64,000 nt of DNA from assembly GCA_018333525.1 (NCBI GenBank), contig JAGXTF010000105.1, positions 1-64,000 on the forward strand, read 5' to 3'. The notes beneath the pieces were generated by a model. That model was not told where the DNA came from and did no database searches. It saw only the letters and a program-made list of their open reading frames with translations. Position 1 is the stretch's first letter. Each line of letters opens with the position of its first letter. This document shows positions 1 through 64,000 of this stretch, in pieces. Source of the DNA: Bacteroidota bacterium. GTDB lineage: Bacteria; Bacteroidota; Bacteroidia; NS11-12g; UBA955. The position numbers were made by a program, and so were the translations under genes.

Positions 1-263
1 TGTCTATGCCATGGGCATTTCATGCACGGTATGGATGATCTTGATGCCCAGACTGCGCGGGCCTCTTAACTGCAACTGGCCACCACCCCGCGATCGCCTG
101 CGCCGCCTATTAATAATGGAATTCCCTCCAGCGCTTTGTTCTGCAATCACTCCACACTCACAAAAAAGGAGTCGAGAGGTCCATATGGATGATGTTTTTC
201 AGGTGTCAAACACAAAGTTAGAAGTCCGGTCCCGATGTCGGTTTCCGTTTTCAGCATTTTCGG

Positions 264-720
264 TTATCCGCGTCGCTGGTAATCGGCTGAAAGCCACCGG
301 AGGAATACGTGGGATGTCAGATGTCAGAAGTTAGATGTAAAATACAAACAGCCTTTCGAAGCCGTGTACCGTTGTTGGTGTTCGCTTTCAGCATCTCTGT
401 TTATCCGCGTCGCTGTTTTACTGCTGAAAGCCACCAACGACGCAAAGTCCCAGATAAATCTTCTTTCAAAATGAGTTATCCGCGTCGCTGGTAATCGGCT
501 GAAAGCCACCGGAGGAATACGTGGGATGTCAGATGTCAGAAGTTAGATGTAAAATACAAACAGCCTTTCGAAGCCGTGTACCGTTGTTGGTGTTCGCTTT
601 CAGCATCTCTGGTTATCCGCGTAGCTGTTATACGACTGAAAGCCACCAACGACGCAAAGTCCCAGATAAATCTTCTTTCAAAATGAGTTATCCGCGTCGC
701 TGGTAATCGGCTGAAAGTCA
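264..720. repeat. 212-bp tandem repeat (units 264-475 and 476-687, partial third from 688), each unit holding two copies of a TTATCCGCGTCGCTG hairpin-like core
   Basis: TTATCCGCG occurs at 264, 401, 476, 613 and 688 (alternating spacing 137/75, exact period 212). The unit also repeats GGGATGTCAGATGTCAGAAGTTAGATGTAAAATACAAACAGCC at 311 and 523. Confidence 0.95.
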
Positions 721-768
721 CCAACAACGCCCAACCTACCTGAATCCAACAGACACCGTCCTGCAATC

Positions 769-1584
769 CTAAAAATTCGTATACCTATTAAACCTGCCGG
801 AACCCAAAAAACCAATCAGGGTAATGCCAAAACTTTCTGCCGTTTCTATTGCCAGACTACTGGGCGCACCAACTGCTGCTACAAACCGGATTCCAGCCAT
901 TGCAGCTTTTTGAACAAGTTCAAAACTCGCTCTACCACTCAATAATAAAATATGTTGGTTTAATGGCAGATTTCCGGACATCCATTGCATGCCAATGAGT
1001 TTATCCAAAGCATTGTGACGTCCAACATCTTCGCGAAGCGCAATTAAATTTCCTTCTAAATCAAATAATGCCGAAGCATGTATTCCACCTGTTTTATCGA
1101 ATGCATTTTGTGCATTTCTCAATTTATAATTTAATGAAAACAGAATTTCCTCAGAAACAGAAATTTGATGGACATCGCCGGAATATTTACTTACTGTTTT
1201 TATTGCTTCTATGCTGCCTTTTCCACATACTCCGCAACTGGAAGTGGTGTAGAAATTGCGCTGCATGTTTGAAGGATCAAATCGTACATCATCTGCCAAT
1301 TCCACAGTAATATAATTGCTTTCAACGCCAGGCAGGGTTTGAGAATGAAATACTTTTTTTATTTGATTCATTTCCTGAATTATTCCCTCAGTAAATAAAA
1401 AACCATTTGCTAAATCCATATCGTTTCCCGGAGTCCGCATGGTGATACTGATTTTTTGGATACCGGAATCTTTACTTTGAATGCTGATTTCCAATGGTTC
1501 TTCCACTGCAATATCATCCATTTTTTCAACCTTTTTCCCATTCTCAAATCGCAAAATCTGTTTTTGAGAAATTCCCGAATTCAT
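769..1584 (-). CDS. fdhD: Formate dehydrogenase accessory sulfurtransferase FdhD
   Basis: 271 aa with TTSSCGVCGKGS cysteine motif, ALREDVGRHNALDKLIG and LLSGRASFELVQKAAMAG typical of FdhD. Confidence 0.95.
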   Translation of the reverse strand: MNSGISQKQILRFENGKKVEKMDDIAVEEPLEISIQSKDSGIQKISITMRTPGNDMDLANGFLFTEGIIQEMNQIKKVFHSQTLPGVESNYITVELADDVRFDPSNMQRNFYTTSSCGVCGKGSIEAIKTVSKYSGDVHQISVSEEILFSLNYKLRNAQNAFDKTGGIHASALFDLEGNLIALREDVGRHNALDKLIGMQWMSGNLPLNQHILLLSGRASFELVQKAAMAGIRFVAAVGAPSSLAIETAESFGITLIGFLGSGRFNRYTNF

Positions 1585-1600
1585 CTTACAATTTTAAGTG

Positions 1601-2185
1601 TTAATGGCTGAAAAAAATCTGTACTTTTCGTTTTTCTTCTTCGCTGTCCACCGATTTCAGTGCAATTAGGTTATGTGGCGCAATCCATGCAGTATCAGAT
1701 TCTTCCAAATATCGCCGCAAACTATATTCGCCATTCATGAAATTTTGTTGTAATTCCCGCGCACTGTTATTTTCATAAATTGCAATTAATGGTTCTGCGA
1801 TTTTCGTTTCAGGATTTATATATGCAGTCGCTTTTTTCTCCATTTTTCTTTGCTGCAGCAAATGTGTAATATCAGATTGCGCGATATAAGGATAATCGCA
1901 TGCAACAACCAACCAAGGTCCGGATTTGTGCTGAAATGCGCTTAAAATGCCGCTAATGGGCCCGTGGCCGGCATATGCTTCGGCGTCTTGAATAATGTCA
2001 ACATCGGGATACAATGGAACTTGTTCTTCTCTGCAACCGAGGTATACGCTACTGCAATAGTTGCGCAATAATTGCATGACATAAATATATTGCGCAACTC
2101 CGTGGTATTTAATCAGTCCTTTTTCTTCGCCCATCCGGCTGCTCCTGCCACCCGCTAAAACCAGGCCATGGATTGCCCCTGTCAT
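1601..2185 (-). CDS. mobA: Molybdenum cofactor guanylyltransferase (MobA-like nucleotidyltransferase)
   Basis: GLVLAGGRSSRMGEEKGLIKYHG N-terminal nucleotidyltransferase signature and VVACDYPYI; adjacent to fdhD. Start could also be 2206. Confidence 0.88.
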   Translation of the reverse strand: MTGAIHGLVLAGGRSSRMGEEKGLIKYHGVAQYIYVMQLLRNYCSSVYLGCREEQVPLYPDVDIIQDAEAYAGHGPISGILSAFQHKSGPWLVVACDYPYIAQSDITHLLQQRKMEKKATAYINPETKIAEPLIAIYENNSARELQQNFMNGEYSLRRYLEESDTAWIAPHNLIALKSVDSEEEKRKVQIFFSH

Positions 2186-2204
2186 CTGAATTCGAAGGTA
2201 TCTC

Positions 2205-2250
2205 ATTTGGTATAAAAAACAAAGGCCGCCTTTTCCATGGAAAAGGCGGC
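2205..2250 (-). terminator. Rho-independent terminator of the efflux operon
   Basis: Perfect 28-bp palindrome GGCCGCCTTTTCCATGGAAAAGGCGGCC at 2223-2250, followed on the minus strand by TTTGTTTTTT. Confidence 0.8.
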
Positions 2251-2270
2251 CCGCAAATCAAATTTATTCC

Positions 2271-5200
2271 TCAAAAATTCAAATGTTCCAAGGCATCTGG
2301 TTTTGCATTTTCATCCGGATCGTATTTTTTTCCGAACCAGCCATACACACGAACTTTTAGTTTTTCATTCAGCAAATACATTGCTGGAACCAGAACCAAA
2401 GTAATTAATGTGGCAAAGCCCAAACCAAATATCATCGTCCAACTCAATGGACCCCAAAATGCAACACTGTCACCACCAAAGAATATATGTGGGTTAAATT
2501 CCGTAAACATGGTTACAAAATCAATATTCATTCCAACTGCCAAAGGAACCAGTCCAATCATTGCTGCAAATGCGGTAAGCAGAACAGGAGTCATACGTGT
2601 TCTTCCTGCTTCTAAAATAGCCTGGGTAAGCGGTACCCCTTCATGGCGCAACAAGTCAGTAAATTCCACAAGCAAAATTCCATTCCTTACCACAATTCCA
2701 GCCAGTGCCACAATTCCTATACCTGTCATTACCACAGAGAAATCCATATCAAAAATGGCAAATCCCAAAAGCACACCTATTACAGAAAAGAATATCTCTG
2801 TAAGAATAATGATAGGCTTGGAAATAGAATTGAATTGGGTAACCAGAATGATAATAATTAATCCAATGGAAGACATCATTGCCAGACCAAGGAAGCTCGC
2901 AGTTTCCTGTTGCTGCTCCTGCTCACCTGTCATTACAATTTCCACGTCGGAAGGGGCATCAAATTCTTTAATTGCAGATTGTACATTGGCAACAACTTCG
3001 TTCGGAGCGAATCCGGGTAAAGCGTTACTTGCAAGGGTAATTACCCGCTTCTGATTCAACCTGGTAATTCCACCATAACTCTGCGGATATTCCGGTTTGG
3101 CAATTGCCGACAATGGAACCTGACGTATCACACCGCCCATAACCATATCGCGGTAAGTAATGCGCATATTTAACAGTTCCTGCAAATCATTCGACTGCCC
3201 TTTTTGCAGTCGAACCATAATGGGATAGTCATCATTATCATCTCGGAATTTGCTCGCTTCATTTCCATAAATACTATTTCTCAAAGCCATTCCAATTTGT
3301 GCAGTGCTAATTCCCATTCTGTTTGCTTTTTCTCTGTCGATTCGGATAAATACTTCTGGTTTACTGCTCACAAAATCGCTCTTCAATTCTTCCACACCGG
3401 GTATTTGTTTTGCATCCAAAAAAGTTTTCAATTTTGTACCTGTAGAAACCAATGTATTAAATTCATCTCCGCGAATTTCAATATTCACGATTTTTCCTAC
3501 AGGAGGTCCATTTCTTTCAGGTTCAACGATAATTTCTACACCTGGAAATCCTTTGAGTCTGTCACGAATACTGTTTAATATTTTTTGTGTACTTCCACCA
3601 TTTCTTTTGCTGAATTCTACAAAAGCTACGGTAATTTTTCCCTTATTACTTGCAACACTTCGGTCACCGCTGTTTGGATCTGTTGCACCAACAGCAACAT
3701 TGGAAATTACACTCTCCACCATTGGATTTTTTTCTCCAATAATATCAAATACAATTTTCTCTGCTTTTCTGGTAACAGAATCTGTAAGAGTTGCATTGGC
3801 ACCAACTGGAAGTGTTAAATACACATAGGTGAAATTTGGTTCCGCCTGAGGAAAAAATACCACTCCCGGTTTGCGTATTCCGGTTATAATAAAAGAGGCA
3901 AAAAGTAGCACCACTGTACCAACAATCATCCAAATTGGTCTGCTCCCCTGAATACACCAACTCAGCATTCTTTTGTAAGAATTTTGAACTCTGGGCCATG
4001 TTTGATTCTGGAAATTTCGTATCACTTGTACCAGCCAAAATTTATGCATGCAGTATAATCCATACATCAGCACCAGAAAATTGCCTACTCCAAAACTGCC
4101 GGAAGCATAAAACAAGACGGCAAGTATTCCAAAAATAATACTGGTGCGTTTGAAACCTTTGGTAATTTTTTTATGAGATACTCCTTCTTCATGTGGCTTC
4201 ATAAAATCCACAGCAAATACAGGGTTTATAATGTAAGCTACGAGAAGTGATGCCAGCAAAGTAATAATTAAGGTTACCGGTAAAAAGAACATGAATTTAC
4301 CTACAATTCCCTGCCAAAACGCCAGAGGAACAAATGGTGCCAATGTGGTTAACGTACCGCTCAATACCGGAAGAAAAACTTCTCCTGCAGCTTTTTTTGC
4401 GGCAATTTTTATTGGAGTTTTTCCGTTTTGAAAAATCCGGTGTGTATTCTCAATTACAACAATGGCATCATCTACAACAATACCAAGTGCGAGTAAAAAG
4501 GAGAATAAAACAATCATATTCAGGCTAAAGCCAATGGTCGGAAATACCAGAAATGCAACAAAGCAGGAGAGTGGAACCGACATTGCAACGAACACCGCAT
4601 TGGTAGCTCCCATAAAAAACATCAGAATTACAGTAACCAGTACAAAGCCAATAATAATGGTATTAATTAAATCGTGTAAGGTTACTCTGGTTTGGGTACT
4701 TTGATCTCCTGTAATTACAACCTTAAGGTCTGGTGGATACGCTTTTGAAGCGCGCAACTCATCCACTATTGCCCTGCATTTGTCACTGGCCTCAATCAGA
4801 TTTTCTCCGGCACGTTTTACAATATTTAATGTAATTACCGGTTTGCCTTCCAATCTTGCATAACTCTCTTTTTCCTTATATCCGTCTTTCACTTCTGCAA
4901 CATCCCGGAGATACAAAATAGCCCCGCCACTGCTGCGCACAATCATATTTTCAATTTCTTCCTTGGATTTAAATTCTCCACTCACACTTAAGGAACGTTT
5001 CATGTCTCCAACATCCACGAGTCCGCCGGAAATGCGCATATTCTCAAAGCGAACTGCACTAATTACATCATCAAATGTGAGATTGGCGACATTCATTTTC
5101 TCCATATCCAGATTGATTTGTATTTCGCGATCCAGCGCCCCTACAACATCTACTCTGGTAATCTCCTTCAAACTTTCCATTTTGTCTTCCGCCATTTCTG

Positions 5201-5684
5201 CATAGCGTTTCAGCGTTTTTAAATCCATATCTCCGCTGATATTCATATACATAATTGGAATGTCTGAAAAGTTTACTTCCATAATAATGGGATCATTATC
5301 CAAATCCGAAGGAAGATCACTTTTGGCTTTATCTACTTCATCTTTTACCTTGGCCTTTGCTTCATCCACTTTCACATCTGTGTTGAATTCTACAGTAATA
5401 ATGCTGAAGTCCTGAATACTCTGACTTTTTAATTTTTTAACACCGCTGATAGATTTTATTTTCTTTTCAATGGGTTTGGTAATCAGATTCTCTATGTCTT
5501 TTGGTGAAGATCCCGGGTAGATGGTTTGAACGTAAATTGTTGGAATTACGATATCCGGAAAACGTTCTTTAGGTAATTTTATATAAGATAAAATACCGGC
5601 GAAAGTCACAAATAAGGTCAGAATATAGACACTCGTTTTGTTATCTATACTCCAACTGGATGGTTTGAATTCTTTAAAATTCAT
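2271..5684 (-). CDS. RND efflux transporter permease (AcrB/AcrD/AcrF family)
   Basis: 1137 aa with multiple TM segments, ALGIVVDDAIVVIENTHR, GIVALAGIVVRNGILLVEFTD; downstream of adaptor and TolC genes. Confidence 0.95.
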   Translation of the reverse strand: MNFKEFKPSSWSIDNKTSVYILTLFVTFAGILSYIKLPKERFPDIVIPTIYVQTIYPGSSPKDIENLITKPIEKKIKSISGVKKLKSQSIQDFSIITVEFNTDVKVDEAKAKVKDEVDKAKSDLPSDLDNDPIIMEVNFSDIPIMYMNISGDMDLKTLKRYAEMAEDKMESLKEITRVDVVGALDREIQINLDMEKMNVANLTFDDVISAVRFENMRISGGLVDVGDMKRSLSVSGEFKSKEEIENMIVRSSGGAILYLRDVAEVKDGYKEKESYARLEGKPVITLNIVKRAGENLIEASDKCRAIVDELRASKAYPPDLKVVITGDQSTQTRVTLHDLINTIIIGFVLVTVILMFFMGATNAVFVAMSVPLSCFVAFLVFPTIGFSLNMIVLFSFLLALGIVVDDAIVVIENTHRIFQNGKTPIKIAAKKAAGEVFLPVLSGTLTTLAPFVPLAFWQGIVGKFMFFLPVTLIITLLASLLVAYIINPVFAVDFMKPHEEGVSHKKITKGFKRTSIIFGILAVLFYASGSFGVGNFLVLMYGLYCMHKFWLVQVIRNFQNQTWPRVQNSYKRMLSWCIQGSRPIWMIVGTVVLLFASFIITGIRKPGVVFFPQAEPNFTYVYLTLPVGANATLTDSVTRKAEKIVFDIIGEKNPMVESVISNVAVGATDPNSGDRSVASNKGKITVAFVEFSKRNGGSTQKILNSIRDRLKGFPGVEIIVEPERNGPPVGKIVNIEIRGDEFNTLVSTGTKLKTFLDAKQIPGVEELKSDFVSSKPEVFIRIDREKANRMGISTAQIGMALRNSIYGNEASKFRDDNDDYPIMVRLQKGQSNDLQELLNMRITYRDMVMGGVIRQVPLSAIAKPEYPQSYGGITRLNQKRVITLASNALPGFAPNEVVANVQSAIKEFDAPSDVEIVMTGEQEQQQETASFLGLAMMSSIGLIIIILVTQFNSISKPIIILTEIFFSVIGVLLGFAIFDMDFSVVMTGIGIVALAGIVVRNGILLVEFTDLLRHEGVPLTQAILEAGRTRMTPVLLTAFAAMIGLVPLAVGMNIDFVTMFTEFNPHIFFGGDSVAFWGPLSWTMIFGLGFATLITLVLVPAMYLLNEKLKVRVYGWFGKKYDPDENAKPDALEHLNF

Positions 5685-5706
5685 AAAAGATTTTGCTTAC
5701 CGGTGA

Positions 5707-6855
5707 TTATTTATTTTCGGAAACTTTAGGATTGGTAACGGTTATCTCTTGTCCATTGTTGAGCTCCTGATATCCGGTTACCACAATTTTTTCACCCGCC
5801 TCCAGGCCAGAAATAATTTCTGTTTTGTTGTCTCCGGTTTCACCGGTTACAACAGTTTTTCTGGAAGCAAAAGACTTGCCGTCACGTGTTTCTGCAATTA
5901 CAACATAGTTGCCATCTTCAGAGCTTTGAATACAATTTGTAGGTACTGAAATAGCCTTCGTATTTGTATATTTTACTATCTTCAGTTTGGCAAGCATATT
6001 GGGTTTAATCTCGTTGCTCACAGGTACAGAAATTTCAATGCGGAATGTCCGGTTCATTGGGTCAATTACTTTGCTTGCAAATGTGATTTTGGAATCAAAT
6101 TTTTTATGGATATCTGCAAATTCAACCATGGCTTTGTCGCCAATTTTCACTGAGCCTGAATAGCTTTCTGCAATATCCGCTACTATTTTCATCTGACTTA
6201 AATTCACCACTTTGAACAGGGGTAATCCGGGAGAAGCAATTTGCCCCACTTTGGTATCTACGCTCTCAATCGTGCCGCTGATAGGTGCTTTCACCGTATA
6301 CATTGCAATTTGTGCATCCAGGGTTGCCAGATTTTTTTCTAATGCTTCTTTTTGATTTTTAGCGGTTAAATATTGAATTTCAGTACCAACTCCTTTTTGC
6401 CAAAGTCTTTTTTGTTTTTCAAAAACAGTAGTAGCAAATGTCACTTGCTGTTCCAGTTGCAAACGGCTTTGTACAAGCGTTGAATTATCCAGATAGGCGA
6501 GAGCCTGACCTGCAGAAACTGCCTGTCCCGGCTTTACCAAAACGGAAGTAACTGTAGAAGGTACCTGAGCTGTAGCAATGGTATTTTGATCCGCATCCGC
6601 TTTACCATCTATAACCAAAAAGCTTTGAAATTCGCCAATAGCAATTTCGCTGGTTTCCACCAGTTTTCCGCTTTCTTTTACAGGCTCCAGTTTTGCAATT
6701 TCATCCTCCAGTTTTTTAGCCTTGGTTTGAAGTGCTGCAATTTCTCCTTTTAAGGATGCCAGTTCATCTTTTTTCTTGTCGAGTGCTGTTTTGCTTTTGC
6801 CACATGCAGCAAGCATTACAACCAGTGCAAGGGATATATGGATAAGGTTTTTCAT
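5707..6855 (-). CDS. RND efflux periplasmic adaptor subunit (HlyD/MFP family)
   Basis: Lipoprotein-like N-terminus (MLAACGKSK), coiled coil, VKAPISGTIESVDTKVGQIASPGLPLFKVVNLSQMKIVADI lipoyl/barrel motif. Confidence 0.93.
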   Translation of the reverse strand: MKNLIHISLALVVMLAACGKSKTALDKKKDELASLKGEIAALQTKAKKLEDEIAKLEPVKESGKLVETSEIAIGEFQSFLVIDGKADADQNTIATAQVPSTVTSVLVKPGQAVSAGQALAYLDNSTLVQSRLQLEQQVTFATTVFEKQKRLWQKGVGTEIQYLTAKNQKEALEKNLATLDAQIAMYTVKAPISGTIESVDTKVGQIASPGLPLFKVVNLSQMKIVADIAESYSGSVKIGDKAMVEFADIHKKFDSKITFASKVIDPMNRTFRIEISVPVSNEIKPNMLAKLKIVKYTNTKAISVPTNCIQSSEDGNYVVIAETRDGKSFASRKTVVTGETGDNKTEIISGLEAGEKIVVTGYQELNNGQEITVTNPKVSENK

Positions 6856-6874
6856 TTTGTTTTTTTATTAAAGA

Positions 6875-8251
6875 TTAATTGAGTATTACGGTGCCTGCTG
6901 ATTTTTTTAATTCGAGTTTGCTTACTACCAAATCATAAAGTGCATTCATATAATTGGTTTGAGCAGTTTTCAAGTCATTCTCCGCCTGAATTATTTCCAA
7001 TGTACTACCAACTCCTTCATTGAATTTAATGTTGGCTTTGTCATAAATTTCATTTGCGAGATCCAGATTCATTTTTAATGTTTCTGCCTGTTTTATATTT
7101 ACGTCATATGTAAGTTTCGCATTGTTGTATTCCAGTGTTGCGGCATTTTCAAAATTCCGGATATCATTCAATGTTTTTTCTCTGCGCAAACGCACATCCA
7201 TTATTTGAGAATGTTTTCTGAATCCGTCAAAAACCGGGATACTGACATTCAAACCCCAAATGGTAGATGGAATAAAATCATTGTTTGGGGTAAGATTGCT
7301 TTTGAAAAAATTAAATTCACTTCTGTTAGTGGTTTCTTGATGTTGCAGGAATCCAACCAGTGTGGGGAAATAGCCGTATTTGTATCGTTTTTCATCCAGA
7401 TAACTCAAACCCAATGTTTGATTTAATAATTTATATTCTATTCTGTTTTTTGCATCAAAACTATTGCTCACTGTTTCTGCAAGTGGTATCAGACTGTTGA
7501 TGGTTTCCAGATTATCAACCAGCTGAATGCTATTATTCACATCCATTCCGATTTGGAGTTTCAGTAAATTCTGAGTTACCAAAATGGCATTTTGCAACTT
7601 TTCTTTTTGAACCTTCAAATTGGAAACCGCAAGTTGGAGGCGTTGAACATCCAACTTTTCTGCGAATCCTTCTTCATTTAATGTGCTTACATCACTCAAA
7701 CTTTTTTCTAACGTGGCGAGTGTGCTGTTAATCATTTCCATGTTTTTGGAAGTGGTCAGTGCAAGTAAATAAGCCTTTGCTACAGCCATATGCAGATCAT
7801 TCAATGATTTTATTTCAAAACTGTTGGTGAGGTTTACGTAATCTTCAGCGGCCTTTAAACCCATAAAAAAGGTGCCATCAAACAGCAGTTGGTTCAGCCC
7901 GATGGATGCATTGGCAGCATACTTCTGCTGAAAGCGAAAGAATAAATATTCCGGATTACCACCAAGAAAATTTTTCACATAACTACCCGGAATCTGCAGA
8001 TAATCACTGTAACCGGCTGTTGCATTTACCTGAGGCAATCCACTTGCCTTTATGGTATTAACGGTTTGCTTGGCAATGAGAATATCAGTTTGGGCATTTT
8101 GCAAAACAGGACTGTTTTTTTCCGCGTAAGCGATGGCGTCCTTTAAGCTTAAACTTACGGACTCCTGGGCATAGATCATGGTTGCCATGAGAAATACAGG
8201 CAACAAGCTCAATCTTTTCATATATAAGGTATGTGTTAAGGGTTTTTTCAT
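6875..8251 (-). CDS. TolC family outer membrane efflux protein
   Basis: Signal peptide, SLSLKDAIAYAEKNSPVLQNA, repeated OEP coiled-coil pattern; 4-bp overlap with the upstream TetR gene. Confidence 0.92.
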   Translation of the reverse strand: MKKPLTHTLYMKRLSLLPVFLMATMIYAQESVSLSLKDAIAYAEKNSPVLQNAQTDILIAKQTVNTIKASGLPQVNATAGYSDYLQIPGSYVKNFLGGNPEYLFFRFQQKYAANASIGLNQLLFDGTFFMGLKAAEDYVNLTNSFEIKSLNDLHMAVAKAYLLALTTSKNMEMINSTLATLEKSLSDVSTLNEEGFAEKLDVQRLQLAVSNLKVQKEKLQNAILVTQNLLKLQIGMDVNNSIQLVDNLETINSLIPLAETVSNSFDAKNRIEYKLLNQTLGLSYLDEKRYKYGYFPTLVGFLQHQETTNRSEFNFFKSNLTPNNDFIPSTIWGLNVSIPVFDGFRKHSQIMDVRLRREKTLNDIRNFENAATLEYNNAKLTYDVNIKQAETLKMNLDLANEIYDKANIKFNEGVGSTLEIIQAENDLKTAQTNYMNALYDLVVSKLELKKSAGTVILN

Positions 8252-8847
8252 TTTAAAAAATCTTTGGCCACCTCGAGTCCTTTAGGAGTGCAAATGGCGT
8301 TGAGATGGTATTTGATGATTTCAAGGTAGAAATCCGCATAGGAAGCTTCTTTATTCATCTGTATTAATGTTTCCGGACCATGGTTCATCAGACACAGATA
8401 TAAATATGCTGTGGTATTCTGTTCCAGATCATCGCGGTAAAAGCCCTGTTGAATTCCCGCTTTGATATTTCCGAGAACTTTATTGATAAAAGTGTTTTGG
8501 CGGTAATTGGTAAAATGCGCATAGATCTCCGGATGGTATTTTTGAAGATCATATATCATGGAAGGATTGATCTCTTTGAGATAAGATGAAACGAAATGTG
8601 CTATTCGGATTACCTGATGTACCGGATTGGTTTCTTCACTAAGCACCTTATCCACTCCGGCCTCAATCACTTCCAGGTCGTGATCCATGGTTTTGGTGAT
8701 CAGTTCGTTTTTATCGCGAAAGCAGCGATAGAGGGTTTTTTTGGAGATGGACATTTCCCTGGCAACGTCATCCATACTCACGCTGCGCACGCCGAAACGC
8801 TTAAACATTCCCCACGCAGTATCTATTACTTTTCTTACTTGTTCCAT
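8248..8847 (-). CDS. TetR/AcrR family transcriptional regulator
   Basis: N-terminal HTH FGVRSVSMDDVAREMSISKKTLYRCFRDKNELI; start set at MEQVRK (ATG 8845-8847). Confidence 0.92.
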   Translation of the reverse strand: MEQVRKVIDTAWGMFKRFGVRSVSMDDVAREMSISKKTLYRCFRDKNELITKTMDHDLEVIEAGVDKVLSEETNPVHQVIRIAHFVSSYLKEINPSMIYDLQKYHPEIYAHFTNYRQNTFINKVLGNIKAGIQQGFYRDDLEQNTTAYLYLCLMNHGPETLIQMNKEASYADFYLEIIKYHLNAICTPKGLEVAKDFLK

Positions 8848-8876
8848 GAAAATCGCCGCGAATATATAAAAAAAAG

Positions 8877-8918
8877 AAACTTTGGAAACTATTGGAGTAA
8901 AAAAAGTTTCCAAAGTTT
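8877..8918 (-). promoter_or_regulatory. Probable TetR operator overlapping the promoter of the tetR-tolC-hlyD-RND operon
   Basis: Perfect 14-bp arms AAACTTTGGAAACT / AGTTTCCAAAGTTT separated by 14 nt, 30 bp upstream of tetR. On the minus strand TTTG-N19-TAGTTTCC resembles the Bacteroidota TTTG/TAnnTTTG promoter. Confidence 0.7.
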
Positions 8919-9065
8919 TTTAAACCCCAAATTTTTTCGATAAAATTCCGTTTTGGGTAAAACCAATGCGGTGAGAAATGGCGCAATCCCTGATCCTGAA
9001 GGGCTGTAATCTCACACTTCGCAACGCAATCAAGGAGTGCATTCAACCAGGTTGGAAATGTACTT

Positions 9066-10556
9066 ATGGATGAAATTGCATATCAAAATGTTTCATTGTC
9101 TTATTTTTATCCCGTGAAATTCAGATTAGCAACGCTCATTTTTACGATGGTTTCAACGCTTTCTGCGCAACATGCAGACAGCCTGATTTTTGAAAAAATC
9201 ATGGAGGAAGCATTGATAAAGGGAGAATCCTACCAACGATTGGGTGAACTCTGTAAAACCATAGGTCCCCGATTGAGTGGCAGCGATCAGGCAGAAAAAG
9301 GGGTGTATTGGGCATACAGTATGTTGAAATCCTACGGATTTGATTCTGTTTTCCATCAACCTGTAATGGTTCCACGATGGGAAAGGGGAAAAGTAGAATC
9401 CTTATTTTTTTCCTCATCGGTTTTCAGCAAAAAAATTAAATCCGGAATTCCTGCCAATTACAATTGCGAAGCTTTCGAAGAGCAAAAATTAAAACCATCC
9501 AAATCCTATAAAATACAGGCATGCGCTCTGGGTGGAAGTATTGGTACTAAAGGTGTTTTACAGGGCGAAATCATTGTAGTACACAATAAAAATGAAATGC
9601 ATGAATTGGGAAAAAATGGAAAATTAAAAGGCAAAATAGTATTGTTAAATCAGGCCTTTTACGAAGGGAATATCAACACTTTTGCATCTTATGGGGCATG
9701 TGTTGGTCAGCGTTATATGGGTGCTGTGGATTTGGCAAAATATGGTGCAATTGCCGTATTGGTTCGGAGCATGACCAATCGCTGTGATCTGCATCCGCAC
9801 ACCGGTTCCATGGCTTATGTGGATTCTGTACCAAAAATTCCTGCAATGGCGGTTGCATCTGCAGTAGCAAATCTGCTGGATCAAATGGCTAAGGAAGACC
9901 CACTATTAAAAATCAGCATGCAAATGGATTGCAAATGGTTACCAGATCGCATGTCTGCAAATACCATTGCACAAACCAATGGAAGTCTGTTTCCCAATAA
10001 ATTTATTGCATTCGGCGGGCATTTTGACAGTTGGGATGAAGGGGAAGGTGCCCATGATGATGGAGCAGGATGCATGCACGCGTTTGAAGCGCTTAGAATT
10101 CTGAAATCGATCGGTTACATACCCCGTCATTCTTTGCGTTGCGTGTGGTGGATCAATGAGGAAAATGGATTAAGAGGTGCTATGGAATACGCGAAATTGG
10201 CAAAGGAAAACGGAGAAATACATGTAGCTGCATTGGAAAGTGACAGGGGAGGATTTACTCCCCGTGGATTCTCTCTGGACTCTGCAGCAATGGCATTTAC
10301 CATTCCATATAAAAAATATTTGGATGCATATGGAATTGGCACCCTGGAAAAAGGCGGTGGCGGCGCAGATATCGGGCCATTAAAAAGAAATGATCCCAAT
10401 ACACAACTGGTAGGATTTATTCCGGATTCCCAGCGATATTTTGATATTCATCATGCAGAAACTGATGTATTTGAATCGGTAAATAAACGCGAACTGGAAC
10501 TCGGCGCCGCTGCTGTAGCGATTATGATTTATATTTTAGATCAGAATTTGGATTAA
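9066..10556 (+). CDS. M28 family metallopeptidase (carboxypeptidase Q-like)
   Basis: 496 aa with FGGHFDSWDEGEGAHDDGAGC, WINEENGLRGAMEYAK, IHHAETDVFESVNKREL zinc-ligand motifs. Confidence 0.9.
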   Translation: MDEIAYQNVSLSYFYPVKFRLATLIFTMVSTLSAQHADSLIFEKIMEEALIKGESYQRLGELCKTIGPRLSGSDQAEKGVYWAYSMLKSYGFDSVFHQPVMVPRWERGKVESLFFSSSVFSKKIKSGIPANYNCEAFEEQKLKPSKSYKIQACALGGSIGTKGVLQGEIIVVHNKNEMHELGKNGKLKGKIVLLNQAFYEGNINTFASYGACVGQRYMGAVDLAKYGAIAVLVRSMTNRCDLHPHTGSMAYVDSVPKIPAMAVASAVANLLDQMAKEDPLLKISMQMDCKWLPDRMSANTIAQTNGSLFPNKFIAFGGHFDSWDEGEGAHDDGAGCMHAFEALRILKSIGYIPRHSLRCVWWINEENGLRGAMEYAKLAKENGEIHVAALESDRGGFTPRGFSLDSAAMAFTIPYKKYLDAYGIGTLEKGGGGADIGPLKRNDPNTQLVGFIPDSQRYFDIHHAETDVFESVNKRELELGAAAVAIMIYILDQNLD

Positions 10557-10743
10557 GTGTCAGTTGTCAGGGGTTCGTTGTGGGTTGTGGTTTCGGGTTG
10601 TGGGATCTGGTAGCCGCAAGCCTTGGCTTGTCGCTGCGCAAATCCATGTTGAAAATATGGATAATTTATCGCCAGTTAATTTAGTGAAAAAGAGGTAAAA
10701 AAGTGAAAAAATGAAGGAATGCAGTAGAAACAAGCCTTGATTT

Positions 10744-12483
10744 GTGGGGCAGTTTAAAAAAGAAAAATTTCAAAAAAAATACCAACGATTTCCAAAATTT
10801 GCGTCTAATAGATATACCATGAATCACTTTGAAATGGGTCAGGGAAAAATAAGAATGGCGAACATATTTAAGTGTCCCATCAATTTAAAATTATGTATTG
10901 CCCGATTTATTTGTGCTCTTATTTTTATTTGTAGTTCGGTTGAAACACAAGCCCAAACCACCACCAAAGGAACTGAGTTTTGGTTTGGATTTATGGAAAA
11001 CCTCACCCTGAGTTTTAACGGGCCACCTAATTTTTATCTGTTAATCTCTGCCGATGAAGCTACAAGTGGAAAGATAATTCAACCGCGAACCGGACTGGAA
11101 ATTCCATTTATCATTGCTGCAGAAACCGCCATAAAACTGGATATTCCTTCTGCTATTTATTATAAAAGTGGTTCCGATGTTTTTAGTGATTTTGGATTTC
11201 AGGTTGTGAGCGAAAAAGCCATAGAAGTGAAGGCTGTACACAACCGTTTGTATTTTTCTGACGCTTCCATTGTATATCCCATATCGATGATGGGCACCAA
11301 TTACCATGTGTTAACTACTGCTGATTTTCAGGGACAAAATCCAAGTGCATTTTTAATTGTTGCATCCGAGGACAATACCAAAATTCAAATTACTCCAACG
11401 GTTCTCACACTGGCTGTGAAACCTCCGGGCAAAACCTATGAAATAAATTTAAGCAGGGGAGAAACTTACCAGGTGCAGGGAAATGGAGATTTGAGCGGTA
11501 CGGTAATCAAAAGCAGCGACCACAAAAAAATAGCAGTTTTCTGTGGTGCCAGACAGGCATTTGTAGGCGCCAATGGTTGCAATAGCGTTGGTGCCGACAA
11601 TCATTTGTATGAGGAGATTTTGCCTGATGCATATGCCGGAAAAACCTTTGTATTTGTGCCTATGGCGCTGCGAGGTGGTGATCCTATTACTATTATGGCA
11701 ATAGAAGACGGAACAAATTTTACACTTACCGGTGGTCCTATAACATTAAATGCCGGTGGCCATATGTCATTCACGCTTTACACCTCGCAATGGATTCAAT
11801 CGGATAAACCGATTTTTGTAGCGCAGTATTGTAAGTCATTAACCTGCGGTACAGGATCGGACGGGCAGATTGGCGACCCATCCATATTTTATTTGCAACC
11901 CACAGAGTTCTATGCGGAAAAAGCCGGTTTTTATGCACCGGATTTATTTGCCAGGCATTTTGTAAATATCTCCTGTCCCAAAAAATCTTTGAATTCGATT
12001 AAGCTCGACAATGCATCTATATCTCCGAAGTTTAGTCAGGTAAACGGAAATTCTGATTTTTATGCAGCTTCAATAGAAGTAAATGAGGGTCCGCATCAAA
12101 TTAAATCGGACTCCGGATTTCTGGGTTATGCATATGGATTGGATTTTTACAATGCTTATACCTATGGCCTCGGATTTAAAACCAATAGGGTAGATGAGGC
12201 ACTGGCTTTTAAATTCAAAGTATTTCCAAATCCGGTTGGGGATCAGTTAACCCTGAGCTATCCTTTGCCACAAGGCTATCAACAAAATATTACTTATCAA
12301 TTGTATGATGCAGTTGGACGAAAGTTGTTGGATCGCGCAGTTATTATGGATTACAGCCAACAGGAAATCCGCATAGACATGGAACCTTTTGCACCTGCTT
12401 TTTATTTTTTGAATATTATTTCCGGAGAAAATTCGGCTTCACAATCCTTTAAAATATTGAAACCAAAACGGAGTATGGAATAG
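10744..12483 (+). CDS. T9SS type A sorting domain-containing protein with IgGFc-binding-like N-terminal domain
   Basis: GTEFWFGFMEN plus VVYPI/MGTNYHVL pattern and C-terminal FKVFPNPVGDQLTLSY...FYFLNIISGE...QSFKILK. Start may be internal (signal peptide near 10804-10858). Confidence 0.8.
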   Translation: MGQFKKEKFQKKYQRFPKFASNRYTMNHFEMGQGKIRMANIFKCPINLKLCIARFICALIFICSSVETQAQTTTKGTEFWFGFMENLTLSFNGPPNFYLLISADEATSGKIIQPRTGLEIPFIIAAETAIKLDIPSAIYYKSGSDVFSDFGFQVVSEKAIEVKAVHNRLYFSDASIVYPISMMGTNYHVLTTADFQGQNPSAFLIVASEDNTKIQITPTVLTLAVKPPGKTYEINLSRGETYQVQGNGDLSGTVIKSSDHKKIAVFCGARQAFVGANGCNSVGADNHLYEEILPDAYAGKTFVFVPMALRGGDPITIMAIEDGTNFTLTGGPITLNAGGHMSFTLYTSQWIQSDKPIFVAQYCKSLTCGTGSDGQIGDPSIFYLQPTEFYAEKAGFYAPDLFARHFVNISCPKKSLNSIKLDNASISPKFSQVNGNSDFYAASIEVNEGPHQIKSDSGFLGYAYGLDFYNAYTYGLGFKTNRVDEALAFKFKVFPNPVGDQLTLSYPLPQGYQQNITYQLYDAVGRKLLDRAVIMDYSQQEIRIDMEPFAPAFYFLNIISGENSASQSFKILKPKRSME

Positions 12484-12504
12484 GAATTGTTATTTAATTC
12501 GTGC

Positions 12505-13158
12505 ATGTTTTCGAGGTTTTGTTTAATTCCGGTATTGGCTTTTTTTATTGGTGGTAGCGCAGTTGCACAATCCGGAACTTATTATCACGATTTTATACCA
12601 ACCAGTTCCGGATACGGGATAAAAGCATGGAACACAGGAGAAGAGAAACATGATTTTTACAGCATTTTGGAAAAAACCGATGAAAAGGGTCGTGTAGTTT
12701 CGTTGCAATTTCAAAAGGGTGATACCGCGCTTTGTCCATTTTTGTGTTATCTGGAATCGAAAATTAATTACTCTTATCCAAATGATTCCACCATTGTTGC
12801 AGAGTTTTTGAATTGCGATGGACAACCAATGGAATACTGGCCTTGTGAGGCCGTTTGGAAAGTGACTTATGTACTGAATAAGAAAGGAATTATAGTTTCA
12901 AAAAAATCACAATATTTTTCTGACCAGCGGTTTTTAGAATTAAATAATTTGAGTGACAGTTCCATTGCTGAAATGATGATGTTAAATGATTCAATCATTT
13001 TAGATACTGAAGTGCAATCCGATTGGATTTCCGGTTATGAATTATCTTATTTCAAAATGGCAGGTAAGTTTCCGCATGGCAAAGATTTTAATACAGAAAA
13101 TGCAGGATTTTATGTTGAAGAAAAGAAGGCTATTGATGCTTGTTTGAAAGAGAAATAA
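12505..13158 (+). CDS. Secreted hypothetical protein
   Basis: Signal-peptide-like MFSRFCLIPVLAFFIGGSAVAQ; no family recognised. The track ORF starts at 12487. Confidence 0.65.
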   Translation: MFSRFCLIPVLAFFIGGSAVAQSGTYYHDFIPTSSGYGIKAWNTGEEKHDFYSILEKTDEKGRVVSLQFQKGDTALCPFLCYLESKINYSYPNDSTIVAEFLNCDGQPMEYWPCEAVWKVTYVLNKKGIIVSKKSQYFSDQRFLELNNLSDSSIAEMMMLNDSIILDTEVQSDWISGYELSYFKMAGKFPHGKDFNTENAGFYVEEKKAIDACLKEK

Positions 13159-13367
13159 TATTTTAAAGGCATTTAACACAAAGTCACTAAGTCGCTGTGC
13201 TCATCACAAAAGACACTAAGTTTTTATTTTAACTCATTTAAAGAAATGAGCACATCGCAGCAGTTCGACACTATGGCTCGTTTCACTTGCTAAAAGCCAG
13301 TAGCCAGCGGCTTGAGGCCAGCAGCTGTTTTTCATTTCCTCCATTTTCGCTTATTTCGCGCTTCGAA

Positions 13368-14462
13368 ATGCAAGTACCGTTTTTTGATCTGAAACGCCAG
13401 TATGATGAGCTGCGCGAACCCATTCACCAGGCCCTGGACGCAGTAATGGAAAAGACCGCTTTTAGCGGCGGACCTTTTGTAGATGAATTTGAAAAACAGC
13501 TTGCAGCATATAATGAAACTGCCTGGGCAGTTGGTCTCAACAGCGGAACCAGTGCACTGCATTTGGCCATGCTCGCTTTGGGAATTGGTGCCGGTGATGA
13601 AGTAATCATTCCGGCAAATACTTTTATTGCAACTGCCTGGGGACCGAGCTACGCCGGCGCAACTCCGGTTTTCGTGGATTGCGATCCCCATACATGGAAC
13701 ATGGATCCGGTTGCTGCTGAAAAAGCAATTACTTCAAAAACAAAGGCTATCATCGGCGTGCATTTGTATGGCCAGCCATGCGATATAGATGCCCTGATGT
13801 CGATTTGTGTAAAACACCATATCCATTTTATTGAAGACAATGCACAGGGAATAGGTGCTACCTACAAGGGCAAAAAAGCCGGTACGTTTGGAGTATTGAG
13901 TTGTACCAGTTTTTATCCCGGTAAAAATCTGGGATGCTATGGAGAAGGCGGTGCATTGTTTACTAACGATAAAGCTATTGCAGAACATTGCAAATCTCTC
14001 CGAAGCCATGGTGCGACGGTGCGATATTACCACGATGAAGTGGGATACAATTACCGCATGGAAGGTTTTCAGGCAGCCGTGTTGCAGGTAAAACTGGCAC
14101 ATATTGACCGATGGAACAACCGCCGCAGAGAAATTGTAAATCGCTATCGCGAAGAGATTCAAAATCCAAAAATTACATTTCAAAAAAGCGATGAAGGCGC
14201 AAATAGCGTGTATCATATTGCAGTTGTTTGTGTGGGAGATCGCGAGAATTTTACCAAATTTCTGGAACAAAATCAGATAGGATTCGCCTTTCATTATCCC
14301 GTGCCCTGCCATTTACAAAAAGCTTATGCGCATTTGGGATACAAAAACGGGGATTTCCCTAATAGCGAGTATCAGGCCAGCCATGCTGTTTCGCTTCCCC
14401 TGTTTCCGGAAATGACGGATGTAGAAGTGGATCGTGTGATAGAAGTAATTCGGAAATACTGA
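13368..14462 (+). CDS. DegT/DnrJ/EryC1/StrS family PLP-dependent aminotransferase
   Basis: MQVPFFDLKRQYDELREPI, GLNSGTSALHLAMLALGIGAGDEVIIPANTFIATAW, SFYPGKNLGCYGEGGA Lys motif. Confidence 0.94.
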   Translation: MQVPFFDLKRQYDELREPIHQALDAVMEKTAFSGGPFVDEFEKQLAAYNETAWAVGLNSGTSALHLAMLALGIGAGDEVIIPANTFIATAWGPSYAGATPVFVDCDPHTWNMDPVAAEKAITSKTKAIIGVHLYGQPCDIDALMSICVKHHIHFIEDNAQGIGATYKGKKAGTFGVLSCTSFYPGKNLGCYGEGGALFTNDKAIAEHCKSLRSHGATVRYYHDEVGYNYRMEGFQAAVLQVKLAHIDRWNNRRREIVNRYREEIQNPKITFQKSDEGANSVYHIAVVCVGDRENFTKFLEQNQIGFAFHYPVPCHLQKAYAHLGYKNGDFPNSEYQASHAVSLPLFPEMTDVEVDRVIEVIRKY

Positions 14463-14466
14463 CAAA

Positions 14467-14493
14467 AAAAGGAGGCAGCAAATGCCACCTTTT
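14467..14493 (+). terminator. Putative hairpin terminator after the DegT-family gene
   Basis: AAAAGGAGGCA-gcaaa-TGCCACCTTTT stem with one mismatch; T-rich end. Confidence 0.55.
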
Positions 14494-14519
14494 ATTCCGA
14501 AATTGCGTCTAACCATTAG

Positions 14520-16196
14520 TTGCAGAAATACCGCAAATTTTTACCCCTCATTGTCATTGCCTTATCTGGCAATTTTGTCTCTGCTACGCATATTGTAGGT
14601 GGCGAAATATTGTATAAATACCTGGATTCCGGCAGGTACAATATTCGGATGAACCTGTTTATCGACTGCCTGAATGGAGCTCCTGGAGCAATTGCAGAAG
14701 ATGCTACCGCGTATTTTTATGTTTTCAATAAACAAACCGGAACGCTGCTTCCCGGTTATCCGATAAGCGTGCCGAGGAATACCCCGGAAAGGCTGGTAAA
14801 ACTCCATTATAACTGTTTGGCTAATGCACCCAATGCGTGCGTAGATTATTACATCTACGATACCACCTTGTATTTGCCTTCCGGACAAGGCGGTTACATC
14901 ATCTCCTTTCAGCGCTGTTGCAGAAACAACAGCATATCGAATTTGCAAAATCCGGGTGCACAGGGAGCCAATTATTGGACTACCATTCCAGATACATCGG
15001 ATTTACCCGATAAACGGGAAAATACCAGTGCGGATTTTTCTCTGTTGCCACCCAACTTTCTCTGTACCAATGCATTTCTGCAATTTGACCACAGTGCAAC
15101 TGATGCCGATGGCGACAGTTTGGTATATGATCTTTTTTGGCCCTATACAGGGGCAAATGCATCGAAGCCCAGGCCTGACAATAGTTTGAATGGTCTGCCA
15201 CAAAGTCCTCCTTTCTCTCAGATTACCTGGTTAAATACCTATAGCGAATTGAATCCTATTGATGGGAGTCCACCCTTGAAGATCGATACATTCTCAGGAA
15301 AACTCACCCTTACTCCAACACGACCCGGACAATTTGTAGCCGGAATCCGCGTGCGTGAATACCGCAAAGGTGTTTTGATCAGTGAAACCAAAAGGGATTA
15401 CCAATTCAATGTTGCAGATTGCGATCTTACGCTGCAGGCCGGACCAGGGGCGGATAAAAAGGCCTGTGACAGCACGGTGCAGTTGACAAATAATTCCATA
15501 GGCGCCCAACGCTATTCCTGGGATTTTGGTATTCCAGGTACAAACGGAGATACTTCAAATCTCGCAACTCCGTTTGTGGTATATCCCAAATCCGGTGTTT
15601 ATCATGTGGTACTCAGGGTTTACAAAAACAATTGCATTGACAGTGCAGAATCAGAAATTCGTCTTGGACATCCATTCAGCGGTGTTGTAGAGTCATCAAC
15701 TGATGCGTGCTCAGGTAACATCGAATTGATTGCCGCAACATCAGCACCGTCTGTTCAATGGGACATTAACAATCAAAATTACTTTGGTAAAGACCTGAAA
15801 ATGCATTTGGATCCGGGCATTTATTCGGTGAATGCCATCTTTGTAGACACCATTGCGGGTTGTAATGACACCCAGGTAATTAATCTGCAATTGGAAAATT
15901 TAGCCAATGATTTTCGTCTGGCAAATGTTTTCACCCCGGATCAGGATGGTACCAACGATTGTTATCATATTGGAGGTGCAGTTGGCAAATGTGTGGAAGG
16001 GAAATGGAAAGTATTTAATCGCTGGGGGGAAAGGGTTTTTGAGTCGGATAATCTGAGTGGATGCTGGAACGGACAGGTAGATAATTTGGGTCCGGATTTA
16101 CCTGCAGGTGTATATTTTTATATGGTGGTGTTTAAGGATTCAGATTCGCAATCGGGGGAAGAAAAGGTTTCCGGTTGTATTCATCTCATACGGTAA
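14520..16196 (+). CDS. T9SS type B sorting domain-containing protein with PKD-like domain
   Basis: THIVGGEILYKYL N-terminus, RYSWDFGIPGTNGDTSN PKD, C-terminal LANVFTPDQDGTNDCY...KVFNRWGERVFESDNLSGCWNG. Starts with TTG. Confidence 0.85.
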   Translation: MQKYRKFLPLIVIALSGNFVSATHIVGGEILYKYLDSGRYNIRMNLFIDCLNGAPGAIAEDATAYFYVFNKQTGTLLPGYPISVPRNTPERLVKLHYNCLANAPNACVDYYIYDTTLYLPSGQGGYIISFQRCCRNNSISNLQNPGAQGANYWTTIPDTSDLPDKRENTSADFSLLPPNFLCTNAFLQFDHSATDADGDSLVYDLFWPYTGANASKPRPDNSLNGLPQSPPFSQITWLNTYSELNPIDGSPPLKIDTFSGKLTLTPTRPGQFVAGIRVREYRKGVLISETKRDYQFNVADCDLTLQAGPGADKKACDSTVQLTNNSIGAQRYSWDFGIPGTNGDTSNLATPFVVYPKSGVYHVVLRVYKNNCIDSAESEIRLGHPFSGVVESSTDACSGNIELIAATSAPSVQWDINNQNYFGKDLKMHLDPGIYSVNAIFVDTIAGCNDTQVINLQLENLANDFRLANVFTPDQDGTNDCYHIGGAVGKCVEGKWKVFNRWGERVFESDNLSGCWNGQVDNLGPDLPAGVYFYMVVFKDSDSQSGEEKVSGCIHLIR

Positions 16197-16266
16197 TTTG
16201 AAATCGCAGAATTGTAAAATAAAATCAAGATGGTTGATGTTCGAAGGAACATTCAGTATTTTTGAT

Positions 16267-18765
16267 ATGACTTCATTGCTGCGAATCAGGCATACATATC
16301 TGTTAATCCTTGCCCTGCTTGGGTTTGGTCAATCCAAGGCCACTCACATAGTTGGCGGCGAAATCATGTACCAATACCTGGGTAGCGATTATTATGAAGT
16401 CACCATGTATTTGTTTATCGATTGTTATAACGGAGCGGATGGCGCAATACAGGCAGACGCAACAGCATATTTTGCGGTTTTTGACGGCAACAGCAAAAGT
16501 TTGCTCGACGGTTACCCCATTTTGGTTTCCAGAACCGGACCGGTAAGAATTACCAAAGTCAATTACAATTGCATTAAAAGTGCACCGGCAAATGCCTGCG
16601 TAGATAAATACCAATATAAGACTACCATGCATCTGCCTCCAATAACAGGTGGTTATTATATCTCATTTCAACGTTGTTGCCGAAACAACACCATATCCAA
16701 TATTGTAAACCCGGAAAATACCGGCGCGAATTACTGGACGCATGTACCTGACGCGCGTACGCTTCCCAATAAAAAACCAAACAGCAGTGCATTTTTTAAA
16801 TCGCTACCACCAAATTTTATTTGTACCAACACTATCTTAAAATTTGATCACTCGGCAATTGACTTAGATGGAGACAGCCTTGCGTACGATTTATTTACTC
16901 CTTATTACGCCGCTGATCCTAACAAAAACAGGCCGGATAATGGATCACAGGGTTATTTTGACCAACCGCCGTTTCGACAATTAAGTTTTAATTCCGGATA
17001 TACTTATGATTACCCTATTGATGGGAATCCGGGATTGACGATTGATCCAGAAGACGGAAGAATTTGGATGATTCCTACTAAAGAAGGGCAATATGTGGTG
17101 GGAATACGCGTGAGAGAATATCGCAAGGGAGTTTTAATTTCCGAAACAAAAAGAGATTACCAGTTTAATGTCGGGCAGTGTGTGGTAGAAATGGTAGCTG
17201 CATTTTTTTCACCAAAAATAATTTGCGGATTTACACACAGATTTGACAACAAAAGTCAGGGTGCAGACCGTTACCACTGGGACTTTGGCGTAAATTCAAC
17301 CAATGCAGATACGAGCAATAGAATAAATCCGGAGTTTACTTTTCCAACTTCTGGTAAATACAAAGTAGTACTGGTCACTTATAAAAACGATTGTACTGAC
17401 ACTTTTGATTATGTGGTGCAGGTAGAGGCTCCGATCAAACCAAAAATAGGTGCAGATACATTGATTTGTGTGGGAAATAAAGCGAAATTTTCAAGTGACT
17501 TTACTGGAGATTCTTACAGGTGGAATACCGGTGCAACTACCAAATCCATTATGGTTGGAAACCAGGGATTGTATTGGTTGGATGTTACGCTAAGGGGCTG
17601 TACATGGCGGGATTCCGTTTATTTAACAGTGGACCAGAATAAAGTAAAGGGTTTTGGTGATACCATATATTGTACTTATGATACTTTCGACAGATGGCTG
17701 ACTTCTACACCCGGATTTTTTAATTACAGATGGAATACAGGATCGCGTTTGGATCGGATACAGGTAGATAAAAAGGGAGATTATATTGTTAGTGCAGTAA
17801 CTGTAAATGGTTGCCCATCTTCGGATACCATTTTTGTGGAGCATTATCCGCCGGTTGTTGTGGAAATAGAAGATACCACAGTTTGTAAAAATATTGTGGT
17901 AGTTTTCGATGCAAAAAATACAGATGCAACCAGAATTTCATGGAGTACCGGCGATTCCGGAAGATACTTTAAAACTGCGGTTCACGGACAATATCATGTT
18001 TTGGTTTCGCGGGATAAATGCCACGATCGGGATACATTTATTCTGAATAATTTTCCGGATGAATTTGAACTCGGAAATAATTTGAAATTTTGCAGCAATA
18101 TCGATACCGTATTGACCATTAATGAGCCTTTTAAATACATATCATGGGCCAATGAGGTACCGGGTAAATCCTACCATCTTACCAAGCCGGGAAAGATTGT
18201 TGTATTTATCCTGAATTCCAATAATTGTCCGGAATCTGATTCCATTTACGTTTCTTTATTTCCAAATCCCGGATTGAATTTAGGTGCAGATACTGTAGTA
18301 TGTGCTTCCATAAATCCTGTGTTGAATGCAGGTGAAGGGATGGAATATTACCACTGGCAGGATGGATTTGACCAGCCGATTCGCGAAGCAATTGAAGCGG
18401 GTGAATATTGGGTTGAAGTGAAGGATATACAAGGTTGTAAAAGCAGGGATACCGTTATTATAGAAAAAAATCCGAATTTATTTCCCAGTCAGATTTATAT
18501 GCCGAATGCATTTACTCCGGATGGGAATTTATTAAATGATTTATATCCGGATAACAAATATCATGACATTGGTACGATGTACAATTTGAAATTGTACAAC
18601 CGCTGGGGTGAAAAAATATATGAGGGATTTGCTCCCGGAATGAACTGGGATGGCACTATCAATGGGTATCAGGCTGCAGAAGGTGTATATATTTATCTCA
18701 TATCCTGGATAGGTTGTGATAATGTAAGACGCACATTGTACGGAGATTTTTCACTGTTGCGTTAA
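16267..18765 (+). CDS. T9SS type B sorting domain-containing protein with PKD and multiple Ig-like repeats; paralog of the upstream gene
   Basis: Same N-terminus (THIVGGEIMYQYL...FQRCCRNNTISN), five ~70-aa repeats (GADTLICVG...WNTGAT...), C-terminal MPNAFTPDGNLLNDLY...LYNRWGEKIYEG. Start moved from 16108 to ATG 16267 before the signal peptide. Confidence 0.87.
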   Translation: MTSLLRIRHTYLLILALLGFGQSKATHIVGGEIMYQYLGSDYYEVTMYLFIDCYNGADGAIQADATAYFAVFDGNSKSLLDGYPILVSRTGPVRITKVNYNCIKSAPANACVDKYQYKTTMHLPPITGGYYISFQRCCRNNTISNIVNPENTGANYWTHVPDARTLPNKKPNSSAFFKSLPPNFICTNTILKFDHSAIDLDGDSLAYDLFTPYYAADPNKNRPDNGSQGYFDQPPFRQLSFNSGYTYDYPIDGNPGLTIDPEDGRIWMIPTKEGQYVVGIRVREYRKGVLISETKRDYQFNVGQCVVEMVAAFFSPKIICGFTHRFDNKSQGADRYHWDFGVNSTNADTSNRINPEFTFPTSGKYKVVLVTYKNDCTDTFDYVVQVEAPIKPKIGADTLICVGNKAKFSSDFTGDSYRWNTGATTKSIMVGNQGLYWLDVTLRGCTWRDSVYLTVDQNKVKGFGDTIYCTYDTFDRWLTSTPGFFNYRWNTGSRLDRIQVDKKGDYIVSAVTVNGCPSSDTIFVEHYPPVVVEIEDTTVCKNIVVVFDAKNTDATRISWSTGDSGRYFKTAVHGQYHVLVSRDKCHDRDTFILNNFPDEFELGNNLKFCSNIDTVLTINEPFKYISWANEVPGKSYHLTKPGKIVVFILNSNNCPESDSIYVSLFPNPGLNLGADTVVCASINPVLNAGEGMEYYHWQDGFDQPIREAIEAGEYWVEVKDIQGCKSRDTVIIEKNPNLFPSQIYMPNAFTPDGNLLNDLYPDNKYHDIGTMYNLKLYNRWGEKIYEGFAPGMNWDGTINGYQAAEGVYIYLISWIGCDNVRRTLYGDFSLLR

Positions 18766-19220
18766 CCCGGATTCAATCTGTTTTTTAGCATTTCCGCAAC
18801 TATTTTATCTATAGGAAAATACAATAATTCTGCATGGAAATTTTGTAATTGAACCCACATGGCTTGTACATGATAATCCTTTCCCCACCTATGTTCCGTT
18901 ATTGGTAATAATGGTGGATTTTCTGTCGAATCTACCAGATAATAAATGGAAATTAATTGTTGGTTTTTGTGAAATGCGCTTGCAACCAAATTCTCATTTA
19001 CATAAAATAAATCTTTAGGTTGAATTTCGATATTCAATTCCTCCCGGAATTCGCGTTTCAGACAATCGCCGATGCCTTCGCCAAAATGCAGGCCCCCACC
19101 AGGGAACTTGGTAAACTCGAGTTCCCCGGTTTTTTCCGTACTAAGTAATATTTCATTGTTGCGAATCCATATTCCGTAGACACGGATATTGAACGCGTTT
19201 AAATCATTTCCGGAAACCAT
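18762..19220 (-). CDS. NUDIX hydrolase
   Basis: Nudix box GGGLHFGEGIGDCLKREFREELNIEI. Confidence 0.92.
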   Translation of the reverse strand: MVSGNDLNAFNIRVYGIWIRNNEILLSTEKTGELEFTKFPGGGLHFGEGIGDCLKREFREELNIEIQPKDLFYVNENLVASAFHKNQQLISIYYLVDSTENPPLLPITEHRWGKDYHVQAMWVQLQNFHAELLYFPIDKIVAEMLKNRLNPG

Positions 19221-19256
19221 CCGGGAAAATTAGCACAAATATCCAGGTGTTTGAAT

Positions 19257-19682
19257 TCAGGAATTCAAATCCCCTGTTTGATTCAAGGTTTCCAACATTT
19301 TATGATTGGTAACTCTGCGAATACCGTTTTTCATCAGGGTGTAATTAAAATTGATAATTAATCCCAGTTTCAAACTTTTATCCTGCAGCAATTTCACCAT
19401 ACTGTGAATGCGGTGTTCAGCTATTGCTTCACCTGAATCCAATATCAACATGATTCCGTTATCCAAAATAAAATCGATGTTAAACGATAGATTTAACGGA
19501 GTGTTTTTGTACGTGAGCGGAATTGCGATATCGCGCTGGTATGGCATTCCTGCCATGTTCATCTCCTGCTCCAGGCATTTCCGGTAGACCTCCTTGTCCA
19601 ATCCCGGACCCATAGACCGATGTACCTCAATGGCAAACCCAATGGCCTTATGGGCTATTTCATTTTCTCTTGTTAATGGCAT
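19257..19682 (-). CDS. GxxExxY family protein
   Basis: AIGFAIEVHRSMGPGLDKEVYRKCLEQE...LLQDKSLKLGLIINFNYTLMKNGIRRV. Confidence 0.85.
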   Translation of the reverse strand: MPLTRENEIAHKAIGFAIEVHRSMGPGLDKEVYRKCLEQEMNMAGMPYQRDIAIPLTYKNTPLNLSFNIDFILDNGIMLILDSGEAIAEHRIHSMVKLLQDKSLKLGLIINFNYTLMKNGIRRVTNHKMLETLNQTGDLNS

Positions 19683-19898
19683 GACACTTATGTTTCAAAT
19701 GTATAAAATTCACCATGGGTATTCCAAACAATTTCAACTATTTAGAATGAAATTAATCATTTTCTCAACAAAATGGATAAATGTAACCCAGGTTACCATG
19801 ATATAACAGTATTATGGCCACTTTCACGGGTTTTATCCAAGAAAATCCGGCGGTAGAAACAAGGAAATGTTTAAATTCGCCGACAATAATTCTACCCA

Positions 19899-21230
19899 AT
19901 GCTCATACGTCAGGCACTAGTAATAAATGAAGGCAGAAGCTTCATAGCGGATTTACGAACGGAAGGCCCATGGATTGCAGAAATCTCTGAAACCGGCCTC
20001 ATTGCAAAACAGGGAGAAGAGGAGTTGGATGCTTCCGGTAAATGGCTGGTACCGGGAGTAATAGATGATCAGGTCCATTTTAGGGAACCGGGCTTTACAC
20101 ATAAAGCAGAGATTGCTACCGAAAGCATGGCCGCGCTGGCAGGAGGCGTAACCTCTTATATGGAAATGCCAAATGTAAATCCTCAAACTACTTCTATAGA
20201 AAAACTGGAAGAAAAAATGCAGATAGGTGCTGCAAAATCAAAGGTAAATTATTCATTTTTCCTCGGTGCTACCAACCACAATTTAGACGAATTGCGGAAA
20301 ATAAACATAGAGAATACTTGTGGAATAAAAATTTTTATGGGAAGCAGTACCGGCGATATGCTGGTTGATAACCAGAATACACTGGATAAAATTTTTGCAG
20401 AATCACAGTCATTAATAGCTACACATTGTGAGAATGAATTGAGAATCAAACGCCGTTTGCAGGAAGTGAAATATTGGTATGGAGAAGATATTCCGGCCGA
20501 ATTACATCCTGTTATTCGGGACGAGGAAGCATGTTATTTATCTTCCTCATTCGCGGTAGAATTGGCCAAAAACCACAATACCAGACTGCATATTTTGCAT
20601 ATTACCACAGCGCGGGAAACCGCATTATTTCACAATGATATTCCATTAGAACAAAAGCGTATCACCAGTGAAGTTTGTGTGCACCATTTGCATTTTACTT
20701 CTAACGATTATAAAACCCTTGGAAATCTTATCAAATGCAATCCTGCAATAAAGGCTCCGAATAACAGAGAAGCCCTCTGGACAGCTTTGTTAGATGACAG
20801 ACTGGATATTATTGCGACGGACCATGCACCACATACCTGGGACGAAAAACAACAAATGTATTCGAAAAGTCCTGCAGGTTTGCCTTTGGTACAACACAGT
20901 TTGCAGATGATGCTGGAATACGCATTGCAAGGTAAAATAAGCAAAGAAAGAGTTATAGAGAAAATGTGCCATGCCCCTGCCAAATGCTTTCAGGTGCAAA
21001 AGCGCGGCTATATCCGTGAAGGATATTATGCGGATTTGGTATTGGTGGATCCAAACAGAATGTACCAGATTAATAAAGAAAATATTTTGTATAAATGTGG
21101 ATGGAGTCCATTGGAAGGCACCACATTTTCCCATGCAATTGACAAGGTTTTGGTAAATGGAACGCTCAGCTGGGATAATGGCTTTACAGGAAATAAAAAT
21201 CCAATGCGCTTGCTGTTCGACCGCAAATGA
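19899..21230 (+). CDS. pyrC: Dihydroorotase / cyclic amidohydrolase
   Basis: VPGVIDDQVHFREPGFTHKAEIATESMAALAGGVTSYMEMPN, IATDHAPHTWDEK. Confidence 0.9.
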   Translation: MLIRQALVINEGRSFIADLRTEGPWIAEISETGLIAKQGEEELDASGKWLVPGVIDDQVHFREPGFTHKAEIATESMAALAGGVTSYMEMPNVNPQTTSIEKLEEKMQIGAAKSKVNYSFFLGATNHNLDELRKINIENTCGIKIFMGSSTGDMLVDNQNTLDKIFAESQSLIATHCENELRIKRRLQEVKYWYGEDIPAELHPVIRDEEACYLSSSFAVELAKNHNTRLHILHITTARETALFHNDIPLEQKRITSEVCVHHLHFTSNDYKTLGNLIKCNPAIKAPNNREALWTALLDDRLDIIATDHAPHTWDEKQQMYSKSPAGLPLVQHSLQMMLEYALQGKISKERVIEKMCHAPAKCFQVQKRGYIREGYYADLVLVDPNRMYQINKENILYKCGWSPLEGTTFSHAIDKVLVNGTLSWDNGFTGNKNPMRLLFDRK

Positions 21231-21829
21231 AATTCCCTAAAATAAATCCACTTTGGATTCCGCTGGCATTAAATTTATTCCTGTTGGGGGAATATTTCAT
21301 GGATCACGGGAATGCAAAAAATATTGTATTTGTATTTTGGATGCAATCCATTTTACTCGGTCTCGAAAATATTTTTATGATGCTTTTTGCACGCACGGGG
21401 ATGCCCATTATGATGAATAATCAACCCAGCACCACCAGTATATTCAGCAATATTTTTTCCGCAGGTTTTTTTATGGTACATTATGGTGTTTTTATATTGG
21501 CATTTGGAGCCATAGGCGTATTTTCCAAACAAATACCCGGTGAATTATTTCATGCAAAATGGGTGTTTCCTACCATCATTATTCTAGCTATTGGCGCGAT
21601 TTTGGAGCTACCCGGGAAAATAATGGAAGTGCGAAAAAGAAGTGTGAGTTTGATGGGATTAATGTTCATTCCTTATCTCAGGTTAATACCATTTGTAATC
21701 ATTATTTTTGGGGGAGAAAAACTAGCATCCCTGTGGCTGTTTCCATTATTTCTGTTGGGTAAAGTTCTGGTAGATTATATATACTTCCGGTTTTTTAATT
21801 TCAATCAGGCTCCACAAATACAGAATTGA
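21227..21829 (+). CDS. DUF6498-like integral membrane protein
   Basis: 200 aa, several TM helices, FWMQSILLGLENIFMML; 4-bp overlap with the dihydroorotase gene. Confidence 0.6.
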   Translation: MKFPKINPLWIPLALNLFLLGEYFMDHGNAKNIVFVFWMQSILLGLENIFMMLFARTGMPIMMNNQPSTTSIFSNIFSAGFFMVHYGVFILAFGAIGVFSKQIPGELFHAKWVFPTIIILAIGAILELPGKIMEVRKRSVSLMGLMFIPYLRLIPFVIIIFGGEKLASLWLFPLFLLGKVLVDYIYFRFFNFNQAPQIQN

Positions 21830-21923
21830 ATTACTTACTCGAAATTTAGTATACTGCTCCAATTCATATCTCACTGTCGGATCAAATACGATCATTTTAA
21901 ATCGCTTTACGAATTTTATTTAC

Positions 21924-22844
21924 TTATGCCATACGCATGCGTTTGACATAGAAGGGGAGAAGCACCTGGTGAAAATACAGACTTACATCAATGGGATAAA
22001 AATCTATTTTATACTGCAGACATTTGGTACGCATTTGAGTTACAAATGCTTCCGTTTTCCTGCTGTATTCTTCTTTAATTTCTGCAGGATTTAATATCAG
22101 TTTTTCGCCGGTTTCAATATCCTCGAAACGAAATGGGCGCGAAGGAAAATTGAGTTTTAATTCTTCCGGTGCATGCTGAATGTGAAATAAAATTACTTCA
22201 TTCTTCTGGAATCGCAATTGTTGCAAAGCATTCCACATGGCTTTATTGCGCTCCGGATCGCCTTCCATGGCAACATCAAACATATCTGAAAAGATGACCA
22301 CCAAACTGCGTTTTTGTATGGTTTGTGCGAGATATTGCAACGCACCGGTAACCTCAGATTCTCCCTTTTCCGGATTGGTGGAATTGTCCCAAAAAGGCTG
22401 GAGTTTTCTCAGAATTTCTCTATAGTGTGCACTGTTGCTTTTTAATTCACTTTGAAATCGAATTTTACTGTCGAACATGGAAATGCCAAATGCATCTCTT
22501 TGTTTTTTTAATAAATTACAAATGGATGCAGCCGCCAATGCACTAAATCTCAATTTGGAATTCAGATGTTCGGGATAATACATACTTCCGGATATGTCCA
22601 GCAAGATATTGCAGCGCAGATTGGTTTCTTCTTCAAATCGCTTTACATATACCCGGTCGGTGCGCGCAAATAATTTCCAATCGATATTTTTGGTACTTTC
22701 TCCTGGATTGTATTGCCGGTGCTCGGCAAATTCCACGGAAAAACCATGAAAGGGGCTTTTGTGCAGGCCGGTTATGAATCCTTCTACCACTTGTGTGGCG
22801 AGTAATTCTAAATTTCCGTAGGCCTCAACTTCCTGCAACAGCAT
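21924..22844 (-). CDS. DUF58 domain-containing protein
   Basis: FAEHRQYNPGESTKNIDWKLFARTDRVYVKRFEEETNLRCNILLDISGSM. Confidence 0.92.
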   Translation of the reverse strand: MLLQEVEAYGNLELLATQVVEGFITGLHKSPFHGFSVEFAEHRQYNPGESTKNIDWKLFARTDRVYVKRFEEETNLRCNILLDISGSMYYPEHLNSKLRFSALAAASICNLLKKQRDAFGISMFDSKIRFQSELKSNSAHYREILRKLQPFWDNSTNPEKGESEVTGALQYLAQTIQKRSLVVIFSDMFDVAMEGDPERNKAMWNALQQLRFQKNEVILFHIQHAPEELKLNFPSRPFRFEDIETGEKLILNPAEIKEEYSRKTEAFVTQMRTKCLQYKIDFYPIDVSLYFHQVLLPFYVKRMRMA

Positions 22845-22856
22845 GTTTCAAATTTA

Positions 22857-22893
22857 CGCAAAAAAAAAGACGGCCTTTGTGGAGGTCGTCTTT
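22857..22893 (-). terminator. Terminator downstream of trxA
   Basis: AAAGACGGCC...GGTCGTCTTT hairpin followed by a poly-T tract on the minus strand. Confidence 0.75.
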
Positions 22894-22910
22894 CATTGAT
22901 TTATTGTTGT

Positions 22911-23228
22911 TTAAAACTGTGCTTCGAGTTTGTTGGTGATATTGGGTTTTGGTACCGCACCCACAATTTTATCTACTACCTGACCTCCTTTAAAAACAAG
23001 CAGGGTAGGGATGCTGCGCACGCCATAGTTCATAGCAATATCGCCATTCTCATCTACATTGAGTTTTCCTATTACGGCTTTGCCATCGTATTCCTTTGCC
23101 ATTTCTTCTACAATAGGGCCAATCATGCGGCAAGGGCCGCACCACTCCGCCCAGAAATCAACCAGTACGGGTTTGTCTGAATTCAGAACTTTCTCCTGAA
23201 AGTTTGCTGATGTGAATATTTCTGCCAT
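22911..23228 (-). CDS. trxA: Thioredoxin
   Basis: [25 protein letters not shown] active-site motif, 105 aa. Confidence 0.97.
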
Positions 23229-23354
23229 CTTTTATCGGTTTTCTCTTTTTAATTTCAATTCCTGTTCCAAATGTAATACCTGACGAAGTGGCCCGAATTC
23301 GGAGTTTTCCCCACAAATAACCGCCTATTTGTCCTGACAAAGTGATACCCCTGT

Positions 23355-24146
23355 TTATAATTTATTTTCCAGGCTGTATCCAAACAGCGCAAAATCGTAC
23401 TTCACCGGATCATCGGGGTCGAGTTTTTTCAATTCCCCGGTGAGTTCCAAAACGCTGTTCCAATCTGCCTGGGTTCTTTTTAAAATACCCAGACTGGTAG
23501 CAGCTTTTTGCACATGTATGTCTAAAGGACAAAGCAGTTGTTTGGGTTGAATCTGTTTCCAAATCCCAAAATCTACCCCTTTGTCGTCATATCTAACCAT
23601 CCAACGCAGAAAAAGGTTCATTCTTTTACAAGCACTTTTTCGTTCGGGTGTGGAAACATGTTTTTCTGTGCGATTCAGGTGAGGAAGAGAAAAGAATTGA
23701 CGATGGAAATGTATCAAACCATTTCCCACATGCGCATCTGTTTTTTTCATACCTCCTGAAAAAAGCACTTCCATGGAATCTGAACTGCGATAATGCTGTT
23801 GTAAAAATTCCAGAAAATACACCAGATCCCCGTATTGAAAAGTGCGATGCACAAAATGTTCAAAGCGTTTTCTGTCTTTGGGTTTGTGGTTCAGAACAAA
23901 ATCGTAAGGAGCATTTTCCATGCCATGCATTAGTGTATTTAAATTTTTCAGTATCGTGGTGCGCTGTCCCCAGGCCAGCAATGCACTAAACAGAGCTGCG
24001 ATTTCAATATCCTGTTTTTTTGTAAATCGATGTGGAATGGATACAGGATCATTCGGGATGAAGGAGGTGTGGTTGTATTTCTCTACCATACTGTCCAACA
24101 AAGCTTTTAAATCTTTCTTATTTGATTTATTCAAAATACGCCTCAA
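23355..24146 (-). CDS. TIGR02757 family protein
   Basis: PNDPVSIPHRFTKKQDIEIAALFSALLAWGQRTTILKNLNTLM; NLFLRWMVRYDDKGVDFGIWKQI. Confidence 0.85.
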   Translation of the reverse strand: MRRILNKSNKKDLKALLDSMVEKYNHTSFIPNDPVSIPHRFTKKQDIEIAALFSALLAWGQRTTILKNLNTLMHGMENAPYDFVLNHKPKDRKRFEHFVHRTFQYGDLVYFLEFLQQHYRSSDSMEVLFSGGMKKTDAHVGNGLIHFHRQFFSLPHLNRTEKHVSTPERKSACKRMNLFLRWMVRYDDKGVDFGIWKQIQPKQLLCPLDIHVQKAATSLGILKRTQADWNSVLELTGELKKLDPDDPVKYDFALFGYSLENKL

Positions 24147-24196
24147 ATATACCTTGAAGGTATAGGTATGAGAAATGGTAAAAGAGAAATTAAAAA

Positions 24197-27094
24197 TTAC
24201 CTGTGTATCCAGGGAATTTCATAATTGGTTTCTGCAGTTCGAATAGTTACAAAATAAACTCCGGCAGGTAGCGATTCCACATCCAATATCCACCTGGAAT
24301 CCTGCTTGTTGGATAATACTTGTATTTTCCTTCCAATTTCATTTCTTAATTCAATGCTTTGTATTAGTAAATGATTAACCGGCTCAATGGTTATCTTTTC
24401 TGAAGCCGGATTGGGGAAAAGTCTGAACTTATTTTGTAATTGTAAATCTCTGATTCCATTTATATAAATGGAATAACAAAGTGAAGTGTCTGTGCAATTG
24501 TTTTCGGTTACTAACACACCATAATTTCCAGTTTTAGTTGGAATGAATTTCTTTTTTGTTTCTCCTGGTATTATTTGATAACTACTATCACAATTGAACC
24601 ATTGGAATTGGGCATTTTGGGCATAGGAATTCAATGAATTGTCTGTGTCCACAAATATGTTGGTGTTTGGAGCTGTAAGTTTAACAGTTAAATTAACCGA
24701 GCTATCGCAATTATCATGACTTTTAAATTGATAAAAATAAAGTCCGCTTTTGGTAATTGGTTTTCCCAAATACATCACCCTGTCACATCCATTAAGTGTC
24801 AAACTCACCACTGAACTATGTCCAATATCGAATTGACAGGTTAACATGGTACCACAGCCAGCCGTGTTTGGTTCAAAATTGGTAAATACAGTATCGCGTT
24901 TATAGGTTACATTTTTATATTGAATCGCATCGCATCCATGTAATTTCAAAGTATCGTAAATGATACCCGGACAAGTATCGTAATAAACCGCCAATCCTTG
25001 TCGAAGACTACCTGAAATTTTTTTAAAACTTCCCCCGCAAAACAAATATTTATTATTGCCGGTTAATTCCTGTACATAATCATCCGGATTGGGGTTCCAT
25101 GGCAATAATGCACCGTTGGTGCTGTTAACCAGCGCCAGGTATTTTCTGGTAACAGATGCTACTTTGCTAAAATATCCTGATAGTGCGATAGATCCGGATA
25201 AATCAGAAAACGCAACTACTTCTCCATTTTCAATTTTGGGATTCCAGGTATTTCGTACATTCAATGTGGTAGTATCAATGCTTGCTGCAAAATCCTGAGT
25301 GCCGCTTCCGGGAATAAAATTTGACAAATGTCCGCCAACATAAATGCTATTATTAATTACATGAATTTCTCGAATACTGACTGCATAAATAGGGAAATTG
25401 GTGTTTACCGGTTTGTTCTGAAAAGGATCCAAAACAGCTAAACCAGGTCTTTTTATTCCGTTAACGTAATCAAAATCTCCTCCTACAATCATTTTGCCAT
25501 TCAAACCCAATAAACAATTTACCCTGAAATCAGCACCAGGATTCCAACTGTAAGTGTAACCATAAGTGGTATCAATACTTGCAATATTATCTCTGGGCTC
25601 ACTGGTAACCGCACTGAAATCACCACCAAGATATATTCTGGAATCTAAATATTCGATGTCATTAATGCCCGAACAACTAGGTTTCCAATTGAACAGATCG
25701 ATAGTCGATTTGTGAATTGCTACCAGACTACCAGTTGATTTATTGTTGATTTTGTAAAATGAACCATTCAAAATTATTCTGTCTTCCAATACTAAAATTT
25801 TGCTCACTATAGAACTAGGTTGCGGATTCCAGAAATCAGGTTTACCGGTGTTTAAATCCATTCTTGCCAAATTAGGACGCATTACACCCCCTGCGGAAAG
25901 AAATTCACCTCCACAAAATATGGAATTACCGGAAATGGATATGCTGTTTACCCTGGCACCAATATGGTGTGGCACATCTGTGATATTGCCTGATGTACTA
26001 TCCAGGGTTGCAATTCTGGCACATTTCACATTATTTACTGTTATAAAATCTCCACCAATGATGAGCTTACCATCGGGTAAAAAATCTATTGTGTGAATGC
26101 CATTGTTTATGATTGGCGCCCAGCTCATTACTTTAGAATTGACCAGATCATAGGCGAAAATATTTTGATGCTTTATCGAATTATAATAAAAATAAAATGA
26201 TCCACATAAAAACAATTGGTTGTTTTTTATTTTCATGGCATTTATTTCAATAGGGTAGGTGCCATTGGTGGGAATATAAATTGCACCGTTAGTAGTATTG
26301 ATCCCATTGCTGTCTATGATGGTAAATTGTCCTGAATTTACTCCGTTAATTTGCCTGAAATTACCAGCTATATAAATTCTTTTATCGTATACACGCAATG
26401 CACTCACTGTCGCATCTGCGGCAGGTTTCCAGGCTGTTACTCCATTCGTTTTTAAATCTATACAAGCCAGCCTGAATCTGGTATTCCCGTTTATGGAAGT
26501 GAAATCGCCCCCAATGTACATTTTATCGTTGGAAATATGGATACAATGCACCATGGCATCCGGAGATAAATTAAAAGAGGTTAATTTGTTGCTGTTTAAA
26601 TTATAAGCCGCCAAATTCTTTCTGAATGCGCCCAGAATTTTATCAAATTCACCTCCAAAATACAAAATGGAATCCTGCAGGTATAAAACTTTTACAATTC
26701 CATTTACACCATTGCGGAGGTCGGATAAAATTTTACCTGATCCATCCAAATGTACCAATCCGTTTCTGGTACTATCTCCATATTTTTTAAAATATCCCGA
26801 AACAAACCAGCCCCCATTCCCATCTGCAATGGAACATACAACAGAAGAATCAGGTGAGTACTGTCCTGGTAATAATGTGGAATCTGAAATTTTGAATACC
26901 GCACCATAAGGTTGATAAGGACCAACTACATCAAAATCACCACCGAGGTAAACTTTGCCTTCGGCAGTATCTAGTGCAATAGCGCTAACAGAGTTATTGG
27001 GAAACCACCAGTTCTTCTGCAACACAGGGGATTGGGATAGAATTTTGGAACAAATGAGAAATAAAGCTCCAACAAAAATTAATCGTAAATTCAT
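24197..27094 (-). CDS. T9SS type A sorting domain-containing protein with delta-60/beta-propeller-like repeats
   Basis: Many GGDF/GGNF repeats (YIGGDFTSINGNTRFRLACID...W-P), C-terminal FRLFPNPASEKITIEPV...GVYFVTIRT. Start set at MNLRLIFVGALFLICS. Confidence 0.85.
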   Translation of the reverse strand: MNLRLIFVGALFLICSKILSQSPVLQKNWWFPNNSVSAIALDTAEGKVYLGGDFDVVGPYQPYGAVFKISDSTLLPGQYSPDSSVVCSIADGNGGWFVSGYFKKYGDSTRNGLVHLDGSGKILSDLRNGVNGIVKVLYLQDSILYFGGEFDKILGAFRKNLAAYNLNSNKLTSFNLSPDAMVHCIHISNDKMYIGGDFTSINGNTRFRLACIDLKTNGVTAWKPAADATVSALRVYDKRIYIAGNFRQINGVNSGQFTIIDSNGINTTNGAIYIPTNGTYPIEINAMKIKNNQLFLCGSFYFYYNSIKHQNIFAYDLVNSKVMSWAPIINNGIHTIDFLPDGKLIIGGDFITVNNVKCARIATLDSTSGNITDVPHHIGARVNSISISGNSIFCGGEFLSAGGVMRPNLARMDLNTGKPDFWNPQPSSIVSKILVLEDRIILNGSFYKINNKSTGSLVAIHKSTIDLFNWKPSCSGINDIEYLDSRIYLGGDFSAVTSEPRDNIASIDTTYGYTYSWNPGADFRVNCLLGLNGKMIVGGDFDYVNGIKRPGLAVLDPFQNKPVNTNFPIYAVSIREIHVINNSIYVGGHLSNFIPGSGTQDFAASIDTTTLNVRNTWNPKIENGEVVAFSDLSGSIALSGYFSKVASVTRKYLALVNSTNGALLPWNPNPDDYVQELTGNNKYLFCGGSFKKISGSLRQGLAVYYDTCPGIIYDTLKLHGCDAIQYKNVTYKRDTVFTNFEPNTAGCGTMLTCQFDIGHSSVVSLTLNGCDRVMYLGKPITKSGLYFYQFKSHDNCDSSVNLTVKLTAPNTNIFVDTDNSLNSYAQNAQFQWFNCDSSYQIIPGETKKKFIPTKTGNYGVLVTENNCTDTSLCYSIYINGIRDLQLQNKFRLFPNPASEKITIEPVNHLLIQSIELRNEIGRKIQVLSNKQDSRWILDVESLPAGVYFVTIRTAETNYEIPWIHR

Positions 27095-27184
27095 AATATA
27101 AAATATATTTAAATGACCTAAATAACACAATAGGTTGCAATTAACCTAATGGTATGAAAGAAATGCAAGAATATGACAATTTGG

Positions 27185-28330
27185 TTAAACCATTTGCAGG
27201 GCTTTTTCCAAATCGTTTTTCAGGTCTTCTATATTTTCAATACCTACGCTCAAACGGATCAAACTATCTACCAATCCGCTTTTTTCCCTTTGTTCTTTAG
27301 GGATACTCGCATGGGTCATACTGGCAGGATGGCCCACCAGACTTTCCACGCCACCGAGGCTCTCTGCAAGCGAAAACAAATGGGTATTTCTCAAAAATGT
27401 AAATGCACTTTCCAGCGTATCATTTTTTAAGGTAAACGATATCATTCCACCAAAATCCTTCATTTGTTTTTTTGCAATTTCATGTCCGGTATGTTCTTCA
27501 AAACCGGGCCAGTAAACCTTTCCTACTTTGGGGTGATTTTTTAAATAATGCGCTATGATTTTCCCGTTTTCACAATGTCTTTGCATACGCAAATGCAGGG
27601 TTTTAATTCCACGCAATACCAAAAAACAATCCTGAGGCCCGGGAGTTGCGCCACAGCTGTTCTGGATAAAGGCCAATCTCTCTCGCAATTCCAAACTGTT
27701 CATACATAGCGCGCCCATCACCACATCGCTATGCCCGTTGATATATTTGGTTACACTATGCATGATTATATCGGCACCCAATAAAATAGGATTTTGTAAA
27801 TAAGGAGAGGAAAATGTATTGTCAACAACCACCATTGCTCCTGCTTTTTTTCCAATTGCAGCTGCTTTTTCAATATCAATAATATTTAGCATTGGATTGG
27901 TTGGTGTTTCTATCCAAATCATTTTGGTGGATGGAGTTATTGCCGCTTCTATTTGCTTCAAATCCGTCATGTCAACAAAATGAAAACGTATACCAAGAGG
28001 TTCAAATATTTTAGTAAAAATGCGATAAGTTCCACCGTATAAATCGTTGGTAGAAACAACTTCATCTCCGGGCTTCAACAATTTAACCACGGCATCAATG
28101 GCGCCCATACCTGTGCTGAAACAAAGCGCGTGGTTACATTGTTCCAGAGCCGCCAAATTCTTCTGTAAAACATCCCTTGTGGGATTTTGGGTTCTGGCAT
28201 ATTCATATCCTTTGTGATCCCCGGGTGAGGCTTGCACATAGGTGCTGGTTTGAAAAATCGGGGTCATGATGGCACCGGTGGATGGATCCGGTTCGATACC
28301 GGCATGCAGTACTTTAGTTTCAAAATGCAT
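27185..28330 (-). CDS. metB: Cystathionine gamma-synthase / Cys-Met metabolism PLP-dependent enzyme
   Basis: GAIMTPIFQTSTYVQ, EYARTQNPTRDVLQKNLAALE, VVDNTFSSPYLQNP, MHSVTKYINGHSDVVMG. Confidence 0.9.
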   Translation of the reverse strand: MHFETKVLHAGIEPDPSTGAIMTPIFQTSTYVQASPGDHKGYEYARTQNPTRDVLQKNLAALEQCNHALCFSTGMGAIDAVVKLLKPGDEVVSTNDLYGGTYRIFTKIFEPLGIRFHFVDMTDLKQIEAAITPSTKMIWIETPTNPMLNIIDIEKAAAIGKKAGAMVVVDNTFSSPYLQNPILLGADIIMHSVTKYINGHSDVVMGALCMNSLELRERLAFIQNSCGATPGPQDCFLVLRGIKTLHLRMQRHCENGKIIAHYLKNHPKVGKVYWPGFEEHTGHEIAKKQMKDFGGMISFTLKNDTLESAFTFLRNTHLFSLAESLGGVESLVGHPASMTHASIPKEQREKSGLVDSLIRLSVGIENIEDLKNDLEKALQMV

Positions 28331-28392
28331 GAAGCAAAGGTAATAACGGAATTAACAGTTCACCTGAATTCCTGTGAAAGAACAGGCGTTTT

Positions 28393-29250
28393 TCAGGGTT
28401 TCAGTACCATCACTTTTTTGCACCAAACACCGTCGGAACTTACGCTGCGAAGGAAATAACTGCCCGTGGAAAGATTTGTGGTTTGTATGGCAATTTCTTT
28501 TTCGCTCTTTACTTCCAAACCATTGGCAATTTCTATTTGATTTCCCGAAATATCCATTAACTGCCAAACACATGCCGGATCGAAGTTTTCGCATTGAATT
28601 CTTATTACATCCGTTGCAGGATTTGGTGCGACTTTCCATTTATTTTTCTCAGCTTGGATTGGAATTATATCTGTAACGAGGCCATTTTGAAATGCCAGAT
28701 CATCCACAATAAGTTCTGTTGTAGCATCCGGGTTTGAGAATTTTCCGGCAACAATTACCAGGGTGCAGGAATCCGGAGTTTGGTTACTGAGGTAAGTTAT
28801 GCCGAGTTCAAAAAGTTTGTAACCGCTCGAAGAATCTGTAATGCGAAATGTACAATCCCCCGGAGAAGCAATTACCGAATCGTTGTGGTAAAGCATCACA
28901 TAAATAATTGCTTCATCGCCACCGGCTATATTGCTGCGGATATAACCTGTGAGTTTGCCGGGTTTTCCAGTAATTGGAAACTCCAATATTGCAATACCGG
29001 GCGTTGTAAAACTGCCAAAATCCAAAGGTCTTAACCGCATGGCATAGTTACCGGTGTGAGCCGGTGTAAATTGATCTGCACTTACATTAGGTGTATCGTT
29101 GAGGGTTTCCCAATAATCGGGGTTCAAATTTTGACCTGAATCCAGCGTCCAGGCTTCAAAACCGGCATTTGGAATAACGGGCTGTGAAAATATGGAGAAA
29201 CAAAGTCCGAAAACAACGGCGAATACCGGGGTTTTTATGTTGATTTTCAT
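28393..29250 (-). CDS. T9SS type A sorting domain-containing protein
   Basis: Signal peptide, NAGFEAW lectin-like N-terminus, C-terminal WKVAPNPATDVIRIQC...TGSYFLRSVSSDG. Confidence 0.8.
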   Translation of the reverse strand: MKINIKTPVFAVVFGLCFSIFSQPVIPNAGFEAWTLDSGQNLNPDYWETLNDTPNVSADQFTPAHTGNYAMRLRPLDFGSFTTPGIAILEFPITGKPGKLTGYIRSNIAGGDEAIIYVMLYHNDSVIASPGDCTFRITDSSSGYKLFELGITYLSNQTPDSCTLVIVAGKFSNPDATTELIVDDLAFQNGLVTDIIPIQAEKNKWKVAPNPATDVIRIQCENFDPACVWQLMDISGNQIEIANGLEVKSEKEIAIQTTNLSTGSYFLRSVSSDGVWCKKVMVLKP

Positions 29251-29307
29251 GGGTTTAGGAATTGAATTCCATAACAAAATAAACGAATAAAAACCGATAA
29301 TAACAAA

Positions 29308-29868
29308 TTAAAGCTGTGTCGTCTCCAATTTACAAATGATGTCGCCCAGCGAAAATGTACCGGCTTTTATCACATGCGTATTGATACCGCGCAAATTGAG
29401 TTCCCGACCTTCTTCAGAATTTACAAATCGCATGGCGTCTGCACCAAAACGATCTGCAAATTTTTTGCAACCGCGATGTGGTGGTGTAGATACCTCTACA
29501 ATAGCCTCCCCAATTTGAAGTCTGGTACCTGGTGGAATATTGGAGTAACTGAGATTCAGATCTGCATAAATCTGATCCCCTGCCAACGCCCTTCTGGTGC
29601 CTTCCTGCGAAATGAGTGCAATTGCCCTGGAATTCATTATGGTGATTTGTTTTAAAGGATGTGGCTCGCCGTTAGGCATGCTGCTACTGGGTTTAAATTT
29701 CCAATTGTCACCTTCCAAACCTTGCAGGGTGATATTTCCATTTTCCAATTCTTCTCTTTCATTCTCTGCCGGTCTGCGAACAATTAATTCTACTGTGCCG
29801 GAATCAGAAGGGGATTGCCGAATTTCAGAAAGTCCATTCAAAAGTTTTTCAAGACTGAGATGCTGCAT
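29308..29868 (-). CDS. MOSC domain-containing protein
   Basis: AGDQIYADLNLSYSNIPPGTRLQIGEAIVEVSTPPHRGCKKFADRFG. Confidence 0.85.
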   Translation of the reverse strand: MQHLSLEKLLNGLSEIRQSPSDSGTVELIVRRPAENEREELENGNITLQGLEGDNWKFKPSSSMPNGEPHPLKQITIMNSRAIALISQEGTRRALAGDQIYADLNLSYSNIPPGTRLQIGEAIVEVSTPPHRGCKKFADRFGADAMRFVNSEEGRELNLRGINTHVIKAGTFSLGDIICKLETTQL

Positions 29869-29900
29869 TTGAATTCAAAAATACCAAACAATAATTTGGA

Positions 29901-30746
29901 TTAAAAACGCTTTAAATCAGATTTATTAAAAGTCCATTCCGGAGTTACAATTCTTTCTTTACCAGAGATTAAAAACCAGGGAGATTGATTAGGCTCAGCG
30001 AGGTTATTCAGTATGTGAATATCCTGAGCCGGGCTATAGCTTTGTGCCAACATAGCCATGCGCTTTCCGGTTGCAGAGTCTATGGCAATATCCAAAACAA
30101 TAATTGCATGACCCGGACTCCCGCCCTGAACAAAAACATCACCGGGAAAAATGGAATCCATACTGATTTTTTTTAATTCATTGGAAAGCGAAATAGTGCC
30201 GGCATACATATATACCATTTCCAAATATTTCCGAAATTCAGCATAACTTTTATCGGGTTGTGCACCCTTGTACCAATTGCATTGGTTGCCATTTACACGA
30301 ATACGAAATCCATTTGCCCATTTCAAATAATTTGCCTGAAAACCATTGGTAAACTGAAAGTTTATTTTACTAAAAAGACCTTGCTTCCATAAATATTCTG
30401 CGCGCAATCGAAGTATGGCATCTGCACATTGTTGTAAATCCTTTTTACCCACATCCAAATCCAGAACAGCTGCCACTGAAGACTGTCCGGACTTCAATCT
30501 GCCATCAAATAAATGAACCTTTGCAGTATCCGGTTTGAGTGAAATATTACGTAGATAATATCCAAAGCTTTTTTCCGGAAGCGCAATTCTGTTGTAACCT
30601 TCGGGAACCGAAAATCTGCTAAACGCAGTTTTTCCACAACTGTCCTTGTGATTCAATTGCCCGTTCAACCGCAGGTTTGTGCCATTGGAGGTGCATCCAA
30701 CCAACAGAATCAACATTATCAGCCAATTCCATTTCAGGGCTTTCAT
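29901..30746 (-). CDS. DUF4846 domain-containing lipoprotein
   Basis: Lipobox LVGCTS; RFSVPEGYNRIALPEKSFGYYLRNISLKPDTAKVHLFDG; QGGSPGHAIIVLD. Confidence 0.8.
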   Translation of the reverse strand: MKALKWNWLIMLILLVGCTSNGTNLRLNGQLNHKDSCGKTAFSRFSVPEGYNRIALPEKSFGYYLRNISLKPDTAKVHLFDGRLKSGQSSVAAVLDLDVGKKDLQQCADAILRLRAEYLWKQGLFSKINFQFTNGFQANYLKWANGFRIRVNGNQCNWYKGAQPDKSYAEFRKYLEMVYMYAGTISLSNELKKISMDSIFPGDVFVQGGSPGHAIIVLDIAIDSATGKRMAMLAQSYSPAQDIHILNNLAEPNQSPWFLISGKERIVTPEWTFNKSDLKRF

Positions 30747-30830
30747 GTTGCATAATAACGTGAAACCAGAAAAAAAATTGAACCGCTGTATCCCGGTTTG
30801 TAATTTCCGTAATTAAATTCGTTTCAGAAA

Positions 30831-32549
30831 ATGATGGGATTACGTGTTTTAATGGTTCTGCTTACAACTCTTTGTAACTATACATTATTTGGACAATGCA
30901 AGACCATTACTGCCAACGAGACCTGTGGTACCGGTACAGGAAAAACATGTAAGAAAACACAGAAATCCAGCTATGGAGGGAAAATGGAGTTGGAATTGCG
31001 TTCCGGTGAATGGACTTTTTTAAATGAAAATGGGGTTATTTTTAAAAAAGGTTCTTATTTGGAACAAGGCGATTTTAGTAATAAAAGTGGCGATTGGCAA
31101 TGGATAGATGAAAATGGTAAATCATTTTTAAAAGTCAGATATGAAAATGACATACCGGTAAAAATTATTGCCTTAGATAGTGGAATTGCAACATGTGGCG
31201 ATGATTCTGCCTGGGTATTTATGCCGGATAGTGTGCATTGGACGATGCGTTTTTCTTTAAAAGGATTGCATCAGCAATGGAACATGAATCAACCCGGAGA
31301 ATGGCAGGACTACAAAAAGACCGTGGTCACAAAAAAAGCATTTAAACCTTCTGTAGGTATAGTTGGAAAAAATGATACCCGGACTGAAGTTGAAGTCAAA
31401 GAAATCAAACCTGATATTATCTGGACGGATGAAGAAATATTGGAAATTTTTCCAGGGATTAAATCGTATCAGATTGCTCCAATGAGTGATATACACAATC
31501 CGGAAAATCTGATTGGCAATCCTACTTTTTACCATAAAAAAACAATTCAAACCAGTGGACTTCCTTTGAATTCCGGAAGTTTTGAAAACTGGGACCCCGG
31601 ACTTCAAACACCGGATGTGTTTTCTGAGGATGGCAAAGTGGTATTGGGTTTCCGCGTGGCAGGATTAAATTTTGAAACGGTCAGAAACACATTGAGAATG
31701 CCACTTAGTTCAGGTAAATATTATTGTTTCAGCGTTCAAATAAAACTGAAAAAGTCTTGCAATTATGCGGTCAACAGGGTAGGGGTATTGGTGGATAAAG
31801 TACCGTCCTACCGTTGTTCTCTTGGGAATCTTACTGAAACTGAATCAGGAAATTTTTTACTGGCACCTGATTCCGTTCCATTTTGCCTGCGCGATACCTG
31901 GATGACATTGGAGGGAAGATTTCAGGCAAAAGGAGGGGAACAGTATGTTTATTTCGGACAATTTTCAACTTCCGAAACCTTGCGCAGTTGGCCACTGGAT
32001 TCCATTTATGGTACGGTGAATGCGGAAATATATTATTTATTTCGGAATGCAATTTTAATACAAGCGGATAAAGAGGACATGTGTATATGTAACCTGAGTG
32101 ATTGTCCAAAGCAGGAGCACGAGGAAATAACAGAAAAGGAAGATGAAGATAATATAGAAAAAATAGAAAAAGAATTGCCGGAAATAAATCCTGTAAAAGT
32201 AGATTCATTTGTTCTGGAATCTGTGCAATTTGAAACGGCAAAATGGCAATTGTTGCCATCGGCTTATGCTGCGTTGGACAGCCTTGCCGAATACCTGACG
32301 TTTAATGATGACTATACTTTGGAAATTACCGGGCATACAGATAATCAGGGCTCATTTAAAGACAACCAGATATTATCAGAAAAAAGGGCAAAGACCGTGA
32401 TGGATTATTTAAAGAAGAAGGGTGTTTCGGGAAAACGAATGACGTTTAAGGGAAAAGGAGATACCGAACCAGTGGATGATAATGGTTATGAGGAGGGAAG
32501 GGAAAGCAACCGAAGAGTGGAATTTAAAATTTCAAAGCCCAACCATTAA
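30831..32549 (+). CDS. OmpA family protein
   Basis: C-terminal VQFETAKWQLLPSAYAALDSLAEYL...LEITGHTDNQGS...LSEKRAKTVMDYL...GKGDTEP...SNRRVEFKI. Confidence 0.9.
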   Translation: MMGLRVLMVLLTTLCNYTLFGQCKTITANETCGTGTGKTCKKTQKSSYGGKMELELRSGEWTFLNENGVIFKKGSYLEQGDFSNKSGDWQWIDENGKSFLKVRYENDIPVKIIALDSGIATCGDDSAWVFMPDSVHWTMRFSLKGLHQQWNMNQPGEWQDYKKTVVTKKAFKPSVGIVGKNDTRTEVEVKEIKPDIIWTDEEILEIFPGIKSYQIAPMSDIHNPENLIGNPTFYHKKTIQTSGLPLNSGSFENWDPGLQTPDVFSEDGKVVLGFRVAGLNFETVRNTLRMPLSSGKYYCFSVQIKLKKSCNYAVNRVGVLVDKVPSYRCSLGNLTETESGNFLLAPDSVPFCLRDTWMTLEGRFQAKGGEQYVYFGQFSTSETLRSWPLDSIYGTVNAEIYYLFRNAILIQADKEDMCICNLSDCPKQEHEEITEKEDEDNIEKIEKELPEINPVKVDSFVLESVQFETAKWQLLPSAYAALDSLAEYLTFNDDYTLEITGHTDNQGSFKDNQILSEKRAKTVMDYLKKKGVSGKRMTFKGKGDTEPVDDNGYEEGRESNRRVEFKISKPNH

Positions 32550-32956
32550 TTGGCTGTTCCATCGATGGTGGCTTGTATCATTTCTAAAATTTGATCGCGT
32601 TGTAATGGTTTTACCACATAATTGCTTACCAATTTATAACTGGCAGCTTTATCAATATCAGCCTGATCAATGGAAGAAGTAACGATAAAAATATGTACAT
32701 CCTGATTGGGATATTTTTTAATAAAGGCATCTAAAAATTGCCAACCGTCCATAACCGGCATATTGAGATCCAGTAAAATAATTTCTGGCATTTTTCCCCC
32801 GTGTTTAATTACATCGCTCAAATGCTCAATGGCTATTTTGCCATTTTCAAAAACCAAAAATTGTTTGCAATAACCGGAGCTTTGCATGAGTTTTTTGGTA
32901 CCGAAAACAAAAATGGGATCATCGTCAATAATGCAGGTAAGATTAATGTTTTTCAT
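32546..32956 (-). CDS. Single-domain response regulator (REC)
   Basis: CIIDDDPIFVFGTKKL, EIILLDLNMPVMDGWQFLD, IVTSSID; start set at MKNINL. Confidence 0.92.
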   Translation of the reverse strand: MKNINLTCIIDDDPIFVFGTKKLMQSSGYCKQFLVFENGKIAIEHLSDVIKHGGKMPEIILLDLNMPVMDGWQFLDAFIKKYPNQDVHIFIVTSSIDQADIDKAASYKLVSNYVVKPLQRDQILEMIQATIDGTAN

Positions 32957-35576
32957 GAAGGTAAATATTGAATTTGGTGCCAAACCCGGGGGTACTTTCT
33001 ACCTCCACTTTGCCACCCATAGCTTCTATTTGATTTTTGGTAATAAACAAACCTATTCCACGCGCATCGCTGTTACCGTGAAAAGTTTTATACATACCAA
33101 ACAACTTATGTCCGTGTTGTTCCAGATCAATTCCAATTCCATTATCTGTAATGGATAATACAATCCATTTATCCATTTTAAATGCATCAATGGAAACAAT
33201 TGCCAACCTGTCAGGATGCCTGTATTTAATGGCGTTGGTGATGAAATTCAGAGCAATACTTTGCAGGTAAGCCGGAACAGCCATTATATGGTATTTTGGA
33301 TCGATGGAATTGCTGATCTGTACTTTGAATTCCCTAACAGAGGCATTGACGTTGTTAATTGCGTCATCCACTGCTTTTTTCAGATTTATTTTTTCAGATT
33401 TTTCCTCAATGTTGGTAGTTAAGGCAACTACTTCATTTAAATGACTGATGGTTTCTGTTAACTGTTGCGAAGCCGTAACCAAATGTCGGAATAACTCTTC
33501 TTTTTCTGTTTCATCCGTTTCACTTTCCAGAAATTGCAGTAACATAGAAATATTTCCGGAATGAGAACGCAAATTATGAGAAACAATATGGGCGAAATTT
33601 AACAGCCTTTCGTTTTGTTCACTTGTAACGGAGATCAGCGCCTGCATTTCTTTCTCTACCTCTTTGATTTTAGAAATATCCACTGCAACCCCTAAAAATC
33701 CCGTAATTTCTCCTTGCGTATTTTTAATGGAAGTGATTACCAATTGCATAGGAAATTCTACACCATTTTTGCGCACATATGTCCATTCCCGTGAATCAAA
33801 ATTTCCCGATTTGGCGCGTTTTACAAATACCTCAAGCCCGGATATGTTTTCATTGAACTCGGCACTTAATTCTTTACTTAGTTTCTCAATTTCTTCTTTT
33901 TTATGAAACAGTTCCGTTGTTTTTTTACCGATTAAATCCTTGGCTTTATACCCGAGAAGATTTTCCGCCCCTTTATTAAATACCTGAATGATGCCTTCGG
34001 TATCAGTTCCTATGATGGATACCTGTGTAGTGGAATCCAGAATTCCCTGAAGTTGTTCCAGTGTATTATGTAATTCGGATTCGGTTCTTTTCCGCTCCGT
34101 AATGTCCTGAATTTGAGCAATAAAATAAAGCGGCCTTCGATCCAGATCTGAAACCAGAGAAACGGAAAGCATCATCCAGACAATTTGCCCGTTTTTATGA
34201 AAATAACGCTTTTCCAATTGATAGAAATCGCGTTTTTTCTGTATTAATTCCTGCAAATATTGCAGGTCCAAATCCTTATCTTCAGGATGGGTAAGATCCT
34301 GGAAATTGAGGTTTAACAATTCTTCTTCGGTATAACCTACACTTTTGCAAAGCGGTTCATTTACTTTGATCCAACGTCCTTTCAAATCAACCAATGCCAT
34401 ACCGGTTGGGGAATATTCAAATGCACTTTGAAAAGAACCTTCGCTCTCTGCAATTTTATTTCGGGAAAGATGAATATCGGTGATATCATAATTTACACCA
34501 GTCATGCGAATGGCATTTCCATCCAAATCCCGCAGCACACTGGCAAGTGCTTTGATATACCGCAGCTCACCATTGGGTTTGTAAATTCGAAATTCAATAT
34601 CGTATTCTTTTTCGCCCTTTAATGATTTTATAATGGCCTGTTTTCGTTTTTCAAAATCATCTTTATGTATGGCTTTTTTCCATGCCTCATACAAATCCAA
34701 ACCCGGTGAGGGCTTCAGACCATATAATCTATACATGGGGCCATCCCAGGCTATTTCTCCGGTTTGTATATAATAATCCCAAATTCCAATTCCGGAAGTT
34801 TTGGTGGCCAACGTAAGCCGTTCGAGTAATGCTTTGTTGATGTTTAGGGATTTTTTCCTTTCTGTAATATCCTGATATGTCCCAATCAACCGAATGCATT
34901 TCCCATTGAGCATTTCTGCCTTCCCTTTTACCTCCACCCAAATTTCTTTTCCTTTAGCTGTAACTATTTGCAGTTCTTCATCACATGGAGTTCCATTTGT
35001 TAATGCATCCTCAATCAAATGAAAAATTCTGTTTCTGGAATATCCTTCTTTAAAAAAGGAAATGGCTAAATCCACTGTTGGTTCGTAATCTGTTGGAACT
35101 TCTAATATTTCACGAATCATGGATGTCCATGTCACCGTATTATCGTTTAAATCCACACACCATCCCCCAATTCTGGCAACATTGTTGGTCTCAATTAACA
35201 ACTCTTCGGCTTTTTTCTGTTTGGAAATGTCTTCAGAAGTAATGATGATTCCACCAATTGCTCCTTTCGCATCATACCAGGGGCGCATATCGAATTTTAC
35301 CCAGTTGATGGTACCATTTTCTTGAATGAGTTTTTCCTCAGATTTGTTGATTATTTTTCCCTTTAAACATTCCTGATGCACCTTTTTCCATTTGTCTTCT
35401 ACATTCGGAAATAATTCATACAGGGATTTGCCCTTGTAATTATTCGCATCAATTTTATATGTTTCCAACCACCTTTTGGTTGCAGTAAGCATGCATAAGT
35501 TCTTATCCAGCATACACATAGATTGCGGAGCTTCCGCAACCAATATTTGAAACAAATCTATCATTCCCTGTGGCAT
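32943..35576 (-). CDS. Multi-PAS domain sensor histidine kinase
   Basis: Several PAS/PAC repeats, H-box FAHIVSHNLRSHSGNI, ATPase SITDNGIGIDLEQHG...ARGIGLFITKNQIEAMGGKVEVES. Confidence 0.95.
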   Translation of the reverse strand: MPQGMIDLFQILVAEAPQSMCMLDKNLCMLTATKRWLETYKIDANNYKGKSLYELFPNVEDKWKKVHQECLKGKIINKSEEKLIQENGTINWVKFDMRPWYDAKGAIGGIIITSEDISKQKKAEELLIETNNVARIGGWCVDLNDNTVTWTSMIREILEVPTDYEPTVDLAISFFKEGYSRNRIFHLIEDALTNGTPCDEELQIVTAKGKEIWVEVKGKAEMLNGKCIRLIGTYQDITERKKSLNINKALLERLTLATKTSGIGIWDYYIQTGEIAWDGPMYRLYGLKPSPGLDLYEAWKKAIHKDDFEKRKQAIIKSLKGEKEYDIEFRIYKPNGELRYIKALASVLRDLDGNAIRMTGVNYDITDIHLSRNKIAESEGSFQSAFEYSPTGMALVDLKGRWIKVNEPLCKSVGYTEEELLNLNFQDLTHPEDKDLDLQYLQELIQKKRDFYQLEKRYFHKNGQIVWMMLSVSLVSDLDRRPLYFIAQIQDITERKRTESELHNTLEQLQGILDSTTQVSIIGTDTEGIIQVFNKGAENLLGYKAKDLIGKKTTELFHKKEEIEKLSKELSAEFNENISGLEVFVKRAKSGNFDSREWTYVRKNGVEFPMQLVITSIKNTQGEITGFLGVAVDISKIKEVEKEMQALISVTSEQNERLLNFAHIVSHNLRSHSGNISMLLQFLESETDETEKEELFRHLVTASQQLTETISHLNEVVALTTNIEEKSEKINLKKAVDDAINNVNASVREFKVQISNSIDPKYHIMAVPAYLQSIALNFITNAIKYRHPDRLAIVSIDAFKMDKWIVLSITDNGIGIDLEQHGHKLFGMYKTFHGNSDARGIGLFITKNQIEAMGGKVEVESTPGFGTKFNIYLHEKH

Positions 35577-35641
35577 AACTATGGCAATTCCTCTTTCCGG
35601 ATGAGCAACAAATTACTGAAAAAAAACGGGAATAAGTTAAT

Positions 35642-36214
35642 TCAATTATCCCCAGAAATTAGAATATCTGCGGCTTTTGGATATAATTCAGTTTCAACCT
35701 CATGAATCTTTCTGAGAATCAATTGAATATCATCTGTTGGAGCAACATCAAATCGCTGCTGTAGCAGAATTTCACCCTCATCAAAATTTTCATTTACATA
35801 ATGCACCGTAACTCCATGAATGTTATCTCCATTGGTTAATACGGCGCGATGAACATGTTCCCCGTACATGCCTTTACCACCATATTTTGGCAATAATGCG
35901 GGATGAATATTCAGAATTTTATGAGGATATTTTCGAACAATATTTATAGGGAATAACCAGAGAAAACCGGCTAAAAGAATATAATCAATATGTCTATTTT
36001 CGAGTTCAGTTTCCAGAAAATTATCTTGCTTATACTGATCTCTGTTGAACACTACCACCGGAATTGCATATTTTTCCGCCCTTGCAATTACTCCTGCTTG
36101 TGCATTATTGGTGAAGACAACAGCTACTTTGGCCTTATCGCTGTTTAAATAATGCCTGATAAGGTTTTCTGCATTACTGCCGCTTCCCGATGCAAAAATG
36201 GCTATCTGTTTCAA
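35642..36214 (-). CDS. purN: Phosphoribosylglycinamide formyltransferase
   Basis: IAIFASGSGSNAENLI, ILLAGFLWLFP, ILNIHPALLPKYGGKGMYG; TTG start overlaps upstream stop. Confidence 0.93.
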   Translation of the reverse strand: MKQIAIFASGSGSNAENLIRHYLNSDKAKVAVVFTNNAQAGVIARAEKYAIPVVVFNRDQYKQDNFLETELENRHIDYILLAGFLWLFPINIVRKYPHKILNIHPALLPKYGGKGMYGEHVHRAVLTNGDNIHGVTVHYVNENFDEGEILLQQRFDVAPTDDIQLILRKIHEVETELYPKAADILISGDN

Positions 36215-37281
36215 CGTTCCGGTTTAAATGTATTTGCTATGTGATCAAATGTGCGGTACAGTTGTAATCTGTCCATATTGGGGGCATGCAAAAATCCATC
36301 CATTGCAATATATCTGTGCTGCTTTTTATCGTGAAAAATATAGCGAACAAATGGACCTCTTCTGAAAGTTCCTTCCTCCTGATACCAGCCTCGCAAAACC
36401 ATTGTGGGTTGTTTTGCTATCGTTTTATTTGGTGAAAAATGCGCAGAATAATTACCGCTTTCGCTCACTTTTATAGTGGTTCCTTCGGCATTTTTTAAAT
36501 ATTTTTTGGTAAATAAATTTCTGTTTTCTACTGCGGATTCCAAAGAATTTATTGCTTGTGAATCTGAAAAAATATTGACAAAAATATCCCTGTAAAATTT
36601 AGTGTTTTCCTGATGCAACCAAACTACTTCTTTATTTGACATTACCAACCTGAATTGAGGTGTAAAACTGAAAGTAAAACCAAAATTATTTTCAATTAAT
36701 CTGCTCACAGAATCCGTATAGGCATTGGGCGCAAGATTACCTGGTAACCCTTGTCCCATTTCATGTATGCTGATAACGGAATCTAAAAATTTGTCGCCCG
36801 ATTTCTGCAAAATATTTGCCGGACTGATATCCCTTCCGAAACGCAAGCGAAAAACGGTTTGTGGTTTGGCCCATACATTTTCATAAACCTGCAGAGAAAA
36901 CCCATTTTTTGAGGCATATTCTTTTACAGGATGAATCTTTTTTAGCCAGGAGGTATAATCACCAGCTTCACCAAAAAGCAAAATAATTGGTGCCAGTTTT
37001 TCTGTTCCTTTAAATGATTCTTTTCTGGAAAACCAAAAACCGTGTTTGGGTTCAAATTGGTTCAATTCTGATTTTTCTGAAATAAACAGGGTAGAATCAT
37101 AAATATGGTAATACTTGTGAAATGCATCTTTAATTTCATCCAGTTTCTCTTCTTCTGCAACCACCATGATTTCACCGGGCATGCCTTCAGAAGGCACAGT
37201 CGATGGATCCGGACGCGTGTTGCAAGCGATTAACAAAAGGGGTAAAGTGAAAAATTTAAAAATGGTTTTTGCGGCGATCAT
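36211..37281 (-). CDS. DUF4837 family lipoprotein
   Basis: Lipobox LIACNT, GMPGEIMVVAEEEKLDEIK, C-terminal GPFVRYIFHDKKQHRYIAMDGFLHAPN. Confidence 0.82.
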   Translation of the reverse strand: MIAAKTIFKFFTLPLLLIACNTRPDPSTVPSEGMPGEIMVVAEEEKLDEIKDAFHKYYHIYDSTLFISEKSELNQFEPKHGFWFSRKESFKGTEKLAPIILLFGEAGDYTSWLKKIHPVKEYASKNGFSLQVYENVWAKPQTVFRLRFGRDISPANILQKSGDKFLDSVISIHEMGQGLPGNLAPNAYTDSVSRLIENNFGFTFSFTPQFRLVMSNKEVVWLHQENTKFYRDIFVNIFSDSQAINSLESAVENRNLFTKKYLKNAEGTTIKVSESGNYSAHFSPNKTIAKQPTMVLRGWYQEEGTFRRGPFVRYIFHDKKQHRYIAMDGFLHAPNMDRLQLYRTFDHIANTFKPER

Positions 37282-37340
37282 GCACCGCAAAAATGGAGAA
37301 TAAATTCAGATAAAATCACATCAAATTGTAATACAAGAGC

Positions 37341-38558
37341 TTATGAGTTCTTGTTGCTAACCCATTCCAACCGGTAGTAGATAAGATTTCTGCCTGCAGG
37401 GGCTACGTTCTTTTTGAGATTATTCCATGCTTTTAACTGGGCAACTGTTACGTGATGGCTTTTGGCTATACTATACAAAGTCTGACCTTTGCGCACATAA
37501 TGGTAGTGGGGAACCCATTTCTTTACATAAACCGGCTTATTTGCATCTTCAATTGCCGCTTGTTTTCTGGCAAACGCGTAAGCACTGTCTTTGTTCTCCA
37601 GAAACTGCATGCTTAGGCTGTATGGCAACATAATGGTTTGCGTATGCTTTTCAACCGTAGTTTTCTTCAGCAATTCTCTGTTGTAGGTGAATATTTCGCT
37701 TTCATCCACGCCGAGGTAGGATGCCAGATGGCCGATGGAAATAGAGGAATCCACAGGGGTTTCTACCAAAACACTGCTTGTGCCGTTATAGTTATATCTG
37801 GAAAATTTGGTAAAATTCAGAACATAAGCAGTTGCTATAAAACGAGGAACATAGCCCTGGGTTTCTTTAGGCAGAAAATAACGTACTTTCCAATATTCAC
37901 GCGTTCCTGCTCTGGCAATTGCCCTTTGAACATTGCCGGCGCCACAGTTATAGCTGCTGATTGCCAATAGCCAATCATTGAGGAGCGTCATGGAATTGGT
38001 AAAAAACTCACAGGCCTTTTCAGTACTTGCCATAATACTCTTGCGTTCATCAATACTATAATCGATGCGCATTCCCATGGAACGGCCTGTATAAGGCATA
38101 AACTGCCACAATCCCATTGCCCCGCACCAGCTTTGTGCATTTGGGTTCAGGTTAGATTCTATAATGGACACGTATTTCAACTCCTGGGGCAGATTGTATT
38201 TGTCTAATACCTGCTCATAAATGGGGAAATACAATTGCATGCGTTTGTGTAATTCTTCAAAGAAATTATCACTCTGGCGCATCAGGTAACTGATTTGCGC
38301 CTGAACGGATGCATGGAAATCAAAGGGAATTGAACTGCCCAACATGTTCATTTGGGATTCAAATGTGGTTTTGTTCAGCCTGGCATCGGAAAATGAATCC
38401 ACAGCCGCGGTATGGCTGGGTATTTCCATGTACAAGATTCTTGTAAGACTGTCGATTCTGCTCAGGTTGGTTTCCATAGTTGGACCAACAGGGGCCTGAC
38501 TCCAAACTGCCAACGGAGTCAATGCTAGCGCCAGAAGATGAATAATTTTTTTCTTCAT
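37341..38558 (-). CDS. Lytic transglycosylase with LysM domain (MltD-like)
   Basis: SIIESNLNPNAQSWCGAMGLWQFMPYTGRSMGM, ISSYNCGAGNVQRAI, LysM HYVRKGQTLYSIAKSHHVTVAQLKAWN. Confidence 0.92.
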   Translation of the reverse strand: MKKKIIHLLALALTPLAVWSQAPVGPTMETNLSRIDSLTRILYMEIPSHTAAVDSFSDARLNKTTFESQMNMLGSSIPFDFHASVQAQISYLMRQSDNFFEELHKRMQLYFPIYEQVLDKYNLPQELKYVSIIESNLNPNAQSWCGAMGLWQFMPYTGRSMGMRIDYSIDERKSIMASTEKACEFFTNSMTLLNDWLLAISSYNCGAGNVQRAIARAGTREYWKVRYFLPKETQGYVPRFIATAYVLNFTKFSRYNYNGTSSVLVETPVDSSISIGHLASYLGVDESEIFTYNRELLKKTTVEKHTQTIMLPYSLSMQFLENKDSAYAFARKQAAIEDANKPVYVKKWVPHYHYVRKGQTLYSIAKSHHVTVAQLKAWNNLKKNVAPAGRNLIYYRLEWVSNKNS

Positions 38559-38752
38559 ACGTTTTGGGTGGGTAGCCTTGGTGTTTCTGCAAAACTAACG
38601 AATTTGAGCCATAGAACCTAAGTTCAAGAAGAAATAACGGAATTTTGCGGTTCGATATTGCCTATATTTGTGAAATTTCTGTGACAGTCCCATCCGTGGA
38701 TTTTAAAAGACCTCCAGACTTTTAATGTATACAGAAAAGTACATAATACAGT

Positions 38753-39973
38753 ATGTCTAAAAAGTTACAGGGCGACTCACCGGGAACGGCTACCCAGACG
38801 GAAACTCTTGCTCAAATGATCAAGATAAATCACCGCAATCATTCCATGAATATCGGGATTCCGAAAGAAGTTACTTTTCAGGAAAACAGGGTACCTCTAA
38901 CACCTTCAGCGGTGCAGTATTTTACTGCAAATGGACACAAAATAACCATGGAAGCCGGGGCAGGCAGAAATGCCAATTTTTCCGACAACCAATACAGCGA
39001 GGCCGGTGCCCAAATTGCATATTCCAACAAGGAAGTATATGAATGTGATATCATTCTGAAGATTGACCCACCAACCCGAAAGGAAATAGAGCTTATGCAC
39101 CCGGGACAATTGTTGTTATCTGCTTTGCAGATCAACCAACTGGATGAAGTATTGCTCCGCATGATGATGGATAAAAGAATCAACGCCATAGCTTATGAGT
39201 TTCTGGAAGACGATTCAGGTACTTTGCCCATCATTCGTGCCATGAGCGAGATTGCAGGCACAGCGAGCATATTGATTGCCGCGGAATACCTCAATAATAC
39301 CCATATTGGAAAAGGGGAGTTACTGGGAGGATTTGCAGGTGTACCGCCGACTCAGGTGGTTGTTATTGGCGCAGGGGCGGTAGGGGAATTTGCGACAAAA
39401 GCTGCCTTGGGTTTAGGTGCAAATGTTAAAGTGTTTGATAATAACATGTATCGCTTGCGCAGGATTCAGAATTATTTTGGTTTCCATTTATATACCAGCA
39501 CCATTCATCCACGTGTTATTCGCAGTGCAATGGAAAGTGCAGATGTGGTTATTGGTGCATTAAGTGGTAAAAGTGCACGCGCACCGGTTGTGGTTACTGA
39601 AGAGATGGTAATGCAAATGCGTGCCAATTCCGTAATGATTGATGTTGCAATTGACCGTGGTGGAAATTTCGAAACTTCAGAAGTTACAACCCACGAAAGA
39701 CCGGTATTCAAGAAACATGATGTAATACATTATTGTGTTCCCAATATTGCATCCAGAGTAAGCCGCACTGCCAGCTATGCCTTAAGCAATGTATTTACAC
39801 CCATGTTGGATGAAATGGGAAATTTGGGTGGTTTTGCGGATTTCCTCCGTTTGAAACCAGGTGTGCGCAAAGGAACTTACCTTTTTAAAGGGAGTTTAAC
39901 CAATCAAAATCTCGCAAATAAATTCGGCATTCGTTTCCACGACATCGATCTGATGGCGGGAATGTTTCTCTAA
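38753..39973 (+). CDS. ald: Alanine dehydrogenase
   Basis: IGIPKEVTFQENRVPLTPSAVQYF, VVIGAGAVGEFATKAALGLGANVKVFDNN, MIDVAIDRGGNFETSEVT. Start could be 38846. Confidence 0.9.
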   Translation: MSKKLQGDSPGTATQTETLAQMIKINHRNHSMNIGIPKEVTFQENRVPLTPSAVQYFTANGHKITMEAGAGRNANFSDNQYSEAGAQIAYSNKEVYECDIILKIDPPTRKEIELMHPGQLLLSALQINQLDEVLLRMMMDKRINAIAYEFLEDDSGTLPIIRAMSEIAGTASILIAAEYLNNTHIGKGELLGGFAGVPPTQVVVIGAGAVGEFATKAALGLGANVKVFDNNMYRLRRIQNYFGFHLYTSTIHPRVIRSAMESADVVIGALSGKSARAPVVVTEEMVMQMRANSVMIDVAIDRGGNFETSEVTTHERPVFKKHDVIHYCVPNIASRVSRTASYALSNVFTPMLDEMGNLGGFADFLRLKPGVRKGTYLFKGSLTNQNLANKFGIRFHDIDLMAGMFL

Positions 39974-39986
39974 GTGATGCTGTAAA

Positions 39987-41558
39987 TCAGTTTATTCCTC
40001 TGAATATGCGGTTCCAGCGTATTCCCTTCACATCGTACAACATTTCACCACCATGGATACCATTTTTAGGTTGATTCAAATCGTCGATACCAATAACTTT
40101 TTTCAAACTGAAAAATGTAAATAAAGGTTTGCCCACCACATGGTCTTCCGGAACATAACCCCAAAAACGGCTGTCGGAACTGTTATATCGGTTGTCACCC
40201 ATCATCCAGTAATATCCATATTTGAAGGTATAGGATTGAATTTCAACTCCATTGTGGTAAAATTTGTCGTCTTTAAACTCCACATTGGCTTTTTCATAGG
40301 CGTTTACCGCTAGTTTGTAATATGACCAGTTGAATTTGTTTAGTTGAATTTTATCACCCCTTTTAGGCAAATAAATGGGTCCATAATCATTCATATCCCA
40401 CATATAATAATTTCCATCTTCCACCTGATTATTTGGGAAGACGGAACCTTTTTCTTTTGGATCTACGGCAGTCCATTCTGTAATAAAACGCACACGTGCT
40501 TTGTCATTTTTAATTTCAGCGGCATTTTCCGGCCAGGTATAAATATAAACAACGGGTGCTGCTTTTAATTTGTGGGCAATTAACGCGTCCAGAATTCTGC
40601 GGGTTTCATATTCCTGTGGAATGCGATAATCGCCAAGTTCATGATCCAGTAAAAAATCCTGGGTCATTTCTTCCTTCATTAAAAGTAAATATCGCTTTTG
40701 CTGGCGTCCAATTTTTGCTTGTGCCTTACCATTCACATATACTTGACCGCCAACCACTTTCAGACTGTCACCGGGTATTCCTACACAACGTTTTACATAA
40801 TGGTCTTTTTTATCTACCGGCAATTCAACCCCTTCTGCATTCGGAGGATCCGCAGGCCAGTTAAATACGATTACGTCATTATTTTTTACGGTATACCAAC
40901 CCGGTAAACGCATATATGGCAATTCCACCAAATCGGAATATGCCTTTATTCCCATCAGATCTTTATGCGCAAGTACCGGAATCGTGATAGGAGTCATCGG
41001 AATTCGCATTCCCACTTTGGCGCGGCTAACCACCAAAAAATCTCCAACCATCAGATTGCTTTCCATGGATGGGGTAGGGATCTGATACAAATCAAAATAA
41101 AGTGCGCGCATACCTCCGGCTACATACAATGCAAAAAGTAATGCATCTGCCCATTCACGCCATGCCCGGGTTCTCACTACATTTTTTTTGCGCCATTCTG
41201 CATTTCCCGCACCTCCCAAATATTTCAAATCTTTTTGAAATGCCATATATGGCAGATAAATGAATGTGAGCACAGTACCCACAAGCTGTTGCCAAAATTT
41301 ATTTTGTCCGAAACTCCGCAATAAATCCAATGTGATATTGAAGCTGAACAAAATATTCACGCAGGGAATTACCATCCCAATCATGTACCATTTTGGGCGA
41401 TCCACAATTTTGATCCAGTACCACCAGCTCAGGATTGGTATGAATGCGAATACCGGATTTTCTCCGGCTTTTTTAAATAATACTGCCAGTCCAATGCGGG
41501 TCAATAAAAATGCCGCACCCCAGAGTATGAGAAAAAAGTATAATTGGTAAGAAGCCAT
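39987..41558 (-). CDS. lepB: Signal peptidase I with N-terminal membrane domain
   Basis: IPTPSMESNLMVGDFLVVSRAKVG, KDHYVKRCVGIPGDSLKV, YYWMMGDNRYNSSDSRFWGYVPEDHVVGKP. Confidence 0.94.
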   Translation of the reverse strand: MASYQLYFFLILWGAAFLLTRIGLAVLFKKAGENPVFAFIPILSWWYWIKIVDRPKWYMIGMVIPCVNILFSFNITLDLLRSFGQNKFWQQLVGTVLTFIYLPYMAFQKDLKYLGGAGNAEWRKKNVVRTRAWREWADALLFALYVAGGMRALYFDLYQIPTPSMESNLMVGDFLVVSRAKVGMRIPMTPITIPVLAHKDLMGIKAYSDLVELPYMRLPGWYTVKNNDVIVFNWPADPPNAEGVELPVDKKDHYVKRCVGIPGDSLKVVGGQVYVNGKAQAKIGRQQKRYLLLMKEEMTQDFLLDHELGDYRIPQEYETRRILDALIAHKLKAAPVVYIYTWPENAAEIKNDKARVRFITEWTAVDPKEKGSVFPNNQVEDGNYYMWDMNDYGPIYLPKRGDKIQLNKFNWSYYKLAVNAYEKANVEFKDDKFYHNGVEIQSYTFKYGYYWMMGDNRYNSSDSRFWGYVPEDHVVGKPLFTFFSLKKVIGIDDLNQPKNGIHGGEMLYDVKGIRWNRIFRGIN

Positions 41559-41566
41559 TTTCTGTA

Positions 41567-42289
41567 TTAACGAGCGCCAAAATTAAGCAAGTCAGACATA
41601 CTGAATACGCCTTTTTGGTTTATCAGCCATTCTGCTGCAATTACCGAGCCAAGTGCAAAGCCTTTTCTGTTGTGCGCTATATGCGAAAGTATGATACTGT
41701 CAATATCACTTTTATACTGCACGTGATGGGTGCCTGGTACATCATTTTCCCGAACAGCATGTATGGGAAGAACGCTTGGTTTGGATATGGAAGTTGCCAA
41801 TTCCCAGTTCGTGTAATTTGCGTTTTTTTCTAGTATTCCCTCGGCAAGTGTAATTGCTGTGCCACTTGGTGCGTCGAGTTTTGCAGTATGATGTATTTCC
41901 TCAATTTCTGCTTTGTACCCAATTTGGGTAGACATTATTTCTGCCAAAATTTTATTGACATGGAAAACGATATTTACTCCCAGACTGAAATTGGTGGCAT
42001 AAAACATGGATACACCGGATTTCAGAAATTCAGATTTTACAGTTTCAAAATCAGAATACCAGCCTGTGGTTCCCACAACAACCGGGCAGCCGGCCTCCCG
42101 ACATATTTTCATATGTTCGATGGCAAGGTGGGGTTTTGTAAATTCAATTGCAATATCTGTTCCTTCCAGAGCCGCAACATTCAAAGGATTGCTGCTGCTG
42201 AATTTAGCAGAAATACGATGTCCCCGCTCCAGAGCAACTTCTTCAATTACCCTACCCATTTTGCCATAACCAATTAGCGCGATATTCAC
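41567..42289 (-). CDS. dapB: 4-hydroxy-tetrahydrodipicolinate reductase
   Basis: NIALIGYGKMGRVIEEVALERGH, VVGTTGWY, EIEEIHHTAKLDAPSGTAITLAEGI. Confidence 0.95.
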   Translation of the reverse strand: MNIALIGYGKMGRVIEEVALERGHRISAKFSSSNPLNVAALEGTDIAIEFTKPHLAIEHMKICREAGCPVVVGTTGWYSDFETVKSEFLKSGVSMFYATNFSLGVNIVFHVNKILAEIMSTQIGYKAEIEEIHHTAKLDAPSGTAITLAEGILEKNANYTNWELATSISKPSVLPIHAVRENDVPGTHHVQYKSDIDSIILSHIAHNRKGFALGSVIAAEWLINQKGVFSMSDLLNFGAR

Positions 42290-42389
42290 GGGGCAAATCT
42301 AATTAAAGGCGGCATTTTCCTTTAACCTGTTGAATTCTTTCATTTATTTTTTTTGATACCGATTTACTATTCCGATTTTTGCTTTTCGA

Positions 42390-43403
42390 ATGAAGAAATG
42401 GATTCTATGGTCGCTGTTGGTATTATTGGTAGTGGGTATTACCATAGCCGCCTATTTTTACTCGGTTTTATTTGGTAATGCCTTTGAAGGTAAAAGGGAA
42501 GTTAGGGTTCGAATTCGTTCCGGATGGAATTTGGATAAACTTGCTGATGTCTTACAGGAAAAGGCCGCCATGAAAAATAAAGAGCGTTTTGTTTATTGGG
42601 TGAACAGACTTGGATATAAGAAGGTGAAACCCTGTACTATCAAAATTCCTGCGGGATGCAGCATGTACCAATTGGCAGATATTTTAAAAAAGAACCGTTA
42701 TCAAACCACCAATATTACCATTTTGGGTAGCATGGATAAATTAAAACTCGCTACGCTGCTTGCCAATAAATTGGAAATGGATGCGGATTCATTTGTGCAA
42801 TTGTTATCGAAGCCAGGCAATATTTTAAACACCGGATTTACAGATACTACATGGCAGGCATTGTTTGTAGCGAATACTTACAATTTTGCAGTTGCCACAA
42901 ATACGGAGGGTTTCATGCGGCGTATGGTTACAGAGCACCGCAAATTCTGGAATGACGAAAGGATGAAACGTGCTGCAGGACAGGGTTTAACTCCATTGCA
43001 GGTAGTGATTGTAGCGAGTATTGTTACAAAAGAAAGCAATAAAACGGATGAATATGAAAACATTGCCGGTGTATATTTAAACCGACTGCGTAAGGGAATG
43101 CTGTTGCAGGCAGATCCAACGGTAGTGTATGTTCGCAACCACACTGGAAGAGTAACCGGAGCAGATTTAAAAATTGAATCGCCCTACAATACTTATTTAC
43201 ATGAAGGATTGCCACCTGGACCAATTTGTATACCCAATATTTCCAGTATGGAAGCTGTGTTGAATTATTCCGGACATCATTTTCTTTACTTCGTTGCAAT
43301 GCCGGACTTTAGCGGATACCACCATTTTTCAGCCACATTAGCCGAGCATAATCTATGGGCACGCAAATTTCATCAGGCCCTGAATCAGCGGAATATTCGC
43401 TGA
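42390..43403 (+). CDS. mltG: Endolytic transglycosylase MltG
   Basis: ASIVTKESNKTDEYENIAGVYLNRLRKGMLLQADPTVVY, SPYNTYLHEGLPPGPICIPN. Confidence 0.93.
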   Translation: MKKWILWSLLVLLVVGITIAAYFYSVLFGNAFEGKREVRVRIRSGWNLDKLADVLQEKAAMKNKERFVYWVNRLGYKKVKPCTIKIPAGCSMYQLADILKKNRYQTTNITILGSMDKLKLATLLANKLEMDADSFVQLLSKPGNILNTGFTDTTWQALFVANTYNFAVATNTEGFMRRMVTEHRKFWNDERMKRAAGQGLTPLQVVIVASIVTKESNKTDEYENIAGVYLNRLRKGMLLQADPTVVYVRNHTGRVTGADLKIESPYNTYLHEGLPPGPICIPNISSMEAVLNYSGHHFLYFVAMPDFSGYHHFSATLAEHNLWARKFHQALNQRNIR

Positions 43404-43550
43404 AAGGTCAATTGTCCCTTTTGGTGGGGAATGGCGAATCATATTTCTTTCTTGAACATGTGAAAAAAAGGATTTGTTTTTTAGAACTTCAATACAAAAA
43501 TTATTGTGAAAGTATATCATGAACTAAGTTCCCCGCACATTTGTTGATAT

Positions 43551-43979
43551 ATGGATTTATTGGCAGCAGAATCCAATAATCCAAACCATGAATTTATTAC
43601 ATTTGCAATCGGAATGAGTTCACCTGTAAATTATTTGCCAATTGTAATCCAAAGTGCGGTTGCTATAGGCTTTGTGGCTCTTGCACTTGGGGCTTCCCAT
43701 TTGCTTGGGCCAAAGCGAAAAACCGCTCAAAAAGAAGAAAGCTTTGAATGTGGAATTGAAATCCAGGGAAATGCGAGATATCCTATTTCAATCAAGTATT
43801 TTTTAACCGCAATTTTATTTGTGTTGTTTGATGTGGAAATCATCTTTTTTTATCCCTATGCAGTGAATTTCAAAGAGATGGGGATTGAAGGGTTTATCGC
43901 GGTGCTCGCATTTGTTGGCATATTTATGGCCGGATTTATTTACGTTTGGAAAAAAGGTGGACTGGAGTGGGAAAAATAA
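43551..43979 (+). CDS. nuoA: NADH-quinone oxidoreductase subunit A
   Basis: KEESFECGIEIQGNARYPISIKYFLTAILFVLFDVEIIFFYPYAV. Confidence 0.94.
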   Translation: MDLLAAESNNPNHEFITFAIGMSSPVNYLPIVIQSAVAIGFVALALGASHLLGPKRKTAQKEESFECGIEIQGNARYPISIKYFLTAILFVLFDVEIIFFYPYAVNFKEMGIEGFIAVLAFVGIFMAGFIYVWKKGGLEWEK

Positions 43980-43990
43980 ATCAGGAACCT

Positions 43991-44533
43991 ATGGTAAATA
44001 CAGGAGATAAGCCCGAAGGCTTCGAAGGAGAAGGATTCTTCGCAACATCATTAGGTAAAGTTATTGGACTCGCAAGAGCCAATTCCCTCTGGCCATTGCC
44101 GTTTGCAACATCCTGCTGCGGAATAGAATTTATGGCAACCATGGCGTCCAATTACGATTTGGGAAGGTTTGGATCAGAAAGGCTGAGCTTTTCTCCAAGA
44201 CAAGCAGATCTGCTGATGGTGATGGGTACCATAGCCAAAAAAATGGCACCGGTTTTAAAACAGGTTTACGACCAGATGGCAGAACCCAAATGGGTGTTGT
44301 CTGTTGGCGCCTGCGCCTGCAGTGGAGGAATTTTTGATTCCTATAGCGTGTTGCAGGGTATAGATAAGGTAATTCCGGTGGATGTTTATGTACCCGGATG
44401 TCCGCCAAGGCCGGAACAAATTATTGAAGGACTGATGAAAATTCAGGAAATGGCAAAAGGGGAAAGCCTGCGCCGCCGCGATAGCGATGAATATAAAAGA
44501 ATGTTGGAAAGTTATCATATTGAAACTTCCTGA
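43991..44533 (+). CDS. nuoB: NADH-quinone oxidoreductase subunit B
   Basis: SLWPLPFATSCCGIEFMATMASNYDLGRFGSE, GACACSGGIFDSYSV, VPGCPPRPEQIIEG. Confidence 0.96.
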   Translation: MVNTGDKPEGFEGEGFFATSLGKVIGLARANSLWPLPFATSCCGIEFMATMASNYDLGRFGSERLSFSPRQADLLMVMGTIAKKMAPVLKQVYDQMAEPKWVLSVGACACSGGIFDSYSVLQGIDKVIPVDVYVPGCPPRPEQIIEGLMKIQEMAKGESLRRRDSDEYKRMLESYHIETS

Positions 44534-45039
44534 TGGAAACGCAGATGAACAATAAACTTTTGGAGGCATTGCAAGGAAATTTTCCCGGAAAAATCCTGCA
44601 AGCTGAAACTCCATATGGATTTCTAACTATTGAAATTCCGCCTGCAGATAATGTTGAAATCGTTTCATGGTTGCAGAACCACGAAAAGTGGGACATGAAT
44701 TTTATGACCGATTTGTGCGGTATTCATTATCCGGAAAACGAAGGAAAAGAAATTGGTGTTGTATACCATTTGCACAGTTTTAAAAACAATCTGCGCATGC
44801 GTATCAAGGCTTTTATGCCCAAGGATAAAGCGGAAATACAAACCATGACAGGGCTATTTGCCGCTGCAAATTGGATGGAACGTGAAACGTATGATTTTTA
44901 CGGTATACAGTTTACGGGACACCCTGATTTGCGAAGAATTCTTAATGTAGACAATATGGATTATTTCCCAATGCTTAAAGAGTATGCGCTGGAAGATGAA
45001 ACCAGAACCGATAAAACCGATAAATTTTTTGGAAGATGA
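44533..45039 (+). CDS. nuoC: NADH-quinone oxidoreductase subunit C
   Basis: DLCGIHYPE, WMERETYDFYGIQFTGHPDLRRIL. Confidence 0.94.
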   Translation: METQMNNKLLEALQGNFPGKILQAETPYGFLTIEIPPADNVEIVSWLQNHEKWDMNFMTDLCGIHYPENEGKEIGVVYHLHSFKNNLRMRIKAFMPKDKAEIQTMTGLFAAANWMERETYDFYGIQFTGHPDLRRILNVDNMDYFPMLKEYALEDETRTDKTDKFFGR

Positions 45040-46256
45040 GTGAGATGACTATTCGTAACGGAGGACAGCTGGTTTCCACTGAAACTATTGATGGGGAGAT
45101 AGCTACTTTAAATTTAGGACCTACGCATCCTGCAACCCATGGCGTTTTTCAAAATGTAATGAAGGTGGATGGGGAACGAATTATTTCCGCCGAACCCACC
45201 ATCGGATATATACACAGAGCGTTTGAAAAAATTGCAGAGAGAAGACCCTATGCGCAGATTACACCACTAACTGACCGAATGAACTATTGTTCATCGCCAA
45301 TTAACAATATGGGTTGGCATATGACAGTGGAGAAACTTATCGGCGCAGAATTGCCAAAACGCGTGGAATACATGCGTGTAATTATCATGGAATTGGCGCG
45401 TATTGCAGATCACTTGGTTTGTAATTCCGTAATAGGAGTGGATACCGGAGCATTAACAGGCTTTACGTATATGTTTCAGGAGCGCGAAAAAATATACGAC
45501 ATGTACGAGGAAGTTTGTGGTGCCAGACTCACTACAAACATTGGAAGAATAGGTGGATTTGAACGCGATTTCAATCCGACATTTATTAAAAAACTTAAAG
45601 CCTGGTTGAAAGAGTTTCCTGCAAAATTTGAGGAATTTGATCGGTTGCTGTGCAGAAACAGAATATTTATGGATCGCGTAATTAAGGCTGGTCCAATTTC
45701 AGGGGAAAGAGCGCTGAGTTATGGATTTACAGGTCCGAATCTCAGAGCTGCGGGTGTAGATTATGATGTAAGGGTGATGAGTCCATACAGCAGTTATGGC
45801 GATTTTGAATTTGATATTCCGGTAGGCAGGGATGGTGATACTTATGATCGTTTTGTAGTAAGACAGGAGGAAATTCGTCAGAGTTTACGCATCATTCATC
45901 AGGCATTGGACAATTTGCCTGAAGGCAGTTATCATGCGGATGTACCGGAATTTTACCTGCCCGATAAACAGGAAGTTTATACGAGTATGGAAGCCTTAAT
46001 TTATCACTTTAAAATTGTGATGGGAGAAACACCTGTTCCAGCTGGTGAGGTGTACCATTCAGTGGAAGGGGCCAATGGAGAACTCGGTTTTTATATGGTG
46101 AGTGATGGTGGACGTACACCTTATCGCCTGCATTTCCGCAGACCCTGCTTTATTTATTACCAGGCATATCCGGAAATGGTAAAAGGCTCTGTTTTAAGTG
46201 ATGCAATTCTCACCATGAGCAGCATGAATGTGATTGCCGGTGAGTTAGACGCTTGA
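45036..46256 (+). CDS. nuoD: NADH-quinone oxidoreductase subunit D
   Basis: LNLGPTHPATHGVFQNVMKVDGE, PTIGYIHRAFEKIAERR, PFRLHFRRPCF-like end and C-terminal GELDA. Confidence 0.96.
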   Translation: MSEMTIRNGGQLVSTETIDGEIATLNLGPTHPATHGVFQNVMKVDGERIISAEPTIGYIHRAFEKIAERRPYAQITPLTDRMNYCSSPINNMGWHMTVEKLIGAELPKRVEYMRVIIMELARIADHLVCNSVIGVDTGALTGFTYMFQEREKIYDMYEEVCGARLTTNIGRIGGFERDFNPTFIKKLKAWLKEFPAKFEEFDRLLCRNRIFMDRVIKAGPISGERALSYGFTGPNLRAAGVDYDVRVMSPYSSYGDFEFDIPVGRDGDTYDRFVVRQEEIRQSLRIIHQALDNLPEGSYHADVPEFYLPDKQEVYTSMEALIYHFKIVMGETPVPAGEVYHSVEGANGELGFYMVSDGGRTPYRLHFRRPCFIYYQAYPEMVKGSVLSDAILTMSSMNVIAGELDA

Positions 46257-46389
46257 GTATTTTTTTGTCCTTTGATAAAAAAAAGTTAATATTGCTGCAT
46301 CATTGCGCTTTAGAATTTCTGTTGCGCAGTAAAAATCCCCGATTTTACTCATTCGTAGACAATATCAAGAACGATTTATTTTAGCATAA

Positions 46390-48105
46390 ATGCCCCAATT
46401 ACCAGACCTTTCAAAAATGGCGATTGCCGAACTCAGACAACTCGCTGAGACTTTAGACATCAAAGAAGCTTCCAGACTCAAGAAAAATGAGTTAATGGAC
46501 GCTATTCATAATTTATCCAAGAACACAGTAATGGAGGAAAATAATACAGGCCAAAATCAGGAAAATCCTTTGTCTGAAAGTGCGGAAGCAGCGAAAAAAA
46601 GAAGAAATCGGCTGACGCGAAAAGAGGAAGAAGAAGCACAGGCAAAAAAACAGGAAAATGAAAATAAAACGGAAGTCCCTACTGCTCAGGTTCCGCCCCC
46701 TGTGAGTGATTCCAACTACAACAGAAAACCATTTCCTCCAAAAAATAAATTTCATAAAAATAAAGATAACAGGCATCATGAGCCTCTCACCGGACAAGAT
46801 TTGGATGCATTAATGCCACCTTTGCCCGAGGAAAATAATGAAGGGGAATCTGAAGTACCAACAGTAATTCCGGAAAACACGCCATCTATAGTTGCTGAAT
46901 CTAACCCGGAATCTGATAGAAGTGGATTGCCTGAAAACAGCCAGCCCGAAGAGAAAAAGAAACCTGAAAAGGTAGTATCTGTATTTGAGCTGGAAGGCGT
47001 TGTAACAACTCAGGGTGTATTGGAAACCGTACCAGATGGTTATGGCTTTTTGCGTTCACCGGATTACAATTACATGCCATCACCGGATGACGTGTATGTA
47101 CCCGGATTTATGATAAAGCAAAATGGTCTTAAAACCGGAGATACCGTACGTGGTACCATTCGTCCGCCAAAAGACAACGAAAAATATTTTTGTCTGGTTA
47201 AAATAGAATCGGTAAACGGCAGAACACCAGAGGAAGTGCGCGACAGAGTTGGTTTTGAACATTTAACGCCTTTGTTTCCGGATGAGAAACTGAATTTATG
47301 CGACGATCCAAAACATTACAGCAATCGTATTATTGATATGATTTCGCCAATTGGAAAAGGACAACGCGGGTTGATAGTTTCCCAACCAAAAACCGGTAAA
47401 ACCTGGTTGTTGCAGGGAATTGCAAATGCAATTGCGAAAAACCATCCGGAGGTGTATATGATGATATTGCTGGTGGATGAAAGGCCGGAAGAAGTTACGG
47501 ACATGGCACGCAACGTGCGCGCTGAAGTAATTGCTTCTACTTTTGATGAACCTGCAGATAAGCATGTAAAACTGAGCAACATGGTTTTAGAAAAAGCCAA
47601 ACGATTGGTAGAATGCGGACATGATGTGGTGATTTTGCTGGATTCCATTACCAGGTTGGCCAGAGCGTATAATACCGTGCAACCTGCGAGCGGCAAAATT
47701 CTTTCAGGTGGTGTGGATGCAAATGCCCTGCACAAACCCAAACGTTTTTTTGGTGCTGCCAGAAATATTGAAGGTGGAGGATCACTAACCATTATTGCAA
47801 CGGCATTAACCGATACCGGATCTAAAATGGATGAGGTGATTTTTGAGGAATTTAAAGGAACCGGAAACATGGAATTGCAGCTTGACAGAAAATTGTCGAA
47901 CAAGCGCATTTTCCCTGCAATTGATATTCTCGCTTCAAGCACAAGAAGAGAAGATTTGTTAATAGATAAAACCACCCTACAGAGAATGTGGGTATTGCGT
48001 AATCACTTGTCTGATATGAACAGTGAAGAAGCGATGAATACGTTCCTGAAATACATGCAAAATACCAAAGACAACACCGAGTTTTTGGTAAGTATGAACG
48101 GTTGA
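46390..48105 (+). CDS. rho: Transcription termination factor Rho
   Basis: [81 protein letters not shown]. Confidence 0.97.
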
Positions 48106-48106
48106 T

Positions 48107-48787
48107 TTACGGATTGACAACTTCAAAAATCTGATTTCCGGAAAGGCATAATGCTTTTCCACCACGCACTCTTTTTCCCATATTCACAAAACCTGTAAGT
48201 GCACCAAAGGATGGCATGATTAAGGTTTTTTCATGAATAAAAAAACAAGGCATACTGATATGCTGACGGCCTTTGCCGGAAATGGTAAATCCCGGGTGAA
48301 TATGTCCGCAAATATTGAATGAATCTGTTTTTTCCATTGGATGATGGGTCAGAATAATACTGCCGATTTCCCAAAATTCAACCACTTGAATACCTGCATT
48401 TTGGTAATGAGAAACAGGTAAAATATCGTGATTTCCCTCAACCAAAATAAATGTGCAATTGGGGTGCATTTTTAGTAATTCATGCAGCCATAGCCATTCT
48501 GCATTGGATGCGGAATGGAAAAGATCACCGAGAAAAACACACCTTTCAGGAACAAAAGTTTCCATCAAATGATGCAGATTCTGAAAATCTTTAATTGCTG
48601 CAGCGTGCGGAATTGGAATATGATTGTTGCGAAAATGACTGGCTTTGCCAAAATGACAATCTGCCACCAGCATGGTTTTGGTAGGTACATGTAGCAATAC
48701 CTTTTCGGGCAATGCATAAAAATAATCATTTCCAAAATAAATTTCGGTCCCATGGACGGGTAATGTATGAGGAAATGAAACGGACAT
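48107..48787 (-). CDS. pdeM: Ligase-associated DNA damage response endonuclease PdeM-like metallophosphoesterase
   Basis: MLVADCHFGKASHFR, RCVFLGDLFHS, ILVEGNHDIL, ILTHHPM, NICGHIHPG. Confidence 0.85.
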   Translation of the reverse strand: MSVSFPHTLPVHGTEIYFGNDYFYALPEKVLLHVPTKTMLVADCHFGKASHFRNNHIPIPHAAAIKDFQNLHHLMETFVPERCVFLGDLFHSASNAEWLWLHELLKMHPNCTFILVEGNHDILPVSHYQNAGIQVVEFWEIGSIILTHHPMEKTDSFNICGHIHPGFTISGKGRQHISMPCFFIHEKTLIMPSFGALTGFVNMGKRVRGGKALCLSGNQIFEVVNP

Positions 48788-48830
48788 TCTGGTTAAAAAT
48801 CAGATCAATAATAAAAATCCAATTTAGGAA

Positions 48831-49649
48831 ATGTGTGGCAAATTTAGCAACGATACACTGGGAATTGTTAATTTGCATAGAATGAACTGGAACGAAGATA
48901 TTTTTCCCTGGTTGAGATATTATCGCCATTATATCTTTTTGATATTCGCCGCAATAGCACTCCGTTTGTTAATAGTTGCTTTGTATCGGAAGCGGAAAAA
49001 ACTGAAGAAAAAAGACAATTTTATCATAGGCATTAACAACGTTACACTGGTAGTGGGGTTGATATGGCTTTTTATGTTTGTGCTCAATTTATTGGGAATT
49101 ACCATTCGCGAATTTTTCACGAGCATTACCATCATTGCAGCGGCGCTGGCCATTGTTTTTCGAGATTACATTGTGAATGGATTGAATGGTATGATTATGA
49201 TGTTTGGCGACAATTACCGGATTGGCGATTACATAGAAATTGGTGACAACAAGGGAATTATAGAAGATTTGACTTTGATGAGCGTGCATTTGAAAAATGA
49301 TGAAGACAATACGGTTATCATACCCAATAACCACATCGCATCATCCGTCGTGATTAATTATTCCAAAAACCCACGACATTTCAGTACTGTAGATTTTGAA
49401 TTAACGACGGTGCATAGCATAAATCCGGAAAGATTGGAACAAGCTATGGATAAAGCACTGAAACCTTATGAAGCTATTCTCAGGGAGGATAGTCAACAAC
49501 TCAAGGTGGTGGAGTATAAAACAGACATCATTCATTACAGAATGCGATTTGGCCTTAAGAAATATGAACATTCGATATCCAGAGAAATCAAGCAAGAGCT
49601 GTATCGCGAGTTGCTGGAATTGATTGAGGTGGACAAAAAAAAGAATTAG
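48831..49649 (+). CDS. Mechanosensitive ion channel family protein (MscS-like)
   Basis: FRDYIVNGLNGMIMMFGDNYRIGDYIEIGDNKGIIEDLTLMSVHLKNDEDNTVIIPNNHIASSVVINYSK; start probably 48882. Confidence 0.9.
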   Translation: MCGKFSNDTLGIVNLHRMNWNEDIFPWLRYYRHYIFLIFAAIALRLLIVALYRKRKKLKKKDNFIIGINNVTLVVGLIWLFMFVLNLLGITIREFFTSITIIAAALAIVFRDYIVNGLNGMIMMFGDNYRIGDYIEIGDNKGIIEDLTLMSVHLKNDEDNTVIIPNNHIASSVVINYSKNPRHFSTVDFELTTVHSINPERLEQAMDKALKPYEAILREDSQQLKVVEYKTDIIHYRMRFGLKKYEHSISREIKQELYRELLELIEVDKKKN

Positions 49650-49708
49650 TAAAAGAAGGGCAATTGCTTTTTTGTAGAAAGAAATTAATTTAGCAGCGAC
49701 AACCACAC

Positions 49709-50041
49709 ATGGAAAAAAGGAAAGTAGTGACCGATTATTCAAAACTATCAGAAGACTTATTGGTAGTTTATGAGGACACTTATCCAACCGGAATCGCCGG
49801 CAAAACCATCCGATTTCCCAATGCTAAAGGGGAAATTGTAACTGCGGTGCGCCTTGAAACTGATGACACCATCTACCTGGTAAAAGTAATGGCCAAGCCC
49901 AAAGAAGTTTTATCTGAAGAACAGATGGACGAAATGGTGAAAACCAGTGTAAATGACAAGGAGAGCGGAGCAGAAGCAGAAGAAGATGAGACAGCCGAAG
50001 AGCCGGAGGATAAGCCTGCGTCCGAAGATGAAGAAGAATAA
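49709..50041 (+). CDS. Hypothetical protein with highly acidic C-terminal tail
   Basis: 110 aa, DYSKLSEDLLVVYEDTYPTGIAGKTIRFPNAKGEIVTAVRLETDDTIYLVKV followed by a Glu/Asp-rich tail; directly upstream of apaG. Confidence 0.75.
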   Translation: MEKRKVVTDYSKLSEDLLVVYEDTYPTGIAGKTIRFPNAKGEIVTAVRLETDDTIYLVKVMAKPKEVLSEEQMDEMVKTSVNDKESGAEAEEDETAEEPEDKPASEDEEE

Positions 50042-50051
50042 AATCAAAACA

Positions 50052-50438
50052 ATGGAAAGCGCACTCACTAAAGATATTCGGGTTAGCGTCCAAAATTTTT
50101 ACAGACCTGATTTGAGCAATGCGCAGGGAGGAGAATTTGTTTTTGTATATAATATTTCCATTGAAAATCTCGGGGAGGAAAAGGTGCAACTGATTAGCCG
50201 TCATTGGCATATTCGGGATGCAATAGGAAATGAGCGCATCGTGGAAGGCGATGGTGTTGTTGGCCAGCAGCCGATAATTGACTCGGGGAATGCCCATATT
50301 TACAGCAGTTCTTGCCATCTCACCACTTATTTTGGAACGATGGAAGGGTACTATAATTTTCTGCGCTTATCCGATCATGCAGAGTTCACTGCGAAAATTC
50401 CTTTATTTCTGATGGAGGTACCCTTTTTACTTTCCTGA
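50052..50438 (+). CDS. apaG: ApaG family protein
   Basis: DIRVSVQNFYRPDLS...FVYNISIENLGEEKVQLISRHWHIRDAIGNERIVEGDGVVGQQPII. Start moved from 49953 to ATG 50052. Confidence 0.93.
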   Translation: MESALTKDIRVSVQNFYRPDLSNAQGGEFVFVYNISIENLGEEKVQLISRHWHIRDAIGNERIVEGDGVVGQQPIIDSGNAHIYSSSCHLTTYFGTMEGYYNFLRLSDHAEFTAKIPLFLMEVPFLLS

Positions 50439-50461
50439 TTTAGAAATAATTTCGAACATTC

Positions 50462-51166
50462 ATGCGATCCAGACTGATCATTACCGGAGCAAGCCGGGGA
50501 ATAGGGAAAAGCACTGCACTTAAATTTGCCGGTAACCAATTCGACGTTGCTTTTTGTGGAAGAAATAAAGAAGATTTATCCGCTCTTGAGAACCAACTTA
50601 AATCTATGTTTGATGGCAATTTCAAAGGCTTTGTTGCAGACCTGCGAGATAAACAGGCTGTAAAAGAATTTGGAAAAAATGCCATTGATTTTTTAGGAGG
50701 TTGCGATGTGCTGGTTAACAACGCCGGCATATTTGTCCCGGGTAGTATTGAAAATGACGAAGATGGTATTTTTGAAGATCAACTCGCAATAAATCTGCAC
50801 TCTTACTACCATTTAACCCGTGCCGTATTGCCTGCTCTGAAACTCGGAAAGAGACCACATATTTTTAATATGTGCAGCATTGCAAGTATTAAAGCTTATC
50901 CAAATGGCGGTAGTTATTGCATTTCTAAATTTGCAGTATATGGTCTTACCAAAGTTTTACGCGAGGAATTAAAACCGGCACATATAGGAGTTACTGCTAT
51001 TTTGCCCGGGGCAACGTTAACAGAAAGTTGGGGAGAAAGTACGGAACCGGCTACCAGATTTATGCGTACAACGGATATCGCGGATGCCATATGGGCCGCA
51101 TATTCCATCAATGAACATACCGTAATGGAAGACATCATTATGCGGCCAGTGGCAGGTGACATTTAA
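50462..51166 (+). CDS. SDR family oxidoreductase
   Basis: IITGASRGIGKSTALKFA, LVNNAGIFVPG, GGSYCISKFAVYGLTKVL. Confidence 0.93.
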   Translation: MRSRLIITGASRGIGKSTALKFAGNQFDVAFCGRNKEDLSALENQLKSMFDGNFKGFVADLRDKQAVKEFGKNAIDFLGGCDVLVNNAGIFVPGSIENDEDGIFEDQLAINLHSYYHLTRAVLPALKLGKRPHIFNMCSIASIKAYPNGGSYCISKFAVYGLTKVLREELKPAHIGVTAILPGATLTESWGESTEPATRFMRTTDIADAIWAAYSINEHTVMEDIIMRPVAGDI

Positions 51167-51304
51167 ATGATGCTGTGTCGAATTCGTGTAAATTAGAATG
51201 TGCTTCTTGAGGGCACAGGAATTACTCACAGTATCTTTGTATAGCGTTCGCAAAGTATTACTTTTGCGATTCCAAACAGACAACAAAACAATCCGAAATA
51301 AATA

Positions 51305-52666
51305 ATGAAAAAGTTATTACTCACCATGTCTGCAATTACACTAGTTTTTACCGGTGTATTTGCACAACAACTTGAGGTTCATCCCGAATTAGGCAATGTG
51401 CAAGTTACGAACAAAACACACATCGTTAGCGGGAGCAAACATCAGGTAACTTCACGCGGTGCCAACGACGTAAGTACGTGGTACAATTTCCTGGGATCCT
51501 ATAAAGAAGGAACTCTATTAGGACAATCTCTGAAATCTTATGCGAATTTTATTTGGCCTGATACCACCGGATACGTGGTATACAGCGATGGTACCAAAAG
51601 CAAAATGGGCTTCCACGTTTGGGGTTCAACCTTTGATCCTAAAGATACAAACTATGCCGCAACCGGTGAGACCGTATTGACTAAATTCAATCCTTATACT
51701 CTGGATTCTCTTCAGTTCCTGAAATTCTATGTTCGCCAGCTCGATAGTTTTGATTTCGGCGCAGGTAAAGTAGAAGTGATTGACACTGCATACATTCAGT
51801 ATTATGATATCACCGGATTGGATGTAAAAACATTTGTATACACCAGTCAGATTCCAAAAGTGACTTACTATGCTGCTTATCCTAAAGAAGCCGGCTTCAG
51901 TACCAAATCCCTGTTGAACTCTACCGCGATTAAAACCGATACTATTTTGCTCGACAAATCATGGGCAGACAGTGTGGATTATAATGGTGCGAACACCTCT
52001 TTCTTCGGTAGTTACGTAATTTTGGCTCCGGGCCTTACTTCCAAGTCTACCAACACTTTGCCGGTAACAAACAACCTTATGGCTTATTCTATCACCTACA
52101 AGCCGATGAGAAAAACCAATTTGGGAGATACTTTGATTGCTTATGACGGATCTACCTGGAGCAAAAAATTCAACATGTTTGGATTGCAGTACCAGATTCT
52201 GGACCAGCACGATCAATTGATCACCACCCCATACAGAATTAACAACACATTTGTTTCTAATTTTGAAGTACGTTATGGTCAGAGTATCGGATCTGTATTC
52301 AAAAGCTATATCCCTGGTACCATTTTCAGCAGCACTTTGTTCCAAAATGTTTACTGGCACATTACTACTTCCAACCTTTCTAACAAAGAATTTGGAAATA
52401 ATGGTATTACCGGAGCAGCAGTTTATCCAAACCCTGCTTCTGCAAACAGCTCTGTAGATGTAGCATTCAGCCTGAACAAATCCAGCGACGTAATTACTAC
52501 TATCACCGATTTGAACGGTAAAGTTGTGAAAGCTTTCGGTGCGAAAACTTTCGGTGCAGGAACCCATACCATGAACCTGAATACTCAGGAACTCAGCAAA
52601 GGAATGTACCTGGTTATCCTTGAAGGATCTGCCGGTAAAACCACCGCTAAATTGAGCATTCAATAA
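51305..52666 (+). CDS. T9SS type A sorting domain-containing protein
   Basis: Signal peptide, C-terminal AAVYPNPASANSSVDVAFSLNKSSDVITTITDLNGKVVKAFGAKTF...GMYLVILEGSAGKTTAKLSIQ. Confidence 0.87.
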   Translation: MKKLLLTMSAITLVFTGVFAQQLEVHPELGNVQVTNKTHIVSGSKHQVTSRGANDVSTWYNFLGSYKEGTLLGQSLKSYANFIWPDTTGYVVYSDGTKSKMGFHVWGSTFDPKDTNYAATGETVLTKFNPYTLDSLQFLKFYVRQLDSFDFGAGKVEVIDTAYIQYYDITGLDVKTFVYTSQIPKVTYYAAYPKEAGFSTKSLLNSTAIKTDTILLDKSWADSVDYNGANTSFFGSYVILAPGLTSKSTNTLPVTNNLMAYSITYKPMRKTNLGDTLIAYDGSTWSKKFNMFGLQYQILDQHDQLITTPYRINNTFVSNFEVRYGQSIGSVFKSYIPGTIFSSTLFQNVYWHITTSNLSNKEFGNNGITGAAVYPNPASANSSVDVAFSLNKSSDVITTITDLNGKVVKAFGAKTFGAGTHTMNLNTQELSKGMYLVILEGSAGKTTAKLSIQ

Positions 52667-52680
52667 ACCTATTGACATCA

Positions 52681-52718
52681 AAAAAAAGAGGTCGTTGCAA
52701 AACGACCTCTTTTTTTTA
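52681..52718. terminator. Bidirectional terminator between convergent genes
   Basis: AAAAAAAGAGGTCGTT-gcaa-AACGACCTCTTTTTTTT, between a + gene ending 52666 and a - gene ending 52732. Confidence 0.9.
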
Positions 52719-52731
52719 TGCCTTATTTTTA

Positions 52732-54039
52732 TCAGGAAACTCTTGTTATATCTGCACCAATAGCATTCAGGCGGCCTTCGATATTCTCGTATCCACGGTC
52801 TATTTGTTCAATGTTGCGGATGACGCTTTTGCCTCTGGCGCTCATAGCGGCAATCAGCAAGGCAACACCTGCGCGAATATCCGGGGATGACATTTGAATC
52901 CCTTTTAACTGCGCCCTGCGATCTAATCCGATTACGGTTGCCCGGTGCGGGTCGCACAGAATGATTTGGGCACCCATGTCAATCAAATTATCTACAAAAA
53001 ACAGACGGCTTTCAAACATCTTCTGGTGTATCAATACAGTACCTCTGGCTTGCGTGGCTGTAACCAATGCAATGGAAATCAAATCCGGGGTAAAACCCGG
53101 CCAGATCTGATCAGAAATGGTAAGTATAGATCCATCAATAAAAGTGTCTATTTCGTAATGCTTGTTTTTTAGAATGCGGATATCATCACCTCGTATTTCC
53201 ATTTGAATTCCAAGGCGCTGAAATGTTCTGGGAATAATACCGAGCATATCCACCCTGCAATTTTTCAAAGTAATTTCACTTTGGGTAATTGCGGCCATCC
53301 CAATAAATGAACCTATTTCGATCATATCCGGCAAACAGCGGTGTTTGCAACCGTTTAAAGATGTAACACCTTCAATTCTGAGAACATTGGAACCTATACC
53401 AGTTATTTTGGCTCCCATGCTGTTGAGCATGTGGCAAAGTTGCTGCACATATGGTTCGCAAGCTGCATTGGTAATAGTTGAAATGCCATTGGCCAAAACA
53501 GCGGCCATAACAATATTTGCGGTACCGGTTACAGAGGCCTCATCCAGCAGCATTTCCGCACCTTTTAATGATTCACCATAAACCCTGAAAAAATTCTCTT
53601 CTGGCAAATATTCGAAACGGGCAGAGAGTGCTGCAAATCCTTCAAAATGCGTATCCAGTCTGCGTCGGCCTATTTTATCGCCACCGGGACTTGGAATATA
53701 CCCCTTGCCAAAACGAGCCAAAAGCGGTCCCACAATCATAATGCTTCCACGAAGTGCAGCACCTTTTTTGCGGAATTCATCGGTTTCCATAAAAGCCAGG
53801 TCAATATCAGCTGCACGAAAACTAAAAGTTCCATGTTCCAGCCTTTTGGTCTCCACACCCAAATCTCCCAGTAATTCAATAAGTTTCATCACATCCCGGA
53901 TTTCGGGAATGTTTTCAATAATGACTTCTTCTGAGGTGAGCAGTGTGGCACAAATGACCTGCAGTGCTTCGTTTTTGGCTCCCTGGGGGGTTAACTCCCC
54001 GCTCAGGACATGACCGCCTTCAATGATAAATTCAGCCAT
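52732..54039 (-). CDS. murA: UDP-N-acetylglucosamine 1-carboxyvinyltransferase
   Basis: EFIIEGGHVLSGELTPQGAKNEALQVICATLLTSEEV, GPLLARFGKGYIPSPGGDKIGRRRLDTH. Confidence 0.95.
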   Translation of the reverse strand: MAEFIIEGGHVLSGELTPQGAKNEALQVICATLLTSEEVIIENIPEIRDVMKLIELLGDLGVETKRLEHGTFSFRAADIDLAFMETDEFRKKGAALRGSIMIVGPLLARFGKGYIPSPGGDKIGRRRLDTHFEGFAALSARFEYLPEENFFRVYGESLKGAEMLLDEASVTGTANIVMAAVLANGISTITNAACEPYVQQLCHMLNSMGAKITGIGSNVLRIEGVTSLNGCKHRCLPDMIEIGSFIGMAAITQSEITLKNCRVDMLGIIPRTFQRLGIQMEIRGDDIRILKNKHYEIDTFIDGSILTISDQIWPGFTPDLISIALVTATQARGTVLIHQKMFESRLFFVDNLIDMGAQIILCDPHRATVIGLDRRAQLKGIQMSSPDIRAGVALLIAAMSARGKSVIRNIEQIDRGYENIEGRLNAIGADITRVS

Positions 54040-54042
54040 CCC

Positions 54043-54720
54043 TTAATACCTTCTGTAGCCGCCGCCACCACCTTTGTTTCTGTTAAACTTATTATTCTTG
54101 TTGCGGTTGTTGTTGTTATTGTTGTTGCTCTTATTTCTGTTAAAGAACTTCTTTTGAGGAGAGTTGTCCTGTGAAACTACAAGCTGATCACCGGCCAGAT
54201 TAAGCTTGCCTTTGGAAAGCGTTTTCAGATGTTCAGCAATGGTTTCATTACTCAAATTTTCATTGTTCCAACTTTTACAACTGTTGTACATGAATGACGC
54301 AATTAAATTTACCAGGCCCTGTCTGAGTTCCGGGTCTTCCATTTCTGCCGCCTTATCCACCATATTTTGCAGGTTGCGTCCGTAAAATCTGAATTTGATT
54401 ACAGAATCGGGATAACCAATGGATCCGGGCTTTTGGTTTCGCTCTTCTCTGGTTGGCATAGCATAAGGGCAATCTACATCCAAATCATAATCTGCCATTT
54501 GGTACAAATGTTCCCAAAGCGTTTCTTTATAGTTGCTTTGTTGCTTCACTTCCGGATTGAGCACCGCCATAATCTGAATTACAGCTTCCGCCGTAGAAGT
54601 GCGCTTGTCTCTGTCTGAAAGACTTTGAATGTATTTTACGTAATCGTGAACGTGCCTTCCATATTCAGCAATCACCATGGAAGATCTTTGGGTGTTATAG
54701 TCGTCTTGCATTAACTGCAT
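54043..54720 (-). CDS. DUF4290 domain-containing protein with Asn/Arg/Gly-rich C-terminal tail
   Basis: YNTQRSSMVIAEYGRHVHDYVKYIQSLSDRDKRT, tail FFNRNKSNNNNNNNRNKNNKFNRNKGGGGGYRRY. Start placed after the terminator at 54754-54785. Confidence 0.85.
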   Translation of the reverse strand: MQLMQDDYNTQRSSMVIAEYGRHVHDYVKYIQSLSDRDKRTSTAEAVIQIMAVLNPEVKQQSNYKETLWEHLYQMADYDLDVDCPYAMPTREERNQKPGSIGYPDSVIKFRFYGRNLQNMVDKAAEMEDPELRQGLVNLIASFMYNSCKSWNNENLSNETIAEHLKTLSKGKLNLAGDQLVVSQDNSPQKKFFNRNKSNNNNNNNRNKNNKFNRNKGGGGGYRRY

Positions 54721-54753
54721 GTGTGGCAAAATTAGTTGAGATTGTACCAAATG

Positions 54754-54785
54754 AAAAGCCCCGACCATATTTAGTCGGGGCTTTT
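54754..54785 (-). terminator. Hairpin terminator downstream of the 54803-55402 gene
   Basis: AAAAGCCCCGAC...GTCGGGGCTTTT perfect 12-bp stem. Confidence 0.85.
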
Positions 54786-54802
54786 TATAATATCTTTATC
54801 TA

Positions 54803-55402
54803 TTAATAGAAATAAGGCTCGTCATTAATGGCTTCCAGTTCCAGAATCCACTCTTTGTCGTTTTCATCGCGCCCTTTAACTTTCATTGCTTTTTCTTTAA
54901 GCATTACAATGGCCCAGTCGATGGTGTTCTTCTGAGTCATGTTTTCATTGTCATAACTCAATTCCGGTTTAACCTGAATTTTGTAATGGCCTTTGTCAAA
55001 AGTCCATTTTCCACCTGGCATCAAGTATTGAATATGACTTGGCATCTGCAATCTAAAGCCTGTGTATGCTATATGGCAGCAGGCGTCAAAACCAAAATGG
55101 GTACCATCATAAGTATGATTGGTAATGTATTTGGTTTTACCGTCAACTTCGGTCTTTTTAACAATTTCAAGGCCATAACCACCGGCACGACCGAGGTTGA
55201 TGACAATAGTGAAACCGTTTTCTGCATCGATTAGTTGGGTAGTGCGATCTTCACCTTCGTAGGTGTATTTTTTTACAGCCCACTCATTTGCAACTCTGTC
55301 ACGCTTGGCGCGGAGGGAGATGCGTGGCCCTTCTTCATACTTACAACCGGCAAAGGTCATAGCTCCTAACAGCGCTAAAGAGGTAAGTTTAAAAAATTTC
55401 AT
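54803..55402 (-). CDS. Lipocalin-size hypothetical lipoprotein
   Basis: Lipobox MTFAGCKYEEGP; 199 aa; AKRDRVANEWAVKKYTYEGED. Confidence 0.75.
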   Translation of the reverse strand: MKFFKLTSLALLGAMTFAGCKYEEGPRISLRAKRDRVANEWAVKKYTYEGEDRTTQLIDAENGFTIVINLGRAGGYGLEIVKKTEVDGKTKYITNHTYDGTHFGFDACCHIAYTGFRLQMPSHIQYLMPGGKWTFDKGHYKIQVKPELSYDNENMTQKNTIDWAIVMLKEKAMKVKGRDENDKEWILELEAINDEPYFY

Positions 55403-55602
55403 ACTTTGAATATGTTACAAAATAAGTCCTTTTGTAACATAATTACAAATCAAACTTCTCCCCTGAGGCCATTTAATGAACATTACAGATGTGTATAAAC
55501 TCATATTTCCCGGATATTTTTGAACAGTTTAAAGAAGCAAGATGATTAAAAGGGGATTGTTTTTAAAGCGTTTTGGCGAGCTATAAGTTCTTTGATTCTG
55601 CT

Positions 55603-57855
55603 TTACAATACAATAGAGAGTGAAGCCAATACGCTGCGACCATCTGATGGAAGTAAACCAGGACCTGGATAACCACCGGAACGACGGGTAAAGTACTTCG
55701 AATTGGCAGCATTATTCACGCTCATTTTAATCTGGAATCGATCGTTAATTCTATAGCTTCCCATTACATCATATATGGTGTAAGAAGGAATAATACCGTT
55801 TTGTCCGTTAGCGGATGCTTCTAAAGTATTGGCTGCATCGGCATAAACCGATGCCGTGTGGCTGGCTTGAAAGGTCAACATGAGTGCGCGATATTTGTAA
55901 CTCAAACCTGCCCTAAGCACATGTTTTGGTGCATATTCCACGGATTTACCTTTTAAATTGGTAACTACCTCTTTGCCATTTGAAACAGAAATAAGTTTGT
56001 AATCCAGGTATTCTGAAACGTTGTAATTATAAGATACAAACAAGGGAAAGCTACCCATTCTACCTGCGAGTTTTTGGTTCAGACCACTGAGTATATCCAT
56101 ATCCACTACACTCTCTAAACCATAGCTGAAGCTGTTTCCAAGATTGGTGGTGTATTTGTAACTCTGTCCATTGCTGTTCAACTTATTTATAGAACCAATC
56201 TTATTTTGGTAAGAGAGGTAATATACTCCGGCATCTATATGGAAATATTTTGCAATGGTGCCGCGAAAACCGAAATCGGCATTCCAACCTTTACTGTCTT
56301 TCAAATTGCTATCGGTTGTGTCTGTACCCGGATTTTGTACATTGCTGAACAAAATGGGACGATATGCCTGAGTAATATTGGCATAAAACTCGTTATGCGA
56401 ATTTTTCCCCAAATGGTATTCTGCACCTATTCCGCCCAGTACAAAGGTTCTGGTGCGCTTTTCTTCTATCATTTTGTTTTCGGAACCGTTGCTTGCAAAG
56501 GATAACCTACCGCTGCCCTGCACAGTGATATTTTCTGCGCGAAGTCCTGGAATAACCACCAAACGTTTGCCAATGCGAAACGCATTTTCCAAATAGGCAG
56601 CTTTGTTGATGGAGTGGAATTTTACGGAAACAGGATACTCTCCGGTAGCCAATTCAAAATTGGGATCGTAACCGGTAGTAGCTACACCTTTTTGCAGGCG
56701 TGTAGTGGTTCCGTTAAAATAACGAAGACCAACAGACAGGGTTTGTTTTTTACCCATCAAATTGTAATCATGAAGAAATCCTGCTTCAGATGAATAATTG
56801 CGGTAATAATCAATAGCCAATTCTCTCTTGTTATATTCTCCGGTTAATTTATTGATAGTATCATTTACTGTAATTGCAGCTAAAAATCCAACGCTCTTGC
56901 GATCGCCAAGATTGGCATTGGTACGTACTTGAATTCGGTTGTTTTTGTTAATTTCCCAATCGAATTTTACAGAGGCAGTCTGCCAGGGTGTGGTGAACCA
57001 GTTTCTGGATCTGCTGCTGAGTTTTGGGTTCTCGGCAAATTTTGCATCTGTCAAACCACCAGGTTGCTGGCTGAGCATATCATAATTCATATACTCGGCA
57101 TTTACTTTCATTCCCTGTTTTATATTCCAGGTAACAGAACCATAAGATGTACGTGTTTTGTAAGCACTGTTCTGTCTGTATCCATCGGCCCTGCGCACAT
57201 CATGAAAAGCATAATAATGGAGCTTTCCTTTTTTTCCACCGATGGCATTGAATGAATTGAACAACCCAAAACTGCCAATGGTTTGGCTGCTTTCGATTTG
57301 AAGTGGTTTGCGAATATCGCTGCCATCACGCATGATATAGTTTACCATACCACCGAATTGCGGACCATATTGCAGTGCCCCAGCGCCGCGTACAACCTGA
57401 ATTCTCTGCACGGCCTGCATTTGTGGGTTGTAATATGCTTCGGGGTATCCATAAGGATCGGCAGCAATATCACATCCGTTTTGGCGAATGTTAAACTCCC
57501 AGCTTCTGTTAGGACTTAGTCCGCGGGCTGCAATTCCAATTTGAATTCCCGATCCGTCACTTTCCCAAATATGGATGCCCGGCACTTTTGCCATAATCTG
57601 CCTCATGTTATTATTTACAACCACAGTGTTCAGGTTATCCATCACTATCAAGGAGTTCTTTTTTCCGGCGTATATGTTGGTGCCAACAATTTCGGGAAGT
57701 GGCATTACATCGCGCTTTTCACCGTATCCAACCAAAGTAATTTCGGGTAAATATCCCATACTTTTTGAGGAATCAGCTAAGTCAATTTGAGAGAGAAGTT
57801 CATTGCTGCATAGGGCTATAAGAGCCGTAAGTGAAGATATTAGGGTTTTTTTCAT
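55603..57855 (-). CDS. TonB-dependent receptor (FecA-like siderophore/iron type)
   Basis: Plug-domain MRQIMAKVPGIHIWESDGSGIQIGIAARGLSPNRSWEFNIRQNGCDIAADPYGYPEAYYNPQMQAVQRIQVVRGAGALQYGPQFGGMVNYIM; beta-barrel C-terminus. Confidence 0.93.
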   Translation of the reverse strand: MKKTLISSLTALIALCSNELLSQIDLADSSKSMGYLPEITLVGYGEKRDVMPLPEIVGTNIYAGKKNSLIVMDNLNTVVVNNNMRQIMAKVPGIHIWESDGSGIQIGIAARGLSPNRSWEFNIRQNGCDIAADPYGYPEAYYNPQMQAVQRIQVVRGAGALQYGPQFGGMVNYIMRDGSDIRKPLQIESSQTIGSFGLFNSFNAIGGKKGKLHYYAFHDVRRADGYRQNSAYKTRTSYGSVTWNIKQGMKVNAEYMNYDMLSQQPGGLTDAKFAENPKLSSRSRNWFTTPWQTASVKFDWEINKNNRIQVRTNANLGDRKSVGFLAAITVNDTINKLTGEYNKRELAIDYYRNYSSEAGFLHDYNLMGKKQTLSVGLRYFNGTTTRLQKGVATTGYDPNFELATGEYPVSVKFHSINKAAYLENAFRIGKRLVVIPGLRAENITVQGSGRLSFASNGSENKMIEEKRTRTFVLGGIGAEYHLGKNSHNEFYANITQAYRPILFSNVQNPGTDTTDSNLKDSKGWNADFGFRGTIAKYFHIDAGVYYLSYQNKIGSINKLNSNGQSYKYTTNLGNSFSYGLESVVDMDILSGLNQKLAGRMGSFPLFVSYNYNVSEYLDYKLISVSNGKEVVTNLKGKSVEYAPKHVLRAGLSYKYRALMLTFQASHTASVYADAANTLEASANGQNGIIPSYTIYDVMGSYRINDRFQIKMSVNNAANSKYFTRRSGGYPGPGLLPSDGRSVLASLSIVL

Positions 57856-57856
57856 C

Positions 57857-57918
57857 TTATTTGGAATGTTTCTAAACAGCGGGCGAAATAACGTGTTGTT
57901 TAGAATGATTCCAAATAA
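57857..57918 (-). promoter_or_regulatory. Double Fur-like palindrome upstream of the TonB receptor
   Basis: TTATTTGGAATGTTTCTAAACA / TGTTTAGAATGATTCCAAATAA, 20/22 inverted repeat with 18-nt spacer; each arm is itself a 7-1-7-like palindrome. Confidence 0.55.
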
Positions 57919-57946
57919 TATTTCTCAAAAATTTATGTGATTCTAA

Positions 57947-59053
57947 TCACGAATACTTTCTACCCTTCCAAATTGTGGGAATTGGAAGCAAAAAGAAAAT
58001 GGCAGTACTAACAGTAACGAGAAATAAATATGCTTCATACCAGAGTTGCAACAGGAAGCCCGGTCTTTTTTCTCCCAAAAGCCCATAAATTTTGTTGATC
58101 TGGGTTATTTGCATGGCCATTTTAAGAACGAATATAACCGAGGCCAGTATAGGTTCAAACATAAATAGGACGGGAACAAGAAAATAATACAGGCCAAAAA
58201 TTCCAAACATAATCCACCAATACCAGGGAAGTTCCAATCCGCCACTAAGCCAGCGTTTTCGTTGGTGTAACAAGGGGAAGAACCCGGAAGTGGAGTCGGA
58301 ATAGGCGAGAACTTCGGGAGTCATAATATTGTTCCATTTCCACCCATGTTTGCAGATCTCACTATATAATTTATAGTCTTCCGTAATGGAGAATTTTATT
58401 GCTGAATAGCCGCCTGTATCCCAGTACGCCTTTTTGCGAACCACCATATTGTTGCCAACGGCGGTAGCAGGAACCCCACTGTATGAAATGATATTGAGCA
58501 ATCCCATGAAATAAGCCCAATCAATACCCTGTAACCTGCTCCATCGGCTTTTGCCGCTAACCATTGTTGTTCCGCTGGCAACACCGGTTTCTTCAGTCAT
58601 ATGTCGTACCAGAAATTTTGCCCATCCCGGTTTTACACGTACATCGGCATCGGTGACCAGATAATAATCACCAGTTGCATGTTTGTCCAGTTGGGCCATC
58701 ACCCGGGCTTTGGCTTTTAAACCGGAGTCGTCATCTACAATCTCAATCACTTTTACCCAGGGAAATGTTTTTTGAAAGTCTCCGGCTATGATGCCGGTAT
58801 GATCTGTGCTTTGGTCATTTCCAACCAAAATCTGCAATCTTTCTTTTGGATAATCCAGAGCGCAAAGCGCCTCCAAACAAGCACCGAGAGATTTTTCTTC
58901 ATTTCTTGCCGCTACCAAAACGCTGATTGCCGGCCATTCGGCAGGTTCATCCATTTTGGAATCCCTATATCTAAAAAGCACCCAAAGCTGCAATGCAGCC
59001 AACAGCAAATAGGAGAGAAGCAGAACCAGGCAAACAAGGATGAAGTAATTCAC
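57947..59053 (-). CDS. Family 2 glycosyltransferase with C-terminal membrane helices
   Basis: AISVLVAARNEEKSLGACLEALCALDYPKERLQILVGNDQSTDHTG, DYYLVTDADVRVKPGW, QRKRWLSGG. Confidence 0.93.
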   Translation of the reverse strand: MNYFILVCLVLLLSYLLLAALQLWVLFRYRDSKMDEPAEWPAISVLVAARNEEKSLGACLEALCALDYPKERLQILVGNDQSTDHTGIIAGDFQKTFPWVKVIEIVDDDSGLKAKARVMAQLDKHATGDYYLVTDADVRVKPGWAKFLVRHMTEETGVASGTTMVSGKSRWSRLQGIDWAYFMGLLNIISYSGVPATAVGNNMVVRKKAYWDTGGYSAIKFSITEDYKLYSEICKHGWKWNNIMTPEVLAYSDSTSGFFPLLHQRKRWLSGGLELPWYWWIMFGIFGLYYFLVPVLFMFEPILASVIFVLKMAMQITQINKIYGLLGEKRPGFLLQLWYEAYLFLVTVSTAIFFLLPIPTIWKGRKYS

Positions 59054-59664
59054 AGGGCGCTCCAGTTCAATCCACGTGTATGCAAGGCTTCCAGGTATCT
59101 CGGTAATATCCAGTACAGATTTTCAGCAGCCTTTTCACTATCATGAAACACGATGATACTTCCGGATTTACTTCCTTCTACAAGTGCTGAAAGTGATTTT
59201 TCCTTATCCAGACTGGCCAGATAATCGCAGCTCAACAAATTCCACATGATGATGCGAAAACCCTTGGCTTTTAAAAGCGCACCCTGGTTTCTGGTAATGC
59301 GGCCATATGGAGGGCGAAACAAGTTCGATTTTATATATGCGGATGCTTTTATTGCATTTTTTACATAATCCAAATCCTTGGTTTTCCAGCCTTTAATATG
59401 GTTGTAGGTATGGTTTCCTATACCATGTCCTTCCACAAGTATTTTAGAAATAATTTCGGGGTATTTCTTTGCATTTTCTCCTACACAAAAAAATGTAGCC
59501 TTCACTCCAAATTTCTTAAGCTGGTCTAAAATCCAAGGGGTAATTTCCGGATGCGGGCCATCGTCGAAAGTGAGAAATATGCGGTTGTCGTTATTTGGAA
59601 TGCTCCATTCAAAGCCTGGATAAAGCTTTTGAAGTAGGGTCGGAACTTTGAAAGGGTAAATCAG
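59050..59664 (-). CDS. Polysaccharide deacetylase family protein (NodB homology); start uncertain, upstream of the track ORF
   Basis: Track ORF (to 59505, GTG) gives GVKATFFCVGENAKKYPE...GHGIGNHTYNH...FRPPYG. In-frame extension upstream encodes LIYPFKVPTLLQKLYPGFEWSIPNNDNRIFLTFDDGPHPEITPWILDQLKKF, containing the DDGPH motif. Confidence 0.8.
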   Translation of the reverse strand: MIYPFKVPTLLQKLYPGFEWSIPNNDNRIFLTFDDGPHPEITPWILDQLKKFGVKATFFCVGENAKKYPEIISKILVEGHGIGNHTYNHIKGWKTKDLDYVKNAIKASAYIKSNLFRPPYGRITRNQGALLKAKGFRIIMWNLLSCDYLASLDKEKSLSALVEGSKSGSIIVFHDSEKAAENLYWILPRYLEALHTRGLNWSAL

Positions 59665-59727
59665 TGGGGCAAATTGAATTCTTTTTTAGAAATATTCCAA
59701 GTTCCTGACTCCTTAAATTTGCGCACT

Positions 59728-61062
59728 ATGTCGGAAAAAATCACATTGGTTGGTGGAGGATTGGCTGGAGGACTTTTGGGAGTTTACCTTGCCAGAAGAG
59801 GATATAAAGTCAAAATTTTTGAAAGAAGGTCCGATATGCGTTCGGGAAATTATGAAGGAGGCCGAAGTATCAATCTGGCACTTTCTACCCGCGGAATCAG
59901 GGCATTGGAAAAAGTGGGACTCGATAAAGAAATTCTCTCCATTGCAATTCCAATGACCGGACGGATGATACATGATGTGGAAGGGAGACTTGCTTATCAA
60001 CCTTACGGAAAAGACGGACAAGCCATACATTCGGTATCCCGTGGTGGTTTGAATATCCGCTTATTGCAATTGGCAGATCAATATGAAAATATCGAATTGT
60101 TCTTTGATCACCGATGTGTGCATGCCGATCCTGATACCGGTTTAACAAGATATATCAATGCAAATGGAGATGAAATAGAAGATACTGCTGATGTGGTAAT
60201 TGGCACCGATGGTGCATTTAGCGCTGTTAGAGATTCCATGATGCGCTATCCCCGATTTAATTATTCCCAAACCTATGAGAACCACGGTTATAAGGAGTTG
60301 GAAATAACACCCGGGGATTCCGGAGAATTCCGCATAAACAAAAATTGTTTGCATATATGGCCGCGTAAAAGTTTTATGATGATTGCACTTCCAAATCCCG
60401 GAGGTAATTTTACCTGTACCTTGTTTATGCCATTTGTTGGGCAACCCGGTTTTGAAAACCTTCAAACACCACAAGAAATATTGGAATTGTTTGAAAAAGA
60501 ATTTCCGGATGCCTTGCCTATGATGCCTGGTTTAAGCGAAGATTTTTTCGGAAATCCAACAGGAGCTTTGGCTACTATTCGTTGTTACCCTTGGGTAAAA
60601 GGCAAAACCGCCTTACTCGGCGATAGTGCACATGCAGTGGTGCCATTTTATGGACAGGGAATGAATTGTTCTTTTGAAGACTGCATTATTTTAGATGAAT
60701 TAATTGATACTTGTGAAGGTGATTGGATTAAAATTCTGGATGAATATCAAAAATCCAGAAAACCAAATGCAGATGCCATTGCAGATCTGGCAGTGCAGAA
60801 TTTTGTTGAAATGCGCGACCTGGTTGGAACAGATGCATTTTTACACCGCAAACATATTGAGCACGATCTTACCGAATTATATCCGGACTTGTTTCACAGC
60901 CAATACGAATTGGTCACATTCAGTACCAATCCATACAGCTACGCCAAAGTTCAAGGTTCCAAGAATGACAATTTATTGGATCATATTATCGAACACAAAC
61001 TGGAATCCCGAATTACCGAAAAAACCTTTATGGAAAATTTGATTAAAGAAAAATTGGCTTAA
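59728..61062 (+). CDS. kmo: FAD-dependent kynurenine 3-monooxygenase
   Basis: ITLVGGGLAGGLLGVYLARRGYKVKIFERRSDMR, EGGRSINLALSTRGIRALEKVGL, ALLGDSAHAVVPFYGQGMNCSFEDC. Confidence 0.94.
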   Translation: MSEKITLVGGGLAGGLLGVYLARRGYKVKIFERRSDMRSGNYEGGRSINLALSTRGIRALEKVGLDKEILSIAIPMTGRMIHDVEGRLAYQPYGKDGQAIHSVSRGGLNIRLLQLADQYENIELFFDHRCVHADPDTGLTRYINANGDEIEDTADVVIGTDGAFSAVRDSMMRYPRFNYSQTYENHGYKELEITPGDSGEFRINKNCLHIWPRKSFMMIALPNPGGNFTCTLFMPFVGQPGFENLQTPQEILELFEKEFPDALPMMPGLSEDFFGNPTGALATIRCYPWVKGKTALLGDSAHAVVPFYGQGMNCSFEDCIILDELIDTCEGDWIKILDEYQKSRKPNADAIADLAVQNFVEMRDLVGTDAFLHRKHIEHDLTELYPDLFHSQYELVTFSTNPYSYAKVQGSKNDNLLDHIIEHKLESRITEKTFMENLIKEKLA

Positions 61063-61757
61063 GCTACTTTTCCCGTTTTTTTCAGAATAAAATACAAAAG
61101 GTAAAAATGCAGCAATCCTGCAAATTCCAATCCAATTAAATACCATGGCCATTCCCCTATTATAAAAGGGTTTTCGGCTATCGGCTTCACACATAAATAC
61201 ATGTAATTGGCCTGGTAAAAATAATTGAACAATGCTACCACAATCAGCACAACCTGTGTAATCAAAAATACCCGAAACCAACTCCATTTTCGCACAGATT
61301 TATTCATGAGATACAATGCATAAAATGCTGCAAGAATGATTCCTGCATGGGATAAATAATACTCTGCATATAAAAATCCTGAATATCCATGAGACATTTC
61401 CGGCGTAATAATGGAATGCACAGCCCCGGGAATCCCCCAAAAAACCAACAATTCCAATAGTATATTTTGAGGGAAAAAAAAGATTAGTCCCGAAAGTATG
61501 GAACTCAAGGCACAAAGCTGTAAAGGCAAAGAAGTCTGTAAATCCCAGTGTCCGTTATACCATAAATAAAAATGAATGCTGGAAGAAAGTAGAATTAAAA
61601 ATGCTCCCAATATTTTTCCGGCGATTTGCACCCTGCCTGCATCTTTATTTTTAATCCAGATTAATGGCAGCGCGATGAACAAAATGGAAATTACAATGCC
61701 TGTCCACCACTGTGTTCCAAGCAATGGTATAGTATAATGTCCACTGAAATTTTCCAT
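61059..61757 (-). CDS. TIGR02206/YwaF-like integral membrane protein
   Basis: 232 aa, LPLQLCALSSILSGL, PEMSHGYSGFLYAEYYLSHAGIILAAFYALY. Confidence 0.75.
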   Translation of the reverse strand: MENFSGHYTIPLLGTQWWTGIVISILFIALPLIWIKNKDAGRVQIAGKILGAFLILLSSSIHFYLWYNGHWDLQTSLPLQLCALSSILSGLIFFFPQNILLELLVFWGIPGAVHSIITPEMSHGYSGFLYAEYYLSHAGIILAAFYALYLMNKSVRKWSWFRVFLITQVVLIVVALFNYFYQANYMYLCVKPIAENPFIIGEWPWYLIGLEFAGLLHFYLLYFILKKTGKVA

Positions 61758-61764
61758 AAAAAAA

Positions 61765-61959
61765 TCAGTGTTTCTGTTTTTTCAATGAGTCCTTTTTTTC
61801 CTGCATTTTATCTTCAATGTAGTTGGGATTCATCTTGGTTTTATAACCTGTTTTTTTTATGGAATTTCTGGGAATGAGCATTGAAAGCAGGAATCCCCCG
61901 CCAACTATGACAATCAGAAATCCGATAAAAAACCAAAGTTTCTTTTTGTTATTCATCAT
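61765..61959 (-). CDS. Small membrane-anchored hypothetical protein
   Basis: 64 aa, single TM (LWFFIGFLIVIVGGGFLLSML), abuts the Ldh gene stop. Confidence 0.6.
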   Translation of the reverse strand: MMNNKKKLWFFIGFLIVIVGGGFLLSMLIPRNSIKKTGYKTKMNPNYIEDKMQEKKDSLKKQKH

Positions 61960-63051
61960 TTATTTTGGTAATTCCAATTGGTATTTTTCAGCAATTTCCA
62001 GCAAATCAGAATGTACTTTTTTATTCAGGGGAATTCCATGAACCTTGCGATGGACCTCAGCATTCCTTTCGTTGTCTCCGGGTATTTGCACGGGATTGTT
62101 TATATCCATTGCTTCTGTTTTTCTGAAGCGTTGAATCCATAGATCCATATTTTCTTTAAACTCTCTGGCTTCTCTAAATCCATCGATACTCCAGGCACCA
62201 ACAAAATGCCCTATTCCTTTTCCGGGTGCATTTTCTGCGGGATCCAAAAAGGAAACAAACGGAGGAACCCAGGGGCCAAAATTCGCCCCGCTAAGCACAC
62301 CGCTGAAAATATCTACAAATGCACTCAGACCGTATCCTTTGTAACTGCCATGTTCCATATCACTGCCAAGGGTGAGTACCATTCCCTTGTTTTTAAGTTC
62401 TGATGGATTTCTGCTTTTACTTCCGTCTTCTTTAATCAGCCAGCCTTCGGGAATTTCTTTTTCCGCTCTTTCCGCAATTTCCAGCTTGCCATTGGATGCG
62501 GCAGATGTTGCCATATCCAAAACAAATGGAGGTTCATTTAAGGCGGGTATTGCCACACAAATCGGATTTGTACCCAGCATGCGTTCACGGCCACCTGCAG
62601 GTGTAACCAGAGGGCTGGCATTGGTAACCGCAAAACCAATCATATCATGTTCCAGGGCCATCATGCTATGAAAAGCAGCTATTCCGAAATGGTTGCTGTT
62701 GTTGATTGCAACCCAACCGGAACCTGCAATTTTTGCTTTTTGAATGGCAATTTGCATGGCCTTGGGTGCGGATACAAGTCCTATTGCTCCACCTGCATCC
62801 ATGGTAGCAGTAGATGCAGTTTCCCTGATTATTTTAATTAGTGGGTTTGGTTGTATTCTCCCTTTTTCAATCAAACGCAAATAACCACTCAGTCTGGCCA
62901 CACCATGGCTGTCGATACCTCGCAAGTCTGCCGCAATCAGTACACTTGCAGCCAATTGGGCATCATCCCTGCTAAAATCGTTTTTTACAAAAATATTTTC
63001 TACCCAGGTTTTCAATGCAACCCATGGGAATATTTCATTCTCTGCGGCCAT
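61960..63051 (-). CDS. Ldh family oxidoreductase (malate/L-lactate dehydrogenase type)
   Basis: DLRGIDSHGVARLSGYLRLIEKGRI, NSNHFGIAAFHSMMAL, MLGTNPICVAIP, KGYGLSAFVDIFSGVLSGA. Confidence 0.94.
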   Translation of the reverse strand: MAAENEIFPWVALKTWVENIFVKNDFSRDDAQLAASVLIAADLRGIDSHGVARLSGYLRLIEKGRIQPNPLIKIIRETASTATMDAGGAIGLVSAPKAMQIAIQKAKIAGSGWVAINNSNHFGIAAFHSMMALEHDMIGFAVTNASPLVTPAGGRERMLGTNPICVAIPALNEPPFVLDMATSAASNGKLEIAERAEKEIPEGWLIKEDGSKSRNPSELKNKGMVLTLGSDMEHGSYKGYGLSAFVDIFSGVLSGANFGPWVPPFVSFLDPAENAPGKGIGHFVGAWSIDGFREAREFKENMDLWIQRFRKTEAMDINNPVQIPGDNERNAEVHRKVHGIPLNKKVHSDLLEIAEKYQLELPK

Positions 63052-63140
63052 ATTTACCGGTGCAAATTAAGCTAAAATGCAGGAAGCGTTTTGGAAATTT
63101 GAACTGATATTTTGGATTCGATAGAAAGTAAAATGCATAA

Positions 63141-63171
63141 AAAAACGTCCGAAGATTCGGACGTTTTTTTT
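63141..63171 (-). terminator. Terminator downstream of the protease-ankyrin gene
   Basis: AACGTCCGAA-ga-TTCGGACGTT stem (63144-63165) with A/T tracts on both sides. Confidence 0.85.
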
Positions 63172-63181
63172 AGGTAATTCC

Positions 63182-64000
63182 TTATTTTTTCTTCTCGGCT
63201 TTTTTCAGAATTTTGGCAATATCTTTATGCTTTGCAGCTTTTGCCAAAGCCCTTGCAGATTTCCCTGCAAAATTGGTTAATTTGGCATTAGCACCTGCAT
63301 CCAGCAAGGCATTCACAGCATCCAGATTCCCATTTTTAGCTGCTATCATAAGCGCAGTTTCATTGTCGGAATTGCGGGCATTAATGTCAAAACCTTCTAC
63401 GGATGCAACTTTTGTGATAACGGATGAAAGATTGTTTTTCGCCAGGATATGTGCAAGCGGTGTTCCATACTTATCTTTCATATTCACATCAATTACCGCA
63501 GAGCCCAATGCTTCCAATAGCATATCAGTTCGATAATTCTGTGCGGCGAGAATGAGAATATTGTCTTTATCCGGCAGCTGATTTTCTTTTCTATAAATCC
63601 ATTTATAAATACCCCATTCTTTAAATTCCTCGAGGTTATTGTCTTGAATTGCAAGTTCCAGATTTCGGTAAACACCGGTTACCAAAAGGTTCCAGGGAAT
63701 GGATGTAATTCTGTGCACGGCATTGCCGCTTTCTGCCTGAATTTCTTCTTCAAATAACCTACCTAAAACATAATTCAGATCCATCAGTACGTCGGTTTTG
63801 ATACATCCGCAAGTGGCATCATAATGATAATCTCTTCCAGGGCCGCGCACCAAAATACCTTCAATAAATCCATTGAAGTTAAATACCGGACCACCGCTAT
63901 TTCCACCAAATACATCCAAATCGGTAAGGAAATAAGTTGGAATTTCATTGTTTGTTACGTGCGCGCTATCAGCCACTTTCAATGGCAGTCCCATTGGGGA
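63182..64000 (-). CDS. Trypsin-like serine protease fused to ankyrin repeats (5' part outside window)
   Basis: VFGGNSGGPVFNFNGFIEGILVRG catalytic Ser motif, then ankyrin repeats NETALMIAAKNGNLDAVNALLDAGANAKLTNFAGKSARALAKAAKHKDIAKIL; in-frame codons (SP) continue to the window edge. Confidence 0.85.
   Translation of the reverse strand, partial: SPMGLPLKVADSAHVTNNEIPTYFLTDLDVFGGNSGGPVFNFNGFIEGILVRGPGRDYHYDATCGCIKTDVLMDLNYVLGRLFEEEIQAESGNAVHRITSIPWNLLVTGVYRNLELAIQDNNLEEFKEWGIYKWIYRKENQLPDKDNILILAAQNYRTDMLLEALGSAVIDVNMKDKYGTPLAHILAKNNLSSVITKVASVEGFDINARNSDNETALMIAAKNGNLDAVNALLDAGANAKLTNFAGKSARALAKAAKHKDIAKILKKAEKKK

Follow-up and report, generated by a model that had tools for sequence, protein, structure and literature searches.

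What kind of element forms the tandem array near the start of this stretch of DNA (the window, 64,000 nucleotides in all), and how could it have come to be repeated? The preliminary description proposed five equal hairpin elements with a period of 212 bp. The periodicity is clearly present: five cores lie at 264, 401, 476, 613 (with one mismatch, TTATCCGCGTAGCTG) and 688, spaced 137/75/137/75, and TRF gives a period of 212 with 2.2 copies at 97%. Allowing up to 3 mismatches, the core matches the window 6 times against 0.54 expected, a number reached by 0/100 shuffles. The array comprises, however, three hairpins, in one of which the outer stem has decayed, together with two 3'-half copies (Table 1). 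An 11-bp outer stem, CGTTGTTGGTG/CACCAACGACG, is found in hairpin copies 2 and 3, the only complete copies in the window; in copy 1 the 3' side reads CACCGGAGGAATACG in place of CACCAACGACG and the outer-stem pairing is lost. The inner arms originally quoted for the first, second and fourth cores are all in the sequence, but the CTTTCA arm assigned to the third and fifth is linker, and neither the copy at 476, made up of the apical part and the 3' arm, nor that at 688 has an outer 5' arm. Duplication of the units by the assembly was rejected, since hairpin copies 2 and 3 differ by substitutions at several bases. About 230 nt separate the array from the end of contig C105, and its copy number may thus have been truncated by the assembly.

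Table 1. Features of the window array (positions 228-729) and RAYT-type genes of the genome. R1 and R2 are the covariance models of the long hairpins and of the short RAYT-flanking palindromes; copy numbers in brackets are those of the preliminary description.
Feature	Position	Strand	Evidence
Hairpin copy 1, outer stem decayed	228..312; core stem-loop 246-294	+	R1 E=3.9e-16; fold z = -0.81
Heptanucleotide tract GTGGGATGTCAGATGTCAGAAGTTAGATGT, first copy	309..338	+	sequence; pattern genome-wide only upstream of long hairpins
5' flank module CAAACAGCCTTTCGAAG, first copy	345..361	+	common to other loci
Hairpin copy 2, complete 73-nt three-tier (copy 2)	370..442	+	R1 E=6.6e-22; fold -30.4 kcal/mol, z -4.7; R2 E=2.9e-6
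3'-half copy (copy 3)	475..510	+	sequence; weak R1 match 463-505
Heptanucleotide tract, second copy	521..550	+	sequence; genome pattern search
5' flank module CAAACAGCCTTTCGAAG, second copy	557..573	+	common to other loci
Hairpin copy 3, complete 73-nt three-tier (copy 4)	582..654	+	R1 E=3.0e-21; fold z -3.4; R2 E=4.9e-6
3'-half copy, 3' outer arm intact (copy 5)	687..729	+	sequence; weak R1 match 675-717
RAYT-type gene	C59:61535-62050		protein search; NF047646 below cut-off
RAYT-type gene	C104:7649-8158		protein search; NF047646 below cut-off
RAYT-type gene	C58:58491-58997		protein search; NF047646 below cut-off

Alignment of copies from the whole genome shows that the unit is an imperfect hairpin of 73 nt built in three tiers, larger than the core plus arms of about 48 nt initially proposed. 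The outer stem of 11 bp (CGTTGTYGGTR/YACCRACRACG) is followed by a 3-nt 5' bulge, often TTC; above this come a middle stem of 9 bp (GCTTTCAGC/GCTGAAAGC), a 5-nt 5' bulge and a weak apical stem. When sample copies were folded as DNA, the outer and middle stems came out the same. Over 31 copies, 97.5% of the cells are paired in the middle stem and 94.1% in the outer stem, with 72.9% in the apical part; the apical stem is thus weakly supported, and it is the stems that are best kept and the apex that varies most, the reverse of the conserved loop and varying arms first described. The compensatory changes expected of a structured family are seen at a few pairs: columns 12/74 change from U-A to C-G in 12 copies, columns 16/70 from G-C to A-U or U-A in 10, and columns 20/68 from G-C to A-U in 5. 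For these 31 copies the covariation score exceeds those of all 500 shuffles and of all slid controls. The number of pairs with two-sided changes is matched by 202/500 shuffles, and so does not rise above chance, and related copies inflate the cell counts; the covariation evidence is therefore carried by a few stem pairs. The 5' flank of the hairpins is mostly NNYCCCG or NGTCCCG, and no unpaired GTAG or GTGG stands at the 5' foot. The hairpins carry no T-run, and we rejected the intrinsic terminator reading for this reason; a terminator scan gave only short sites near chance level. In the window, a terminator-like ACGGCTTCGAAAGGCTGT with a T-rich tail occurs on the minus strand within the 5' flank module (348-365 and 560-577), also near chance level.

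Many dispersed copies were to be expected of a structured family, and the genome contains them. Searched by pattern, it has 24 cores with at most one mismatch, and the covariance model R1 gives 39 matches at E<1e-5. Allowing for the overlap of contigs C43 and C111 (100% over 2052 bp) and for that of the C47 end with the C73 start, we put the family at about 35 copies in about 17 loci. They are dispersed and mainly intergenic, frequently arranged head-to-tail in arrays, in an assembly of 118 contigs of which several end in long-hairpin repeats. Their orientation relative to the lagging strand, judged by GC skew, has no bias, the skews being weak. Neither 56 relatives (E<=0.01) nor 107 other genomes of the order (E<=0.001) gave an R1 match. 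Relative to that sample the long family is confined to this genome; the statement is limited to the sample, since the runs on relatives used stricter filters, which lose weak matches, and since the genus is represented by this genome alone. One match in Planctomycetota, from an exact-pattern scan of 84,980 genomes, has no support from R1 and was taken as chance. We conclude that the long hairpins are a previously undescribed, REP-like, non-coding palindrome family.

Does the genome encode an enzyme that could act on such a family? A search with PF01797 returns seven Y1-type genes, of which five exceed the cut-off and are IS200-like in size and two score weakly; by protein search the latter two group with a third gene, missed by Pfam. 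All three match NF047646, the family of REP-associated tyrosine transposases (RAYTs), below its curated cut-off (Table 1), and a profile built from 13 homologues gives a match to the solved TnpA-REP structure 4er8 (E=3e-6). They carry NH[IF]H and Y[IT]HxNP, broadly the published motifs NH[LIV]H and Y-I-H-x-N-P, and a W motif followed by E or K, not Q. Judged by these residues the three fit TnpA-REP subclass 2.6, or RAYT group 5, broadly but not at every position (PMC6006769). One of them adjoins a gene for PorZ, a type IX secretion component, which, from what is established about that system, places the host in Bacteroidota. No long copy in the R1 census lies beside any RAYT, the nearest being about 31 kb away on C59, and none of the five IS200-type genes is flanked by long elements. 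A short palindrome lies about 320 bp from one IS200-type gene, at C118; tandem ACGACCCCTACNGGGTCG palindromes also occur downstream of an IS200-type Y1 gene (L083, 5227-5560).

What does flank all three RAYTs is a short palindrome with an outer stem GNNGGTN..NACCNNC, a 5' bulge that contains YTC and, at the apex, GCGNAGC or a near variant, and these palindromes show strong covariation. A covariance model built from just these 12 palindromes (R2) finds 68 short copies in the genome at E<1e-6. Applied to 221 kb surrounding the long elements, it detects most of them (best E=1.5e-6) and has no non-element match below E=5, and R1 in turn matches the palindromes beside the RAYTs. The long elements and the RAYT-flanking palindromes are thus of the same design. 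The association extends to relatives, where 47 TTGGT..ACCAA pairs lie within 450 nt of RAYTs against 2.7 expected from each genome's own background; the distal flanks of these loci, a longer stretch, hold 11, or about 6.5 after scaling. R2 matches in relatives fall in RAYT-positive genomes in 5/6 cases (p ~2e-4), two of these matches lying about 100 nt or less from the RAYT gene. The REP guess of the preliminary description was in this respect largely right: dispersal, stem changes, the RAYT genes and their flanking palindromes all support a structured, REP-like reading.

The same evidence bears on a structured RNA, cis-regulatory or small, in which the transcript of the + strand would fold. 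The stable fold, the compensatory changes and the G-U pairs, which favour one strand, are what such an RNA would have; but Rfam covariance models give no match to the window array, the genes flanking the long hairpins differ and are convergent, divergent or tandem with no constant context, and the strand polarity is explained without RNA by the design shared with the RAYT-flanking palindromes. We consider an RNA role, including the small RNA suggested at first, improbable.

How does the long family compare with known systems? 'Atypical secondary structures' flank the genes of subclass 2.6 (group 5) in Bacteroidetes (PMC6006769). Compared by description rather than by sequence, those structures and the palindromes of this genome agree in host group, in their position beside a RAYT gene and in having further genomic copies. 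It is the short sister palindromes, however, that flank the RAYTs; the long family does not, and differs also in its extra stem tier and in forming head-to-tail arrays only. With the group 2 REPs of Escherichia coli (PMC8266576) the long hairpins share an imperfect palindrome, a stem bulge and a dispersed, intergenic distribution, but those of E. coli are shorter, bear a GTAG and are arranged as inverted pairs (BIMEs). For tandem REP arrays whose spacing alternates there is already a precedent in Pseudomonas fluorescens SBW25 (PMC3116915), where GI-GIII REPs alternate at 112/72 bp as against 137/75 bp here; those arrays, unlike the present ones, are made of GTAG classes with an inverted doublet (REPIN) as the basic unit. 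CGTC-tagged REPs, short palindromes reported also from Bacteroidetes (PMC3733652), likewise lack a dedicated flanking transposase, but they have stems of 8-9 bp and an unpaired CGTC end, whereas the CGACG/CGTCG end of the long hairpin is variable and paired inside the 11-bp stem. The long family thus shows the many, mainly intergenic copies of classical REPs and departs from them in length (73 nt, compared with 20-50 nt for GTAG REPs), in the absence of a GTAG tag, in its purely head-to-tail arrays and in a companion heptanucleotide tract.

Structural details link the long form to one short subtype in particular. Short palindromes with a TTTCA upper stem (on C14, C115, C118, C58 and C90) are closest to it, and a 5' flank GAAGACG..CCCG, or one base off, precedes most short copies on C14, C115 and C118 and several long ones. 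Neighbouring long hairpins are head-to-tail in 20/20 pairs, some of these duplicated by contig overlap, with no inverted doublet as a unit, compared with 30 inverted and 7 head-to-tail pairs among the short palindromes; 6 of these 7 belong to the TTTCA subtype. Given this shared flank and layout, we take the long form to derive from the short palindromes by stem extension, although the reverse direction is also conceivable. Short RAYT-type palindromes also form BIME-like arrays of strictly alternating orientation (C12:75946-76476, C31:24125-24634 and C75:19254-19709).

Head-to-tail arrays of imperfect, ssDNA-type hairpins with extrahelical bases also recall integron attC sites. The outer ends, however, are CGTTGTY..RACRACG and not the RYYYAAC..GTTRRRY of an attC core site, and spacings of about 75-190 bp leave little space for cassettes, making recombination sites of this kind highly improbable. 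The spacers inside the arrays are near-identical, in keeping with the original view that this is not a CRISPR.

Are the hairpins then still mobile? They could instead be descendants of ancient REPs that nothing now moves, in arrays that change by slippage or unequal recombination. Copies are more similar within a locus (0.86) than between loci (0.73), which, like the near-identical spacers and the lack of a long copy beside a RAYT, suits such a fossil or purely local repeat. So does the comparison of C43 and C111, identical over 2052 bp but differing in array length: the same locus, at 1534-2064 of L029 (C111) and at the end of L025 (C43), has different numbers of a 193-bp unit. The within-locus similarity and this length difference support local array growth, although the latter could reflect strain variation or be an effect of the assembly. 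On the other hand, about 17 unlinked loci need some spreading process, and near-identical cores are still common to several distant loci. We regard a fossil or purely local repeat as rather unlikely.

We conclude that the long family is very probably REP-like and RAYT-related, and on balance we favour its spread by a RAYT in trans. A subclass 2.6 (group 5) RAYT, a TnpA-REP of the HUH Y1 type, would bind the single-stranded + strand of the long hairpin, recognising the GTYGGT / bulge / ACCRAC module, and would cut and rejoin the ssDNA beside it, allowing copies to spread; local duplication or slippage would then build the arrays. Such recognition in trans is proposed by analogy with E. coli TnpA-REP, which needs a single-stranded REP and its bulge (PMC8266576). 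Against RAYT-driven arrays, head-to-tail repeats could arise without any enzyme; at the long hairpins we saw no GTAG guide and no empty site, excision product or target rule. For the statement as a whole, that is, dispersal in trans by a RAYT, followed by local expansion, of a stem-extended REP-like family that is sister to the RAYT-flanking palindromes, we estimate a probability of about 0.55.

Experiments on how REPs spread have so far centred on GTAG REPs from Proteobacteria. The present genome combines three RAYTs of a subclass that has been little studied with about 70 short palindromes, mostly in inverted pairs, and about 35 enlarged, head-to-tail sisters, so that the choice of substrate and the formation of arrays can be compared directly. 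The pattern of GTYGGT, 5' bulge and ACCRAC also gives concrete form to palindromes that the literature calls 'atypical'.

Finally, the long hairpins have companion sequences. All 9 genomic occurrences of the pattern GATGTNAGAAGTNAGA are immediately upstream of long hairpins (7 independent sites after removal of contig overlap), and the 16-nt pattern of the heptanucleotide tracts, absent from the rest of the genome, has a single match in 1/56 relatives. Tracts of GATGTSA/GAAGTSA units directly precede many long hairpins, in the window and at loci on C43, C59, C76 and C111, and period-7 repetition upstream of the hairpins exceeds the 99% control at 7/17 loci, with about 0.2 expected. At about seven loci a full hairpin is followed by a 3'-half copy. 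Hairpin, tract, CGAAG module and 3' half might conceivably form one composite non-autonomous ssDNA element of about 150-210 nt that a Bacteroidota RAYT would move and deposit head-to-tail, in contrast to the REPIN of Proteobacteria with its inverted doublet; we offer this idea only tentatively and consider it doubtful. Two further sequences, CCACGAATTTCACGAATGA and GACAAGTCATGACTTGTC, recur beside degenerate hairpins in the downstream flanks of L070, L074, L075 and L076 and are apparently other small repeat families.
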